In this document: positions 1-64,000 of the stretch, in pieces
Position numbering within the stretch: the stretch's first letter is position 1
Layout of the letters: each line of letters begins with the position of its first letter
Source of the DNA: an uncultured Pseudomonadota bacterium
Lineage (GTDB): Bacteria; Myxococcota_A; UBA796; GCA-2862545
NCBI GenBank assembly: GCA_903861005.1
Contig: CAIOSP010000054.1
Span: 1 to 64,000, forward strand
Length of the DNA: 64,000 nucleotides
Direction of reading: 5' to 3'
Notes under the pieces: generated by a model
Databases searched by the model: none
What the model was told of the DNA's origin: nothing
The model's input: only the letters and a program-made list of their open reading frames with translations
Made by a program: the position numbers and the translations under genes

Positions 1-548
1 GCCGGGAGGCGACGTGGGGAAGCCAGGAGATCGGCCAGGATCAGGTCCTGGCGAGATGTGTGGGATCCTCAGACCCGGCGCCCGCCGCGCGGCAGGCCTA
101 CGTTGAGGTGCTCGACGCGTCGTCTCCGTCCCAAACCCGTCCCACAGGGGCTCGGGAAGGGGGGAGCGGCCACTCGCCACAACGCGACAACAGAGATGCG
201 ACCAAGTCGAACCGCGGTTCAAGTGAGACCAATGTGAGATGCGGAAGGGGGGGGGCTCGAACCCGAGGAGGTCAATCCACAATAGTGGTGCCCACGCGAC
301 GGTTTGCCAGAGCAGAGGCTGGTTTTGGGGCTCCTCTTCCGTTTTCATTCGGGCGTATAGGCGGTGATGCGGGGCGATGCCTCGCGATCGCTTGGCCCCA
401 ATTGGGTCCCACGCAGGCGGGTTTCTTGGCGACTCCTAAGCGCGAGGGGGAGACCTCGGGGCCCTTTCCCCACGGCCGGGACAGGGCTCGCGCGGCTGAT
501 GTGCGAGTGTGATATGCGTCGGCTAGTCACCACATGAAGGCATCACTC
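1..548. other. left edge without a supported gene
   Basis: Apart from the truncated tRNA-Leu copy (listed separately) I see no gene here that I can support. Open frames on both strands have compositions rich in Arg, Gly and Pro and no recognisable motif, signal peptide or good ribosome binding site, so they look like chance frames in GC-rich DNA. The last stretch before the VapB start is short and should carry the promoter of the toxin-antitoxin pair, but I cannot point to convincing -35/-10 boxes. Confidence 0.5.
203..264 (-). repeat. truncated tRNA-Leu 3' end plus terminator arm (candidate att site)
   Basis: This is an imperfect copy of 2030-2087. A 17-base block, caagtcgaaccgcggtt, is identical in both; so are gagatgcggaagggggg and ctcgaaccc. 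Read on the minus strand the copy contains the 3' strand of the tRNA-Leu acceptor stem, part of the T arm, and one arm of the downstream terminator hairpin; the rest of the tRNA is absent. A truncated tRNA 3' end in direct orientation to an intact tRNA is the classic footprint of integration by a tyrosine recombinase. A decayed tandem tRNA duplication is the alternative. The G run here is 9 bases against 6 in the intact gene. Confidence 0.7.
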
Positions 549-761
549 ATGCGCACCACCATCGACCTCCCCGAGGCCCTCCTCGACGAAGTCCAGCGGA
601 CCACCCAGGCGAGCACCCGTCGCGAGGCCCTGGTGATCGCGCTGGAGGACTACCTTCGTCGTCAGAGGCGGGCGCGGGTGATCAGTGCGGCCGGCTCGAT
701 GGACCTCGACCTCGATGTCCGCGCCCTGCGCGCCCTTGGGAATGGGCGTCGCGATGCCTGA
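549..761 (+). CDS. vapB: VapB-family ribbon-helix-helix antitoxin
   Basis: The predicted 70-residue protein begins MRTTIDLPEALLDEVQ, the short beta strand and first helix typical of ribbon-helix-helix VapB antitoxins, followed by a second helix (residues about 20-40, rich in Arg). The C-terminal tail is acidic and then basic and would occupy the toxin's active site. I chose the ATG at 549 over an in-frame ATG at 534 because GAAGG sits 8 bases upstream and the family motif starts there. It overlaps the downstream toxin start by 8 bases, as in most vapBC operons. Known for the family: the antitoxin neutralises VapC and autoregulates the operon through DNA binding. The pair lies between the two tRNA-Leu 3'-end copies. 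Confidence 0.85.
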   Translation: MRTTIDLPEALLDEVQRTTQASTRREALVIALEDYLRRQRRARVISAAGSMDLDLDVRALRALGNGRRDA

Positions 762-1155
762 CGTCCTGGTGGACACCACGGTCTGGATCGAGTTCTTCCG
801 GAGAACCTCGACGGCCCCGTGGCGCGCCGTGCTCGTCGACCTCCTTGAGCGCGACGCGGTCGTCCTTGTGGACCCGATCGTCGCAGAACTGCTGTACGGC
901 GTTCGCACCGAGCCGGAGCGAGCGGTGGTGCTCGACCTCGCCGCCGGCGCGCGGTCGCTGCCGGTCGATCGTCAGACCTGGATCGCGAGCGGTGACCTCG
1001 GGAGGTCGTGGCGGAGCCGCGGGCGGACGTTGTCGTTGGTCGACTGTCTCCTCGCGACCGTCGCGATGCGAGAGGGTTGCCCGCTCTGGACGCTGGACGA
1101 GGACTTCGCGCCGCTGGTCGCTGCGGGGGAGCTCATCCGGTTTCAGCCAGGGTGA
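754..1155 (+). CDS. vapC: VapC-family PIN-domain ribonuclease toxin
   Basis: This 133-residue protein has the four acidic positions of a PIN nuclease: Asp7 in VDTTVW, Glu45 in PIVAELLYG, Asp97 in LSLVDCLLA and Asp115 in TLDEDF. Family knowledge: VapC toxins are Mg-dependent RNases that cut tRNA or rRNA and are held inactive by VapB. The ATG at 754 lies inside the end of vapB, so translation is probably coupled, and the length is normal for the family. The gene is apparently intact, so the module could be active and could stabilise the flanked segment. The cellular target cannot be read from sequence. Confidence 0.9.
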   Translation: MPDVLVDTTVWIEFFRRTSTAPWRAVLVDLLERDAVVLVDPIVAELLYGVRTEPERAVVLDLAAGARSLPVDRQTWIASGDLGRSWRSRGRTLSLVDCLLATVAMREGCPLWTLDEDFAPLVAAGELIRFQPG

Positions 1156-1291
1156 CGGTCGGCGGTGGCTCCGCTGTTCGGCCCAGATTCGAATTCCACT
1201 GTGCCTGGACCTTACGGCGGTACACGAACGTCAACCCTGCGATCGTCGTCGGCGACGCGCTTCGGAAGGCGCACGGGACCAACCTGGGCTG

Positions 1292-1819
1292 TCACGCCCT
1301 CGCGTACGGCGCGGGGAGGTCCACCAGCGCCGTCAGGCGTTCGGTGGCGATCCCGATCTCCCGCGCGCGTCCGCCGCGCAGCGCGTCGACCAACGTGAAC
1401 ACGTCGCCCAGTTCCGGGTTGCGTCGCGAGGCGGCAACGACCGACGGGTGCAGGGGCTCGACCGCGTTTCCGTCGATCGTCCCGTCCTCCGCGGCCCACA
1501 CGAGCGGCGCCGTGTACCGGACGCGGCCCTCGAAGGCGCGCGCTGCGAAGCTCGTCGGAAGGCCGCGCACCACCTGCTCGCGATCGACGACGAGGGGGAA
1601 CAAGTAGCGAAGCACGGGCAACAGCTCGGACAGCGCGATCCGGTTGATCCAGCCGTCTCGGACGATGTCGGCCACCTCCAGGCGGCGCAGCGAGCGATCG
1701 AGCGACGACCACGGCACGTCCAGCTCGCGGTGGACGTCGGCCGGGCGCCACGTGCCGCGCACGTGCTGCTGATGGGCCGCGGTGAGGGCGACGGCGACGT
1801 CGACAGCTTGGAGGGACAT
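1292..1819 (-). CDS. winged-helix-like hypothetical protein
   Basis: This is a 175-residue protein with no signal peptide or membrane segment. Residues about 20-60 (RPADVHRELDVPWSSLDRSL, then a strand-rich part with RDGWINRIALSELLPVL) read like a winged helix in which a promoter-recognition helix is followed by a wing; the C-terminal half (LHPSVVAASRRNPELGDVF) is helical. I do not recognise a named family. The GGAAG site 7 bases before the ATG supports the start. It is convergent with vapBC and shares the segment between the tRNA-Leu copies. It may be a regulator, or the antitoxin-like half of a system whose partner was lost; both ideas are inference. Confidence 0.55.
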   Translation of the reverse strand: MSLQAVDVAVALTAAHQQHVRGTWRPADVHRELDVPWSSLDRSLRRLEVADIVRDGWINRIALSELLPVLRYLFPLVVDREQVVRGLPTSFAARAFEGRVRYTAPLVWAAEDGTIDGNAVEPLHPSVVAASRRNPELGDVFTLVDALRGGRAREIGIATERLTALVDLPAPYARA

Positions 1820-1825
1820 GGGGCG

Positions 1826-1842
1826 CTTCCGATTTTAGGAAG
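1826..1842 (-). promoter_or_regulatory. inverted repeat overlapping the ribosome binding site
   Basis: CTTCC and GGAAG form a 5-base inverted repeat around a 7-base AT-rich centre that reads TAAAATC on the minus strand. The GGAAG half is also the Shine-Dalgarno-like element of the winged-helix-like gene, and the centre resembles a -10 box. It could be an autoregulatory operator or a small hairpin hiding the ribosome binding site. A 10-base palindrome, cacaattgtg, lies further upstream at 1869-1878. Both are short and may be chance. Confidence 0.3.
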
Positions 1843-2010
1843 TTTGGCCACCACGGGGCCGCGGCGCCACAATTGTGCTCGAGCTACGCCGAACGCAGAC
1901 GGTCGCCGCTCAGGGCGACGCCTCTGGCGGCGTGGCGCGTTTGGCGTCGTTTTCGCCACGCGACGGTCCCACTTCGCGTCGGGACGGGGGGATCGTCGAT
2001 CGGCCACAAA

Positions 2011-2047
2011 GAAAAAACCGCGGTTCGAACAAGTCGAACCGCGGTTT
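2011..2047 (-). terminator. rho-independent terminator of tRNA-Leu
   Basis: Read on the minus strand, a perfect 14-base-pair stem (AAACCGCGGTTCGA pairing with TCGAACCGCGGTTT, plus-strand arms 2015-2028 and 2034-2047) with a 5-base loop ends in six T residues. It starts 18 bases after the tRNA-Leu 3' end, so it should terminate the tRNA transcript. One arm of it is part of the sequence duplicated at 203-264. Confidence 0.92.
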
Positions 2048-2087
2048 CTTGTGGGACCATGAGATGCGGAAGGGGGGACTCGAACCC
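2030..2087 (-). repeat. intact-side copy of the tRNA-Leu 3'-end direct repeat (candidate att site)
   Basis: This is the partner of 203-264, in the same orientation and about 1.8 kb away. It covers the T arm and acceptor 3' strand of the intact tRNA-Leu gene plus the proximal arm of its terminator. If the repeats are attachment sites, the segment between them (vapBC and the winged-helix-like gene) is the inserted DNA, lying on the 3' side of the tRNA as expected for tRNA-targeting elements. Confidence 0.65.
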
Positions 2088-2146
2088 CCACACCTCTCGG
2101 CTCTGGCTTCTGAGACCAGCGCGTCTACCGATTCCGCCACTTCCGC
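2065..2146 (-). tRNA. tRNA-Leu (anticodon CAG)
   Basis: The minus strand folds as a class II tRNA. The acceptor stem is GCGGAAG paired with CTTCCGC, with discriminator A. The D arm is TGGCGGAATCGGTAGACGC, and the anticodon stem CTGGT/GCCAG has loop CTCAGAA, giving anticodon CAG. There is a long variable arm (AGCC GAGA GGTGT region) and a T arm GGGGG TTCGAGT CCCCC. CCA is not encoded. Reads CUG leucine codons, which are abundant in this GC-rich genome. It is followed by a strong terminator, and its 3' end is duplicated at 203-264. Confidence 0.95.
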
Positions 2147-2157
2147 AGGGCGGGGCC

Positions 2158-2186
2158 GCTTTAGTGTGGCGCGCGGGCGGCGTCAA
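2158..2186 (-). promoter_or_regulatory. probable tRNA-Leu promoter
   Basis: On the minus strand TTGACG (plus 2181-2186) and TAAAGC (plus 2158-2163) are separated by 17 bases and end 11 bases before the mature tRNA 5' end. The spacing and -35 box fit a sigma-70-type stable RNA promoter; the -10 box is only a moderate match. Confidence 0.5.
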
Positions 2187-2251
2187 GGAGGTGGTGACCT
2201 CTTGCCTGCGGAGCAGGCGTGCCTACCTTGCGGCCCGCAGGAGGGCGCACC

Positions 2252-2953
2252 ATGGGCATCTTCGACTTTCTGACCAAGGAAGGCAAGTTCAAGACGCACG
2301 TGCGCCGGATGTCGGACGCCTACGCGCTCCCGGAAGATCGTGAGACCGCGTCGCGGGCGCTGGACGAGGACGGGTCGCCGCGGGCGTTGCTGGCGCTGCT
2401 GACCCGGTTCGACATCAACATCAGCTCCCAGATCAAGGACCAGGACGAGAAGGACCGCCTGTTCCAGGTTCTCCGCAAGCACGGCGCCGAGCCGCTCGCG
2501 GAGCCGGTGCGGGTGTGGCTGCGCAAGTGCCGTCAGTACGCGTGGCCGCTGCGGCTGCTCTCTGAGCTTGAGGGGCTGAATGCCGCTGCCACCATGGTCT
2601 ACGAGCTGCTGGCGGGGGACGCGGGCAAGGCGACGTTCGAGCCGGAGCGCCGCAAGCACCTGCTGGTCTGGCTGTCCGAGCACAAGCACCCAGGTGCCCT
2701 GGCGGCCGTGACGCCCTTCCTCAAGGACTTTGACGAGGAGGTCCGCTACGCCGCGGCCGAGGTCGCCATCTCCCAGGAGGACGACGCCGCGCGCGAGCCG
2801 CTGCTGGCCCGGCTGGCGGACTCCAAGGAGGAGAGCCTGCGGATGAAGCACCGCATCGCGCAGGTCTTTCGCCAGCGGGCCTGGCCTGTGGGCGAGCTCG
2901 CGACCGTCCCGGATGGCTTCGCGGTGCGGGACGGGCTCGTCGTCTCGGTGTGA
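2252..2953 (+). CDS. HEAT-repeat-like cytoplasmic protein
   Basis: This 233-residue protein starts MGIFDFLTKEGKFKTH after a GCAGGAGGG ribosome binding site; an upstream in-frame ATG at 2219 has no such site. It has no signal peptide. Paired helices recur through the chain (for example HPGALAAVTPFLKDFDEEV, then RYAAAEVAISQEDDAAREPL near residues 150-195), as in HEAT or PBS-lyase-type repeats, which act as protein-binding scaffolds. The N-terminal part (residues 1-60) is Lys/Arg-rich. I cannot name a partner. It stands alone between the tRNA and the lipoprotein pair. Confidence 0.7.
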   Translation: MGIFDFLTKEGKFKTHVRRMSDAYALPEDRETASRALDEDGSPRALLALLTRFDINISSQIKDQDEKDRLFQVLRKHGAEPLAEPVRVWLRKCRQYAWPLRLLSELEGLNAAATMVYELLAGDAGKATFEPERRKHLLVWLSEHKHPGALAAVTPFLKDFDEEVRYAAAEVAISQEDDAAREPLLARLADSKEESLRMKHRIAQVFRQRAWPVGELATVPDGFAVRDGLVVSV

Positions 2954-3054
2954 GGCTGGGGTCAGCGTCGGGCCGGTCGCGTTGACGCGGACCCCGCGCC
3001 GCGAAAGAGAGCAGGACACCGGTGGAGACATTCGCCGCCGGGGAGGAAGCACCT

Positions 3055-3420
3055 ATGCGCTGGATCGCCCCGGTTGGAGTCGGACTGATGCTGTCCGTCC
3101 AGGGCTGCACGCCCACCTGCTCCACCACCTGTCAGCACTTCTACGAGGCGGACCAGTGCGACGCGCCCCCGGCCGGTCTGGCGCGTGAGGACGCGATCGC
3201 CCAGTGCACGAACGTGTGCCAGGACGCGCTCCAGCAGGTCGGCCCCGCGCCGGATGCGGCGGACCCGCGCTTCAACCCGGCCGTCATCTCGCCGCCGACC
3301 AAGTCGCCGCAGATCACCAATGAGCGCGAGGCAGCCGCGTGGATGGACTGCGTGTGGAGCTTCGAGGATGACGTCTGCCCCTCTCGCCTCGGCGACCAGT
3401 ACTGTGTCCGCGTCTTCTAG
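3055..3420 (+). CDS. small Cys-rich lipoprotein
   Basis: The predicted 121-residue protein has a short lipoprotein signal (MRWIAPVGVGLMLSVQGC) with the lipobox ending at Cys18. The mature part opens CTPTCSTTCQHF and contains several further Cys residues spread over the chain (EADQC, AQCTNVC, MDCVW, DDVC, YCVRVF), so it is likely disulfide-bonded outside the cytoplasm. I chose the ATG at 3055 over an in-frame ATG at 3022 because it gives a proper signal. The next gene encodes a protein with the same CxPTCxxxC opening, so the two are probably paralogues. The function is unknown. Confidence 0.75.
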   Translation: MRWIAPVGVGLMLSVQGCTPTCSTTCQHFYEADQCDAPPAGLAREDAIAQCTNVCQDALQQVGPAPDAADPRFNPAVISPPTKSPQITNEREAAAWMDCVWSFEDDVCPSRLGDQYCVRVF

Positions 3421-3706
3421 GACGGTCGCGCTCATCGTGGCGTTGGCCGCGGGTTTGGTCGGCTGCGCGCCCACCTGCACGCAGGTCTGCCACAAGCTGG
3501 ACCGGTGCGATCTCAACGGAGACGTGCTCGTCACCGAGTGCGTCGCGTCGTGCGAGGCGGAGATCTCCGACTACCGCGACACGGATGACAAGGACTCCAA
3601 GGTCACCTTCAATGTTCAGCGGAAGTGCCTTGGATCGCACAGCTGCGACGAGATCGCGGCCGGAGCGTGCTATGAGTCCTCCCTGTTTCCCTTCTCCATG
3701 GAGTAG
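3368..3706 (+). CDS. small Cys-rich lipoprotein, paralogue of the upstream gene
   Basis: This 112-residue protein has a lipoprotein signal with hydrophobic core TVALIVALAAGLVGC. The mature part begins CAPTCTQVCHKLDRC and continues with ECVASC, KCLGSHSC and GACYES, mirroring the Cys pattern of the gene before it. The ATG at 3368 has GGAG 8 bases upstream and overlaps the end of the upstream gene by 53 bases; a GTG at 3404 in the same frame would give a shorter n-region and is an acceptable alternative. Overlap and shared pattern point to local duplication and co-expression. The function is unknown. Confidence 0.7.
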   Translation: MTSAPLASATSTVSASSRTVALIVALAAGLVGCAPTCTQVCHKLDRCDLNGDVLVTECVASCEAEISDYRDTDDKDSKVTFNVQRKCLGSHSCDEIAAGACYESSLFPFSME

Positions 3707-3727
3707 GGTTTCGCGGGAGGAGGGCTC

Positions 3728-4867
3728 GTGTCAGAACGTCGCCGCATTCCCCTGACCGATCTGCTGGCCCGTGGGCCCGTGCAGACGGGCCGCCAGCGCC
3801 ACGCATTCATGAAGGCCATGGGTCTTTCGGGTGTGCGCTACCAGGGGCAACCGCGCGTTTCATTCCCGGTGCTGCCGCTCCAGGCGTTCGGAGTCGCGTA
3901 TGACCTCGACCTGGTCGTGGTGGACGAGTCGGCCGACTGGGACATGCACGAGTACGCCCGCGTCGCCACGCCGGACGGCCCCGTCTGGCTGTGCAAGGAC
4001 AGCCGCGTCGGCACGCTCGAGCAGACCCTCGTCGCGGACCTGGACGGCCTGGACCACGTGCTGCCTGAGATCCCGCTCAAGCGCCGGCGCTCCAAGGTGG
4101 ACGTGGTCGACAAGAGCGACGCCAGCCATCTGGACCTGTCGCTGGCCTACACCAACTTCGACGGCGTGCCGGTCGAGGTGGCCTACAAGGGCCCGGCCCC
4201 TCAGCACACGCTCCGAAATCGCAACAGCAGCACCATGGGCCACAGCGCCGGTGCGGTGCTGTGCGCGCTCGACGTGTCGGCCAACGCGTTCGCCAAGTCA
4301 TCGTCGGTGAAGCTGGGCGGCGCGCCGCAGAAGCTGCGGCGCATCCTGGGCGTGATGCCCTTCCAGCTGGCGCTGATCCAGACGCAGGCCGGCCTGTCGA
4401 CGGGCTCCTGGCTGCAGGGCCGCGACGCGGACGGCGTGTGGACGCGCCACGCCAGCGGCGCGGTGCAGCGCTGGGACAAGCTGCGGTCGGCCGGTGAGGT
4501 CGTGCTCACCCAGGTCCACGCCTGGCGCACGCTGCGCTACACCTTCCAGGTGAACGGCGACGCGCTCGAGCTGTTCCGCATCGACATCGACCAGCACGGC
4601 CGAACGGACGAGCCGTGCTCCATCCTGTTCGCGCCCGCCATCCCCGACCTCCGCTTCGCGTTCGACGGGCCGTGGAAGGGCCGCTGGGTGATCGACGTGA
4701 ACGGCCAGCACGGCCACGCCGACGGCGGCATCCGCCTGGAGCGCGGCGACGGCTTCGACCGCCTGCACATCATCCCGCACGCCCCCAAGTGGACCCTGGA
4801 CCGCCCGCTGGTGTCCGAGGTGCGCTTTGACGGCGACGACGTCTCGGTGGACGTCCGGAGGAAGTGA
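3728..4867 (+). CDS. hypothetical protein, 379 residues
   Basis: It starts at GTG 3728 behind a GGGAGGAGG ribosome binding site. There is no signal peptide or membrane segment, so it should be cytoplasmic. The chain alternates charged and aromatic stretches, with a Lys/Arg cluster (LKRRRSKVDVV, about residues 118-128) and a C-terminal half of predicted beta strands (DLRFAFDGPWKGRWVID, LHIIPHAPKWTLDRPLV). I do not recognise a family. The next gene begins 1 base after its stop, so the two are probably co-transcribed with the GH36-like gene that follows. Confidence 0.7.
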   Translation: MSERRRIPLTDLLARGPVQTGRQRHAFMKAMGLSGVRYQGQPRVSFPVLPLQAFGVAYDLDLVVVDESADWDMHEYARVATPDGPVWLCKDSRVGTLEQTLVADLDGLDHVLPEIPLKRRRSKVDVVDKSDASHLDLSLAYTNFDGVPVEVAYKGPAPQHTLRNRNSSTMGHSAGAVLCALDVSANAFAKSSSVKLGGAPQKLRRILGVMPFQLALIQTQAGLSTGSWLQGRDADGVWTRHASGAVQRWDKLRSAGEVVLTQVHAWRTLRYTFQVNGDALELFRIDIDQHGRTDEPCSILFAPAIPDLRFAFDGPWKGRWVIDVNGQHGHADGGIRLERGDGFDRLHIIPHAPKWTLDRPLVSEVRFDGDDVSVDVRRK

Positions 4868-4868
4868 C

Positions 4869-5105
4869 ATGAGAGCCCTCACGCCAGACGAGGTCGCGGA
4901 CGTTCGCCACGAGGCGTCGAGCGTGACGGTTCGGGCGAGGGGGCGCTGTGTCCTGCTGCGCGTGGCGCACCCGGCGGACGTCGACCCGGACCGGCTGGTC
5001 GACGCCGTGCGCGACGTGCTCGCCACCACGCCGCTGCGCGAGGTCCAGATCGCCACGGTGGTGGCGGACGGCCCGGCGCGTGTCGTGGGCGGGGTCTTCG
5101 AGTGA
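4869..5105 (+). CDS. small hypothetical protein, 78 residues
   Basis: It begins 1 base after the upstream stop, and its own stop overlaps the GTG start of the galactosidase-like gene. It is therefore the middle of a three-gene translationally coupled unit. The sequence has a strand-helix-strand look (VTVRARGRCVLLRVAHPADV, then VDAVRDVLATTPLREVQIAT) but no motif I can name. GGAGGA lies 5 bases upstream, inside the preceding gene. Confidence 0.6.
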   Translation: MRALTPDEVADVRHEASSVTVRARGRCVLLRVAHPADVDPDRLVDAVRDVLATTPLREVQIATVVADGPARVVGGVFE

Positions 5106-7114
5106 GCCAAACCCTGCGCGGCGTGCCGCGGTGTGGTTCGGTTGTGCTGGCGCTCGCGGCGATCGGCGCGGTCGGGTGCCAGAAGATCGAGCTCCCTGAG
5201 GCGCAGCCCTGCCGGGTCGCCGACTTCACCGCGGGCGACAGCCTGCACGTGCACGCCACGGTCGGGGACGGCGCCCAACAGGGCTGCGGCGACGTGGACC
5301 TCGCGGTGGACACCCTGGCCGACGGCGACGTGACGGTGACGTGGTCGGACGGCGTGCGCTCGTCGGACGGCACGCGCGTGGTGTTCACGCCGACCGTGAC
5401 CGCAGGATCCGGTGGCGCCGCGCTGCACGCGCTGGTGCTCGACGGCACTGCCATGAGCGGTGACGACACCGGCCGCAAGCTGTGGCGCCAAGGCTACCAG
5501 TCGTGGTCGTGGTCCGGCATCGTCGACTTGGACGCGACCGACGCGCCGGAGCGGGTCGGGTCCACCTTGCCCCCGGTCGGCGGCGACGGCGACGCGCTCT
5601 CCGTGACCGACGAGACGCCGTGGACGTCCTGGTGGGGCGGCGCGGTGTCCAATGGCGAGGACGGCGTCGGCTTTGCGCTGGGCGTGGGGAGCGCGACCGT
5701 GCTCAAGGGCTGGACCGCGTTCGACCGCGGCCACGCCACGCTCGTGCTCGGCGGCGCAGACGAGACGCTCACCCTTGGCCCCGGCGAGTCGCGCGATCTC
5801 GATCCCGTGGTGATCGCGGTCGCGGAGGACGGCACGGCGGCGCTCAAGTCGTGGGTGGCCGAGGTCGCGTCGCGCCAGTCGCTCGTCGACCCCGGCGCTC
5901 CCCCTGGCGAGCTGCGCGCGCCGCCCGACGGCTGGGCCAGCTGGTACGTCTTCTACGAGGCCGTCACCGAGGACGACATCCGCCGCAACGTCGACGTGCT
6001 CGCGTCCGAGGCGCGCGATGCGGCCGTGGTGCAGATCGACGACGGCTGGCAGGTGCGGTGGGGCGAGTGGACTGCGGGCCCCAAGTTCCCGAGCGGCATG
6101 ACCTCGATCGCGTCGACCATCCTCACCGCGGGCTTCACGCCGGGCCTGTGGATGGCGCCGTTCTACGTCAGCCGCCAAGCGCCCGCCTACCTGGAGCACC
6201 CCGACTGGTGGGTCCGCACCGCCGACGGCTTGGACGAGCTGCGCTTCACCAACGTCGGCAGCGGCGACTACGCGGTGATCGACGCGACCGTGCCCGAGGC
6301 GCGCGCGTGGATGGCGCAGCAGGTGGCGGACCGCGTGGCGGAGGGGTTCGGCTACCTCAAGCTCGACTTCCTCTATGCGGGTGCGCAGGAGGGCACGCGC
6401 GCACAGGACGTCACCGGGCTCGAGGCCTACCACCTGGGCATGGCTGCGATCCGCGAGGCCGCGGGCGACGCCTGGATCCTGGCGTGCGGTGCGCCGCTGC
6501 TGCCCACGGTCGGCTACGCGCAGAGCTACCGCAGCGGCGCCGACATCGCGTTTGGGGCGGACGGCGGGCGCCCCAAGCGCGACTACCTGCGCTGGCAGGT
6601 TCGGCAGACCGCGGCGCGTGGTCTGTTCCAGCGTGCGTGGTGGTTCAACGACGCCGATCAGATCCTGATGCGCGCCCCGTTCACCGCGACGGACGCGTCC
6701 GGATCGATCGTCGCGAACGTGATCAGCGGCGGCGCGTGGCTGTTGGGCGACGACCTGTCGGATCTGGATCCGGCGTTGGTGGCGCTGGGCGCGCGCGCCG
6801 ATCTGCGGCGCTTCCGCGGCGTGAGCGCGACGCCCGACGATCCCTGGTCCGCCGTGTCGGGGATCGACGGCAGCCCGCTCATCGAGTCGATCACACCGAA
6901 CGACCACGCGCCCGTGCGCTGGACCATGTCGACCGGGCACATCGCCGCGCTCAACCTGTCGGACGCGCCGGTGGACGTGGAGCTGCCGTTCGGTCGCGAG
7001 CTGATCTCCGACAGCGAGTGGCTCGGCGGCGCGCGCACGCTGGCGCCGGGCGAGGGCGTGCTGGTGCTGCCGGACGGCGTCACGCCGGTGTGGCCGGTGC
7101 TCGCGGGCTGGTAG
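5102..7114 (+). CDS. GH36-like alpha-galactosidase lipoprotein
   Basis: This is a 670-residue protein with an N-terminal lipoprotein signal (lipobox GAVGC near residue 25), so it is probably anchored in the periplasm or outer membrane. An N-terminal beta domain is followed by a TIM-barrel with clan GH-D signatures: DDGWQ, LWMAPF, the nucleophile in YLKLDF (Asp422), and the likely acid/base Asp481 in RSGADIAFGADGG. A beta-sandwich closes the chain. Family knowledge: GH36 enzymes release alpha-galactose (or related alpha-linked sugars) with retention. Start GTG 5102 overlaps the preceding stop. The exact substrate is uncertain. Conserved aspartates are present, so it is likely active. Confidence 0.85.
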   Translation: MSQTLRGVPRCGSVVLALAAIGAVGCQKIELPEAQPCRVADFTAGDSLHVHATVGDGAQQGCGDVDLAVDTLADGDVTVTWSDGVRSSDGTRVVFTPTVTAGSGGAALHALVLDGTAMSGDDTGRKLWRQGYQSWSWSGIVDLDATDAPERVGSTLPPVGGDGDALSVTDETPWTSWWGGAVSNGEDGVGFALGVGSATVLKGWTAFDRGHATLVLGGADETLTLGPGESRDLDPVVIAVAEDGTAALKSWVAEVASRQSLVDPGAPPGELRAPPDGWASWYVFYEAVTEDDIRRNVDVLASEARDAAVVQIDDGWQVRWGEWTAGPKFPSGMTSIASTILTAGFTPGLWMAPFYVSRQAPAYLEHPDWWVRTADGLDELRFTNVGSGDYAVIDATVPEARAWMAQQVADRVAEGFGYLKLDFLYAGAQEGTRAQDVTGLEAYHLGMAAIREAAGDAWILACGAPLLPTVGYAQSYRSGADIAFGADGGRPKRDYLRWQVRQTAARGLFQRAWWFNDADQILMRAPFTATDASGSIVANVISGGAWLLGDDLSDLDPALVALGARADLRRFRGVSATPDDPWSAVSGIDGSPLIESITPNDHAPVRWTMSTGHIAALNLSDAPVDVELPFGRELISDSEWLGGARTLAPGEGVLVLPDGVTPVWPVLAGW

Positions 7115-7147
7115 GCGAGTGGAGGCAGCGCTGTGGGCGCGTCGCGC

Positions 7148-7984
7148 TCAGGGGCAGGCGATGCGCTCGGGCCCCAGCTCCATCAGCTTGATCAGCGTCG
7201 ACTTGCCGCCCTGCGTCGGGCAGACCTCGTCGGCGCGCGCTTGGGCCTTGGACCAGCTCGGCGTGTACTCGATGTTCAGCACCGGCTTGTCCGCGTCCAG
7301 GAACGGGTCGAGGCGCGCGCACTCGTCGTACTGGAAGCACTGCTCGTTGAGCTGCCAGTCGAACCAGTCGACCAGCTCCTCGATCTGGTCCAGGTCGTTC
7401 TTCAGCCCCACCGCGAGCCCGCGCTTGTGCGCCTCGTCGGCGAACCAGCGGTTGAACACGAGCTGGTCGGTGGCGCGCAGGCCCAGGCCGTTTGGGTTGG
7501 CGTAGCCGTCGACGTTGTCCGGATCGACGCCGTCGCAGCCGCGCGCGACCGCCACGTCCAGCCGCGCCGCGAGCAGGTCCTTCACGGCGGGCAGGCGGTA
7601 GTCCAGCCAGCGCTCGCCGGGCCAGCCGTCCAGCTTGGCGCCCAGCGCCTCCTCGGGGAACGGGTCGGCGTCGTCGCGCCAGTCCTCCCACGATCCGAAC
7701 GAGACGTAGCAGATGCGCTTGCGATCGGAGAGCGCGTCCCAGACGTCGTCGGGCGTGTCGAACAGGTCGACGTCGTAGGCCTCCACGTCGACGGTCGTGT
7801 CCATCTTGCCGGAGAACTGGATCTGCCAGCTCAGGCCCGCTGCGGGTGTCCACGAGGCGGGCGGCTCGGGGTCACCGGGCACGTAGTCGACGCAGCCGTC
7901 GCCCTGATCCACCTGGCCCTCGGGGCAGGTCTCGTCGGGCGCGCAGGCGGTGAGCAGCAGGGCGGCGAGCAGCGTGGTTCGCAT
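7148..7984 (-). CDS. GH114/TM1410-like glycosidase lipoprotein
   Basis: This 278-residue lipoprotein has signal MRTTLLAALLLTAC. The mature protein carries a Cys-containing spacer (CPEGQVDQGDGC), then a TIM-barrel-like domain with WQIQFSGKMD, the strand YVSFGSWEDWR, GCDGVDPDNVDGY and VGLKNDLDQI, and ends with NIEYTPSW. These segments match the GH114 (endo-alpha-1,4-polygalactosaminidase) family, in which the acidic residues of the D(P)DNxD motif are implicated in catalysis. It is convergent with the GH36-like gene, 33 bases apart. The family is known to attack galactosamine-containing extracellular polymers, so a role in degrading matrix polysaccharide is a reasonable inference. Confidence 0.8.
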   Translation of the reverse strand: MRTTLLAALLLTACAPDETCPEGQVDQGDGCVDYVPGDPEPPASWTPAAGLSWQIQFSGKMDTTVDVEAYDVDLFDTPDDVWDALSDRKRICYVSFGSWEDWRDDADPFPEEALGAKLDGWPGERWLDYRLPAVKDLLAARLDVAVARGCDGVDPDNVDGYANPNGLGLRATDQLVFNRWFADEAHKRGLAVGLKNDLDQIEELVDWFDWQLNEQCFQYDECARLDPFLDADKPVLNIEYTPSWSKAQARADEVCPTQGGKSTLIKLMELGPERIACP

Positions 7985-8032
7985 GGGGTGAGCGTAGCAC
8001 GCGCGATACGCTGGTCGACCGGAGCCGCGCCC

Positions 8033-8782
8033 GTGAAGCTCTCTCGTAGGACCGACACCTGGACGCTGCCGCCCGCCGTCACGCGGCTGGTCGTGCTCGG
8101 CGATCCGCACGGCGACCTGGCGGGGCTGGAGCAGGTGGTCGTGGCGGAGCAGGGCCCGACGACGGCGTTTGTGTCGGTGGGCGACAACGTCGGCTACGCG
8201 GACGGGCCGCAGAGCTCCCGGTTCCTCGCGCGGCTGGCGGAGCTGGGCGTGCGCTCGGTGTACGGCAACCACGAGGACTGGGCGACGCTCGACGGGCGGC
8301 TCTTCCTGGTGGAGCCGCGCGGCGCGGACCGGCAGCTGAGCCCCGCGGCGATCGCGTGGTGCGAGGCGCTGCCCGCGCGCCTGGACGTGGTGTTCGCGAG
8401 CGCGCCGGGCTGGCGCGTGCGGGTGGCGCACACGGACCTGGGGAACGGCGTCGAGCCGGAGTGGCCGTTCATGAACGACGCGCTGGTGGCGTCGTTCCCG
8501 GCCGACGAGGGCGTGGACCTGGTGCTGTTCGGCCACAGCCACGGCGCGGCGATCTACCGGATCGACGCGGCGGGCGCGGTGACGAGCACGCGGCTGAGCC
8601 TCACCGGCGCTGAGCGGCAGGCCGTGCGGCTCGACTTTGGCGCGAGCTTCGCGGTGGACGCGGGGTCGCTCGGGCGGCCTGGGTACCATCCGCACCCGAC
8701 GCGGCGTGGGCTCGGGACGTACGCGGTGGTGGACGCGGTGGGGCGGACGGTAATGTTGGTGGCGATCGACAAGGTGGGTTGA
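8033..8782 (+). CDS. calcineurin-like metallophosphoesterase
   Basis: This 249-residue protein carries the full metallophosphoesterase signature in order: GDPHGD (about residue 23), GDNVGY (about 48), GNHED (about 80) and GHSHG (about 170). These supply the His, Asp and Asn ligands of a two-metal centre. There is no signal peptide, so it acts in the cytoplasm. The YfcE/PrpE-like compact size suggests a phosphodiesterase or protein/nucleotide phosphatase, but the substrate cannot be deduced. Start GTG 8033 has GGAG 8 bases upstream. It is divergent from the GH114-like lipoprotein, with 48 bases between the starts. Confidence 0.88.
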   Translation: MKLSRRTDTWTLPPAVTRLVVLGDPHGDLAGLEQVVVAEQGPTTAFVSVGDNVGYADGPQSSRFLARLAELGVRSVYGNHEDWATLDGRLFLVEPRGADRQLSPAAIAWCEALPARLDVVFASAPGWRVRVAHTDLGNGVEPEWPFMNDALVASFPADEGVDLVLFGHSHGAAIYRIDAAGAVTSTRLSLTGAERQAVRLDFGASFAVDAGSLGRPGYHPHPTRRGLGTYAVVDAVGRTVMLVAIDKVG

Positions 8783-8932
8783 GGTTCGGCCTCGGCCCAA
8801 TCCGAGGAGGAGGACCGGGCCGGTGGCTCCGCAGGGCGACGTGTCCGGACGGCCGACGCGGAAATCCGGGGACCCCGGTTCGATCGGCGGTCCCCCAAAC
8901 GGATAGTAGAGAGACGCAGGGAGTCTTCCGCC

Positions 8933-9211
8933 ATGTCCGAGACACAGCCTCAGCCGTGGCTCTCCGACACGACCGATCAGGCCGTCATCGACGCGGTGAT
9001 CGCGCGCTGGCGCGACGTCGCGCCCGAGGACAAGCTCGCCTACATCGGGCAGCTGAACCGCATGGGCTACACCATGGCGCAGGCCCGTCAGGACATGCAG
9101 TATCCGCAGGCCACGCCCCATGAGCGGCGCATGCGGCTTGCCTCGTTGTGGCTGGACCGGGCGTCGATGATGCGGTGGTACGACTGGGATCCGGAGATCA
9201 TGGGGAGGTAG
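8933..9211 (+). CDS. small protein paired with a nucleotidyltransferase
   Basis: This 92-residue soluble helical protein contains the segments LAYIGQLNRMGYTMAQARQ and HERRMRLASLWLDRASMM, with WDPEIMGR at the C-terminus. I recall similar small proteins, ending in a WDP motif, directly upstream of nucleotidyltransferase-like genes in several phyla; this is memory and not a search. The stop lies 3 bases before the start of the nucleotidyltransferase gene, indicating one transcript. The pair has the layout of a toxin-antitoxin or regulatory module, but no function has been shown here. Confidence 0.65.
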   Translation: MSETQPQPWLSDTTDQAVIDAVIARWRDVAPEDKLAYIGQLNRMGYTMAQARQDMQYPQATPHERRMRLASLWLDRASMMRWYDWDPEIMGR

Positions 9212-9214
9212 GGC

Positions 9215-9775
9215 GTGCTCGATGAGCCATTGACCGTGGTCCGGAGCCTCGGCGCCTTGCTGGACCAACTGGACGTAGCCTGGGCGGCCGCCGGCTCGTT
9301 CGCCAGTGGCCTGCACGGGACCCCTCGCATGACAAGCGACGTGGACGTGCTCCTGCGGGCGTCACCGGCTGACGTCGCGCGGCTCGCGGCGATGACAGGC
9401 GACGAGTTCTTCGTGGACGCCGAGTCCTTGGTGGGCGCTTGGAAGCGTGGTGAGTCGTACAACCTGATCCACGCGACGACGATGATGAAGGTGGACGTGT
9501 TCCCGGCGTTGGACCGCTTCTCCCGAGGCGAGATCACGCGCGCCATCTCGGTGGCAGGTGTCCGCGTGATCAGCGCGGAGGACACGCTGCTCTCCAAGCT
9601 GGTGTGGTTTCGCAAGGGCGGTGAGCGGTCCGAGCGGCAGTGGAGAGACGTGTTGGGCATCGCGTCGGTGCAGCGCGGCCGGCTGGATCTGGCCTACGTT
9701 GACGCCTGGGCGACGGAGCTTGGGGTCGAGGACCTGCTCGCGCGAGTACGAGGCGACTCTAGCGGCGGGCTGTGA
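9215..9775 (+). CDS. nucleotidyltransferase-fold protein
   Basis: It starts at GTG 9215. The 186-residue protein has the minimal nucleotidyltransferase core: GSFASGLHG (GSxxxGxxG-like loop, about residue 29), then SDVDVLL with the two metal-binding aspartates (about residues 43 and 45) and a third acidic residue in MMKVDVFPAL (about 87). Further on are EDTLLSKLVWF and RQWRDVLGI, typical of the DUF6036/AbiEii-like branch in which these enzymes modify tRNA or proteins. Family knowledge: members are often toxins or defence proteins. Together with the 92-residue partner it forms a compact two-gene module. The substrate is unknown. Confidence 0.75.
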   Translation: MLDEPLTVVRSLGALLDQLDVAWAAAGSFASGLHGTPRMTSDVDVLLRASPADVARLAAMTGDEFFVDAESLVGAWKRGESYNLIHATTMMKVDVFPALDRFSRGEITRAISVAGVRVISAEDTLLSKLVWFRKGGERSERQWRDVLGIASVQRGRLDLAYVDAWATELGVEDLLARVRGDSSGGL

Positions 9776-9816
9776 ATCGGCACTCCGGGTGGCCCGCCGT
9801 GCGCTCCCTCCTGCGC

Positions 9817-10656
9817 CTACTCGTCGGTGTCCGCCGCGCCCGGGTTGCACAGCGCCAGCGCGGCGCGAACGCTGTCCTGCTCTGCGTCGGGGACCTGCGG
9901 CGTGAACAGGTCCAGACGCTCGGCGTCCGTCAGCCCTGACAGCCCATCGACGTGGGTGAAGGCCTCGCCGACCACGGCGACCTTACGCGCGGTTCGTACA
10001 CCCTGCAGGCCGTCGAGCGACGCCAGCGCCGGGTTCCGGATGACGTTGAGGTTGCCCAGCTCGCCGCCGTCGCAGGGGCTCCAATCGACGCCGCCGAGCT
10101 GCGTCACGCCGCCCAGCCCGCGCACGCTGGTCAGCGCGCCGTTCTCCTGGATGTCGAGGTCGCCGCCGATCTCCGTCACGGCGCCGAGCCCGTCCAGGTT
10201 CGTCAGGCGGGCGTTGTCGTCCACCTTGAGCGAGCCGCCGATGCGGGTGAGCGACGGGAAGGGGCCGACGTCCGTCAGGCGGGTGTCGGACAGCGAGAAG
10301 TTGCCTTCGACGGCTTCAAGCGCGTCCAGGCCGGCGAGCGACTGGAGCCGCGGAGGCGGCGCGTTCAGGTAGGCCGAAGACACGCCGAACGAGCCGCCGA
10401 CGCGCCGCAGCGCGCTGAGCGGGCTGAGGTCGGTGATGGGGCGCACCGCGATGAAGCGAAGGTGGCCCGAGATCTCGACGACACCGTCGAGCGTGTCGAC
10501 GTCGCCTTGATCGGCCAGGTCGGCGTCGCACTGGGCGACCTTCTCGCCCGCCTCGTTCAGGCCGAACTTGCAGGCCTGGGCCGGGCTCGCCGGGAGGCCG
10601 CGGCAGGCCGCGAGGGAGAGGAGCAGCACGGCGCGGAAGGCGACGGTGAGGGACAT
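9817..10656 (-). CDS. leucine-rich receptor-L-like lipoprotein
   Basis: This 279-residue lipoprotein has signal MSLTVAFRAVLLLSLAAC. The mature protein consists of repeated strands spaced about 20-25 residues apart: LDGVVEISGHLRF, LRRVGGSFGV, LEAVEGNFSL, LTRIGGSLKV, VTEIGGDLDI, VTQLGG. These form a right-handed solenoid of the receptor-L/LRR type. It ends in an Asp-rich tail (GAADTDE), echoing the DTD linkers elsewhere in the window. The ATG at 10656 gives a proper lipobox; longer in-frame starts do not. Similar proteins are abundant on myxobacterial cell surfaces. Binding partner unknown. Confidence 0.75.
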   Translation of the reverse strand: MSLTVAFRAVLLLSLAACRGLPASPAQACKFGLNEAGEKVAQCDADLADQGDVDTLDGVVEISGHLRFIAVRPITDLSPLSALRRVGGSFGVSSAYLNAPPPRLQSLAGLDALEAVEGNFSLSDTRLTDVGPFPSLTRIGGSLKVDDNARLTNLDGLGAVTEIGGDLDIQENGALTSVRGLGGVTQLGGVDWSPCDGGELGNLNVIRNPALASLDGLQGVRTARKVAVVGEAFTHVDGLSGLTDAERLDLFTPQVPDAEQDSVRAALALCNPGAADTDE

Positions 10657-10773
10657 GGAGGCTCCGGGCGTGTGTGCAGGTATTGGTGGAGATACCTTCC
10701 GAGACCACACCATTGATCTTTCGGAGCCACTGAACGTTGTAGAATTGTGGGGCTTCCCGGATCGACCACTCAA

Positions 10774-11601
10774 CTACAGCCCATCAAGCGACATGCAGCT
10801 CGCGGCACGGACCCAAGGGGTCGCCGAGGTCGGCTGCACTCCCAGCTCCGGCATGCTCAGCTCCCGATCCGCCGCCAGCGGTCGACCGCTCACGCCCACG
10901 GCGGCCGTGGTCACCGTGACCGAATCGACCGCCACGCTTTCGGGGACCACGATGTCGACCGCTCGCTCCCAGGCGTGGCTGGCGCCGACGTGCTGGGGTG
11001 CGAGCGGCTCAGCGCGGCCCGCGACGTGGAGCACGATCGCGTCCGCCACGGTCGCCAAGTCCATGGCCTCGGAGAACAGCACCGTGAGGTCGGCGTCGTC
11101 GCCGCCCGTGTGCGCCACGTTGCTCGCAGACTGGACCGCGAGCGCCGCGGGGTCGGTGCTGGTGGTGAACTCCGCGACGCTGCTGAAGTACTCCGCGGGC
11201 AGCTCCACCCCCGCCGCCATCGCGGACGCTGCGTCCTCCAGCGTCTCCAGCCGGTACCGGTGTGACGCTTGAAAGGGCGCCACAGGCGTGAGGACGATCC
11301 GGAGCGCGTCCTCCGGGTGGCCGGTCCAGGACACGTCCGTCCGCACGTCCAGCACCGCCAAGGTGTCCGGGTCGCGGAGCACGACGAGGTGGGCGAAGTC
11401 GTCGTTCGAGTCCGGCGCCGACGCGAACCCGGGCAGCGTCACGGTGGGCGTGGCGTCCAGCGGGACCGAGGTCGCGCCGGGCCAGGGGTCGGTCTCCAGG
11501 GTGCAGACGGGCAGGGCGGTGCCGTGCCGGATGCAGGCGGTCAGGGTGAGGAGCGCGATCGACGTCGCGGCGCGTGCGGCGTGGGAGGGTGGGATGATCA
11601 A
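10774..11601 (-). CDS. lipoprotein with bacterial Ig-like domains
   Basis: This 275-residue protein is read from a TTG start with GGAGG 5 bases upstream, which strongly supports it. The lipoprotein signal ends at Cys22 (LLTLTAC). The mature chain is beta-rich, with PWPGATSVPLDATPTVTL and ADLTVLFSEAMDLATV, the pattern of Big_5-type Ig-like domains (P...V.....P.V.FS..M). Such domains serve as surface adhesion or spacing modules. Nothing catalytic is visible. It is one of three consecutive minus-strand exported proteins. Confidence 0.72.
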   Translation of the reverse strand: MIIPPSHAARAATSIALLTLTACIRHGTALPVCTLETDPWPGATSVPLDATPTVTLPGFASAPDSNDDFAHLVVLRDPDTLAVLDVRTDVSWTGHPEDALRIVLTPVAPFQASHRYRLETLEDAASAMAAGVELPAEYFSSVAEFTTSTDPAALAVQSASNVAHTGGDDADLTVLFSEAMDLATVADAIVLHVAGRAEPLAPQHVGASHAWERAVDIVVPESVAVDSVTVTTAAVGVSGRPLAADRELSMPELGVQPTSATPWVRAASCMSLDGL

Positions 11602-11721
11602 GGATGCCTCCGGTCGCGGGAACCATAGCGAAGCGTCGCTCGACCCGCGTGGGCGGCGGCAACAGATCGGCTTCCAGGAGCCACGCGAGCTTGGCGTCGG
11701 CGTACCCCGGCCGCGATCGTC

Positions 11722-12189
11722 TCAGAGGTCCACCTGAATCGTGGTCGTGCGAGTCTCGCCGCAGCCGTGGCCATTCGGCTCGCTGAGATCGTAGCTGGGC
11801 GTGAACGCGTCCTGGAAGACCTCCTCGCCGTCACGCGTCAGGTACAGGCTGAAGCTGTCGGGCGCGAACTCCGTGAGGGTCATCGACGCGACGCCGCCGT
11901 CCGCGTCAAACGAGAGGGCGGCGTTCAGACCGCAGGAGACCAGCTCCCCGTCGACGTGCGGCAGGCTCACGACGCACAGCGCGTCCTGGGTGTAGCCGTT
12001 CACCTCGAGCTGCCAGACGCCCGGCTCCCAAACCGCATCCCCGAAGTTCAGCGTCACCGTGCTGGGCGCCCACATCGTGAAGCAGCCGTGGCACGCGGTC
12101 GCCGCAGGAGTCGTCGCGGTGAGCGCCACCATGAGCCAGCGCGCGTGGAGATGGATGGCGGGCAGGGGGCTCCCGAGCGGAGAGGTCAT
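11722..12189 (-). CDS. secreted or lipoprotein hypothetical protein
   Basis: The predicted 155-residue protein starts at ATG 12189, with GGAG 6 bases upstream. It has a long signal (hydrophobic WLMVALTATT) that may end at a Cys (ATAC near residue 33). The remainder is beta-rich with scattered Cys (CHGCF, DALCVV, VSCGL, HGCGE) and strands like VWEPGVWQLEVNG and DSFSLYLTRDGEEVF, suggesting a small Ig-like or beta-sandwich domain stabilised by disulfides. I do not recognise a family. A longer in-frame start at 12315 exists but lacks signal-peptide logic. Confidence 0.6.
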   Translation of the reverse strand: MTSPLGSPLPAIHLHARWLMVALTATTPAATACHGCFTMWAPSTVTLNFGDAVWEPGVWQLEVNGYTQDALCVVSLPHVDGELVSCGLNAALSFDADGGVASMTLTEFAPDSFSLYLTRDGEEVFQDAFTPSYDLSEPNGHGCGETRTTTIQVDL

Positions 12190-12469
12190 TGCTGGCTCCA
12201 TGGTCGCGCAGAGGCAGGTCGACACCACTTCCGCGTGCCTCAATGGGTACCACAGCGCTCGTGATGTCGCGCTCCAATAGTGCTCTGTGAGTTCTGAGGT
12301 TGGAGATCTGGCCAAGCTTCATTTTCTAGGTCGCACCATCACCGTCGCTCCGGCCCAGACGACCTGAAACTTGCCCACGCCGACGCCCACGCCCCCTCCG
12401 CCCCTGGCCCGCCCCATGCAACCCCCGTCCGCGGCGCGCCCCCGGCCCGACGCGCGCAAGGACGGCTCC

Positions 12470-14698
12470 ATGCGGCACTTCGTCCCCTCCGTGCTCCTCG
12501 GCGCGCTCGCCGCCGCCTCGCTCGCCTGCCAAGACCTGCCGATCGCCGGCGACCCCAACGACACCGACGCCCGCGCGCGCACCTGCGTGGACGAGCCCGT
12601 CCCTACCGACGCCCACCCGCGCCTGCTCGTCACCGCGGACCGCAAGGCCGACCTGATCGCCCGCATGACCACGCCGCCACTCGACCTGGTGACGGCGCAG
12701 ATCGAGGCCGCCGCGCAGGCGACGCCCACGCCGATCGACCCCAACGTGTGGAGCGCAGGCGCCAACGGCGACAACGCGGACATCGCCATGAACGCAGCGC
12801 TGCTCGGCTGGCTGCGCGACGACCCAGCCCTCACCCGGCGCGCGGCGGACCTGCTGCTCGCCATGCCGGCCAACTACGAGACCAACACCGACTGGGACGT
12901 GGACATCGGCATGCCCAGCCCGCTCATCGGCTATGCGGTCACCTGGGACCTGCTGGCGGCGTCGGGGCAGGTGACCGAGGGCGAGCTGGCGCAGATGCGG
13001 CAGACGCTGCTCACCGTCACCGGCGGCTTCTTCGACCAGTTCCTCAATGACGACGTGCACCGGCGCGCGGTGCTGGGCGTGGCGCAGAACAACCACCCCA
13101 TCCGCGCGGCGTCCGCCATCGGCGCGGTCGCGCTGCTCTTCCCGGACGCGCCGGACGCGGACGTGTGGCTGAACTGGGCGACCAGCGAGGTGGCCTACCT
13201 GCTCGGGCCGGACGGTCGCTACCTGCAAGCGGACGGCGGCGTGAGCGAGGGGCCGTTCTACTACAGCTTCGCCTACGTGGCGGCGATGCCCTTCCTCATC
13301 GCCATGGACAACGCGCACCCGGCGGACCGCTGCCTGCACGCCGACTGCCGCAACCGAAACCCGATCGACCCGTGGCTGGTCACCGACTGCGTGGACGGCG
13401 CGCCGTTTGTGTTCCCGGACCTGCTGCGCACCGACCCGATCTTGAAGTCGATGGAGTGGTCGCTGTCGATGCGGCTGCCCAACGGCTACCGAAACGCCAT
13501 GGACGACGCGCACCTGCGCGTGAGCAACGGCACCGCGCTGCTCACCGCGTGGCACCAGGCGCCGTGGCTGATGTGGGACTTCACCCACCCCGCGGAGGGC
13601 GAGCTGGCGACCATGGGCTGGGGCATGGACCTGCGCCCGTGGCACCTGGCCTACCTCGACCCGACGCAGGCGCCGGTCGAGCCCAACTGGAAGAGTCGCT
13701 TCTTCCCCAACACCGGCCACGCCTTCCTGCGCACCGGCTGGGGCCACGACGACCTGTGGGGCATGCTCGTCGCCGAGGCCGGCCCCGCGCGCAAGACGCT
13801 GCACGACCATGTCGACGGCTTGCAGTTCACCCTCGCCGCCTACGACGAGGTGATGCTGATGGACTCGGGCTACTTCAAGCCCAACGACTTCACGCTGCCC
13901 GAGACGTCCCACCCGCAGTCGCACAACGTGCTGCTGATCGACGGCAAGGGCGCGCCCGACAAGGGCCTGCTCACCGCCTTCGGCGACACCGACGCGTTCC
14001 TGGAGCACCCGATCGACGGCGGCTGGATCTCCGCCGCCGAGGCGCGCGAGTCGTATGAGGGGCACACGATCGTCCGCACGCTCGCGCTGGTCCGCGACGG
14101 CTGGTTCGTCGTGGCCGACACCGTGACCGCCGACGCGCCCGGGGAGCACACCTACCGCTGGCGGGTTCATCCGTACGCCGGCGGCGACACCGTCGGCACC
14201 GTGGCGATCGACGGCGACACGCTGCACGTGGTCCGCAACGCGTCGCGCCTGGACGTGCACCTGGCGTCCACGCTGCCCGGCCTGGCTTGGGAGGACGTGC
14301 CGCGTACCAAGGACTTCGCCGCGCCGCACGTCCACGACCTGGACGGCCTGGGCCACCATGCCGTGCTCGACGGCGTCGTCGACGGATCGGCGCCCGGCTT
14401 CCTGGCCATCCTCGCGCCGTTCAAGGAGGGTGCGGCGCCGGTGTCGGTCACGGCCGAGGACACGCCCGAGCACACCGCAGGTTGGCGCGTGGGCGACGAC
14501 TTCGTGTTCCTGCGTGACCCGGGCGCGGCCGACACGTTCACGCTGTCGGACGGCACGGTGGTGGAGACCGACGCGCGCTGGGGCGTGGTCGGCTTGGACG
14601 ACGGCGCGGTCTACCTGTCGCGCGGCACCTACGTGTCGGTGGACGGGGTACGGACCGACGTGGACGCCGCGGACGGCGTGGGAGTGGAGTCACCATGA
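12470..14698 (+). CDS. heparinase II/III-like polysaccharide lyase lipoprotein
   Basis: This 742-residue lipoprotein (signal MRHFVPSVLLGALAAASLAC) has an alpha-helical toroid (about residues 40-400, with NNHPIRAASAIGA and YLQADGGVSEGPFYY) followed by a beta-sandwich (HDHVDGLQFTLAAYDEVML, then SHNVLLIDG and RTLALVRDGWFVVAD). Domain order and the N/H/Y motifs are those of heparinase II/III and alginate lyases, which cut uronic-acid polymers by beta-elimination using Tyr and His. The 4-base overlap with the next gene, an unsaturated glucuronyl hydrolase, supports this. A start further upstream would place a low-complexity Pro run before the signal, so I take ATG 12470. The exact polymer is unknown. 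Confidence 0.8.
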   Translation: MRHFVPSVLLGALAAASLACQDLPIAGDPNDTDARARTCVDEPVPTDAHPRLLVTADRKADLIARMTTPPLDLVTAQIEAAAQATPTPIDPNVWSAGANGDNADIAMNAALLGWLRDDPALTRRAADLLLAMPANYETNTDWDVDIGMPSPLIGYAVTWDLLAASGQVTEGELAQMRQTLLTVTGGFFDQFLNDDVHRRAVLGVAQNNHPIRAASAIGAVALLFPDAPDADVWLNWATSEVAYLLGPDGRYLQADGGVSEGPFYYSFAYVAAMPFLIAMDNAHPADRCLHADCRNRNPIDPWLVTDCVDGAPFVFPDLLRTDPILKSMEWSLSMRLPNGYRNAMDDAHLRVSNGTALLTAWHQAPWLMWDFTHPAEGELATMGWGMDLRPWHLAYLDPTQAPVEPNWKSRFFPNTGHAFLRTGWGHDDLWGMLVAEAGPARKTLHDHVDGLQFTLAAYDEVMLMDSGYFKPNDFTLPETSHPQSHNVLLIDGKGAPDKGLLTAFGDTDAFLEHPIDGGWISAAEARESYEGHTIVRTLALVRDGWFVVADTVTADAPGEHTYRWRVHPYAGGDTVGTVAIDGDTLHVVRNASRLDVHLASTLPGLAWEDVPRTKDFAAPHVHDLDGLGHHAVLDGVVDGSAPGFLAILAPFKEGAAPVSVTAEDTPEHTAGWRVGDDFVFLRDPGAADTFTLSDGTVVETDARWGVVGLDDGAVYLSRGTYVSVDGVRTDVDAADGVGVESP

Positions 14699-15843
14699 GG
14701 GCCCTGTTCGCGACGCTGGCGCTGGCCGCCTGCACCTCCAAGGAGCCCGTCGACGAGCCCGTCGCGCGCTGGGAGACCCTGCCGCTCGCCGAGCGCCTGG
14801 GCGACGAGGGCATGGCCGTCTGGCCCGCCGACACGCAGGTGTTCAACTGGCTCAACGCCGTGTGGGGCTACGGCCTACTGTCGGTGCACCAAGCCAGCGG
14901 CGAGGCGCGCTTCCTCGACTACGGCGCGAGCTGGATGACCGACGCCAAGGCGCGCTTCGAGGGCGCAGATCCCATGACCTTCTCGGCGTCCGACGAGATG
15001 GCGGCGTCGGGCGTGGCGTCGATCGTGTCCGACCGCGCGGGGCTCGACCTCTCGCCGATCCTGAACGAGGCGGACGCCTACGTGGACACGCGCGCGGGCC
15101 GCCTGTCGAACGGCGCGATCGCGCACTGGGGCGAGGGCAACACCTTCCAGACCGACCAGGTGTGGGTCGACAGCCTGTTCATGATCGGCATGTACTGGCT
15201 GGCCGAGTTCGATCGCACCGGCGACACGACCCACCTGGACGCGCTCGCCACGCAGCTCGACCTGTTCTCCGACCTATGCCGCGACCCGTCGTCCGAACTG
15301 TACCGCCACGCCTACGACGACTCCGACGCGGTGAACATCCCCGCCGATGCGATCTACTGGGCGCGCGGGAACAGCTGGGTGCTGGTCGCCGCGAGCGAGC
15401 TGCTGTCGCGCGTGGAGAAGGACGGCCCGACGTGGACCAACGCGCAGCCCGCGTTCGCCTCGCAGGCCGCGGCGGTGGCGGCGCTGCAGGCTGAGGATGG
15501 CCTGTGGACCACCGTGCTCAACGACCCGCACCCCGGCGACGGCCTCAACTACACGGAGACGTCGGCCTCAGCGCTCATCGTGTCGGCGCTCGCGCGCGGC
15601 GTGGACGAGGGCGCGCTCGACGCCGCCACGTTCAACCCGGTGATCGACCGCGGCGTCGTGGGTCTGGTCGCGCGGCTCCGCGACGACGGCGACAAGCTGG
15701 TCGTCGAGGGCACGTCGATCGGCACCAACCCGGGCGACTACGACAACTACGTCGACACGCCCGCCATGGACGGGTTCGTGCTCGGCGTGGGCGCGGTGAT
15801 GCGCACGCTCGCCGAGGTGGACGGGCGACCGCGCGTCGAGTGA
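14695..15843 (+). CDS. GH88/GH105-like unsaturated uronyl hydrolase lipoprotein
   Basis: This 382-residue protein has a lipoprotein signal of 12 residues plus Cys (MRALFATLALAAC). It is an (alpha/alpha)6 barrel with the GH105/GH88 hallmarks: WGEGNTFQTDQVWVDSLFM (catalytic Asp in QVWVD), MYWLAEFDRTGD and WARGNSWVL. Family knowledge: these enzymes hydrate the 4,5-unsaturated sugar left by polysaccharide lyases. It overlaps the upstream lyase gene by 4 bases (ATGA), so the two act in sequence: the lyase makes unsaturated oligosaccharides and this enzyme removes the terminal unsaturated residue. Both appear to be lipid-anchored. Confidence 0.88.
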   Translation: MRALFATLALAACTSKEPVDEPVARWETLPLAERLGDEGMAVWPADTQVFNWLNAVWGYGLLSVHQASGEARFLDYGASWMTDAKARFEGADPMTFSASDEMAASGVASIVSDRAGLDLSPILNEADAYVDTRAGRLSNGAIAHWGEGNTFQTDQVWVDSLFMIGMYWLAEFDRTGDTTHLDALATQLDLFSDLCRDPSSELYRHAYDDSDAVNIPADAIYWARGNSWVLVAASELLSRVEKDGPTWTNAQPAFASQAAAVAALQAEDGLWTTVLNDPHPGDGLNYTETSASALIVSALARGVDEGALDAATFNPVIDRGVVGLVARLRDDGDKLVVEGTSIGTNPGDYDNYVDTPAMDGFVLGVGAVMRTLAEVDGRPRVE

Positions 15844-15880
15844 GCGATCGCGCGGATGCGTCGCGGGCGTACGCGCCCGC

Positions 15881-16726
15881 TCACCAGCTGTAGAAGCCGC
15901 GCCCGCTCTTCTTGCCCAGCTTCCCCTCGGCCACCATCTCGCGCATCAGCGCGGGCGGCTCAAACGCCGGGTTGCCGAGCGCGGTCGCCAAGTAGCTGCC
16001 GATCGCCATGCGCACGTCGAGCCCGACCATGTCGGTGAGCTTGAGCGGGCCGACGGGGTGGCGGTACCCAAGCACCATGGCCTTGTCGATGTCCTCGGGC
16101 GACGCGACGCCCTGCTCGACCATCCGGATCGCCTCCATGCCGAGCGCGACGCCCAGGCGGCTGGTGGCGAAGCCGGGCGCGTCGCGCACCACGATCACGT
16201 CCTTGCCCAGGAGCGCGCCGAACTCGCGCGAGGCCAACACGACGGCCTCGTCGGTGCGCGGGCCGCGGACCAGCTCCAGCAGCTCCATGACGTGCACGGG
16301 GTTGAAGAAGTGCATCCCGATCACTCGGTCCGGGCGGGTGACGCCCTGGGCGATCGCGTCGATCGACAGGCTCGACGTGTTGGACGCGAGGATGGCGTGC
16401 GGGCCCACCGCCGCCTCGGCGAGCGCGAGCAGGCGCTGCTTGAGCGCGAGGTCCTCGGGCACCGCCTCGATCACCAGGTCGGCGCCCGCGCAGGCGTCGG
16501 TCAGCGACGTGGCGGTGACCAGCCGGGCGAGCGCGCCGTCGGCGTCAGCCTGGGTCACCTTGCCCTTCTCCACGCCCTTGCGCAGGTTGCCGGCGATCGC
16601 GGCGCGCGCGGCGTCCAGCGCCTCGGCGCGCGCGTCGGTCAGGCGCGTGTCGTACCCGGCCAGCGCGCAGACGTGCGCGATCCCATGGCCCATCGTTCCG
16701 GCGCCGATCACCGCGACCGTCTGCAT
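15881..16726 (-). CDS. hbd: 3-hydroxybutyryl-CoA dehydrogenase family protein
   Basis: This 281-residue cytoplasmic enzyme has the NAD-binding GAGTMGHG loop (residues 8-15), the acidic residue after the second strand (LTDARAE), the catalytic His in [17 protein letters not shown] with Glu following, and the C-terminal domain [16 protein letters not shown] ending GRGFYSW. It oxidises (S)-3-hydroxyacyl-CoA to 3-ketoacyl-CoA. The divergent neighbour is a thiolase (80 bases apart), giving consecutive steps of beta-oxidation or, in reverse, butyryl-CoA/PHB-type synthesis. It is a stand-alone dehydrogenase with no hydratase fusion. Confidence 0.93.
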
Positions 16727-16806
16727 GGCTTCCTCCTGGGGCGCGCGGGCGCGCCGCCGCGTCGCGTCATATTCCCCACGGCCTCAATCGTCGCTTGGGA
16801 GGGCAC

Positions 16807-18004
<1,198 letters not shown>

Positions 18005-18006
<2 letters not shown>

Positions 18007-18021
18007 AGCGCGGATCGCTCT
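18005..18021 (+). terminator. possible weak terminator
   Basis: AGAGCG and CGCTCT form a 6-base-pair hairpin with a 5-base loop, starting within the thiolase stop codon and followed by a GGTTG-type tract without a clear T run. It lies between convergent genes and may terminate the thiolase transcript. Confidence 0.3.
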
Positions 18022-18089
18022 GGTTGAAGGCGCGACGAGCGCGTCGACTCACGATCACGGCGTGGGAGCGTCCGAGCCCCGCTCGCCGG

Positions 18090-18698
18090 TCAGACCCGCG
18101 CGACCACGAACGTGCCGCGACCGGACTTCTCGACCTTGGCCTCGCGCATGCCGACCTCGAGCACCATGGCGACCACGTCGTCGCCGTCGAGCAGGTTGCA
18201 CGGGGGCGCGCTGAACCCGGCCTTGCGCATCACGTCGGGCGCCCAGAGGCCAAACACCGCACGGCCGCCCGGGCGCAGCACGCGGCGCATCTCGCGCACG
18301 AGCGCCAGCGGCTTGGGCACGAACTCCAGCGTGTGGACCGTCATCACGCCGTCGAAGGACCCGCCCATCCACGGCAGCTCCTCGCCGCGGCCGACGCGCA
18401 GGTCCAGGCGGCCAGACTCCACCAACGCCTCGTGCAACGTGCGCGCGGCCTGGACCTGTTCCTCCGACGTGTCGACGCCGGCGACGCGGCCCTCGGGCGC
18501 GGCGCCCAGCAGCAGGTCCAGGCTCACGCCCGCGCCAAAGCCGATGTCGAGCACCCGGTGGTCGCGCTCCACGCGCAGGCGGGCGACCGTGGCCTGCACG
18601 TCCGGCGTGGTGTTCGCCGCCGCCGCCGCCGACACCAGCTTGCCCAAGACCCCAAAGGGCTCGGCGATCTGGCGCTGCAGCAGGAGGGGTATACGCAT
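18090..18698 (-). CDS. SAM-dependent methyltransferase
   Basis: This 202-residue class I methyltransferase has motif I VLDIGFGAGVSLDLL (about residue 48), an acidic residue after strand 2 (VAGVDTSEEQ), motif IV-like GVMTVHTLEFVPKP, and LRPGGRAVFGLW. There is no signal or membrane segment. UbiE/COQ5-like or Methyltransf_11-like; the substrate is not identifiable. It is the last gene of the minus-strand run starting near 21959, 87 bases after the RegA-type regulator. Confidence 0.82.
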   Translation of the reverse strand: MRIPLLLQRQIAEPFGVLGKLVSAAAAANTTPDVQATVARLRVERDHRVLDIGFGAGVSLDLLLGAAPEGRVAGVDTSEEQVQAARTLHEALVESGRLDLRVGRGEELPWMGGSFDGVMTVHTLEFVPKPLALVREMRRVLRPGGRAVFGLWAPDVMRKAGFSAPPCNLLDGDDVVAMVLEVGMREAKVEKSGRGTFVVARV

Positions 18699-18785
18699 TG
18701 TGCTCCACGCTCTGGCAGACTCAAGACTCCTGCTACGATCTTGCGACAGATCGTGCTACGCGCGAAAGCGCGATGAGCCGAGAGT

Positions 18786-19334
18786 CTACTTGCGTGGCGG
18801 GTACTTGCGCAGCTTTCGCTGCAGCGACTGCCTGTGGAGGCCCAGGCGACGGGCGGCCTCTGAGATGTTGCCTCCGGTGCCGGCGAGCACGTACTCGATG
18901 TACTCTCGCTCGTGACGCGCCAAGCTGGGGGGCGAGTCGGGGAGCGGGACGGTGGGGTCGCCGGCGATCTTCTCGAAGGCGTCCTCGATCAGGTCTGGGT
19001 CGGTCGGCTTGGTCAGGTAGTGGACCGCGCCGATCTTGATCGCCTCGATGGCGGTGGCGATGCTGCCGTAGCCGGTGAGGACGACCGCGCGAATGCCGGG
19101 GAGGCGCTCCACGAGGGCCTGCACGACCTCCAGGCCACGCTCGCCGCCGAGGCGCAGATCGACGATCGCGTACTTGGGCTTGTGCACGGCCGCAAGGCCG
19201 AGCGCGGTCCGGGGATCAGGCGCTCCGAGCACCTGGTAGCCGCGGTCGGTGAATTCCAACTCCATCGATTCACGGAACGCGTCATCGTCGTCGACGATCA
19301 TCAGGCGTCCCTTGATGGGCTTGTTGTTGTTCAT
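18786..19334 (-). CDS. regA: RegA/PrrA/ActR-type response regulator
   Basis: This 182-residue response regulator has an N-terminal receiver with the acidic pocket (IVDDDD, residues 13-18), phospho-acceptor Asp59 (IVDLRL), switch Thr87 (VLTGYGSI) and Lys109 (YLTKP). A Pro-rich linker leads to a C-terminal Fis-type helix-turn-helix (GGNISEAARRLGLHRQSL, about 154-171). This short receiver/linker/HTH layout is that of RegA, PrrA and ActR, which control redox-responsive genes. It overlaps the sensor kinase gene by 4 bases. The ATG at 19334 has GGGAGA 8 bases upstream. Confidence 0.9.
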   Translation of the reverse strand: MNNNKPIKGRLMIVDDDDAFRESMELEFTDRGYQVLGAPDPRTALGLAAVHKPKYAIVDLRLGGERGLEVVQALVERLPGIRAVVLTGYGSIATAIEAIKIGAVHYLTKPTDPDLIEDAFEKIAGDPTVPLPDSPPSLARHEREYIEYVLAGTGGNISEAARRLGLHRQSLQRKLRKYPPRK

Positions 19335-20638
19335 GCTGCTCTCCCGGATTCGCGTACATACCACCGGGCGACAGTGCGCCCCTCTTCCCGCGCGTAGCTC
19401 AGGCCGCCACCCGCGCCGGTAGCCACCGCACGTGCAACGAACACGCCAAGACCCGTACCCGCGGATTTGGTCGTAAAGAACGGCTCTCCGATGCGGTCGG
19501 CCTCTGGGGGTAGCCCAGGGCCCCGATCGAGGATCCGGACAACCCCATACCGGCCCTCGCGACGAATCTGGACCTCCAGCGGGTCGAACACCCCGGACTC
19601 CTCCTGGGCCTCACGGGCGTTCTCGAGCAGGTTGGTCAGCGCCTGGAGGAACGCGACGCCGGGCAACTCAACGGCGATGTTGTCCTCCTGGATCACCATC
19701 TTCACGTCCAGGTGGCTGCCAAGACTCCACAAGTGCACGCCGCGCCGGACGATCTCTTGCAGTGAGCCGCGCTCGATGCCCGACGACGACGGGTCGCCCG
19801 CGCCGACGAGCAGCTGCTCGACGATCTCGGTGCAGCGCTCCAGCTGGGTCTTCATGACCTCCAGGTCCGCCACGGTGTCGGCGTCGTCGTGTCGACGCGC
19901 GACGCGGCGCAGGCGCAGGCCGATCGTCGACAGCGGCGTGTTCAGCTCGTGCGCGGCGCCCGCGGCCAAGGTCCCGACCGCGCGCAGGCGGTCGGTCTGG
20001 GCGGTGCGGTCGCGCGCCTCGATCAGGCGGTGCTTCTGGTGCCGCAACGAGCGGCCGGTGCCCGCGACGAACCCGCCGACCGACAGCACGGTGACGGTGA
20101 ACGCCACCGACTCGCCGATCGCCATCAGCCAGCGCTGGCCGAGCTCGTGGCGCTCTGGGTGCAGCGGCAGGTTCCAGAAGTGCAGCGCGACGTTCGCCAC
20201 GATGACCACGGTCATCAGCGCGATGGCCTCGCGCGTCTCCAGCATGACCGCGGCCATGCCCACGTGGATCAAGTACACGAGCACGAACGGGTTGGACGCG
20301 CCGCCCGATGCCATAAAGAAGCCGGTGAGCACGAACACGTCGAGGAGCAGCTGCGAGAGCAGCGCACCCTGACCGATGGGCTGGTGCTCGTGGAGCTGGC
20401 GGATCGCCCACATGTTGGCGATGCCGAGCATGCCGATCGCCACGGCCATGCCGGGCAGCACGATCGCCGGGCGGTCCAGCACGCCGAACGTGAACGACAC
20501 GGTGACGATCTGCGCGACGATCGCGACCCAGCGCAGGCGGACCAGCCACGCCAGCCACATCGAGCCTTCGTCGTGTCCGTCCGCGAGCTGCCAGGGGTTG
20601 GCTCGTGGGGACGACGTTGGGTGGGAGACCTGGGACAT
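19331..20638 (-). CDS. regB: RegB/PrrB/ActS-type redox sensor histidine kinase
   Basis: This 435-residue kinase has six or so membrane segments (about residues 30-195), a HisKA domain with His230 (AHELNTPLS), and an ATPase domain with Asn340, DRGPG (371) and GTGLG (394). It holds the RegB-specific quinone-binding heptapeptide GGxxNPF (GGASNPF, residues 112-118) and a Cys at 269, 39 residues after the His, close to the 40-residue spacing of the redox Cys in Rhodobacter RegB. Family knowledge: it senses the oxidised or reduced quinone pool and passes phosphate to RegA. Its stop overlaps the RegA start. This is a strong functional call. Confidence 0.9.
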   Translation of the reverse strand: MSQVSHPTSSPRANPWQLADGHDEGSMWLAWLVRLRWVAIVAQIVTVSFTFGVLDRPAIVLPGMAVAIGMLGIANMWAIRQLHEHQPIGQGALLSQLLLDVFVLTGFFMASGGASNPFVLVYLIHVGMAAVMLETREAIALMTVVIVANVALHFWNLPLHPERHELGQRWLMAIGESVAFTVTVLSVGGFVAGTGRSLRHQKHRLIEARDRTAQTDRLRAVGTLAAGAAHELNTPLSTIGLRLRRVARRHDDADTVADLEVMKTQLERCTEIVEQLLVGAGDPSSSGIERGSLQEIVRRGVHLWSLGSHLDVKMVIQEDNIAVELPGVAFLQALTNLLENAREAQEESGVFDPLEVQIRREGRYGVVRILDRGPGLPPEADRIGEPFFTTKSAGTGLGVFVARAVATGAGGGLSYAREEGRTVARWYVRESGRAA

Positions 20639-20706
20639 CGCGGCGCCTCCGCGGGGTCGATCTCCGTAACCGCCGTCGGAGGTCGTCGCTGTGTGGGAAT
20701 TCCGCG

Positions 20707-21522
20707 CTACACGCCGCCGAGGCGGGTCATCTCCACGCGGAGTCCGCCGGCCGGTGCGCCGCGCGTCGTGGCGTCCGGATCCCAGCGGGCGTGGAGCTTG
20801 CGGGAGCGGATGGCGCCCAGGCCGGTGTCCCACGTGGTGGTGCCCTCGACCGTAACGCCAGGGCCGACCTCTCCGATACCCAGGCGAGCGTGGTGGTCGA
20901 TCGTCGCGCGCCACGCGTCGCCCGAGGGCTCGACGCCGCTGAGGCGCGCCGAGGTGAGGGTCGCGACGTCCACATCAAGCGGGAGGATCGGCGCGAAGGC
21001 GCGCGCCAGGCCGTCCTCGTCCCAGGCGTCGCCCACGCGGAGCGGCTCGGCGGGGAAGTGGATCGCGAGCATGCGGTGCGGCAGCGACAGCCCGAAGCCG
21101 CGCGCGGAGCAGGAGACGATCGGCCCCGACAGGCGGATGGACACGGACACCGAGTCGGGCGTCGCGCGCCGGGCGGCGTCGCGCGCGTGATCCAACTTGT
21201 CCTCCTCCAGCGCGTGCCCATCGGCAGACACAGAGGCACCAAAGCCGACAAGTCGCCCATCCAGCGCGGCGATGCCGCTGCTGTCGAGCGTGCGCGCGGT
21301 GTACTGCCAGTCCTCGGCGCGGGTCCAGGTGACCGGGCCGACGTCACGGTGGATGAGCGTGCGGAAGGTCATCCGAACGCCGGGGACCCAGCGCCAGCCC
21401 AGGCGTATCGGTCCGGCCGGGTCGATCACCGCGTCGGGGATCGACTGCAACGCCGCGGGGTGCTGGCAGGCGGCGGCGGCCGCGGCGAGCCCGGCCAGGA
21501 ATTGGCGGCGCGACGTGCTCAC
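20707..21522 (-). CDS. Tat-exported lipoprotein, hypothetical
   Basis: It starts at GTG 21522. The N-terminus STSRRQFLAGLAAAAAAC has a twin-arginine motif (SRRQFLA) followed by a hydrophobic run and a Cys, so it is probably exported folded by Tat and lipidated. The 271-residue chain is otherwise beta-rich (IRLGWRWVPGVRMTF, VTWTRAEDWQY) with no motif I can name. It overlaps the upstream gene by 4 bases (GTGA) and lies 68 bases before the RegB kinase, so it may be in the same transcript. It could serve the redox-sensing system, but nothing in the sequence proves that. Confidence 0.68.
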   Translation of the reverse strand: MSTSRRQFLAGLAAAAAACQHPAALQSIPDAVIDPAGPIRLGWRWVPGVRMTFRTLIHRDVGPVTWTRAEDWQYTARTLDSSGIAALDGRLVGFGASVSADGHALEEDKLDHARDAARRATPDSVSVSIRLSGPIVSCSARGFGLSLPHRMLAIHFPAEPLRVGDAWDEDGLARAFAPILPLDVDVATLTSARLSGVEPSGDAWRATIDHHARLGIGEVGPGVTVEGTTTWDTGLGAIRSRKLHARWDPDATTRGAPAGGLRVEMTRLGGV

Positions 21523-21959
21523 GGGCGGGCGAGCGCCGAGAGCTCGGGGACCATGCTGGCCTTCAGGCTCGCGCGGGCGACCTCGCGGTTGGGGCCAGAC
21601 AGCGCCACCTTGGCCAGGGCGAGCGCGGTCGCGCGGGGCAGCTCGTCGAGCTTGGCGAGCACGGCGTCGGCGATGCCGCCCCAGCCGTCGCGCGCGACCC
21701 ACAGGCGCAGCGTCGCCTCGGCGTGGGGGACGGTCGCTAGGCAGCTCGCGGCGCGGACCGGCAGCCAGGCCGGGGACTCGTGGGTCTCCACGACGTCGGC
21801 GAGCGTCGCGACGGGGTTCGGCAGCGACGCGACCAGCTCGCGGCAGGTCTGCGTCGGCTCCCGCGCGGAGAGCGCCTCCACCACGCGCGCCGCGTCGTCC
21901 CCGGCCCACGCGAGGGGACCAGAGAACCACAGCATCGACACCAGGGCGGCGAGGGTCAC
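21519..21959 (-). CDS. periplasmic helical hypothetical protein
   Basis: This 146-residue protein has a signal peptide (MTLAALVSMLWFSGPLAWAG) likely cleaved after WAG. The mature part is helical, with pairs LVASLPNPVATLADVVE and RDGWGGIADAVLAKLDELP, reminiscent of short HEAT-like repeats. Start GTG 21959 follows AGGAGGAG. Its end overlaps the Tat lipoprotein start. It is divergent from the hybrid histidine kinase, so the 125 bases between hold both promoters. Confidence 0.6.
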   Translation of the reverse strand: MTLAALVSMLWFSGPLAWAGDDAARVVEALSAREPTQTCRELVASLPNPVATLADVVETHESPAWLPVRAASCLATVPHAEATLRLWVARDGWGGIADAVLAKLDELPRATALALAKVALSGPNREVARASLKASMVPELSALARP

Positions 21960-22073
21960 GGGCAGCTCCTCCTTGCGGGGTAACCGATCGATCCCCTACG
22001 GGGCTGCCCCGACTGCCAGCGGCAGAAAGTGAAGGAGTATGCTAGGGTCATTTTTCCCCCCGCGCCCTCTTCC

Positions 22074-22078
22074 GGAGG
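22074..22078 (+). promoter_or_regulatory. Shine-Dalgarno site that decides a CTG start
   Basis: GGAGG sits 6 bases upstream of a CTG codon at 22085. No ATG, GTG or TTG occurs in frame between the upstream stop (TAG at 22043) and GTG 22136, and the 17 codons between CTG and GTG read like the start of a PAS domain (PPEFAWLDAIAAPAAVV). GTG 22136 has no Shine-Dalgarno site. Confidence 0.65.
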
Positions 22079-22084
22079 CGCCCT

Positions 22085-25133
<3,049 letters not shown>

Positions 25134-25144
<11 letters not shown>

Positions 25145-26168
25145 GCGAAGACGCGGTCGGCGTGCGCACGTCGTGCTCGACCATCCGACGCACCAGCGAC
25201 TCCAGCGCGGTGGTCGCCGTCCAGCCGAGCTGCCGTGCGGCTTTGCTCGCGTCGCCACGGAGCCAGCCCACCTCGGCCGGTCGCCAGAAGGTCGGGTCGA
25301 CGCGCACGCGCAGGGCGCCGGTCGCCGCGTCGTGCGCGACCTCGTCGGCGTCGCGGCCAGACCATGCGAGGGTCACGCCGATCGCCGCGAACGCGAGGGT
25401 CGCGAACTCGCGGACGCTCGCCGCGCGGCCGGTGGCGATCACGTAGTCGTCTGGCGTGTCCTGGGTCATCATTCGGATCATCGCGTCGACGTACTCGGGC
25501 GCGTAGCCCCAGTCGCGGCGCGCATCGAGGTTGCCGAGCGCGAGCACGCCAGGCTCATCGCGCGCGACCGCGCCCACCGCGCGGGTGATCTTGCGCGTGA
25601 CGAACTCGGTGCCGCGCAGCTCCGACTCGTGGTTGAACAGGATGCCACGGCACCCGAACAGCCCGTAGGCGTCGCGGTGCACGCCCACCAGGTGGTGCGC
25701 GGCCAGCTTGGAGATCGCGTAGGGGCTGCGCGGGCGGAACGCGCCGTCCTCGTCGAGCACGGCCTCGCCGCGCACGTCGCCGAACATCTCCGACGTCGAC
25801 GCCTGGTAGACGCGGGCGCGCGGCGTCACGGTGCGCACGGCGTCAAGCAAGCGCGCGGTGCCAGTGGCGTTCACGTCGAAGGTGTAGGTCGGCTGCTCGA
25901 ACGAGTCGCCCACGAAGCTCTGCGCGGCCAGGTGGTAGATCGCGTCGGGCTGGATGCGGTCGAGCGTGCGGATGAGGTTGCCGGCCTCGGCCATGTCGAC
26001 GAGCGCGTAGCGGAGCTGCTCGTGGATCCCGAGCGCGGTCGGGCGCGAGAAGGTGCGCTCGGCGCCGCGTCGGTACGTGCCCCACACCTCGTCGCCGCGC
26101 GCGAGCAGCTGCCGCGCGAGGAACGCGCCGTCCTGTCCGCTGATGCCGGTGATGAGCACACGCGCCAC
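25134..26168 (-). CDS. gmd: GDP-mannose 4,6-dehydratase-like enzyme
   Basis: This 344-residue extended short-chain dehydrogenase has the NAD(P) loop GISGQDG (residues 7-13), the catalytic TSEMFG (Thr/Glu) and YAISK (Tyr and Lys) motifs, FNHES and the conserved RRDWGYAPEYVDAM. These match GDP-D-mannose 4,6-dehydratase, which makes GDP-4-keto-6-deoxymannose for fucose, rhamnose or perosamine. The last 11 bases overlap the convergent hybrid kinase gene. No partner reductase or glycosyltransferase is adjacent, so the product's use is unknown. A related NDP-sugar dehydratase/epimerase cannot be fully excluded. Confidence 0.85.
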
Positions 26169-26225
26169 GGGTTCTCCACTCAGGTCGCGTTCGACCGACG
26201 ACGCGCCGGATTGGCGCGCTTGGGC

Positions 26226-27689
26226 TTACTCCAGGCCACCCTGCGCGACGATGTCGCGGTAGCGCTCGGCGGCGGGTCGGGCGGTGCGCGCCTTGGTGAT
26301 CGGGTCGTACGAGTACAGGCCGAACTGCATGTCCATGCCGTGGTTCCACTCGTAGTTGTCGATGTAGGACCAGTAGTTGTAGCCGCGCACGTCCGCGCCC
26401 GCGTCGATCGCCGACCACAGCGACGCCAGATGATCGTCGAGGATGTCGCGCGCGTGCTCGACGTCCGGCGTGCCGTTTTCGGTGACGAACAGTGGTTTGC
26501 CGTACGTGGCGGCGATCGCTAGCACCTTGGCCAGGCCTTCGGGGTGCGGGTCCCAGCTGACGGTCGGCAGGAAGTCGAACGCCGGGACGATGTCCGGGAA
26601 GAGCTGGATGAAGTGTCGGACCTTCATCTCGTTGTAGTAGTTGATGCCAAACCAGTCGACGTGCTCGGCGAGCTCGGGCCGGGTGCGGTCGAAGGTGCCG
26701 TCCAGGTCGTCGTCCCACTCGCCGCTCGTCAACGCCTCCAGGAAGAGGCGGTGGTAGAGGTGGTCGGCGTGCTGGGCGACGGTCGCGTCGGCGACGGGAT
26801 CTTCGGGCGTGATGTCCACCATGTTGAGCACGATGCCGACGTTCGCCGGGACGCCTTGTCCTGACGCGTCGACGGTGTCGCCGGACTTGAGCGCCTCGTA
26901 CATTCGCGCGTGGCCTTCGATCTGGTTGCGGATCACGGCGATGCTGGGCGCGCCCTGCAGCGTGAGGCCGGGAGGCGCCGAGCGGTCCGCGCCGGGCTGG
27001 AGGTAGCCGGACAGCGCGGTGGCGAAGGGCTCGTTGAGGGTGGCCCACTGGTCGACCTGACCGCCGAACTCCATGCCCGCCCACTCGCTGAACGCGGCGA
27101 TGCGCGGGATGATCCGGTCGCCGTCCACCCAGCCGTTGGCCTCACAGGTGGTGAGGTTCTTGTGGCAGGCCACGCCGTCGTGCACCCACAGCGGGAGCGT
27201 GTAGTGGTTCACCGTCACCAGCGGCTCGATGCCCGCGTCGCGCAGCGCGGCGAACATCTCGTGGTAGCGCGCGACGGCGGCGGGGTTGGCAGCGGCGCCG
27301 AGCGTGGTCGGGTCAGTGGGGTCGGCCGGCTCGGTCGGGAACAGGCGCGACCATTCGAGCGACAAACGCAGGCTGGTGTGTCCGTCCGCCTTCATCTGCG
27401 CGACGTCCTTCTCGAACAGCTCCCACATGCCGGGGCCTTCGCGGACGTCCTGGCCGGTGACGAACAGGTTCTTGTCCCCGGTGATCGCGGGGTCCGTCAC
27501 CCATTGGTACCAGTCGGACGCGGTGTCCAGGCAGTCGGCGTCCGACCAGGTCGCGCAGCCCATGTCGACCTGGAAGCCGGCCACCGCGGTCCCCCAGCGG
27601 AAGTCCGTGGGGAAGGGGCGGGTGATCCCCTCGGGGAGAGCCTGGGTGCAGGCGGTCAGGCAAAGGGCAAGGGGAAAAAGCAACTTCAC
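26226..27689 (-). CDS. GH1 beta-glucosidase lipoprotein
   Basis: This 487-residue GH1 enzyme has a lipoprotein signal (VKLLFPLALCLTAC, start GTG 27689 with GGAGGG upstream). It carries the acid/base Glu220 (TLNEPF) and nucleophile Glu404 (VTENGT), with FRWGTAVAGFQVD at the N-terminus and YWSYIDNYEWNHGM near the C-terminus, all typical of GH1. It hydrolyses beta-linked glucosides or similar. Together with the GH36- and GH114-like lipoproteins it suggests surface or periplasmic use of glycans. Anchoring as a lipoprotein is unusual for GH1, most of which are cytoplasmic. Confidence 0.9.
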   Translation of the reverse strand: MKLLFPLALCLTACTQALPEGITRPFPTDFRWGTAVAGFQVDMGCATWSDADCLDTASDWYQWVTDPAITGDKNLFVTGQDVREGPGMWELFEKDVAQMKADGHTSLRLSLEWSRLFPTEPADPTDPTTLGAAANPAAVARYHEMFAALRDAGIEPLVTVNHYTLPLWVHDGVACHKNLTTCEANGWVDGDRIIPRIAAFSEWAGMEFGGQVDQWATLNEPFATALSGYLQPGADRSAPPGLTLQGAPSIAVIRNQIEGHARMYEALKSGDTVDASGQGVPANVGIVLNMVDITPEDPVADATVAQHADHLYHRLFLEALTSGEWDDDLDGTFDRTRPELAEHVDWFGINYYNEMKVRHFIQLFPDIVPAFDFLPTVSWDPHPEGLAKVLAIAATYGKPLFVTENGTPDVEHARDILDDHLASLWSAIDAGADVRGYNYWSYIDNYEWNHGMDMQFGLYSYDPITKARTARPAAERYRDIVAQGGLE

Positions 27690-27705
27690 GGCACCCTCCG
27701 GAGGA

Positions 27706-28941
27706 TCAGGCCGCCGGGCTCGCAACGCGAGTGCCGAGCCAGCGTGAGGTGATGGCGCGCGCGACCCACGCGAGGACGGCGACCGCGATGCCGACCTCGA
27801 ACAGACGCACGCCCAGCCGCGCGAGGATCTCCTGCGCCTGGAGGAGCATCGGCGCGGCGACGGGCAGGTCGGCGGTCAGGTCGCCGGCCGCCGCGGTCCA
27901 CGGCAGCACGCCGAGCGCGATCACCATGCCGGGCGTGACGTACAGTTCGCCCAAGATGGCGAGCGTGGCCGCGATCAGCGCGCCGAACGCGAGCGCGTGC
28001 GCGACGGGGAGCGGACCCCGCACCGGCGGAGGCGGGGGCAGGGGACGACCGCTCAGCTTCAAGAACGCCCCGGCGACCGCCCATGGCACCAGCGGGCCGA
28101 TCCAGGTGATCGGGCCGCCGCCGGTGTCCACGCGGAACACGAGGAACGCGATCGCCAGCACGAGCACGCCCAGCCCGTCGGCGACGGCGCGCACGCGGGT
28201 CTCGGGGGCGGTGCGGGGCAGGCGCCACACGGCGCGGAGCACGAACACGGTCGCCAGCGCCGCGGAGGTGTGCAGGGCCGTCTCCCACCACCACATGGCG
28301 CTGTCCATCGAGGCGCGGGTCCCGCTGGCCCCGGCGAAGCGGGCCAGCGCCGGGGTCGCCCAGGCGAGCGCCAACGCCAGCAGGGCCTGCAGCTGCACGC
28401 CGGTCCGCAGCGCCCACTCGGTGGCTTGCGGGTCGAGCGCGCGGGGCACGAGCGAGGGGGCGCGCGGCGTGAGGCGGCCCGCGACGGCACCGGAGAGCGC
28501 GCCCACGCCCAGGGCCACCACCACGGCGGACACGCAGGCGAAGATCCCGTCGGCGACGCCGCCGCCGAGCACCAGGCTGGTCGCGTCGTCCAGGCGCTCT
28601 CGCGCGGGCGCGAGGGAGGTCATCGTGCGGGCGGCCGCGTCGATCGCGTCGGGCATGGCGGTGCGGGCGACCGCCCAGACCGCGGTGATCGAGCCGGCGA
28701 GCGCCCCCAGACGCCCCCCGCGGCTCCCGCCGGTGCGTCCCGCCCAGCCGCCCGCGGCCGACGCGAGCGCGCCCAAGATGAGCAGCTCGGCGCCCAGCGG
28801 CAGGCTCGCGCTCCAGGTCCGCCCTGCCAACGCGCCGATCGCCCCCGCGACCGTGCCCACCAGGATCGCGTCGACGGTCGGGCCGGGCGCCTCCGCGTCG
28901 GGGCGCTCGTCGTAGGCGGTGATCACGCGTGGGTCCGCCAT
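27706..28941 (-). CDS. polytopic membrane protein, function unknown
   Basis: This 411-residue protein has ten or so hydrophobic segments rich in Ala, Gly, Val and Leu (for example ILVGTVAGAIGALAG and LVLAIAFLVFRVDTG), with a Pro-run (LPPPPPVRGPLP) in the middle. No catalytic or transporter motif is visible. It ends 16 bases upstream of the GH1 start, so the two may be co-transcribed. Its GC content and the many Ala/Gly residues fit an inner-membrane protein of this GC-rich genome. Confidence 0.68.
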   Translation of the reverse strand: MADPRVITAYDERPDAEAPGPTVDAILVGTVAGAIGALAGRTWSASLPLGAELLILGALASAAGGWAGRTGGSRGGRLGALAGSITAVWAVARTAMPDAIDAAARTMTSLAPARERLDDATSLVLGGGVADGIFACVSAVVVALGVGALSGAVAGRLTPRAPSLVPRALDPQATEWALRTGVQLQALLALALAWATPALARFAGASGTRASMDSAMWWWETALHTSAALATVFVLRAVWRLPRTAPETRVRAVADGLGVLVLAIAFLVFRVDTGGGPITWIGPLVPWAVAGAFLKLSGRPLPPPPPVRGPLPVAHALAFGALIAATLAILGELYVTPGMVIALGVLPWTAAAGDLTADLPVAAPMLLQAQEILARLGVRLFEVGIAVAVLAWVARAITSRWLGTRVASPAA

Positions 28942-29039
28942 GGCGCTCCCTAGGGTTGGCCGTTTCTACCGCATCCCCTCTGGACAGGCGACCTCGCTTC
29001 CTTTATCATGACCGTATCGTCATTGTTTTGGGGGGTCGT

Positions 29040-29573
29040 ATGACGCTCGTGCTGGCTGCGCTTCTGGGTGTCCTGGGCTGGACCTTCACCGAGTACATGT
29101 TCCACCGCTTCTTGGGCCACGAGTACGCCAAGTACACGGAGTTCGGGACGCAGCACCTGCATCACCACCGTGACCAGGACTACTTCGCGCCGGCCTCCGC
29201 CAAGGCGAAGCTGTCGGTGGTCGTGTCGGTGTTGATCGGGCTGGTGGCGGTGCCGTTGGCGGGCTGGACGCACGGGGTCGTGTTCACGGCTTCGCTCGTC
29301 TCCAGCTACCTGATCTACGAGTTCATCCATCGCGACCTGCACGTTCGCGCGCCCACGGGCGCCTACGGTCGCTGGGCGCGTCGTCACCACATGGCGCACC
29401 ACCACACGTCGCCGGGTCTGAACCACGGCGTGACCTCGCCCATCTGGGACATCGTGTTCGGCACCAGGACCACGTCCGACAGCGTGCGCGTGCCCAAGGC
29501 GAAGGCGCCGGTCTGGCTTCGTGAAGCCAAGGATGACCGTTACGCCGAGGACTACCAGCTGTTCGGTCGGTAG
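29040..29573 (+). CDS. fatty-acid hydroxylase/carotenoid hydroxylase-like protein
   Basis: This 177-residue membrane protein has an N-terminal transmembrane helix and the His boxes of the fatty-acid hydroxylase superfamily: HRFLGHE, HLHHHRDQ, HRDLH, and RRHHMAHHH. These ligate a di-iron centre. The small size resembles beta-carotene hydroxylase (CrtZ) and fatty-acid 2-hydroxylase-like proteins; no carotenoid genes are adjacent, so a lipid substrate is equally possible. ATG 29040 has a GGGGGGT run just upstream. It is divergent from the polytopic membrane protein. Confidence 0.82.
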   Translation: MTLVLAALLGVLGWTFTEYMFHRFLGHEYAKYTEFGTQHLHHHRDQDYFAPASAKAKLSVVVSVLIGLVAVPLAGWTHGVVFTASLVSSYLIYEFIHRDLHVRAPTGAYGRWARRHHMAHHHTSPGLNHGVTSPIWDIVFGTRTTSDSVRVPKAKAPVWLREAKDDRYAEDYQLFGR

Positions 29574-29655
29574 TCTCGGAGGGCGCCCAGGCCGGGTCGG
29601 ACGGGACTTGACCCCGGCGAGTGTGGTACACCACGCGGCATGCCCTGGAGTGTCC

Positions 29656-32600
29656 GTGCGTTCCGGTCTCATCTTGTTGTCCATGCTGGTGGGCTGCGCC
29701 CGCCCCGCCGAGGGCCTCCGCCGAACCCCGGATGGGGACGGACCCACCGTCACCATCGACTGGGACGCGGAGCCGCTGCCGGAGCTGCCGTTCCCCAACG
29801 ACCTCTCCACGATCGCCGACAGCAGCTCGCCGACCGGCCTTCGCCTGAACATCCCGACGGGCACCAAGACCGAGTACGAGCACCGCACCCGGATGAAGCT
29901 CGACGAGCTGACCGGCTTCGGCGTCTACCAACCGATCAGCGTCGGCTTCGAGGCCGCGCTTGACCTCGACAACATCGTCGCGCGTCACCCCAATGACTTC
30001 GAGAAGGAGACCGCGTTCGACGACGACGCGTTCTACCTGATCGACGTCACGCCGGGCTCTCCGGACTACGGCAAGCCCGTGGCGCTCGACGTGGGCCACG
30101 GCCGCTACCCGTACGACGTCATGGATCCGAACCGCTACTTCCCGAACGATCCGCGCGCGGGCGAGCCCAGCCTGATCTTCGAGACAGCCGACGAGGACCT
30201 CAACCACAACGGGTCGATGGATCCGGGCGAGGACACCGACGGCGACGGCGTGCTCGACGTGCCGAACGTCTACCCGGAGGGCGGTGATCACTTCGAGGAC
30301 CTGTTGACCTTCTACGAGAAGGAGACCAACTCCCTCATCGTGCGTCCGGTCATGCCGCTGCGTGAGGAGACCACCTACGCGATGGTCCTCACGAACCGGC
30401 TCGTCGGCGAGGACGGCAACCCGATCCAGTCGCCGTGGGCGTACGTCAACCACACGCGGCAGACGCACGCGCTCGACCCGCTGCGCGACATCCTGCCGGA
30501 CTACGGCATGTCGACCGACGACGTCGCGTTCGCGTGGACGTTCACGACCGGCCGCATCACCGGCGACCTGCGCGACCTGCACGCGGCGATCTTCGACGGC
30601 AAGGGCCCCTACGCCAAGCTGCACGACGAGTACCCGGGCACGATCACCGAGGCGCTTCAGATCCACGAGCAGTCGACGAGCGATCACTGGAACCTGCCCG
30701 AGGCCGTGCTCGCGGCCACGCTGCCCGCGCTCGACCTGGCGTCCGGCGAGGGCGTGAGCGTCATCCTCAACGCCTACGACGGCTTCGCCGATCGTATGGT
30801 CGGCGGCGCGTTCGTCACGCCCTACCTGCTGACGGACACGGACGACAACGGCAGCGACACCTCCGACGAGTGGTGGAAGCTCAACCCGGTGACCGGCTCG
30901 GTCGTCCAGTCCCCCATGCGCGTCCCGTTCACCTGCGTCATCCCGAGGGCCGAGAACGGCTTCAAGCCGCCCTTCCAGGTGGGCATCTACGGTCACGGCT
31001 ACGGAAGCTCGCGCGTCGAGTTCATCGCCTGGGCGGGCACGCTCGCGCGCTTCGGCATCGCGGCCTGCTCCATGGACTTCCCTGGGCATGGCGTGTCGCT
31101 TGGCGCCGACCAGCTCCAGACCGCCAAGGACCTCCTCCAGATCACAGGCCTCACGCCGTTCCTCTCTCACCTGTTCGACTCACGCGCGCGCGACCTGAAC
31201 AACGACGGTGAGGTGGACTCCGGTGGTGATCAGTGGGTCGCGGATCCGTTCCACACGCGCGATCAGGTGCGTCAGGCGGTGGTCGACTGGATGGCGTTCA
31301 CGCGCGCCATCAAGAACTGCGGCACCGGCGAAATGAAGCTCGTCGGCTACGACGCGGACGGGCACCCGGTCGATACCGGCGACACGCGCGTCACCTGTGA
31401 CTGGGACGACGACGGCATGGCGGACATTGGCGGCCCGGACGCCAAGATCACGCTGTTCGGTGGATCGCTCGGCGGCATCAACGCGGGCGTCGCCGCGGCG
31501 GTCATCCCCGAGATCTCCGCCTTCGTGCCGGTCGTGCCGGGCGGCGGCATCGCCGACGTCGGCATCCGCACTGAGATCGGCGGCGCGGTGGAGGCCTTCG
31601 TCGGTCGCCTGCTGAACCCGCTCGTCCTGGGCTACCCGGACGGCGACGGCGTGCGGATCACGCAGATGGCCGTGTCGATCACCGACATGAAGGAGCTGCC
31701 GATCGACCGCATCTCGTCGATCCCGGCAGGCGGTCACGTCGAGCTGGTCAACCTCAAGACCGGTGAGATGCGCTCGGCGCCCATCTTCCCTGACGGCCAC
31801 TTCCGCGTCGCGATCCTGTCTGACGCGATGAACCCCACCGAGAAGCGCAAGGCCACCGGCATGCCGGACGCGGGCCCCATGCCTGAGACCCTCTACGAGA
31901 TCCCGCACAACGACGGCCTCGGCGACCCGCTGGTGCTCGACGTGTTTGACGCCGACGGCAACCTGGTCAAGGAGATCGACTCGTGGTCCGCGGACGTGAT
32001 GCACGAGGGCATCACGATGCGCGCGGGCTCACCGCTCGTCGCGATGGCCGAAGGCAACGGCGAGCTGCGCGGCAGCCCCACGGCGCGTCGCCTGGCCACC
32101 GTGTCCGCGATGGTGCTCGAAGGTGGCGACCCGATCGCCTACGCGCGTCACTACGTCGAGGAGCCCTTCCAGGACCTCGGCGGCAAGCCCAGCAACGTCC
32201 TGCTCATGCCGACCATCGGTGACCCGTGGGTGTGCATCAACACCGGCATCGCGCTCGCGCGCGCGGCGGGCGTCATCGACTGGCAGCACATCGACCCGCG
32301 CTACGGCATGACGGTCGACCAGTGGCTGATCGATCGGCAGGTGATCCGCGGGGCGGAGGAGCGCGGCCCGTGGCGTGACGCCGGCGGGAACCCGATCCTG
32401 TTCGACCCGGATGATCTCGACGACGGCACCGACCAGTTCGGCGCGCCGAGCGACACGCCTCTGCGCGCGTCGATCACCAGCGACTCCGGAATCACGGGCC
32501 TTCGGCTGCCCTACGTCGAGGCGACCGGCGTGCACGGCTTCTCGGTGCCGGAGCCCGAGCGGCCCTTCGACATCGCGAACTACGCGGTCTACCTGATCGG

Positions 32601-32706
32601 GTCGTACCTCGGCTCGGGCGGCACCAAGCTCGAAGATCGGCCCTGCATGGAGGACGGATCATGCTCCGACTTCCCACCCTTCCCGATGTCGGCGGGGGTG
32701 CGCTGA
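29656..32706 (+). CDS. large secreted alpha/beta-hydrolase lipoprotein
   Basis: This 1016-residue protein is read from GTG 29656 (GGAG 5 bases upstream) with signal MRSGLILLSMLVGC. It carries an Asp-rich Ca-binding-like stretch (DEDLNHNGSMDPGEDTDGDG) and a hydrolase core with oxyanion-type GIYGHGYGSSR and nucleophile elbow FGGSLGGINAG (Ser604). The C-terminal third has no motif. A lipase, esterase or peptidase function is plausible. Its stop overlaps the start of the outer-membrane barrel gene (TGATG), so the two form a unit. Large size and many acidic residues suggest an exported, Ca-stabilised enzyme. Confidence 0.78.
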   Translation: MRSGLILLSMLVGCARPAEGLRRTPDGDGPTVTIDWDAEPLPELPFPNDLSTIADSSSPTGLRLNIPTGTKTEYEHRTRMKLDELTGFGVYQPISVGFEAALDLDNIVARHPNDFEKETAFDDDAFYLIDVTPGSPDYGKPVALDVGHGRYPYDVMDPNRYFPNDPRAGEPSLIFETADEDLNHNGSMDPGEDTDGDGVLDVPNVYPEGGDHFEDLLTFYEKETNSLIVRPVMPLREETTYAMVLTNRLVGEDGNPIQSPWAYVNHTRQTHALDPLRDILPDYGMSTDDVAFAWTFTTGRITGDLRDLHAAIFDGKGPYAKLHDEYPGTITEALQIHEQSTSDHWNLPEAVLAATLPALDLASGEGVSVILNAYDGFADRMVGGAFVTPYLLTDTDDNGSDTSDEWWKLNPVTGSVVQSPMRVPFTCVIPRAENGFKPPFQVGIYGHGYGSSRVEFIAWAGTLARFGIAACSMDFPGHGVSLGADQLQTAKDLLQITGLTPFLSHLFDSRARDLNNDGEVDSGGDQWVADPFHTRDQVRQAVVDWMAFTRAIKNCGTGEMKLVGYDADGHPVDTGDTRVTCDWDDDGMADIGGPDAKITLFGGSLGGINAGVAAAVIPEISAFVPVVPGGGIADVGIRTEIGGAVEAFVGRLLNPLVLGYPDGDGVRITQMAVSITDMKELPIDRISSIPAGGHVELVNLKTGEMRSAPIFPDGHFRVAILSDAMNPTEKRKATGMPDAGPMPETLYEIPHNDGLGDPLVLDVFDADGNLVKEIDSWSADVMHEGITMRAGSPLVAMAEGNGELRGSPTARRLATVSAMVLEGGDPIAYARHYVEEPFQDLGGKPSNVLLMPTIGDPWVCINTGIALARAAGVIDWQHIDPRYGMTVDQWLIDRQVIRGAEERGPWRDAGGNPILFDPDDLDDGTDQFGAPSDTPLRASITSDSGITGLRLPYVEATGVHGFSVPEPERPFDIANYAVYLIGSYLGSGGTKLEDRPCMEDGSCSDFPPFPMSAGVR

Positions 32707-34403
32707 TGACGACCCTCCTGATTCAGTTGGCCCTCACGGGCGCTGCGTGGGCCGATGAGCCCGCGACCGTCATCGCCGAGCCTGTCGCCGCCACAGTCGC
32801 CGTGGAGTCGGCCGCGCCTGTTTCCGAGCCTGCGCCCGTCACGACGGCGGCGCCCGAGCCGATCCAGGCCCCGTCGGAGTCCACGCCTGCGGGCGAGCCG
32901 ATCGACACCACCCCAAAGCTCAGCCCGCCGCTCCCGGCGCCTCCGCCCGCGCCGCACCGCTTCGCCCACAACTTCGGCGACTCCGGCTGGTTTATCGACA
33001 CCGCAGGGTCGATTCGGTACATCGGCGCGACCCATCCGGACTTCGTCGTCGACCCGTACGGCACCAAGGTCGGGCAGGACTTTGCGCTCGACAGCCGCTA
33101 CCGAGCCTCGCTCGGCGCCGGCTGGAAGGGCCTGCGCGCTGAGACGCAGTGGGACTTCCTCACGGGTCAGGTCGCGGGCGACACCTGGGATCTGCCGGTC
33201 ACGCTCGACGCGCGTCGCCGCGATGACCTCACCGCCACGTCGCGCGACGGCATCGTGCCGCGTCGTGCGTCGCTCACCGCGCGCTCCGATGACGGCTTTA
33301 TCATCGAGGCCGGCTTGGTCCCCGCGACCACGTGGGGCCTGGGCATGCTCGCGAACGGCGGCGAGGGCGACCCGCTCTTCGGCCGCACCGACCGCGGCGA
33401 CCGGATGCTGCGCTTCCGCATGACCGCGTTTCCGTTCTCGCACGGCGCCAAGCCTCTCCCCATCTTCCTCACCGTCGCGTTCGACCGCGTGGTGGAGGAC
33501 GACACGGCGCGTTGGCGCGACGGGCAGATCGCCTACCAAGTAGTGGGATCGCTGCTGTGGGCCGATCCGATGGGCCGCAAGGGCGGCGTGTTCTACACGT
33601 ACCGCACGCAGACCGAGCCGGGTGACGTGAAGCGCCCGACCGACGTGTCTGCGATCGACGGCTACGTCGACATGCCTCTGGCGCTCGGCGACTCGGGCTG
33701 GAAGGCGCGCTTCGCCGCTGAAGGCGCGGGTCTTGTGGGCACCACCCAGCGCATCCTGACCTACGCGGACCCCACGTCGACGAAGATCCGCTCGGGCGGC
33801 TTCGCGGCGCTCGTGAGCTTTGACGCGCCGAACAACGAGGCGCGCGTGCAGCTGCGCGGCGGTTTCGCCAGCGCGTCGGGCGATCCGGATGCGAGCAAGC
33901 TCCAGGACTTCACGTTCGACAGCAACTACGACGTCGGCATGATCCTCTTCGACGAACTGATGGGCGGCGTCGAGGCGGGTACCTACGCGCTGCTGACCGA
34001 CACGACGAACGCCGGTCGCCCGCCCTACGGCGCCGATGGGTTGCTCACCGAGGGCTCGTTCCGTCGCGCGACCTACGTCCAGCCCTCCATCACCTACGCG
34101 CCGATCGACTGGCTTGAGGTGCGCCTGGGCTACGTCGCCGCGTGGGGCACGGGTCCGATCGCGCAGCCGTTCACCACCTTCCGCAACGGCGGCACGCCCA
34201 CCAACCAGTTGGGTGAGGAGACGCACGGCAACTACATGGGCAGCGAGATCGACTGGGCTGTTGGCCTGGGTCGCGGTCCCCACACGTTGCCGTGGTGGTT
34301 CCGCCCGCGCCTCGTCGTGCAGGGCGCCGCGGCGATCGTCGGCAAGAACCTGGGCGGCGGCACGCTCAACCAGGTGATGATCACCGGTCAGGTCGACTGG
34401 TAG
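32706..34403 (+). CDS. outer-membrane beta-barrel protein
   Basis: This 565-residue protein has a signal peptide (LLIQLALTGAAWADEP), then an Ala/Pro/Glu-rich linker (about residues 20-80) and a long beta-rich domain of alternating strands (IRYIGATHPDFVV and VRLGYVAAWGTGP), ending in NQVMITGQVDW. The C-terminal aromatic residue is the usual barrel signature. No porin motif is visible. Start ATG 32706 overlaps the preceding stop codon. With its neighbour it may make a surface hydrolase/pore pair. Confidence 0.74.
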   Translation: MTTLLIQLALTGAAWADEPATVIAEPVAATVAVESAAPVSEPAPVTTAAPEPIQAPSESTPAGEPIDTTPKLSPPLPAPPPAPHRFAHNFGDSGWFIDTAGSIRYIGATHPDFVVDPYGTKVGQDFALDSRYRASLGAGWKGLRAETQWDFLTGQVAGDTWDLPVTLDARRRDDLTATSRDGIVPRRASLTARSDDGFIIEAGLVPATTWGLGMLANGGEGDPLFGRTDRGDRMLRFRMTAFPFSHGAKPLPIFLTVAFDRVVEDDTARWRDGQIAYQVVGSLLWADPMGRKGGVFYTYRTQTEPGDVKRPTDVSAIDGYVDMPLALGDSGWKARFAAEGAGLVGTTQRILTYADPTSTKIRSGGFAALVSFDAPNNEARVQLRGGFASASGDPDASKLQDFTFDSNYDVGMILFDELMGGVEAGTYALLTDTTNAGRPPYGADGLLTEGSFRRATYVQPSITYAPIDWLEVRLGYVAAWGTGPIAQPFTTFRNGGTPTNQLGEETHGNYMGSEIDWAVGLGRGPHTLPWWFRPRLVVQGAAAIVGKNLGGGTLNQVMITGQVDW

Positions 34404-34411
34404 ACGTGGTG

Positions 34412-34442
34412 GCGGGGCGTGGCCAACCGGTCGACGCCCCGC
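34412..34442. terminator. possible bidirectional terminator between convergent genes
   Basis: GCGGGGCGT and ACGCCCCGC form a 9-base-pair stem with a 13-base loop, between the ends of the barrel gene and the IPT/TIG lipoprotein. There is no T run, so the call is tentative. Confidence 0.4.
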
Positions 34443-34505
34443 GACGCACCGCGTGGTGTGCCGAGGGTGTGAACGCCCCGGACCGCGCCACGCAGCGACC
34501 CGCGC

Positions 34506-35762
34506 TTAGTTCATGTCCGCCGCGCCGACGACCCAAGTCTCGCTCAGGCCGACGATGGTGGAGCGGTCCATCGGGAGCACGGCGGTGCGCTCCTGGATGC
34601 GCACGACCTGGATGTTGATGTAGTCGGTCGCGCGCTGCTTCCAGGTGGTCCACGCGTTCGCCGGGATGGTGAACGCGCCGTTGTCCGGCACCGCGCAGGT
34701 GACCTCCTGCACGAAGGTCAGCGTGCCCGCCACGTCGGTGTAGTGGGTCAGGATGAAGAGCATGTAGTCGCCGCCCGAGCCGTTCCAGCGGATGTCGAAG
34801 CTCTGGTTCACGTTCGGCGCGTTGGTGTTGGTGATCGCCGGGCTGGTGACCTCGAAGTTGTCGAGGCCCTTGAGGATCTGGCTCACGGTGAACGACGGCC
34901 ACCACGCGGGCCCGACCGACGGATCGAGGTCGAAGAACGTGGCGGACGGCGCGACGGTGATCGGCTGATCCGCGGACCTGAAGAAGCCGGCGAGCGTGGC
35001 GTCCTCCGGCATGGCGATGGTGGTGCCGCCGCCGGTGACGCTGAGCTGGGCAGCGCCCGGGTCGCGGTAGGTGACGCCGACGCCGCCCGTGTAGTTGTTG
35101 GCGCACGAGCCCATGGTCGGCGCGAACAGGCTCCAGAACTGGAAGCCTGCGACCGGCTGCACGAACCCACCGTACGTCAACGCGTACGACAGGTTGGGGT
35201 TGGTCCAGTAGCCGCCGCGGTAGCGGGTCTTGTCCAGCATGAGCAGGCCGCCCACCTTGCCGTCCGCGTCGGCCCAGTAGCGGTAGGCGTCCGGCAGGGT
35301 GTCGGTGCCGCCGCGCGTGGTGACCTTCACGCTGACCTTGCCGACCACGCTGACCTGGGGCGACTCGACGACCGCGGTCGTGCCGTTGGTGGAGAGCACG
35401 GTGGCGACCTCGCCGCCGAACTCCACGTCCAGGCCCGCCACCAGGTTGCTGCCGGTGATCGTGACCTCGGTCCCGCCAAAGTTGGTGCCATAGTCCGGGT
35501 CGACGGACAAGATGGTCGGCGCGCTGGGTGCGGGCAGGTCCGTGTCGGCGACGTCCGTGTCGGCGCCGGTCGTGGAGCCGTCGGTGTCCTGACCACCGCC
35601 ACCGCCGACACCGCCGCCACCGTCCGTGTCGGTGCCGTTGCCGCCGGGGAGGCCCTGGTCGGTGTCGCCGCCGCCCGACTTGTCGTTGGTGTACGAGCTG
35701 AGCCCGACGCTGTTGCAGGCGGCGGCCAAGACCGAGGACATCACGAACGTGCGAACGCGCAT
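34506..35762 (-). CDS. lipoprotein with IPT/TIG domain and DTD linker
   Basis: This 418-residue lipoprotein has signal MRVRTFVMSSVLAAAC followed by a Gly/Asp/Thr-rich linker with repeated DTD (about residues 28-75). The IPT/TIG-like Ig fold follows (ILSVDPDYGTNFGGTEVTI, VEFGGEVATV), and the C-terminal part is a further beta-rich domain. Such domains bind carbohydrate or protein on the cell surface. The DTD linker resembles those in the lipoproteins at 50996 and 60742. It is convergent with the outer-membrane barrel. Confidence 0.75.
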   Translation of the reverse strand: MRVRTFVMSSVLAAACNSVGLSSYTNDKSGGGDTDQGLPGGNGTDTDGGGGVGGGGGQDTDGSTTGADTDVADTDLPAPSAPTILSVDPDYGTNFGGTEVTITGSNLVAGLDVEFGGEVATVLSTNGTTAVVESPQVSVVGKVSVKVTTRGGTDTLPDAYRYWADADGKVGGLLMLDKTRYRGGYWTNPNLSYALTYGGFVQPVAGFQFWSLFAPTMGSCANNYTGGVGVTYRDPGAAQLSVTGGGTTIAMPEDATLAGFFRSADQPITVAPSATFFDLDPSVGPAWWPSFTVSQILKGLDNFEVTSPAITNTNAPNVNQSFDIRWNGSGGDYMLFILTHYTDVAGTLTFVQEVTCAVPDNGAFTIPANAWTTWKQRATDYINIQVVRIQERTAVLPMDRSTIVGLSETWVVGAADMN

Positions 35763-35891
35763 GCGATTTCCAGGAAACGGGGAGGAATTCCCTCTCTAGC
35801 CTGACATTCCGGGGTCTGTCACTTCCCGTGGAGGGGTGCGTGGCGCGAGGGGCTGGATTAGGAGGCGCCCGCTGTATGCCCTGGAGAACCC

Positions 35892-36221
35892 TTGTCTCAC
35901 CGCGAGCCCGACAACAATTCCCCTGCAAAGGACGCTCTGACGACGTTCTTGTTCGTCGTCATCCCGTTCGCGGCCGCCGTGGTCGCGGGGCTGTACTTCA
36001 TCGGCGGCATTGGCGCGCACCACGCCGAAGCCGAGGGCGCTCCCGCTGCTGAGGCCGCTCCTGCCGCCGAGGCCGCTCCTGCCACGGCGCCCGCCGAGGC
36101 TGCCCCCGCCGCCGCTCCGGCCGAGGCCGCTCCTGCCGCCGCTCCCGCTGAGGGCGCTGCCGCTCCCGCGGCCGCTCCCGCCGAGGGCGCCGTCGCCCCC
36201 GCCGCGGCCCCTGCGCCCTGA
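35892..36221 (+). CDS. membrane-anchored Ala/Pro/Glu-repeat protein
   Basis: The predicted 109-residue protein starts at TTG 35892 with GGAG 5 bases ahead (ctggagaaccc). One transmembrane helix (FLFVVIPFAAAVVAGLYFIGG, about residues 19-39) precedes a periplasmic tail made of imperfect AAPAEAAPAA repeats. The tail is low-complexity and probably extended, like linkers in TonB or lipoprotein-anchoring proteins. The next gene starts about 30 bases later and also encodes a membrane protein. The function is unknown; the TTG start is inferred. Confidence 0.6.
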   Translation: MSHREPDNNSPAKDALTTFLFVVIPFAAAVVAGLYFIGGIGAHHAEAEGAPAAEAAPAAEAAPATAPAEAAPAAAPAEAAPAAAPAEGAAAPAAAPAEGAVAPAAAPAP

Positions 36222-36250
36222 ATCAGGGCCCGCCTTCGCCGCTGCGCAGC

Positions 36251-36649
36251 GTGCTGGCGGTCTTGGGTGGCGTGATGATCTCGGGCGCCGTCGTGATGGT
36301 GTTCGAGGTCGCGGGCATGTCGTTGTTTCCGCTCCCCGCGGACATCGACGTGAACGATCCCGCGTCCTTGGGCGCCAACATGGCCCGGATCCCGTTCCCG
36401 GCGTTGGCGTCGGTCGTCTTGGGCTGGTTGTTCGGCACAAGCGCCGGGGCAGCGTTCGCCGCTTGGCGGACGCCCGGCGGCGCCCGGCGCAGCGCGGTCA
36501 CCGTCGGCGTGGCCATGCAGGCCGCAGGCGTGGCGGATCTGATGTCCTTCCCGCACCCGCATTGGATGATCGCCGCCGCGGCGGTGGTCTTCCTGCCGCC
36601 CTCCTGGCTGGTCGGCGGCTTGTTCGAGGCCCGAGGCGGACAGGATTGA
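36251..36649 (+). CDS. small polytopic membrane protein
   Basis: This 132-residue protein has about four membrane segments (AVLGGVMISGAVVMVFEVAG; ALASVVLGWLFGTSAGAAF; AVTVGVAMQAAGVADLMSF; MIAAAAVVFLPPSWLVGGLF). GTG 36251 opens directly into the first segment but has no clear Shine-Dalgarno; reading could begin slightly upstream. No family recognised. It probably shares a transcript with the repeat-tailed protein before it. Confidence 0.58.
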   Translation: MLAVLGGVMISGAVVMVFEVAGMSLFPLPADIDVNDPASLGANMARIPFPALASVVLGWLFGTSAGAAFAAWRTPGGARRSAVTVGVAMQAAGVADLMSFPHPHWMIAAAAVVFLPPSWLVGGLFEARGGQD

Positions 36650-36729
36650 GCCGGTTCGGGGCGTGTGACCGACCCTGACCGTGCCCATCCCTCCGGCCCG
36701 CGCTACCCGCGCTGACCGGGAGTCTCGGG

Positions 36730-39700
36730 ATGGCGGATCCGACCCACATCGTCGTGCGCAACGCGCGCACACACAACCTGCGTGGCATTGACGTGGACGT
36801 GCCGCGGCACGCGCTGGTCGTGTTCACGGGTGTGAGCGGCTCGGGCAAGTCGTCGCTGGTGTTCGACACCATCCACCTGGAGGGCCAGCGCCGCTTCATG
36901 GAGTCGCTGTCGTCCTACGCGCGCCAGTTTCTGGGCCAGATGGAGCGCCCGGAGGTCGACTCGGTGGAAGGCGTCAGCCCCACGGTGTCCATCGACCAGA
37001 AGACGGTGAACCGCAACCCGCGCTCCACGGTGGGCACCACCACCGAGATATTCGACCACCTTCGGCTGCTATGGGCGCGCCTGGGTACGCCGCACTGCCC
37101 GATCTGCGACACCCCGGTCTCGCGCCTGGGCGCCGGCCAGATCGTCGACGAGATCATGACCCGTGGCGCCGGGCACCGCGTGTCGATCCTCGCGCCGGTG
37201 GTCCGCGAGCGCAAGGGCGAGTACCGCAAGGAGATGACCGACCTGGCGCGCGACGGCTGGGTGCGCGCGCGCGTCGACGGCGAGATGATCCGCCTGGACG
37301 AGCCGCCCGAGCTCGACCGCTACAAGAAGCACACGATCGAGGTCGTCGTCGACCGGCTGACCCCGACCGCGGCCGATCGCGGCCGCCTGGCCGAGGCCGT
37401 GGAGACGGCGCTGCGCATGGGCGAGCGCGCGGTCACCGTGCTCACCGACGAAGAGGACGCGCGCACCTACGGCACCGAACGCGCCTGCGTGAACCACCCG
37501 GAGCAGACCATCCCGGAGCTGGAGCCGCGGCTCTTCTCGTTCAACAGCCCGCAGGGCGCGTGCCCCACCTGTGACGGCCTCGGCCTGCTCGCCGCGTTCG
37601 AGCCCGATCGCATGGTCGATTCGCGCAAGCCGATCCGCGACGCGGTCCTGGTGTTCAACGCCGACGGCAAGATCCCGTTCGGCTCGCTGACGGTCGACAC
37701 GCTCGTCGCCATCGCCAAGGCGCTGGGCGCGGACCTCAAGGCGCCGGTGTCGTCGTGGACCGCGGCGCAGCGCCACAAGCTGCTCCACGGCGACGAGAAC
37801 ATCCTCTGGCGCTCCGAGACCCGGGACGGCCGCCAGCGCCAGCGCGAGTGGGCGGGCCTGATCCCGATGATGGATCAGATCTGGCACTACACCAAGTTCC
37901 CCGGCTTGGAGAAGTACCGGACCGAGGCCCCGTGCCCCGACTGCCACGGCGCGCGCCTGAGCCCCATCGCGCGGGCGGTGCGCTTCCGCGGCCTGGCGAT
38001 CCATGAGGTCTCCGGCATGACCGTGCGCGACGCGCACGCGCTGTTCGAGGGCATCGGCCTGGAAGGCGACGAGCGCCTGATCGGCGCGCTGCTGCTGCAG
38101 GAGATCCGCGCTCGCCTGACCTTCCTCTCCGAGGTCGGTCTGGACTACCTGTCGCTGTCGCGCTCGGCCGCCACGCTGTCCGGCGGCGAGAGCCAGCGCA
38201 TCCGACTGGCCAGTCAGGTCGGCAGCGGCCTGCAGGGCGTCACCTACGTGCTCGACGAGCCGAGCATCGGCCTGCACCCGCGCGACAACCAGCGCCTGCT
38301 CCACGCGATCCGTCGCCTGCGCGATCGCGGCAACTCGGTGCTGGTGGTCGAGCATGACGCCGAGACCATCCTCGCCGCGGACTGGGTGGTCGACATCGGG
38401 CCGGGCGCCGGTCGCGAGGGCGGCCACCTCGTCGCGTCGGGGCCGCCGTCGCGCGTGATGCGCGGCCCGGGCCTCACCGCTGAGTACCTGCGCGGTGAGC
38501 GGTTCATCGCGCTGCGCGCCGAGCGCCGCGTGAGCGATGGCCGCGAGCTGGTCGTGCGCGGCGCGCGCATCCACAACCTGAAGGACGTCACGCTGCGGCT
38601 GCCGCTCGGCATCATGAGCGTGATCACGGGCGTCAGCGGATCGGGCAAGTCGTCGCTCGCGTTCGGCGTGCTGGAGCCTTCGCTCGTCAGCATGCTCGAA
38701 GGCGGCACGCCGATCGACTGCGACGCCGTCGAAGGCGTGGAGCACCTCGGATCGCTCGTGCGCATCAACCAGCGCCCTATCGGCCGCACGCCGCGCTCCA
38801 ACCCCGCCACCTACACCGGCGCGATGGACCTGATCCGTGACCTGTTCGCCGCCACCCAGGAGGCGCGCGTCCGCGGCTACACCAAGTCGCAGTTCTCCTT
38901 CAACGTGCCCGGCGGCCGCTGCGAGTCGTGCGAGGGCGCCGGCGTCCGTACGATCGAGATGCAGTTCCTGCCCGACGTCGAGGTCCCGTGCGAGACCTGC
39001 GGCGGGCGTCGCTTCTCGCGCGAGATCCTCGACATCACTTGGAAGGGTCGCAGCGTCACCGAGATCCTGGAGCTGACGATCGGCGAGGCGCTCGAGGTGT
39101 TCGCCGGCGTGCCCAAGCTCAAGCGCATCCTCCAGACGCTGGTCGACGTGGGCCTGGATTACGTCGCGCTCGGGCAGTCGAGCACCACGCTGTCGGGCGG
39201 CGAGGCGCAGCGCATCAAGCTCGCCTCCGAGCTGCACAAGCCGTCGCGCGGCCACACGCTCTACCTGCTCGACGAGCCCACTACGGGGCTTCACTGGCAG
39301 GACGTCGACCGCCTGCTGCACGCGCTGGACCGGCTGGTCGACGCGGGCAACACCGTCGTCATCGTCGAGCACCACACCGACGTGATCAAGCGCGCCGACT
39401 GGATCGTCGACCTGGGCCCCGAGGGCGGCGACGCGGGCGGACGCATCTTGGCCGAGGGCACGCCCGAGCAGATCGCGCGGCAGGACAGCGCCACCGGCCA
39501 CGCGCTCGCGGCGCTGCCTGAGCTGGGCGGCGTCGCGCCGATCGTCGCCGACGCGCCGCTCGTGTACGACGGCGCCCGCGAGGGCACACCCACCGCGATC
39601 GTCCTCGAAGGCGCGCGCCAGCACAACCTGCAGAGCGTGGACGTCCGTATTCCGCACGGTAAGCTCACCGTGATCACGGGGCCCTCGGGCAGCGGCAAGA

Positions 39701-42093
39701 CCTCGCTCGCGTTCGACACCATCTTCGCGGAGGGTCAGCGCCGCTACGTCGAGTCGCTGTCGACCTACGCGCGGCGCTTCCTCGGTCGCCTGGATCGCGC
39801 GGCGCTCGATCGCATCGAGGGTCTGCAGCCCGCGATCGCGATCGACCAGAAGTCCGCGTCGCACAACCCGCGCTCCACGGTCGCCACGGTGACCGAGATC
39901 CACGACGTGCTGCGCATCCTGTACGCGCGCATCGGCGTGCCGCACTGCCACCTGTGTGACCGCGCGCTGCTCGCGTCGAGCCCGGGGCAGGTCGCGTCGC
40001 GGCTGGCGAACGCGCGGCCGGGCGCGGGCTGGCTCGCGGCGCGCTTGGTGCCCGACGAAGATCCGGACGAGCGCCTGGGCCTGCTGGTGCGCGACGGCTG
40101 GCAGCGCCTGCTGCTGGCGGGCAAGGGCGGCACGTTCACCGAGCTGCAGCTCGACGACAAGAAGGCGAAGAAGGAGCTGTCCAAGGGCGCGCTGCTCGTG
40201 CTCGACCGCTTCGATCCGGCCACGTCGGAGCTCACGCGCGTCGCTGAGGCCGCGCGCACCGCGTACCACCTGGGCCACGGCCACGTGCAGTTCGTCCCGC
40301 GCGCGGGCGGCGATGTGCTGCGCTTCACGGAAGGTCTGGTGTGCCCGACGCACGGCCCGGTGCTGCCAGAGCTGACGCCGCGCCACTTCTCGTTCAACAG
40401 CCGACTCGGCATGTGCGGCATCTGTGACGGCCTGGGCGTGGTCGAGCGTTTGGTGCTCAAGACGCCGACCATCGTGACCTGCCCCCGCTGCGACGGCGCG
40501 CGCCTCAAGCCCGAGGTGTTGGCGGTCACGCTGGGCGGTCGCAACATCCACGAGCTGTCGACGCTCACCGTGGACGAGGCGCACCTGGAGGTCGACGGCT
40601 GGGACCTGCACGGCGAGGCGGCGACGATCGCCGCGCGCCCGCGTCAGGAGCTGGCGCGCCGCCTGCGCTTCTTGATCGACGTGGGCCTGGGCTACCTCTC
40701 GCTCGACCGCGCCGCGGACTCGCTGTCCGGCGGCGAGAGCCAGCGCATCCGCCTGGCGAGCCAGCTCGGCAGCCAGCTCACGGGCGTCACGTACGTGCTC
40801 GACGAGCCGACGGTTGGCCTGCACCCGCGCGACACCGATCGCCTGCTCAAGTCGCTCGAGGGCCTGCGCGACTTGGGCAACACGGTGGTCGTCGTCGAGC
40901 ACGACCCGGAGACCATCGCGCGCGCGGACCACGTGATCGATCTCGGCCCCGAGGCCGGTCGTCACGGCGGGAACGTGGTCGCGTTCGGCACGCCCTACGA
41001 GATCATGCAAAACCCCGCGTCGGTCACCGGCCCGTGGCTGTCGGGCGCCGCGTTCATCCCCACGCCCAACACGCGCCGCAAGGGCGACGGCGGCGTGACG
41101 CTGATCAAGCCGCGCCTGCACAACCTGTCGATGGACAAGGTGCGCTTCCCGCTGGGCGCGTGGACGGCGGTCACCGGCGTCAGCGGCTCGGGCAAGTCGT
41201 CCCTGGTGATGGACACGCTCGCGCCCGCGCTGCGCGAGAGCCTGGGTCAGGACGTCGAGGTCGGCGAGCACAAGGACCTGTTCATCGAGGGCTCCTTCGA
41301 CGGCGTCGTGATCGTCGACCAGCGCCCGATCGGCGTGTCACCGCGCTCCACGCCCGCCACCTACGGCGGGACGATGGACAAGATCCGCGCGCTGTTCGCG
41401 GAGTCGCTGGGCGCGCGCGAGCGTGGCTGGACCGCGTCGCGCTTCTCGTTCAACGCCCAGGGCGGTCGCTGCTCGCACTGCGAGGGCCGCGGCGCGATCC
41501 TGATCGAGATGCACTTCCTGCCCGACGTGTGGGTGGAGTGTCCCGAGTGTCACGGCCGCCGCTTTGATCGCGAGACGCTCGCGGTGCGCTGGGGCGGTCA
41601 CTCCATCGCCGACGTGCTCAACATGCGGGCGGATGAAGCGCGCGATCTGTTCGTCGCGCACCGCGCGCTCAAGCGCTCGCTCGACGCGTTGTGCGACGTG
41701 GGCCTGGGCTATTTGACGCTCGGCCAGCCCGCGACCACGCTGTCGGGCGGCGAGGCGCAGCGCGTGAAGTTGGCGACCGAGCTGATCGCGCGGAGCGGCA
41801 AGAAAGTCTACGTTCTGGACGAGCCGACCACCGGACTTCACCTGAATGACGTGGCTAAGCTCGTCGGCGTGCTACACCGCCTCGTAGACGCAGGACACAC
41901 CGTGATCACGATCGAGCACAACCTAGATGTGATCCTGCAAGCGGATCTGGTGATCGAGCTAGGCCCGGAGGGCGGCGCCGGCGGCGGCAAGCTGCTCGCG
42001 CAGGGTACGCCCGCGCAGATCCAGTCCAAGAAGACGGCCACCGGACTCGCGCTCGCCGCGCGCGCGGAGCGTCTCTCGGAGACGCGCTCGTGA
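36730..42093 (+). CDS. uvrA: double-length UvrA excinuclease subunit
   Basis: At 1787 residues this is about twice the usual UvrA (roughly 940). Two complete UvrA units lie in tandem (about 1-940 and 955-1787). Walker A loops SGSGKSS/T occur near 34, 633, 983 and 1482, and LSGGE signatures near 483, 820, 1332 and 1671; each is followed by LDEP Walker B. Several CxxC zinc motifs are present (for example [32 protein letters not shown]). UvrA finds bulky DNA lesions with UvrB. Family knowledge: chlamydial UvrA is of the same double length. It overlaps the next zinc-finger gene by 4 bases (GTGA). A normal-length second uvrA could exist elsewhere. Confidence 0.93.
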
Positions 42094-42344
42094 CGCACCT
42101 CGCGGCTGAGGAGCTGGAGTCGCTGCGCGTTCGCCTGGTCGCGCGAACCGATCCGCGCGCGGTCGCCGCGCTGATCCGCCTGCGCAAGGACGAGTTCGGC
42201 CTGTGCGTGCGCTGCGGCGAAGAGCTCGAGTTCGCCATGCTCGACGCCGCGCCGGATCTGGTGCTGTGCACGGACTGCGACGAAGAGGCGCGCAAGGCTC
42301 GCGAGTCGTCTCGTCACGGCATCTGCGGCATGAAGCAGCCGTAG
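42090..42344 (+). CDS. DksA/TraR-like C4 zinc-finger small protein
   Basis: This 84-residue protein has four Cys in the DksA-type arrangement: Cys39 and Cys42 (CVRCGEEL), Cys60 and Cys63 (CTDCDEE), with helices before and after. GTG 42090 overlaps the UvrA stop. DksA relatives bind the RNA polymerase secondary channel; TraR-like short forms act without ppGpp. Whether this one does so is unknown, since its coiled-coil is shorter. Coupling to UvrA is unusual and suggests linked expression with repair. Confidence 0.72.
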   Translation: MTHLAAEELESLRVRLVARTDPRAVAALIRLRKDEFGLCVRCGEELEFAMLDAAPDLVLCTDCDEEARKARESSRHGICGMKQP

Positions 42345-42367
42345 CGTCGCGCGCGGGACGCGGGGAC

Positions 42368-43447
42368 CTACTCGGGCGTCGCGGTCGCCGGCGGGATCAA
42401 ACCCGCGCCGATCAACGTGTCGGCCAGCAGCGTGGCGACGCGCGCGTTGACCTCGGGCGACCAGTGCACGCCGGCGGTGAGCGGCTCGTGCGCGTCGTAC
42501 GCCGCGTGGACGGCGGGTGACGCGTCCACGCAGATCACCGACGTGTCCGCGCACCACGCCTGATAGGTCGCCATGTCCTGGTGCAGCTCACCGGCCGGTC
42601 CGATCGACGCGGTGACGGGCATTTGCAGCACCACCAAGCGGCCGCCCGAGGCGGTGACGTCGGCGTGCAGGCGCTGGAAGAGCGCGCCCGCCAGCTCCGC
42701 GGAGAACTTCCCTTCGTGGCGTCCGGCGTAGGTCTCGCGGAGCACTGGCAGCATCTCCAGCGCGCGCGAGCTCGGCGCGGCGGCGACGGCCTCGGCGGGC
42801 GCGGGCGTCGGCTGGCCATGGATGACGAGCTGGCCGCCGTCCAGCGTGAACCACGGCTTGGCCCACGCGTCCCACGAGAGCGAGATCCGCAGCAGCAGCG
42901 GGTCGGACTTGCCGAGGATGACGAGCGCCGGGCGCTCCTTCGCGCCGTCGCGTTCGAAGTGGAGCACGGCCTGGTCGAGCCCGTAGCCGTGCACGCCGCC
43001 GTTCACGACGTTGGCCGCGGTGCGCGCCTGCAGGCCCCAGGCCCAGGACTGCGGGTCGTGGACCTCCAGCCCCAGCGTGAACGAGTCGCCGAGCAGCCAC
43101 ACGTTGGGCGCGTCGGGCGCGATCGCGCGGTCGGGTGGGCGGGTGAGGCGGTGGCGGTCCGCGTCCGTCGTCAGGCCGTCGACCGTGTTGTGCACGTTGG
43201 CCTGCAGCACCCAGCCCAGTTCGGGGTCCGGGTCGACGTCGCCGATGTGGATGCGGCCGTGGTCGCCCAGGCGTCGGGCCGCCTCGATCGACACCAGCTT
43301 GCGCGCCTCCGGCCCGCCGTTGTTCAGCCGGTAGTGCGCCGCGGGGGACGCGAGCAGCGCGCGGGCCGCCAGCTCCAAGGTGCCCGCGAACAGGACCGCG
43401 CTCACCCCGAGGCCGAGCGCGACGCGGGTCGGCTTGCTGAACGCCAC
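42368..43447 (-). CDS. membrane-anchored SGNH-like hydrolase
   Basis: This 359-residue protein is read from GTG 43447 (GGGAGG 6 bases upstream). A single N-terminal transmembrane helix (VALGLGVSAVLFAGTLELAA) is followed by an SGNH/GDSL fold: GDSFT with Ser122 as likely nucleophile, NGGVHGYGLDQ, and HWSPEVN near the C-terminus giving the catalytic His. Such proteins act as acetyl or acyl esterases on polysaccharides or as AlgX/J-like acetyltransferase helpers. The motif order fits but the Asn/Gly blocks are weak, so activity is likely yet unproven. Confidence 0.7.
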   Translation of the reverse strand: MAFSKPTRVALGLGVSAVLFAGTLELAARALLASPAAHYRLNNGGPEARKLVSIEAARRLGDHGRIHIGDVDPDPELGWVLQANVHNTVDGLTTDADRHRLTRPPDRAIAPDAPNVWLLGDSFTLGLEVHDPQSWAWGLQARTAANVVNGGVHGYGLDQAVLHFERDGAKERPALVILGKSDPLLLRISLSWDAWAKPWFTLDGGQLVIHGQPTPAPAEAVAAAPSSRALEMLPVLRETYAGRHEGKFSAELAGALFQRLHADVTASGGRLVVLQMPVTASIGPAGELHQDMATYQAWCADTSVICVDASPAVHAAYDAHEPLTAGVHWSPEVNARVATLLADTLIGAGLIPPATATPE

Positions 43448-43555
43448 GATGTGCCTCCCGAGCGCGGACGGTGCGGGTGTCCGTGGGTCGGGGAATAACC
43501 GGCGCCTCCGCGCGTGGCGCACCGCCGCGCGGTCGGCCCGGTTACGCCCCGGCGA

Positions 43556-44416
43556 TCACTCGATCTTGAGGTTCGAGAGGTTGGCGATCTTGAGCGGCAC
43601 GTCGCCGAACGGCGTGGCGACGTTCATGTTCGCGTCCAGGCCGACGTCCATCTTCCCGTGGTTGGTGATGGCGCTGACGATGGTGGCGCCCGCCGCGAGC
43701 AGGTCGATGTCGATGGGGATGGTGACCTTCTCGGTGGTGCCCGCAGGCACGTCGGCGAGCGAGTGGACCATGCCCTTCACCAGGCTCTTGCCGCCCAGCT
43801 TGAACGCGTAGTCGAACTCCAGGAACTTCATCACCGACGCCTGCTCGTGGCTGACGGTGAGGTCGAGCGCGAATTTGGCGGTGTGGCCAAGCAGGTCGAG
43901 CTTGTCGACGCGCAGCTTGGCGATCTGGAACTTGGGGATGCGCAGCACGGGGAAGTCGCCGTGGCTCTGGTAGGGCAGCTTGATCTCGCCGAGCGGCGTG
44001 TCAAAACCCATCTTGCCGTGCAGGGCGAACGGCACGGTGTCCTTGCCGGTGAGGCCCGCGATGGCGGCGATGAGGTCCTTGAACACTGCCGTCACCGGGA
44101 TGCGCAGCTTGGACCCGGCGTTGGGCTCCAGAGTGAAGCCCTTCTTGTTGTCGCCCTTCAGGAAGCTGTTGTCGGCCAGGTCCAGGTTCCAGGAGAACGA
44201 GCCCAGCGGGATCTTGATCGGCACGTTGTTGTGCACGTCGAATACAAAGACCGTGTCGATCTTCTCGAAGCTCAGGTCCTTCACGTTGAACTTGTCGAAC
44301 TTGACCGTCGGCAGGTACTTCTCGATGCCGCCCAGACCGGGGATGCCGCCGCCCTTGGCGCAGCTGGCCAGGGCAAGAGTCGTGAGCGCGGCGAGGGCGT
44401 ACGTGCGGGTCTTCAT
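43556..44416 (-). CDS. LEA14/WHy-domain-like lipoprotein
   Basis: This 286-residue lipoprotein has signal MKTRTYALAALTTLALASC. Two repeats resembling the LEA type-2/WHy domain follow (FNVKDLSFEKIDTVFVFDV with NNVPIKIPLGSF; then VDKLDLLGHTAKFALDL with the later AGTTEKVTIPIDID). The domain forms an immunoglobulin-like fold and is found in desiccation and lipid-binding lipoproteins. The function here is not known. It is the upstream member of two adjacent minus-strand genes. Confidence 0.75.
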   Translation of the reverse strand: MKTRTYALAALTTLALASCAKGGGIPGLGGIEKYLPTVKFDKFNVKDLSFEKIDTVFVFDVHNNVPIKIPLGSFSWNLDLADNSFLKGDNKKGFTLEPNAGSKLRIPVTAVFKDLIAAIAGLTGKDTVPFALHGKMGFDTPLGEIKLPYQSHGDFPVLRIPKFQIAKLRVDKLDLLGHTAKFALDLTVSHEQASVMKFLEFDYAFKLGGKSLVKGMVHSLADVPAGTTEKVTIPIDIDLLAAGATIVSAITNHGKMDVGLDANMNVATPFGDVPLKIANLSNLKIE

Positions 44417-45066
44417 CGAGGGCTCCGGGGGCGGCTGCGCATTCTAGCGCGTTGGCAACCCGCGAGCGCAGCGGGGTCATCCGGGCGAGGTGCGGGCTTA
44501 CCAGCGGATGGGCCCCCAGGGGCGCGCGGAGCTGGGCCTCGCGCGCGCGGCCGGAGGCGGCCAACCTGGTCGGGATCCGGGCCACCCCGCGGACGTGCTC
44601 GACCACTTGGTTTGAAGGGGCGGTGCCTCTGCGTCGATGTGGTCGACGACGTCGCGAACAAGGTCCGGACCTTGGCATCGACGAGCTGTTGGACCCAATG
44701 TCCGTCAAAGCGGAGTAAGCTCACATCTGCTTCTGGACCCATGTCGCGAGCACCCTGTTGCCTTCCGACTCAGGCCTTGGAGCGTCAACGCGAACGCCCC
44801 CAGCTCGGGCATCTGGGGCAGGGCGGGGAAGGACGCACCGAGGATCACGAGTGGTGCATGCCGCGCTGGCGCCGTGGCCGCTGCGGCGATTCGATGGCGC
44901 CGCGGACGGGCTTGGGTGGGGCGCTCACCGGCGCGTGATTTCGGGCTCGCCGCGGCGGACTGTCTTGGGTCCTCCTCGGGAAGTGGGGGAGGGGATCTTG
45001 AGTCGCCTGCGCTCGCGCGCGTGGTGCGAACGGCACAGGCTTCGGTGTGCCGGCACGTGCCCCCGC
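44417..45066. other. 650-base spacer with no supported gene
   Basis: No open frame here has a good ribosome binding site and a protein-like composition. One minus-strand frame near 44600-44740 begins MGPEADVSLLRFDGHWVQQL and could be the remnant of a longer gene, but it soon becomes Arg/Pro-rich. It may hold the promoter for the LEA14-like gene (minus). Codon usage does not suggest coding elsewhere. Confidence 0.45.
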
Positions 45067-46092
45067 CTACGCCGCGCCGACCGTCTCCCACACTTCGGCG
45101 ACCCTGTCGCGGAAGGCGTCGTCGACCCCGGCGACCTCGTCCCGCCGCGTGTCGCCAAGCTCCGCGTCCCGCAGGTCGGCGCCGCCACCGATCAGCGCAT
45201 CGACAAGCAGCGCCGAGGACACGCCCTCCGGATCGCCCAACAGGTGATGGAGATAGGACAGGTTCCCCAGCACGTAAGGGTCGTCCGGGCATCGACGCAT
45301 CGCGTCGTCCAGCTCCGCACGGGCCGCGGTGAGGTGATCGCGACGTGTGCGCTCGTCGGACCAGGCCCGCTTGGCGCGAATCAGGCTGCGGAACCCGAGG
45401 CTGTTGCGTGCGCGCCCGACGGCCTTGCGAAAGGGCTCGTCGGGCGCGGCCTCGTAGCGCGACGCCACCTCTTCGAAGACCTCGTCGGCCTCGTCCTCGC
45501 GACCGCACAGATCGAGCAGGTTGCCGCGACCGAATATGGCGCCTGCCACGAGGTGCTGGAGCTCCGCTTCGTCCGCGGTCCCGTAGCGGGACTCGACCTC
45601 GGCCAGCGCGGCGAGCGCGTCGTCGGCGCGTCCGAGCGCGTACAGGGCGCCCGCCTGTCTGGAGAGCGACTCGGCGATCCAGCGCCGGTGCCACAGGTCT
45701 CCGCTCCCGTCGAAGCGCGCGATCACCTCGCGAAGCGGCGCCAGCGCCTCCCCGTGCCGGTGCGCGACCGCGAGGTGCCGAGCCCGCGCCAGCAGGGCCA
45801 TGGCGACCTGCCGACGGAGGTGCACGCCCTGCGAGTCCCCGAAGCGTGCCACGATCTCGACCAGCGGGTCCTCCGTCTGGTCGATCCGACCGGCCATGGC
45901 GAGCACCGCGGCCCTGTTGAACAACGCCATCGCGACCCGCTCGTGCAACTGGGGATCCGGCGACTCCCCGAAGCGTGCGACGACCTCCGCGAACCGTGCG
46001 AGCGCCTCCGCGCCGCGGCCGGCGGCACCGTGATCTGCGCCTTCGGCGAGCAGCTGCGTGGCGATCTCAAGCTCGGTCAAATCACACCCCAC
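45067..46092 (-). CDS. TPR-repeat protein
   Basis: This 341-residue protein is made of repeated helix pairs of about 34-50 residues with the pattern ...RFGES...LHERVAMALFNRAAVLAMAGR..., ...LHRRQ...-like HLRRQVAMALLARARHLAVA, and later HLVAGAIFGRGNLLDLCGRE. It is a tetratricopeptide-type scaffold. Read from GTG 46092 with GGGAAG upstream; no signal peptide. Several myxobacterial proteins of this type accompany kinases, but none is adjacent. No partner can be named. Confidence 0.78.
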   Translation of the reverse strand: MGCDLTELEIATQLLAEGADHGAAGRGAEALARFAEVVARFGESPDPQLHERVAMALFNRAAVLAMAGRIDQTEDPLVEIVARFGDSQGVHLRRQVAMALLARARHLAVAHRHGEALAPLREVIARFDGSGDLWHRRWIAESLSRQAGALYALGRADDALAALAEVESRYGTADEAELQHLVAGAIFGRGNLLDLCGREDEADEVFEEVASRYEAAPDEPFRKAVGRARNSLGFRSLIRAKRAWSDERTRRDHLTAARAELDDAMRRCPDDPYVLGNLSYLHHLLGDPEGVSSALLVDALIGGGADLRDAELGDTRRDEVAGVDDAFRDRVAEVWETVGAA

Positions 46093-46149
46093 GCTGCTTC
46101 CCTATACCCATGCCGACGCGCGTCACAGGAACGTGTTTGGGGACGACCG

Positions 46150-48099
46150 TCAGGGCGAGGCATGCCCGGTCAGCACTGCCCGGAACTGCGCGTCGTCGGC
46201 CAGCAGGCGCTCGATCACCCAGCGCGAGCCATCGACGTTGAAGTGGTCGGTGTCGCGAAACAGCAGGACGCCGTCGTGGGTCATGTCGCAGCTCGCGTCG
46301 TCACAGAAGTAGTGCGCGATGTGCCGAAGCCGGGCACCGGGGACCAGCGCGACCGCGGACTCCAGCGCGGGCTCGAACTGCGCGAAGCGATCCCAGAAGC
46401 GGCGTGAATTCATCGAGCACTCCGCAGGAACCAGCCACGAGGTCACGTGCTTGCAGCGGAAGGCATCGAATGGAAAGTCCGGCCGATCATCGAGCACGAA
46501 CACCGTCTTCCCCGATGTCGTGAGCGCGGCGAGGGTGTCCGCGATTCCATAGACAGGCACGCCGTGATCGCTCCAGTGCGCGTTGACGATCACGGTCCGG
46601 ATGGAGGTGCTCGACACCACCTGATCCAGGATGGGCGCGAAGTCGGGGTTCGTGCGCACGGGGATGCCGCCTGCGATGTACGCGACCACGTTCTGCTCCG
46701 GCAGCGCCTCGGCGAGGCCGACGAACAGGTCCTCCGCGTGGCTGTCGCCGAGCACCGCGATCGTCACCGCCGCGTCGCCCTTCGACTGCGGGCAGCGCAA
46801 CATCCCTTCCCAGCGCATCGCGTGATCCCGCATCTGGGGCGGCGTGCACGGCGCGAAGTGCTGGCTGACGTAGCTGTGGTAGGCGAGCTGTCCGATGTCC
46901 CCCGCATGGACGGCGGCGACGTCGCGCCCGTCGACTTGCGGAAGCCAGTACACCTGGGAGACGACCAGCAGCGTCGTCGCGAGCGCCAGCGTGGGTCCGA
47001 GGACGATCCCCACCAGCCGCGCGAGGCGCGCCCCCGTCAGCCCGCGTGCCTCGCGCACGGGCCGCTCCACCCACGCGTACGACGCGATCGCAGGTGCTGC
47101 GGACAGCAGCGCCGCCACCCACGGCGCGCGGGGTGCGTCGGGCCACAGCGTCGTCGCGAACACGATGAGCGGCCAGTGCCACAGGTAGATCGCGTAGGAC
47201 ACGTCGCCAGTCGCCACAAGCAACGGCGCTCCGACCACGCGCGCGATCACCGACCGCTCGTCCGTAGCGCCGACCATCACCAGCGCGGTGCCCACGACCG
47301 GCAGCAGCGTCCACGTGCCCGGCGACGGGGTCGCGCTGGTGATGCACCACGGAGCGGCGGCCAGCATCACCAGGCCGATCGCGCCCAGGTAGGGCTCGGC
47401 CCGGCGAAGCCTCATGGTGGACAGCGCCACGAGCGCCCCCACCGCAAACTCCCACGCACGAACCGGCGCCGCATAGAAGCCGTTCAGGCCCACGATCTCA
47501 GGGCTCGGCCCCGTGAACGTCCCGAGCACGGTGAGGCCGAACGACACTAGGCCGCCCGCGCCGACCACCACGATCGGCAGCCAAGCGCGCCCCTTGCCCC
47601 GTCCGAACGACCACGCCGCCGCGAGCGCCAGCGGAAACACCAGGTAGAACTGCTCCTCCACCGAGAGTGACCATGTGTGGAGCAGCGGGTTCGTCGCGGC
47701 GGGCGGGTCGAAGTACGTACCGGTCGACCTGGCGATCACGACGTTCGCGCTGAGCAGCATCGCGCCGATCGCCGTTCGTGCGACCGTCTGCTGCGGGCCC
47801 AACGGTGAGAGCAGAAACACCGACGCCAGCACGACCGTCGACACCATCAGGGCCAGCGCCGGCCCGAGTCGCTGGAAGCGGCGCGCGTAGAAGGCGCCGA
47901 GGCGGACACCGCCCGTCGCCGCGGACTCACGACGCAGCATCGCGGTGATCACGAAGCCCGAGATCACGAAGAAGACATCGACGCCGACGAACCCGCCGGG
48001 GATGGGCAGGCCTGCGTGGTACGCCACGACCATGAGCACGGCGATCGCCCGCAGGCCCTGGATGTCGTCGCGCCGCGTCGTCGGGGGCGGACCGCCCAT
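46150..48099 (-). CDS. acyltransferase-3/SGNH fusion membrane protein
   Basis: This 649-residue protein has a ten-helix acyltransferase-3 domain (residues about 8-390; DIQGLRAIAVLMVVAYHAG with catalytic His; RRFQRLGPAL; HTWSLSVEEQFYLVFPL) and a C-terminal SGNH domain (about 440-645; VLGDSHAEDL, then DTDHFNVDGSRW with catalytic Asp/His). This OafA/OatA-like fusion O-acetylates polysaccharide such as O-antigen or peptidoglycan at the outer side of the inner membrane. ATG 48099 fits with a GGGGGAA site. It is probably a modifier of surface glycan. Confidence 0.88.
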   Translation of the reverse strand: MGGPPPTTRRDDIQGLRAIAVLMVVAYHAGLPIPGGFVGVDVFFVISGFVITAMLRRESAATGGVRLGAFYARRFQRLGPALALMVSTVVLASVFLLSPLGPQQTVARTAIGAMLLSANVVIARSTGTYFDPPAATNPLLHTWSLSVEEQFYLVFPLALAAAWSFGRGKGRAWLPIVVVGAGGLVSFGLTVLGTFTGPSPEIVGLNGFYAAPVRAWEFAVGALVALSTMRLRRAEPYLGAIGLVMLAAAPWCITSATPSPGTWTLLPVVGTALVMVGATDERSVIARVVGAPLLVATGDVSYAIYLWHWPLIVFATTLWPDAPRAPWVAALLSAAPAIASYAWVERPVREARGLTGARLARLVGIVLGPTLALATTLLVVSQVYWLPQVDGRDVAAVHAGDIGQLAYHSYVSQHFAPCTPPQMRDHAMRWEGMLRCPQSKGDAAVTIAVLGDSHAEDLFVGLAEALPEQNVVAYIAGGIPVRTNPDFAPILDQVVSSTSIRTVIVNAHWSDHGVPVYGIADTLAALTTSGKTVFVLDDRPDFPFDAFRCKHVTSWLVPAECSMNSRRFWDRFAQFEPALESAVALVPGARLRHIAHYFCDDASCDMTHDGVLLFRDTDHFNVDGSRWVIERLLADDAQFRAVLTGHASP

Positions 48100-48223
48100 G
48101 ACGTTCCCCCTCGTCGCGCCGAAGCTAGCACATCGTCGCCCCGCACCATGCGCGCGTCGCGCCCGCCCGCGTCGGCAAGGGGCGGGGGTGGAGGCGTCTG
48201 AACGGTGGACGAGCCGGCACGCC

Positions 48224-48236
48224 GGGGGGGGGGGGG
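48224..48236. repeat. 13-base G homopolymer
   Basis: A run of 13 G residues lies in the spacer between the divergent acyltransferase and the decayed ATPase gene, about 125 bases upstream of the acyltransferase start. Such tracts can slip during replication, but runs of this length are also error-prone in sequencing. Confidence 0.85.
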
Positions 48237-48376
48237 CGGCGCGTGGTAGACGCTTCAGAAGGGTAGGTAGGAGCTTGAGATGCGCTGTGCTTAGCGCTCG
48301 TCCTCCAGCACGCGCGCGGGCCGGGGAGGCGGGGGGAGGAAATTGTTTTGCCTGTGCTCGAGGCGGTGTCGGGGGC

Positions 48377-48888
48377 GTGTCGCACGTCACGGCCAAGTCG
48401 TGGCTCTCAGTCCTGGAGACGAGCTTCCTCGTCCACCGCGTCGCGCCTTGGCACCACAACACGCGGAAGCGTCTGGTGAAGACGCCCAAGCTGCACTTCC
48501 TGGACACTGGGGTGGCGTGCTTCCTGCTCGGTATCCGAACGCCGGAGGAGCTCAACCTCCACCCGACGCGGTCTTCGAGAGCTGGGTGGTCGCGGAGGCG
48601 TACAAGGCCCACGTCCACGCTGGGCTGGTGCCGCAGCTCTACCACCTGCGCGAGACGCGCGGCGCCAAGGTGGACCTGGTGGTGGAGCGCGGCGTGGAGC
48701 GCTTGCTGGTGGAGGTGAGGTCGGGCGCCACCGTCGCCTCCGACGCGCTCGGCGGCGTGCGTGCGGCCCTCGCGGACGGTGTGGGCACCAAGGCCCGCCT
48801 CGTGTACGGAGGTCACGACGCGGGCGTGCGCTCGGGTGTGGAGCTGTGGCCGTGGGCGGCCTTGAATGACGCGGCCTGGGTGGGCTGA
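48377..48888 (+). pseudogene. remnant of a DUF4143-type ATPase gene
   Basis: From 48377 the frame reads VSHVTAKSWLSVLETSFLV and KLHFLDTGVACFLLGIRTPEEL, the C-terminal DUF4143 part of AAA ATPases of unknown role. At about 48570 (coding HPTR) the frame breaks, and continuation FESWVVAEAYKAHVHAGL, then DLVVERGVERLLVEVRSG, is in another frame. The N-terminal AAA domain with Walker motifs is missing entirely. So this is a truncated, frameshifted remnant; a sequencing error could explain the frameshift but not the missing ATPase domain. Confidence 0.78.
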
Positions 48889-48998
48889 TCGCTCGGCCAG
48901 CACGCTCGCCAACACGGCCGCGTCGCGCGCTGGTCGAGCCCATCGCGGGCCTTGTGCCCGGAGAGGCGTTACTGCGCGGGGCTTAGCTGGAGCGCTGG

Positions 48999-50924
48999 AT
49001 GCCTTTCCTCCCCATGACAGCCGACGAGGTCGGCGACACGCCGCTCGACGTCATCCTGGTCACGGGCGACGCCTACGTCGATCACGCGTCGTGGGGTGTG
49101 TCGGCGATCGGCCGCTGGTTGGAGGCCCACGGCTACCGGGTCGGCATCATCGCGCAGCCGGACTGGGACGACGTCGAGGTGTTCCGCGTGCTGGGCCGCC
49201 CGCGCCTGTTCTTCGGGGTGACGGCCGGGAACATGGACTCGATGGTGAACCGCTTCACCGCGTCGCGGCACCTGCGCTCGACGGACGCCTACGCGCCAGG
49301 CGGCGAGTTCGGCCTGCGCCCGGACCGCGCGACCATCCCCTACGTCGCCAAGTGCAAGCACGCGTTCCCCGGCGTGCCGGTGGTGATCGGCGGCATCGAG
49401 GCCTCGCTGCGGCGCCTGGTCCACTACGACTACTGGCAGGACCGCCTGCGCGGCTCCATCCTGCTCGACGCCAAGGCCGACCTGCTGGTGTACGGCATGG
49501 GCGAACGGCAGATCGTGGAGATCGCGAAGCGCCTGGACGCGGGCCTACCGATGAGCGCGTGCCGCGACATCCCGGGTACGGCGTACGCGACCGGCAGCAA
49601 GGAGGCCCCGCCGCCGGTGGGGGACGAGGTGATCGAGCTGCCCACGCTCGACGAGTGCCGCGCCGACCCGCTCCAGTTCAACCGCGTCACGGTGTGGATG
49701 TACCGCGAGAGCAACGCGCACTGCGGCCGGGTGCTCATCCAGCGCCACGGCGAGCGCACGGTGGTGGTGAACCCGCCCGCCGAGCCGCTCGACACCGCCA
49801 TGCTCGACCGCCTGCACGAGCTGCCCTTCGAGGGCACCCAGCACCCGTGCTACCGCAAGCCCATCCCGGCGCTCGCCAGCATCCAGGGCTCGATCGCCGT
49901 GAACCGCGGCTGCTCCGGCGGCTGCAGCTTCTGCGCGCTCACCATCCACCAGGGCAAGGACGTCGTCAGCCGCTCGCCCGAGAGCGTGATGCGCGAGCTC
50001 AAGAAGATGACCGAGCAGCCCGGCTGGAACGGCATCGTGACGGACCTGGGCGGGCCCACGGCCAACATGTTCCACATGCGCTGCAACTCGGAGGCGGCCA
50101 ACAAGGTCTGCCGTCGCGTGAGCTGCCTGCACCCGGTCCGCTGCAAGCACTACGGCACCGACCACAAGCCGTTCATCGACCTGCTGCGCAAGACGCGCAA
50201 CATGCCGGGCGTGCGCCGCGTCTACGTGAACTCGGGCATTCGCTACGACCTGGCGTCGGTCGAGCCGGAGTTCATCGACGAGCTGGCGACATACCACGTG
50301 CAGGGCCAGCTCTCCGTCGCGCCGGAGCACGCGTCGTCCAAGGCGCTGATGCAGATGCGCAAGCCGGAGATCAAGTACTTCGACGCGTTCATCGACCGCT
50401 TCAAGAAGGCCACGGCCGCCGCGGGCAAGGAGCTCTTCCTGGTGCCGTACTTCCAGTGCGCGCACCCGGGCGTCGGGCCCGAGGAGGCCATCGAGCTGGC
50501 CCACTACATGAAGGCGCGCGGGCTGCGGCCGCGTCAGGCGCAGATGTTCATGCCCACGCCGGGGACCATCGCCACCGCCACCTACGTGTCGGGCATCGAC
50601 CCGTACACCAAGGACCCGGTCTACGTGGCCAAGGGTGACCGCGAGCGCAGCCGCCAGCGCGCGCTGCTCTTCTACTGGAAGCAGGAGGAGTGGCCGCACG
50701 TCCGTGAGGCGCTGATCTCCTGGGGCCGCCGCGACCTGATCGGGCGCGGGCCTGAGTGCATCGTGCCGTCTGGGCCGTCGTACGGGGCTTGGCAGAAGCC
50801 CAAGTCCGAGCGGGACGGGGTCCGGTTCGACACCCACATGGGCATGAAGGTCGAGCGGGCCTCGCCCGACGAGGAGCGCGCCGAGACCTGGGAGGCCGTG
50901 GCCGAGAGCCGTCCTTCCGCCTGA
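48999..50924 (+). CDS. ygiQ: YgiQ-family radical SAM protein
   Basis: This 641-residue protein of the UPF0313/YgiQ family has an N-terminal cobalamin-binding-like region ([18 protein letters not shown] with [13 protein letters not shown]), a radical SAM core with the [10 protein letters not shown] cluster motif (CxxxCxxC, near residue 305), and a long C-terminal domain. The N-terminal HxGH-like features and motif [11 protein letters not shown] are family-typical. The function is unproven in the literature I know of. It stands alone. ATG 48999 is taken as the start. Confidence is high for the family and low for role. Confidence 0.92.
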
Positions 50925-50995
50925 CGAACCCAACTACGGGCTAGACAACTCAATCCTTGTGGTATCGTTCCGACTCTTAGAATGGAGAGGGACGC

Positions 50996-51853
50996 ATGCG
51001 GCAGCTTCGGTTTGGAGTGGTGGTCTTTGGCGCGCTGGTCGGCTGCAAGCCGGCCGAGGTCGCGGGCGCGGTCGAGGGCACCAACCCCGGCGAGTGCGAG
51101 GACGGCGCCGACAACGACGTCGACGGGTACTTCGACTGCGACGACAACAACTGCTGGGGCGCCCCGATCTGCAAGGACGGCGCGGGTGGCAGCGGCGGCA
51201 GCGGCGGCGGCGTGGACACGGACACCACCGGCGCCGACACCGACGAGCCGACGTTCAGCGGGCACGGCATCTTCGACAACCTGCAGTCGTTCTCCATGAC
51301 CTACCTGGTGACGTACGACTTCGACAATTTCGGCGACACCATCTGCAGCCAGTACTTCCACAGCACCAACTGCAACTGCTCGGCGGTGTACTCGGGTCGT
51401 GGCGTGCTGATCGAAGCCGAGAACCAGCGCAACACCTACGAGGGTGAGTGGAAGCTCGAAGCCTCCAACTGCCTGGTGCTCGACGACATGCGCGTGGAGA
51501 CCACAGACCCCACGTTCAATGACGGCTCGATCTGGCGTCCGAAGACCACGACGAGCGCGTACCACACGTTCCACTTCAAGTCGGACAAGACCGGCATCAT
51601 TGACTGGATCACGCACGCCGATCTCTCGGCGACCGATCGCGTGACCCAGAACATCATGGAGTCGGAGCAGTACTGGATCCGCGCCACCGAGCTGCACGCG
51701 CTCGACGAACTGACTTGGACGCTCCACTACCACGAGAGGGAGGTCAAGTTCGCCGACCTGATCGCCGTGATCAACATCAGCGACGTGGACTTCGCGTTCT
51801 CCGAGACGACGACGCCGCCAGAGCTCACGCTGCCCGAGCTGATCATCCCGTAG
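50996..51853 (+). CDS. myxobacteria-type lipoprotein with DxDG/Cys segment
   Basis: This 285-residue lipoprotein has signal MRQLRFGVVVFGALVGC, followed by ECEDGADNDVDGYFDC with DDNNC (about residues 34-53), a Cys/Asp stretch common in myxobacterial surface proteins. A Gly/Ser then DTD-containing linker (GGVDTDTTGADTDEP) leads to a beta-rich C-terminal domain. No catalytic residue is visible. A weak promoter-like pair (TAGACA at 50942, TATCGT at 50963, 15-base spacing) lies just upstream. The role is unknown, perhaps adhesion. Confidence 0.72.
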   Translation: MRQLRFGVVVFGALVGCKPAEVAGAVEGTNPGECEDGADNDVDGYFDCDDNNCWGAPICKDGAGGSGGSGGGVDTDTTGADTDEPTFSGHGIFDNLQSFSMTYLVTYDFDNFGDTICSQYFHSTNCNCSAVYSGRGVLIEAENQRNTYEGEWKLEASNCLVLDDMRVETTDPTFNDGSIWRPKTTTSAYHTFHFKSDKTGIIDWITHADLSATDRVTQNIMESEQYWIRATELHALDELTWTLHYHEREVKFADLIAVINISDVDFAFSETTTPPELTLPELIIP

Positions 51854-51871
51854 TCGCGGCCGACGGCGCGG

Positions 51872-53929
51872 CTACCAGCCCGCCGTCAGCATGAACTGGA
51901 ACGCGACCGGGCTGGGCTCTGGGTCCAGCATGGTGTCCTTGAGCAGCTGGAACCCCACCCAGGCCTCCAGACCGCCGAGCGGCGTGCGACCCACGCCGCC
52001 CACGCCCGCGACCGGCTGCAGGTCCTGCAGGTGGATGCCGCGCTGCACCACCGCGCCGCCGTCGACGTGGTCGTTCACCGCCTCCCAGGTGCGGCCCACG
52101 TCGAAGAAGGTGCCCAGGTACAGGTCGGGGTGCAGGCGGAAGCGCGCCTCCAGGCTGGCGTAGAGCACGGCGTCGCCGCCGGGGAGGACCTCGCCCTTGG
52201 CGCCCGGGGAGCCGGGCGGGCCCAGCCGGTGGTAGCCCCAGCCGCGCATCGAGCCTGAGCCGCCCAGGAAGAAGCGGTTGATCAGCATGCCGTCCTGGTC
52301 GCCGTCGTCGGGGGTCTCGTTGAACCCGAAAGAGAGGCGAGACACCAGCACGAGGCGGTCTGGCACCGCCGACGCGTACCATACCAGATCGCCGGCGAGG
52401 CGATGGTACTGGACCCCGTTGGTGAGGCCGATCGGGATGCCCTCCAGCCCGATCATCACGCCCTTGGTCGACAGGCGCGCGCGCTCAGTGGAGTCGTAGG
52501 CCATGGCGATCACGAGCGCGTGCAGGTCGTTGTGGTCGGCGAGGCCTAGGCCGCCCGCGCTCTTGGGCGAGAAGCCCCGAGCGAACGCGTCGGCCTGCCA
52601 GGGCCAACCGAACTCCCACACGTAGCCGCCGCGGTACGACACGCCGAAGGACAGGCGCGGGCTCGGCCGCCACCGGAAGCCGCCCTCGCCGAACGCGCGC
52701 GCCTGGAAGTACCCGCGGTAGGTGTCGAGGGCGCCGAACGCCGACGCGAAGATCGACACACGGTAGATCGGCAGCGGTGCGACCTCGATCTCCACGCGGT
52801 GGTCGGTGGCCGGGCCGTGCTGGGCGCCGGTGAAGAAGCCGTCGCCTGAACCCTCGAAGAAGCGGTAGCCCACGCGCGACACGCCCGACACGCTGGCGAA
52901 CTTCCCGCCGATGCCGCGGTGCGACCACTCCGCACCAAAGCCGAGCGCCAGCAGCGCGCCCGACGTGGAGAGCGACGTGGTGAACCGGCGCGAGTCGCGC
53001 GGCGCCTCCACGATCCGCATCGTCCACGGCAGGCTGCCGTCCGGCGCGAGCTTGGAGCCGGGCTCCATCGTCACCGACGCCACCTCAGGGTGAGCCTCGA
53101 TCTGACGGGCAAGCCAGCGGAGGTGATCGCCGAACCACGGCTTGCCCGCATGGGAGACGCGCGACGCGTGCTGTCCCAGCAAGCGGGTGTCGAGCACGGT
53201 AGCCCCGACGATCTTCAACGCGCCGATCGGCGGCGTCTCGCCCGGGTCCACATGGTAGCGCTCCACGCGCGCCTCGACGGGGCCGGCCACCTCGACCCAC
53301 ACCCGCGCCAGCGGCCACGCGGCGTTCTCCATGGTGGCGCGGAGCTTGGCGAGCACGTCGCGACGATGGGAGGCTGAGGTCGCGGTCTTGGAGGGCGGCA
53401 TGGCGCGCGCGAGCGCGTGCTGCACCGGGAGCGGCAGCGCCTTCGCGCCGAACAGGTCGGCGTGGGCGAGCACCTCGCGCGGGCCTGGATCCACCGTGAA
53501 CGTGATGTCGATGAAGCGCGTGTGCTGGCGGTTCATCAGCCAGGTGGCGTTGGCGTGCACGGGCGCCCAGCTGATCGTGGCGTCGGCCCAGCCCTCGTCG
53601 GTGAACCACCGCTTCAGGCGGTCGACGTCCTCGTCGAGGAGCGCCTTGTCGAGGAGAGGCCGCTTCTCGATCAGCGTGCCGCCGGGCGCGAACTGCCACC
53701 AGTGGGAATTGCGGTGGGTGACCACCTTGCGGGCGAGCAGGGACGTTCGGCGGGCTTGGGTGGGCGTGTCGGCCGACGCGGGCTTGAGCGGGGGCAGGTC
53801 TGGGTCGCCCAGCGGGTCGCGGCCGGTGGGGGATGGCCCGCGGACGTGGATCTGGCCCACCCACGGCACCGGCACGGGCTTGGGCACGCAGCCCAGCAGC
53901 AGCACGGTGACGAGGAGCAAGACCCGCAC
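51872..53929 (-). CDS. Omp85/BamA-TamA-like outer-membrane barrel with lipoprotein signal
   Basis: This 685-residue protein is read from GTG 53929 with signal MRVLLLVTVLLLGC, a lipobox. Residues about 90-330 contain POTRA-like units (KALLDEDVDRLKRWFTDEGW with VDPGPREVLAHADLFG and PIGALKIVGATVLDTR). The barrel follows, with the Omp85 surface motif FFLGGSGSMRGWGYH (GGxxxxRGW) and ends FMLTAGW. Omp85 proteins insert or export outer-membrane proteins. A lipid anchor on such a barrel is unusual. It is divergent from the tyrosine catabolic operon, with 125 bases between. Confidence 0.82.
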   Translation of the reverse strand: MRVLLLVTVLLLGCVPKPVPVPWVGQIHVRGPSPTGRDPLGDPDLPPLKPASADTPTQARRTSLLARKVVTHRNSHWWQFAPGGTLIEKRPLLDKALLDEDVDRLKRWFTDEGWADATISWAPVHANATWLMNRQHTRFIDITFTVDPGPREVLAHADLFGAKALPLPVQHALARAMPPSKTATSASHRRDVLAKLRATMENAAWPLARVWVEVAGPVEARVERYHVDPGETPPIGALKIVGATVLDTRLLGQHASRVSHAGKPWFGDHLRWLARQIEAHPEVASVTMEPGSKLAPDGSLPWTMRIVEAPRDSRRFTTSLSTSGALLALGFGAEWSHRGIGGKFASVSGVSRVGYRFFEGSGDGFFTGAQHGPATDHRVEIEVAPLPIYRVSIFASAFGALDTYRGYFQARAFGEGGFRWRPSPRLSFGVSYRGGYVWEFGWPWQADAFARGFSPKSAGGLGLADHNDLHALVIAMAYDSTERARLSTKGVMIGLEGIPIGLTNGVQYHRLAGDLVWYASAVPDRLVLVSRLSFGFNETPDDGDQDGMLINRFFLGGSGSMRGWGYHRLGPPGSPGAKGEVLPGGDAVLYASLEARFRLHPDLYLGTFFDVGRTWEAVNDHVDGGAVVQRGIHLQDLQPVAGVGGVGRTPLGGLEAWVGFQLLKDTMLDPEPSPVAFQFMLTAGW

Positions 53930-54054
53930 TCAGACCTCACGACGTGGCCTCCTGACCCGTCTGGCCCCGGCGCGCACCGCGATGGGCGGCGTGACCTGCG
54001 AGGAAACCGTGCCACGCTGGCGCCGGGCCCGTTAGGCGACGGAGCGGAGGTCGG

Positions 54055-55032
54055 ATGAAGCTCGCGACCATCGACAACGGAACCCGCGACGGCGCCCTCG
54101 TGGTCGTTCGCCGAGATCTCGCGGCCTGCGCCTCCGCCGCGGACGTCGCGCCCACGCTGCAAGCCGCGCTCGACGATTGGGACGCCCTCGCGCCCCGCCT
54201 GCACGCGCTGGCCGAGGCCCTGGAGCAGGGCGCCGTGCCCAGCATCGGCTTCGAGCACTGCCGCTTCCGCTCGCCGCTGCCCCGCGCCTACGAGTGGGTG
54301 GATGGCTCGGCCTACGTGAACCACATCGCGCTGGTCCGCAAGGCCCGCGGCGCGGAGCCGCCCCCCGGCCTCTACACCGACCCGCTGGTCTACCAGGGCG
54401 GCAGCGGCGTGCTGCTCGACCCCAACCAGGACGTGCCCCTGGTCGACCCGGCGTGGGGCCTGGACTTCGAGGGTGAGATCGTCGTCATCCTGGGCGACAC
54501 GCCGATCGGCACCCAGGCCACCGCGGCGGGCGGGTCCATTCGACTGGTCACGCTCGCCAACGACTGGACCCTGCGCAACCTCATCCCGCCCGAGCTCGCC
54601 AAGGGCTTTGGCTTCTTCCAGAGCAAGCCGGCCACCGCGTTCGCGCCGGTCGCCGTCACGCCCGACGAGCTGGGCGACGCCTGGAAGGACGGCCGCCTGC
54701 ACTTGGCCCTGCTGGTGGACCACAACGGCGTGCGCGTGGGGCACGCCAACGCGGGCCCTGAGATGCACTTCTCGTTTCACGACCTGATCGCGCATCTGAC
54801 CAGGACGCGCGCGTACGTCGCGGGCACGATCGTCGGCAGCGGCACGGTGTCGAACGACGATCCGTCCATGGGCTACAGCTGCGTCGCTGAGATCCGCATG
54901 CGCGAGACCATCGCCGACGGCGCCCCGAAGACCCCCTTCCTCAAGGCCGGAGATCGCGTGCGCATTGAGGTGTTGGACGCCCACGGCAAGAGCGTGTTTG
55001 GTGCCATCGACCAGCGCGTGGTGTCCGCATGA
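54055..55032 (+). CDS. fahA: fumarylacetoacetate hydrolase
   Basis: This 325-residue protein of the FAH family has DFEGEIVVILG (metal-binding Glu/Glu/Asp region, about residue 140), IRLVTLANDWTLRN, FGFFQSKPATAFAP and GSGTVSND (about 260). It hydrolyses fumarylacetoacetate to fumarate and acetoacetate, the last step of tyrosine and homogentisate degradation. The four downstream genes give the preceding steps, making the assignment firm. It begins the operon, with a GGAGCGGAGG site before ATG 54055, and overlaps the next gene by 4 bases. Confidence 0.93.
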   Translation: MKLATIDNGTRDGALVVVRRDLAACASAADVAPTLQAALDDWDALAPRLHALAEALEQGAVPSIGFEHCRFRSPLPRAYEWVDGSAYVNHIALVRKARGAEPPPGLYTDPLVYQGGSGVLLDPNQDVPLVDPAWGLDFEGEIVVILGDTPIGTQATAAGGSIRLVTLANDWTLRNLIPPELAKGFGFFQSKPATAFAPVAVTPDELGDAWKDGRLHLALLVDHNGVRVGHANAGPEMHFSFHDLIAHLTRTRAYVAGTIVGSGTVSNDDPSMGYSCVAEIRMRETIADGAPKTPFLKAGDRVRIEVLDAHGKSVFGAIDQRVVSA

Positions 55033-55673
55033 AGCTCTACGGCTACTGGCGCAGCAGCGCGACCTGGCGCGTGCGCATCGGGCTCAACCTCAAGGGCCTC
55101 GCGTATGACTACCAGTCCGTCCACCTGGTGAAGGACGGCGGCGAGCAGAAGACCGACACGCACCGCGCGCGCAACCCGCTGGGTCAGGTGCCCGTGCTGG
55201 AGGTTGAAGCCGACGGCAAGCGGGTGCACTTGTCGCAGTCGCTCGCGATCCTGCAGTGGCTCGACGAGGTCTACCCGACGCCCGCTATCCTGCCGGCGGA
55301 CGCCATCGCGCGCGCCCGCGTTCGGCAGCTGTCCGAGGTGGTGAACGCGTGGATCCAGCCGCTGCAGAACCTCGACACCCTCGCGCGCGTCGCGGCGCTG
55401 GGCGGCGATCGCAACGCATGGGCGCGCTCGGCGATCCACGACGGACTGACGGCGCTGGAGGCCACCGTGCGCGACACGGCCGGCACCTTCCTGGTGGGCG
55501 ACTCGCCGACGCTCGCGGACATCTGCCTGGTGCCGCAGCTCTACAACGCCCGCCGCTACGGCGCGGACCTGACGCCGTTCCCCACGCTCCTGCGGGTGGA
55601 GGCCGCGTGCAACGCGCTGCCCGCCTTCCAGGCTGCGCACCCTGATGTCCAGCCCGACGCTACCCCGACCTGA
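55029..55673 (+). CDS. maiA: maleylacetoacetate isomerase (zeta-class GST)
   Basis: This 214-residue glutathione S-transferase-like enzyme has the zeta-class signature SSATWRVRIGL (residues about 9-19; Ser/Ser-Cys position gives glutathione activation), NPLGQVPVLEV and SQSLAILQWLDE. It converts maleylacetoacetate to fumarylacetoacetate with glutathione as cofactor. The Cys of the usual SSCSWRVR motif is replaced by Ala. Its ATG overlaps the upstream stop (ATGA). The pathway context is unambiguous. Confidence 0.93.
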   Translation: MKLYGYWRSSATWRVRIGLNLKGLAYDYQSVHLVKDGGEQKTDTHRARNPLGQVPVLEVEADGKRVHLSQSLAILQWLDEVYPTPAILPADAIARARVRQLSEVVNAWIQPLQNLDTLARVAALGGDRNAWARSAIHDGLTALEATVRDTAGTFLVGDSPTLADICLVPQLYNARRYGADLTPFPTLLRVEAACNALPAFQAAHPDVQPDATPT

Positions 55674-55686
55674 CGCGGAGCCTTTG

Positions 55687-56844
<1,158 letters not shown>

Positions 56845-56852
56845 GAGTCGCC

Positions 56853-58037
56853 ATGCTCGATCGTCTGGTGGTCGGCGAGGTCGCGACCAAGCACCACATC
56901 ACGCTCCACGGCCCGGACGGCGCGCTCCGCTACGAGGAGTGCCTCACCCGCAAGGGCTTCGACGGTCCGTACTCCATCCTGTACCACGAGCGTCGCCCGC
57001 ACTTGGCGCAGGTGGGGGCCGGGCATCGGCATGGCTGGCCCATGCCGGTGTCGGCGGACGCGGTAAGGCCGCTCGCGCGCAGGCACTACCAGGCGCAGAA
57101 CGTGAACCGCGCCAAGTGGCTGCCGTCGTCGAACGCCGGGCCGGTGGACGCGCGCTTCCCGCTGATCTTCAACGAGGACGTGGTGATCGCGACGGTGGTG
57201 CCGATGGGCCCTGACCCGGTCTACGTCACCAACGCGGACTCGGACGAGATCCTGTTCATCCATGAGGGCGGCGGCGTCCTGCGCACGATGTTCGGTGACC
57301 TGCGCTTCAACGCGCTCGACTACGTGTGCGTGCCGCGCGGCGTGCTGCACCGCTTCATCCCGGACGCCGACACGCGCCAGACCTGGCTGTCAATGCAGTG
57401 CCTGGGCGGCGCGGGCCTGATCGACAAGTGGCGCAACGACGTGGGCCAGCTGCGCATGGACGCGCCCTACTCGCACCGCGACTTCCGCCGGCCGGAGTTC
57501 GTGGGGCCGATGGACGAGGGCATCCGCGAGCTGGTCGTGCTGCGCGAAGGCCGCTGGCACACGTTCCGCTACGCGGACAGCCCGCTCGACGTGGTGGGCT
57601 GGGACGGCACCGTCTACCCGTGGGTCTTCCCCATTCTGAACTTCCAGCCGCGCGCGGGGCTGGTGCACCTGCCGCCCGACTGGCATGGAACGTTCGCGGC
57701 GCGTGGCGCGTTGATCTGTTCGTTCGTGCCGCGTGTGGTGGACTTCCACCCGGACGCCATCCCGTGCCCGTACCCGCACAGCTCGGTCGACTGCGATGAA
57801 TTCCTCTACTACGTGCAGGGCAATTTCACGTCGCGCCGCGGCGTGGGGTCGGGCAGCATCAGCGTGCACCCCTACGGCATCCCGCACGGCCCGCACCCCG
57901 GGTCGTACGAGCGCAGCCTCGGCACCACGCGCACCGACGAGCTGGCGGTCATGGTCGACACCTTCCGGCCCATGCACGCCACGCCCTACGCGATCGGCGT
58001 CGAAGATCCGGGTTACCACGACAGCTTCCTCACCTGA
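56853..58037 (+). CDS. hmgA: homogentisate 1,2-dioxygenase, short form
   Basis: This 394-residue protein is shorter than most homogentisate dioxygenases (about 430-445). It has the N-terminal RRPHLAQVGAGHRHGWPMP region, NADSDEILFIHEGGG, and PYPHSSVDCDEFLYYVQG with HPYGIPHGPHPGSYE, the region of the Fe-binding His/Glu/His set. It opens the ring of homogentisate to maleylacetoacetate. Homologues of this size are known in several bacterial phyla. Context is decisive: it follows hpd by 8 bases. Exact ligand residues need an alignment. Confidence 0.9.
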   Translation: MLDRLVVGEVATKHHITLHGPDGALRYEECLTRKGFDGPYSILYHERRPHLAQVGAGHRHGWPMPVSADAVRPLARRHYQAQNVNRAKWLPSSNAGPVDARFPLIFNEDVVIATVVPMGPDPVYVTNADSDEILFIHEGGGVLRTMFGDLRFNALDYVCVPRGVLHRFIPDADTRQTWLSMQCLGGAGLIDKWRNDVGQLRMDAPYSHRDFRRPEFVGPMDEGIRELVVLREGRWHTFRYADSPLDVVGWDGTVYPWVFPILNFQPRAGLVHLPPDWHGTFAARGALICSFVPRVVDFHPDAIPCPYPHSSVDCDEFLYYVQGNFTSRRGVGSGSISVHPYGIPHGPHPGSYERSLGTTRTDELAVMVDTFRPMHATPYAIGVEDPGYHDSFLT

Positions 58038-58046
58038 GGTCTTCGG

Positions 58047-58757
58047 GTGCGTGTAGCGGCGGTGCAATTCAAAGCGGACCGCGTGAACCCAAAGGGCGCG
58101 CGCGCGTCGCTGGCCAGGTGGGTGGGTCGCGCCGCGATCGGCTCGGACCTTGTCGTGTGCCCCGAGATGGCGGCCACCGGCTACATCTTCGCCAACCGCG
58201 CCGCGGCGTCGTTGGTGGCCGAGGACCCCACCGGGCCCACCTTCCAGGCGCTGCGCGTGCACGCCAAGGAGAACGCCGCGTGGGTGGTCGCGGGCTTCCC
58301 CGAGCGCGCCGGCGACACGCTCTACAACAGCGCGATGGTGATCGACGCGCGCGGTGAGCTGGCGTTTGTGTACCGCAAGACGCTGCTGTTCGAGGCCGAC
58401 GAGACCTGGGCCTGCCCGGGGGACTCCGGCTACGTCGCGTTCGAGACGCCATTCGGACGCTTCGGCGTCGGCATCTGCATGGACCTCAACGACCCCATGT
58501 TCTTGGAGTGGTCGACCGACTCCGAGCTGGACGCGCTGGCCTTCCCGACGAACTGGCTCGACGAGGGCGGCGACGTCTGGCCCTACTGGCGTTGGCGGGC
58601 GTCGCAGGCGGGGACGACGCTGATCGCCGCCAACACCTACGGGCACGACGCCCCGCTGGACTTTGTGGGGCGCAGCGCGGTGGTGACGGCGGCGCGTGTG
58701 CTGGCGGGGGCGCCGAAGCAGGGGGATGTGGTGGTGCGGGCGACGTTGAAGCGGTGA
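58047..58757 (+). CDS. nitrilase-fold carbon-nitrogen hydrolase
   Basis: This 236-residue cytoplasmic protein has the Glu-Lys-Cys catalytic set: Glu in CPEMAATGY (about 39), Lys in YRKTLLF (about 110) and Cys in GICMDLND (about 145). It starts at GTG 58047, 9 bases after hmgA, and ends the operon. Members hydrolyse amides or nitriles; the substrate here is unknown. It may handle an amide that feeds the pathway or clean up a side product such as a damaged amide. The assignment to the fold is firm. Confidence 0.88.
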   Translation: MRVAAVQFKADRVNPKGARASLARWVGRAAIGSDLVVCPEMAATGYIFANRAAASLVAEDPTGPTFQALRVHAKENAAWVVAGFPERAGDTLYNSAMVIDARGELAFVYRKTLLFEADETWACPGDSGYVAFETPFGRFGVGICMDLNDPMFLEWSTDSELDALAFPTNWLDEGGDVWPYWRWRASQAGTTLIAANTYGHDAPLDFVGRSAVVTAARVLAGAPKQGDVVVRATLKR

Positions 58758-59535
58758 GGGGCGCGCCGTAGGGGCGGCGCGGGCGGCCGCGCTGGGGCCG
58801 TTCGTGGCGCTGGCGCGCCGTGTGCGCGGTCGGCGGTGTGTGCGCCCGTGTCCGAGTCGCGGTCGGTGTTGTCGCACTGGCGTCGGCCGAGTCGCGGCCG
58901 GTGTTGTCGCGTGGATGGTGCCTGAGTCACGGTCTGCGTTGCCTTGCGGGCCACGGCGGGTGCGGTTCGTGCGTCGAACGGCGATGCGCGGCGGCTCGCG
59001 CGACGGTGGGTGCGGCGCGTGAGTCGCACGGCGGTGCGGAACGGCGCGCGCGTTTGTCGGCGTGGCGCGTGTGCGAGTGGCGCGTCGCGCGGCGGAGCGA
59101 TCGCCGATTGGGCGTCGGATTGGATCGCGTGCGGCGTGGCCGACCTGTGGGACGTAGGGATCGCGCTGCGCGGTCCGGATGCGCGGTGCGCCGCTCGGGC
59201 AACCACCCCCGGCTGCGATTGGCGCGCGGCTGGGGCGCCGCGCCGCGGGATGGCGCGACCGTTTGCGTGCTCAACCGGCGCGCGAAGCGCGCGGCTCAGT
59301 GGGGACTTCGTGATTGTCATTTGTGAAGGGTTGTCCTTGACAGTTTCGCGGCCTTCGACGCGGACGAGGCGCTGCCGCCATGCGCGCGCCGCGCCTGGGG
59401 CACCTCCCGCGCGCCGCGCAGCGCGGATCGACACTCCTCCGCCTCGCGCGTCGTCTGACGCCGTCGGGAGCGCCCGCAGGCCCCAACGGAGGCGCCGAAA
59501 TTCGCGGTGATACCTCGTCTCATCCCGAGGCCACC
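58758..59535. other. 778-base spacer with repeats and no supported gene
   Basis: This spacer between the tyrosine operon and the HNH gene has a skewed, repetitive GC-rich composition. Open frames on both strands are low-complexity (Arg, Ala, Pro, Thr) and lack ribosome binding sites. It holds the 35-base tandem repeat described separately. A TTGACA box at 59337-59342 could be a -35 element for the HNH gene, but I see no matching -10. Confidence 0.5.
58854..58958. repeat. three tandem 35-base degenerate repeats
   Basis: Units start at 58854, 58889 and 58924, exactly 35 bases apart. Each begins gagtcrcgg-type (gagtcgcggtcggtgttg, gagtcgcggccggtgttg, gagtcacggtctgcgttg); the first about 22 bases are similar and the last 13 differ. 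A weak fourth unit (cgcggtcgg) lies before the first. This is a short minisatellite. The divergence of the last part of each unit recalls CRISPR spacing, but the units are too few and too degenerate. Confidence 0.7.
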
Positions 59536-60585
59536 ATGAACGCCGTCCCCGATCGCGCACACCAAATCCAGGCCGAGCTGATCGCCGCCCTTCGCCAACG
59601 TCGCGCCGCCGAGCACACCGCCGCGCGCCTGCTCCGTCAGGTCGTCGATGAGTCACTGCACCACGCGCTCGGCTACGCGTCGATCTACGACTACGCCGAG
59701 CAGGCGCTCGATCTGTCTGTCCGCCAAGCGCGCGGCTTGTTGCAGGTCGGCGGCATGTTGCCGTCGCTCCCCGCGCTCGACGCTGCCTTCGCCGAAGGCG
59801 CGATCTCGTGGACCAAGGCCCGCGAATTGATCCGCGTGATCACGCCCGAGACCGAGGCGGCCTGGGTCGCGGCGGCCACGGAGAACACCAGCCGCACGTT
59901 GGAGGCGATGGTGTCGAAGTCGGTTGTCGGCGAGGCGCCGCGCGCGCTGAAGGATGACCCACGTGGGTCAGCGCGTACACGCGTCGTCGTGGAGATGGAG
60001 GCGTCGGACGCCGCGATGCTACGAGACGCGCTCGCGCTGCTGCGGGCCCAGGCGGGCCTGCACGGCGTGGAGATGGACGAGGGCACAGCACTCGCCGCGA
60101 TGGCGCAGCGTGTGATCTTCGACGCCGAGGGCGACGCAGCGCCGATCGCTGAGCGCTACCGCGTGATCGTGACGCGCTGCCCCGACTGCGGCGTTGCGCG
60201 CGCCGCCAACGCCGAGGTCAGTGAGACCGTCGAGGCGCAGGCAGTGTGCGACGCCGAGGTCGTCGATCTGCGGCCCGGTCCGAGCCACGGTTACCTCACG
60301 CGCACGATCCCGCCGGCGATCCGGCGCGCCGTGCTGCACCGCGACGGGACGCGCTGCGCCGTGGCAGGCTGTCGATGTCGGCTGTGGTTGGACGTGCACC
60401 ACCTGCGATCGCGCGCGGCTGGCGGGACACACGACGAGGAGAACTTGGTGACGCTGTGTCCGCTTCATCACCGGCGCGTGCACGACGGGCTGCTCGCGCT
60501 GGAGTGGGTCCGTGACCCACATGGGAGCGTCGGGGTCGAGGCGACGCACGCGGACGGACGGACGGCCGTGCGTTGGCTGGGGTGA
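59536..60585 (+). CDS. DUF222/13E12-like HNH endonuclease-domain protein
   Basis: This 349-residue protein has an N-terminal helical region (LRQVVDESLHHALGYASIYD) like DUF222, then a middle acidic part and a C-terminal HNH motif with paired Cys: CAVAGCRCRLWLDVHHL, then DEENLVTLCPLHHRRVHDG. The His, Asn and His residues and the Cys pairs form a Zn-stabilised beta-beta-alpha-metal nuclease site. Such genes are often multicopy in GC-rich genomes and may be mobile. ATG 59536 with GAGG upstream is chosen over ATG 59380, which has no ribosome binding site. DNA target unknown. Confidence 0.82.
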   Translation: MNAVPDRAHQIQAELIAALRQRRAAEHTAARLLRQVVDESLHHALGYASIYDYAEQALDLSVRQARGLLQVGGMLPSLPALDAAFAEGAISWTKARELIRVITPETEAAWVAAATENTSRTLEAMVSKSVVGEAPRALKDDPRGSARTRVVVEMEASDAAMLRDALALLRAQAGLHGVEMDEGTALAAMAQRVIFDAEGDAAPIAERYRVIVTRCPDCGVARAANAEVSETVEAQAVCDAEVVDLRPGPSHGYLTRTIPPAIRRAVLHRDGTRCAVAGCRCRLWLDVHHLRSRAAGGTHDEENLVTLCPLHHRRVHDGLLALEWVRDPHGSVGVEATHADGRTAVRWLG

Positions 60586-60741
60586 GCGCGACCTCCGCGG
60601 GCGGAATGGCGCCGGCGCGACGCATCTGGAGCACCGGGGTGCCGGCGAGCATCGGCGACACTCTGGGGCGCGCGCCGTTCGGTGACCTGGGGATGCGCAG
60701 CCAGGCGCGGTGGTCGTCGAACCCGCGACCCAGTCGCAGCC

Positions 60742-61518
60742 CTAGTACGCCACCCGATACACGTACTTCCGGTAGTCGAACGTCCCGTTGCTCTGAAACA
60801 CCACGTCGTCCGTGTACTGTACGAGCGCGCCGGTCGCGTCTTGGTAGTACACGGCGCCGTACGTCGACGAGAAGAACAGCTTCTGGTTCGGCAAGACCTG
60901 GGGGAGTCCACCGAGCGATGCGAACACGCCACCGCACGTCTGGAGGTCCGAGTAGGTCCCTGGGTTGAGATACGGCAGCTCATCCACGCGCGAGTTGATC
61001 GCGAGCTCGAAGCCGAAGGCACAGGACGGGCAGAGCGCGGCCGTCGTCAGCGCGCGCACCTGATGGGTGGTGTACCGGATCTGGCAGTCCACGCGGATCG
61101 GCGGGGGCGGGTTCGGGTCGGTCAACGCGCTCGCATGGATGACCTGCACGGAGCGCGTGAGGGTGCCAATGAATACGGAGCCTGGCGCCACGGTCGCCTG
61201 GCCGCGGACCATGGCGACCTTGAAGATCGGGACGGCGGTGTCGGTGTCCATGGCGACGTCCGTATCGGCGGCCACGTCTGTGTCGGTGCTGAGGTCGGTG
61301 TCGACGGCGGTGTCGGTGTCGACGGCGGTGTCCGTGTCTGCAGCGTCCGTGTCGGCGGCGAGGTCCGTGTCGGCGTCGTCGTCGGTCTCGGCGGCGAGAT
61401 CCGTGTCGGCGGCGACGTCCGTATCGGGGATGGCGTCGGTGTCCGCTGCGGGGTCGGTGTCGCCGGACGGGCCTGTGCCACCGCCCGTGGTTCCGCAAGC
61501 CGAGAGCGCCAGCGCCAT
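60742..61518 (-). CDS. lipoprotein with long DTD repeat linker
   Basis: The predicted 258-residue protein begins with MALALSAC, a very short signal; since a charged n-region would precede it if translation began further upstream (HSRLAASAAMALALSAC), a non-standard or missed start is likely. Residues 20-93 are a repeat of ADTD/VDTD units (about a dozen), followed by a beta-rich domain with Cys pairs (CQIRY, CPSCAFGF, QTCGGV). The linker is presumably extended and may bind metal. The function is unknown. A true start between 61518 and about 61580 would need testing. Confidence 0.65.
   Translation of the reverse strand: MALALSACGTTGGGTGPSGDTDPAADTDAIPDTDVAADTDLAAETDDDADTDLAADTDAADTDTAVDTDTAVDTDLSTDTDVAADTDVAMDTDTAVPIFKVAMVRGQATVAPGSVFIGTLTRSVQVIHASALTDPNPPPPIRVDCQIRYTTHQVRALTTAALCPSCAFGFELAINSRVDELPYLNPGTYSDLQTCGGVFASLGGLPQVLPNQKLFFSSTYGAVYYQDATGALVQYTDDVVFQSNGTFDYRKYVYRVAY
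61240..61461 (-). repeat. DTD-coding minisatellite
   Basis: The coding repeat is made of 9- to 15-base degenerate units (plus-strand core gtcsgtgtcgg), giving (A/V)DTD about twelve times. Repeat number could vary among strains. Confidence 0.8.
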
Positions 61519-61776
61519 CGCGGCGCTAGCGGCGAGGCGCGAGTGGCCTTGAAGCCAGACTTGTACGGCTGCGGTGATGCTCGCCCTCTCACGGACGACT
61601 TTATCGGCGAGGGGAGCCGAGCCGCGAGGAAATTCGTGCGGGCCCGGCGGCGCAGGGGCGGCTCGCCGCGTCCTCGGCGCTCAGGACGCCGCCGCGCCCA
61701 TGGTCGGCGCTCCGCCCGCGCGCGGCGCGGAGGTCGCGATGCGCGGAGACCGATCGCCGTCTGCCGCGCGCGCCCC

Positions 61777-64000
61777 TCACTGCGCCTCGACCTTCCCGAC
61801 CCGCGCCTCCAGCTCCTCGATCTTCTTCTCCATCTCCTCCAGCTTGGCCGTCGCCGCGACCAGCGCGTCCGGGTCCGACTTGTCGCCGTTCGCGCTGCGG
61901 ATGGACGTAATCGCCGCGTACAGGCTGTCGCGCAGCGCAGCCACCGTCGTCGTGGCCGCGGTCGCGCGCAGCGCGGGGAGGGCCGCGTCGCTGCCCAGGC
62001 GCGCGAGCAGGCTGATGCTCGCCTGGCGCATGCGCATGTCGTCGTGGTGCAGCCAGGGGATCAGGGCCTTGGCGGCGTCGTCCTTCGCGGACTTGGGCGC
62101 CTCATCGAGCTTGGCGAGGGCGACGAGCGCCGACCCGGCGCGGTGCTGCACGCCCGCGAGCTTGTCGCTGGTGAACCGCAGCACGGTGCTCGCGTCGCCG
62201 GGCTTGCCGTGCTCACCGAGCACGTCGAGCGCTGCGGCGTGACGTGCGCCCTGCATGCTGTCGTCGCCCGCGCCCAGCACGTTGAGCGCGTCCTGGCGGG
62301 CGACCGACGGGCGCGCCTCGGCCAGGCCGTCCAGCGCGGCGGCGACGACGGACGGGGAGCGGTCGCGCTTGATCAGCTTGTCGAGCGCGGCGACGGCGCC
62401 GTCGTCGAGCGCGAACTTGCCCAGCGCGCTGGCGATCTCCTCGCGCACCACGGCGGGCGCGTCGGGGAGCGCGTGGAGCAGCGCGTCGCGGGCGGCGGGC
62501 GTGCCCAGCTCACCGAGCGCGTCGGCGGCCTCGCGGGCCAGGCGGAAGGTGTCGTGCTCGGGCTCGGGGATGACGGCGGCGCGCAGGCCGCCCTTGAGGG
62601 CCTCAGCCAGCACCGGCACGGCGACCTCGGCGTCGCCGTCGGGCTTGCCGAGGGCGCGCGCGGCGAGGATGCGCGCGTACGGGCTGGTCGACTCGCGCAG
62701 CTGCGCGGCCCAGTTGGCGGGCGACTGGTGGCGCGTCCAGTTCGCGAGCACGCCGCCCTCCGGGTCGACCATCACCCAACGCACCTGCGTGGCGGTGCGG
62801 GTCCACTCGGCGGTGTCCTGGGCGAACGAGCCGTGGGCGACGTGCTCGCCGCTGTCGTCGGCCCAGGTGATCGTGACGGGGCCCAGGTAGGGCTGCTCGC
62901 CGGTCTGCTTCACGACGATCGACAGCGAGCCGGACGACTCCGACCAGCGCGTGTCGAAGGTGGGCGCGCCCCAGCCGTGGATCCAGCGGTCGAAGAACCA
63001 CGACAGGTCCTCGCCGGCCTCGGCCTCGAAGGCGCGGCGCAGGTCATCGGTCTCGGTCAGGCGGCCGGCGCTGGCAGCGACGTAGCGGCGGATCGCGTGG
63101 TCGTAGGCGGCGTCGCCCAGCCAGACGCGGAGCATGTGCAGCGCGGTGGCGCCGCGGATGTAGACGGCCTGGTTGTCGGGCGCGTCGGCGGGGGACCACC
63201 CGCGCTTGGAGACCGGCCCGCCGGTGGTGGCGGCGCCGCGCGCCCAGTCGAGCACCTGACCGGCGTAGGCCTCGCGGCCGAGCGTGTGCTCGGTCCAGCG
63301 CGCCGCGTAGAAGGTGGCGAAGCCCTCGTTGAGCCACAGCTCGCGCCAGCCGTCGCAGCTGATCAGGTCGCCGAACCACTGGTGGGCCAGCTCGTGCGCG
63401 GCGGTCGACTCGGTGTGCGCGTAGTCCACGCCGTCGTCGTCGCTGAGCTGGTTGTCGCCCATGGTGGTCATGGAGGCGTTCTCCATGGCGCCGTACATGA
63501 AGCGCTGCACGATCACCTGGCGGTACACCGGGTACGCGTAGGGCGCGCCGAGCAGCTCGCCGAACCAGGGGATCATGGCGCCGACGCGATCGAGCCCGCG
63601 GCGGGCGTCCGCGATCTTCATGCTGCGCGGCGCGATCAGCTCGACGGGGATGGTGTGGTCGCCGGCCTGCGCGTCGCCGAGCGGGATGGTCTGGTAGTCG
63701 CCGACCGCGAACGCGATCAGGTAGCCGACCATCTCCGGGTCCATCGTGTAGCGGGTGGTGGTGAAACCCGGTCGCGCGGCGGCGACGCGGTCCACCAGCA
63801 GGCCGTTGGCGAACGCGGTGAGGTTGGTGGGTGCGGTGATCGCCATCGACACGTGGAAGCGGTCGGACGGGTAGTCCCACAGCGGCAGCCACGCGCGGTT
63901 GTCCTCGTCCTCGCCCTGCGACCACGCCTCCACGACGCCGCGCGAGCTGTCGCGGCCGCGGAAGTGCGCGCCGACCTGCGGGGCGCTCTCCCAAGTCAGG
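61777..64000 (-). CDS. M1-family aminopeptidase with HEAT-like repeats, truncated by window edge
   Basis: The 5' part lies beyond the right edge; the reading frame remains open to 64000 (it begins LTWESAPQVGAHFRGR). The peptidase has GAMENAS (exopeptidase motif), HELAHQWFGD with ELWLNEGFATF (HEXXH-x18-E zinc site) and a conserved Tyr region. It is followed by a helical repeat region (about 300 residues; LRAAVIPEPEHDTFRLAREA, LDKLIKRDRSPSVVAAALDG, LGRL-like units) and a C-terminal coiled coil (KLEEMEKKIEELEARV). It removes N-terminal residues from peptides; HEAT-like tails are known in ERAP/M1 enzymes, but a coiled-coil end is less usual. Any signal peptide is outside the window. Confidence 0.92.
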   Translation of the reverse strand, partial: LTWESAPQVGAHFRGRDSSRGVVEAWSQGEDEDNRAWLPLWDYPSDRFHVSMAITAPTNLTAFANGLLVDRVAAARPGFTTTRYTMDPEMVGYLIAFAVGDYQTIPLGDAQAGDHTIPVELIAPRSMKIADARRGLDRVGAMIPWFGELLGAPYAYPVYRQVIVQRFMYGAMENASMTTMGDNQLSDDDGVDYAHTESTAAHELAHQWFGDLISCDGWRELWLNEGFATFYAARWTEHTLGREAYAGQVLDWARGAATTGGPVSKRGWSPADAPDNQAVYIRGATALHMLRVWLGDAAYDHAIRRYVAASAGRLTETDDLRRAFEAEAGEDLSWFFDRWIHGWGAPTFDTRWSESSGSLSIVVKQTGEQPYLGPVTITWADDSGEHVAHGSFAQDTAEWTRTATQVRWVMVDPEGGVLANWTRHQSPANWAAQLRESTSPYARILAARALGKPDGDAEVAVPVLAEALKGGLRAAVIPEPEHDTFRLAREAADALGELGTPAARDALLHALPDAPAVVREEIASALGKFALDDGAVAALDKLIKRDRSPSVVAAALDGLAEARPSVARQDALNVLGAGDDSMQGARHAAALDVLGEHGKPGDASTVLRFTSDKLAGVQHRAGSALVALAKLDEAPKSAKDDAAKALIPWLHHDDMRMRQASISLLARLGSDAALPALRATAATTTVAALRDSLYAAITSIRSANGDKSDPDALVAATAKLEEMEKKIEELEARVGKVEAQ

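Follow-up and report, generated by a model that had tools for sequence, protein, structure and literature searches.

A CIME-like segment carrying vapBC and an orphan PDC-M21A gene at the 3' end of a tRNA-Leu(CAG) gene

Described systems and the tRNA-Leu repeat

Cis-mobilizable elements (CIMEs) are decayed ICEs or IMEs that keep their att sites without recombination genes, and classical CIMEs have a published size of 1.2-13 kb (PMC7563491). The window analysed here, bases 1-64000 of contig C54 in a 5.8-Mb genome of 223 contigs, includes a segment that shares with them direct att-like repeats at the 3' end of a gene, the lack of a recombinase, few cargo genes and a size within that range, but its repeat is longer and more diverged, and no related ICE or IME was seen in tandem on the assembled contig. 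The segment may be described as CIME-like by its content, a likeness that we do not extend to full membership. Islands at tRNA genes that carry a tyrosine integrase, such as the tRNA-Val island of genome G074, have in common with the window a repeat composed of the tRNA 3' end plus the terminator, and in the G074 island a gene of the PADLOC family PDC-M21A lies about 1 kb from the distal repeat, as it does here. The segment differs from such islands in having neither an integrase nor their other genes, and in its length of 1.7 kb compared to 11-57 kb.

Two further systems are represented among the cargo. PDC-M21 is a PADLOC phage-defence candidate that pairs a winged-helix protein with an AbiEii-like nucleotidyltransferase (PDC-M21B); the window shares the PDC-M21A gene but is missing PDC-M21B. 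The vapBC pair is an ordinary member of the VapBC type II toxin-antitoxin systems, with the same overlapping genes and intact PIN acidic motifs, and no difference from them was seen. The islet is ordinary in kind, and its interest lies in the repeated association of PDC-M21 with att scars.

Table 1. Coordinates of the features at the tRNA-Leu locus of the window and of the tRNA islands in which PDC-M21A lies near a truncated tRNA 3' end
Feature	Position	Strand	Evidence or remarks
IS4/IS50-type IS end, cut by contig end	1..72	-	outer inverted repeat CTGAGGATCCCACACATCTCG, also given as CTGAGGATCC...
Distal att-like scar	117..264	-	25 nt of tRNA-Leu 3' end, decayed terminator, flank
vapB antitoxin (VapB_antitoxin family)	549..758	+	PF09957, E = 1.6e-10
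vapC PIN-domain toxin	754..1155	+	PF01850, E = 2.5e-13; NF047959 above cut-off
Winged-helix protein, PADLOC family PDC-M21A	1292..1819	-	PDC-M21A, E = 1.2e-20
Proximal repeat copy	1944..2087	-	tRNA-Leu 3' end, intact terminator (2012-2050), flank
Intact tRNA-Leu(CAG)	2063..2147	-	ARAGORN; Rfam RF00005, 61.8 bits
HEAT-repeat protein gene	2252..2953	+	PF13646; conserved tRNA-Leu(CAG) neighbour in the family
tRNA-Arg(TCT) island	G000:C75:3584-14597 (11 kb)		same genome as window; L135 + L225
tRNA-Arg(CCG) island	G264 (21 kb)		integrase PF00589, 4e-8
tRNA-Val(CAC) island	G074 (57 kb)		integrase PF00589, 5e-18, abutting and facing tRNA

The two repeat copies are 76% identical, with an E value of 3.5e-16 against the 5.8-Mb genome and a local score of 100, compared to a maximum of 30 in 500 shuffles of the same bases. 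The repeat takes in the last 25 nt of tRNA-Leu(CAG), the terminator and some 70 nt of further flank, and the homology reaches about 120 nt past the tRNA. A truncated tRNA-Leu 3' end in direct orientation, keeping one terminator arm, had been recognized at 203-264 in a sequence-only reading of this DNA, and both features were borne out, with a longer repeat: 203-264 is the better-conserved inner part of the scar, and homology extends out to about base 117. Within the tRNA part of the scar, 18 nt (with flank) are identical, after which the T-arm has an insertion of 2 nt and a single substitution. The terminator on the intact side forms a strong hairpin (-27.9 kcal/mol, z = -7.3), while that of the scar has one arm left and does not form a stable hairpin (z = +0.7). 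On the inner side the homology ends sharply inside the T-arm. Both copies have the same orientation, with the truncated one on the 3' side of the intact tRNA, a geometry that corresponds to attL (intact) and attR (truncated). As in a CIME or islet, direct repeats in attL/attR polarity stand at the 3' end of the target gene, and recombinase and conjugation genes are absent between them. The footprint of a site-specific element that the sequence-only reading had proposed is seen in att-like copies of the right polarity with an abrupt T-arm junction.

The contig starts at window base 1 inside an IS whose transposase N-terminus reads leftward. Five more copies of the IS were found in the genome (86-99% identity), mostly near contig ends, and their homology to the window stops at about base 72; the frame of the copy on contig C116 matched PF14706 Tnp_DNA_bind (E = 6e-15), the DNA-binding domain of Tn5/IS50-type transposases. 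This multicopy IS is probably the cause of the contig break at base 1. Because the contig ends within the IS, the outer flank of the scar is unassembled, and with 44 bases between IS and repeat and a contig start 116 bases outside the repeat, a clean empty site is unreadable in the window genome. When target-site duplication and inverted repeat were used to look for the contig on the other side of the IS, contigs C164 and C51 came up; neither carries IS sequence, and both were rejected as chance matches. The HEAT-repeat gene marks the undisturbed side of the integration site: its 5' side carries tRNA-Leu(CAG) in 15 of the 16 relatives in which the locus was fetched at length, with other genes intervening in some.

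Cargo between the repeats

The only genes identified between the repeats were vapBC and the PDC-M21A gene, the latter being the winged-helix-like gene of the sequence-only reading. That reading had also reported no recombinase in the segment, and this too was confirmed, both by the absence of a motif and by the absence of similarity to the integrases of the other islands described below; the reading frames were inspected directly, a first regular expression for tyrosine recombinases having missed two genuine integrases that were later confirmed by Pfam. Genes diagnostic of an ICE, an IME or a phage were not found in the segment.

PDC-M21A genes elsewhere are usually followed by a nucleotidyltransferase matching PDC-M21B, the two being adjacent in most homologous loci scanned. 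Nucleotidyltransferase similarity was sought at positions 1-3000 of the window and none was found. With PDC-M21A present and its PDC-M21B partner absent, the window holds an incomplete PDC-M21 system, and its PDC-M21A-type regulator is an orphan whose nucleotidyltransferase partner has been lost.

VapB and VapC are full length, their genes overlap, and the acidic residues of the PIN domain are kept in the VapC motifs VDTTVW, VAELL, VDCLLA and LDEDF, as expected of a VapBC pair. None of the 20 other family genomes searched contained VapC. Homologues of VapC with 52-60% identity occur in 4 genomes of one genus in another family, and VapB is 64-81% identical to the VapB of four genomes in another family; the HEAT protein, by comparison, is only about 35-42% identical between the window family and that of the vapBC homologues. 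The absence of vapBC from the family, taken with these identities, indicates a lateral pattern, and the pair is patchy and probably laterally acquired. For the suggestion that vapBC acts as an addiction module holding the element, we found no evidence.

Close relatives of this vapBC pair, at L144:7453-12989 in genome G021 and L145:1-1320 in G052, lie between direct repeats of 185-213 nt that are attC-like, with GCCGAAC...GTTCGGC boxes, and the G021 pair has the C-terminal part of an integron integrase (TIGR02249, 4e-34) in its vicinity; the G021 locus is apparently a chromosomal integron with toxin-antitoxin cassettes. An integron-cassette origin for the window vapBC was rejected, as a convincing attC-like repeat or box pair is missing in the window.

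The composition of 265-2010 was ordinary, with a GC content of 0.690 compared to 0.708 +/- 0.018. The comparison of tetranucleotide use that the sequence-only reading had suggested gave a distance that was equalled or exceeded by 18% of windows. These values are within the normal range, and a case for foreign origin from atypical composition was dropped.

The tRNA-Leu site and PDC-M21A loci in other genomes

Several relatives show traces of integration at the same tRNA. In G019, a broken tyrosine integrase is present in pieces about 170 bp from the tRNA-Leu 3' end, reading toward the tRNA; in G007, the last 22 nt of tRNA-Leu recur 219 bp downstream; and in G002, two complete tRNA-Leu(CAG) genes, 99% identical and 507 bp apart (L051:17014-17104 and 17521-17611), occupy the orthologous locus. 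Together, these indicate that elements integrate at the tRNA-Leu 3' end in this family. The sequence-only reading had held that its proposal would be refuted if all relatives carried the same segment with no empty site. The relatives do not all carry it, and neither vapBC nor PDC-M21A was found downstream of tRNA-Leu in other family members. The tRNA-Leu locus is absent from the assembly of the sole congener (G001), and in the other family relatives the HEAT protein is only 41-53% identical, too distant for an empty site to be read at base level.

Matches to PDC-M21A were found in 14 of 71 genomes of the class and 44 of 379 genomes of the phylum. Direct repeats of 54-268 nt (75-100% identity) bracket 6 of the 10 PDC-M21A loci in the order with both flanks available, the window included, versus 13 of 226 control positions (Fisher P = 2e-5), and most of the control repeats were accounted for by tandem paralogues or by the integron-like G021 vapBC locus. 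Where the origin of these repeats could be read it was the 3' end of a gene, namely tRNA-Trp plus terminator in G053 and msrA in G006; the repeat in G003 joins a gene end to the beginning of the gene that follows. In the congener, PDC-M21A and a nucleotidyltransferase lie between two msrA 3'-end fragments on contig C32 (L136:6415-6504 and 7934-8023), with no intact msrA adjacent, and the PDC-M21A regions of the congener and the window genome are 85% similar while standing at different genomic places. The sister species G053 and G038 share an orthologous 1.5-kb mini-island in which PDC-M21A and a nucleotidyltransferase lie between tRNA-Trp scars, and the two genomes stop aligning precisely where the distal tRNA-like 3' end lies, the behaviour expected at a recombination site.

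Three truncated tRNA 3' ends near PDC-M21A could be matched to the intact tRNA bounding the opposite side of an island (Table 1). The tRNA-Arg(TCT) island on contig C75 encodes an SNF2-type helicase, an AbiEi-family regulator with a nucleotidyltransferase-like gene, and PDC-M21A with a truncated partner; an integrase was not recognized in its 11 kb. In the tRNA-Val(CAC) island the repeat is the 3' half of the tRNA plus the terminator, as in the window. The distance from PDC-M21A to the distal scar is 0.6-1.8 kb in these three islands and 1.0 kb in the window. The 3' end of the integrase gene (G264:C100; L230:6126-7388) of the tRNA-Arg(CCG) island runs into sequence encoding GGFEPPTFGSGGP, a typical tRNA 3' end in frame, which is possibly a further att copy inside that island.

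Outside the order, most PDC-M21A loci are missing a long flanking repeat at short range, so the link between PDC-M21A and att sites rests there on orphan tRNA ends. A strict T-arm pattern found 6 of these at most 2.5 kb from PDC-M21A versus 0 farther away, and a looser pattern found 13 in 224 kb versus 3 in 377 kb of control DNA. An extrachromosomal mobile element as the carrier of PDC-M21A was considered and rejected, as no relatives were found on viral contigs and plasmid matches were distant (<60%). PDC-M21A is recurrent beside the distal att scars of tRNA islands, an association that has statistical support in small numbers of mostly draft genomes.

Origin of the segment

Our best reading is that the segment is an old, CIME-like, att-flanked remnant of 1.7 kb without an integrase, and it seems probable that an element once inserted itself at the tRNA-Leu(CAG) 3' end and that 265-1943 is what remains of it, or its cargo-only end. 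The att region of such an element would carry the tRNA end and terminator, and its integration, presumably by a tyrosine integrase, would leave an intact tRNA and terminator at 1944-2087 and the truncated 3' end with the other terminator copy at 117-264. The element would then have lost its recombinase, or may never have had one, and could move only through a tRNA-Leu integrase acting in trans, or in cis from a second element landing in one of the att sites. We infer the original integrase, the order of events and the present immobility from this arrangement. The degraded distal scar and the 24% divergence of the repeat suggest that the element is old and probably now fixed. In proposing an inserted cassette or element remnant, the sequence-only reading agrees with the att footprint, the patchy vapBC, the use of the tRNA-Leu site in relatives and the position of PDC-M21A near scars; atypical composition was not found. 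Weighing against this reading are the lack of a readable empty site, the ordinary composition, the absence of genes diagnostic of an ICE, IME or phage, and the repeat itself, since 76% identity over about 120 nt past the tRNA is more than a simple att core, and it needs either a long attP identity, as in G074, combined with age, or tandem related elements.

The latter is the main alternative: in a tandem array formed by accretion, 117-264 would be an internal att site with a second related element beyond it, interrupted by the IS, and the island would exceed 1.8 kb. Homology of both copies about 120 nt past the tRNA in the same direction is as expected of two related proximal ends. Behind its distal tRNA-Trp scar, G053 carries the same 54 nt (100% identity) that follow its intact tRNA, while G038 has different DNA at that place; the G053 element also contains another tRNA-like 3' end. 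Against this, the assembly stops at base 1, and the IS and the repeat are separated by only 44 bases. An array continuing past the IS is a genuine possibility, though we would sooner expect otherwise, and it overlaps with an integrase-less remnant rather than excluding it.

An ordinary duplication, by slippage during replication or by repair of a staggered break that left a long target duplication, could have caught vapBC and the regulator between two copies with no site-specific recombinase involved. Some PDC-M21A loci do have long and variable repeats around them (70-268 nt), and one repeat (L137) spans an intergenic region and two gene ends rather than a tRNA. The sharp T-arm end and a copy that is the tRNA 3' end in attR polarity speak against duplication, as do integrase-bearing elements that use the same tRNA in relatives and PDC-M21A genes that adjoin tRNA scars in integrase-bearing islands, and we judge it unlikely. 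A further rival, in which 117-264 would be all that is left of a decayed tandem tRNA-Leu gene and the genes between the copies unrelated intergenic acquisitions, has a parallel in the paired genes of G002. It is very improbable: the homology ends sharply in the T-arm, the tRNA 5' half is untraceable in 265-420 (402 of 500 shuffles score as high), and the terminator and 70 nt beyond it are still recognizable though under no stronger constraint. These observations speak against the decayed tandem array that the sequence-only reading had named as a counter-explanation.

An integrase-less remnant at tRNA-Leu would represent an island that has eroded to a toxin-antitoxin and defence stub, still bears its att scars and could be re-acquired by an incoming integrase. 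It also connects PDC-M21, an uncharacterized family of defence candidates, with the distal att ends of tRNA islands from several lineages, offering a handle for finding islands without an obvious integrase in fragmented metagenome-assembled genomes and a testable idea of why such modules sit at that end. A broader proposal, that PDC-M21 modules are more than random cargo and form a recurrent part of the distal att end of tRNA islands in this phylum, able to last or spread as mini-islands without an integrase, sited at the 3' ends of genes (tRNA-Leu, tRNA-Trp, tRNA-Arg, tRNA-Val, msrA), is doubtful and offered tentatively. Perhaps a tRNA-modifying toxin beside the scar makes loss of the island costly; a contribution of PDC-M21 to island maintenance is speculation.

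Direct repeats of another kind occur at 36844-42061 of the window, where tandem paralogous genes form repeats of 0.25-1.6 kb (68-73%) with a start-to-start spacing of about 2.5-2.9 kb.
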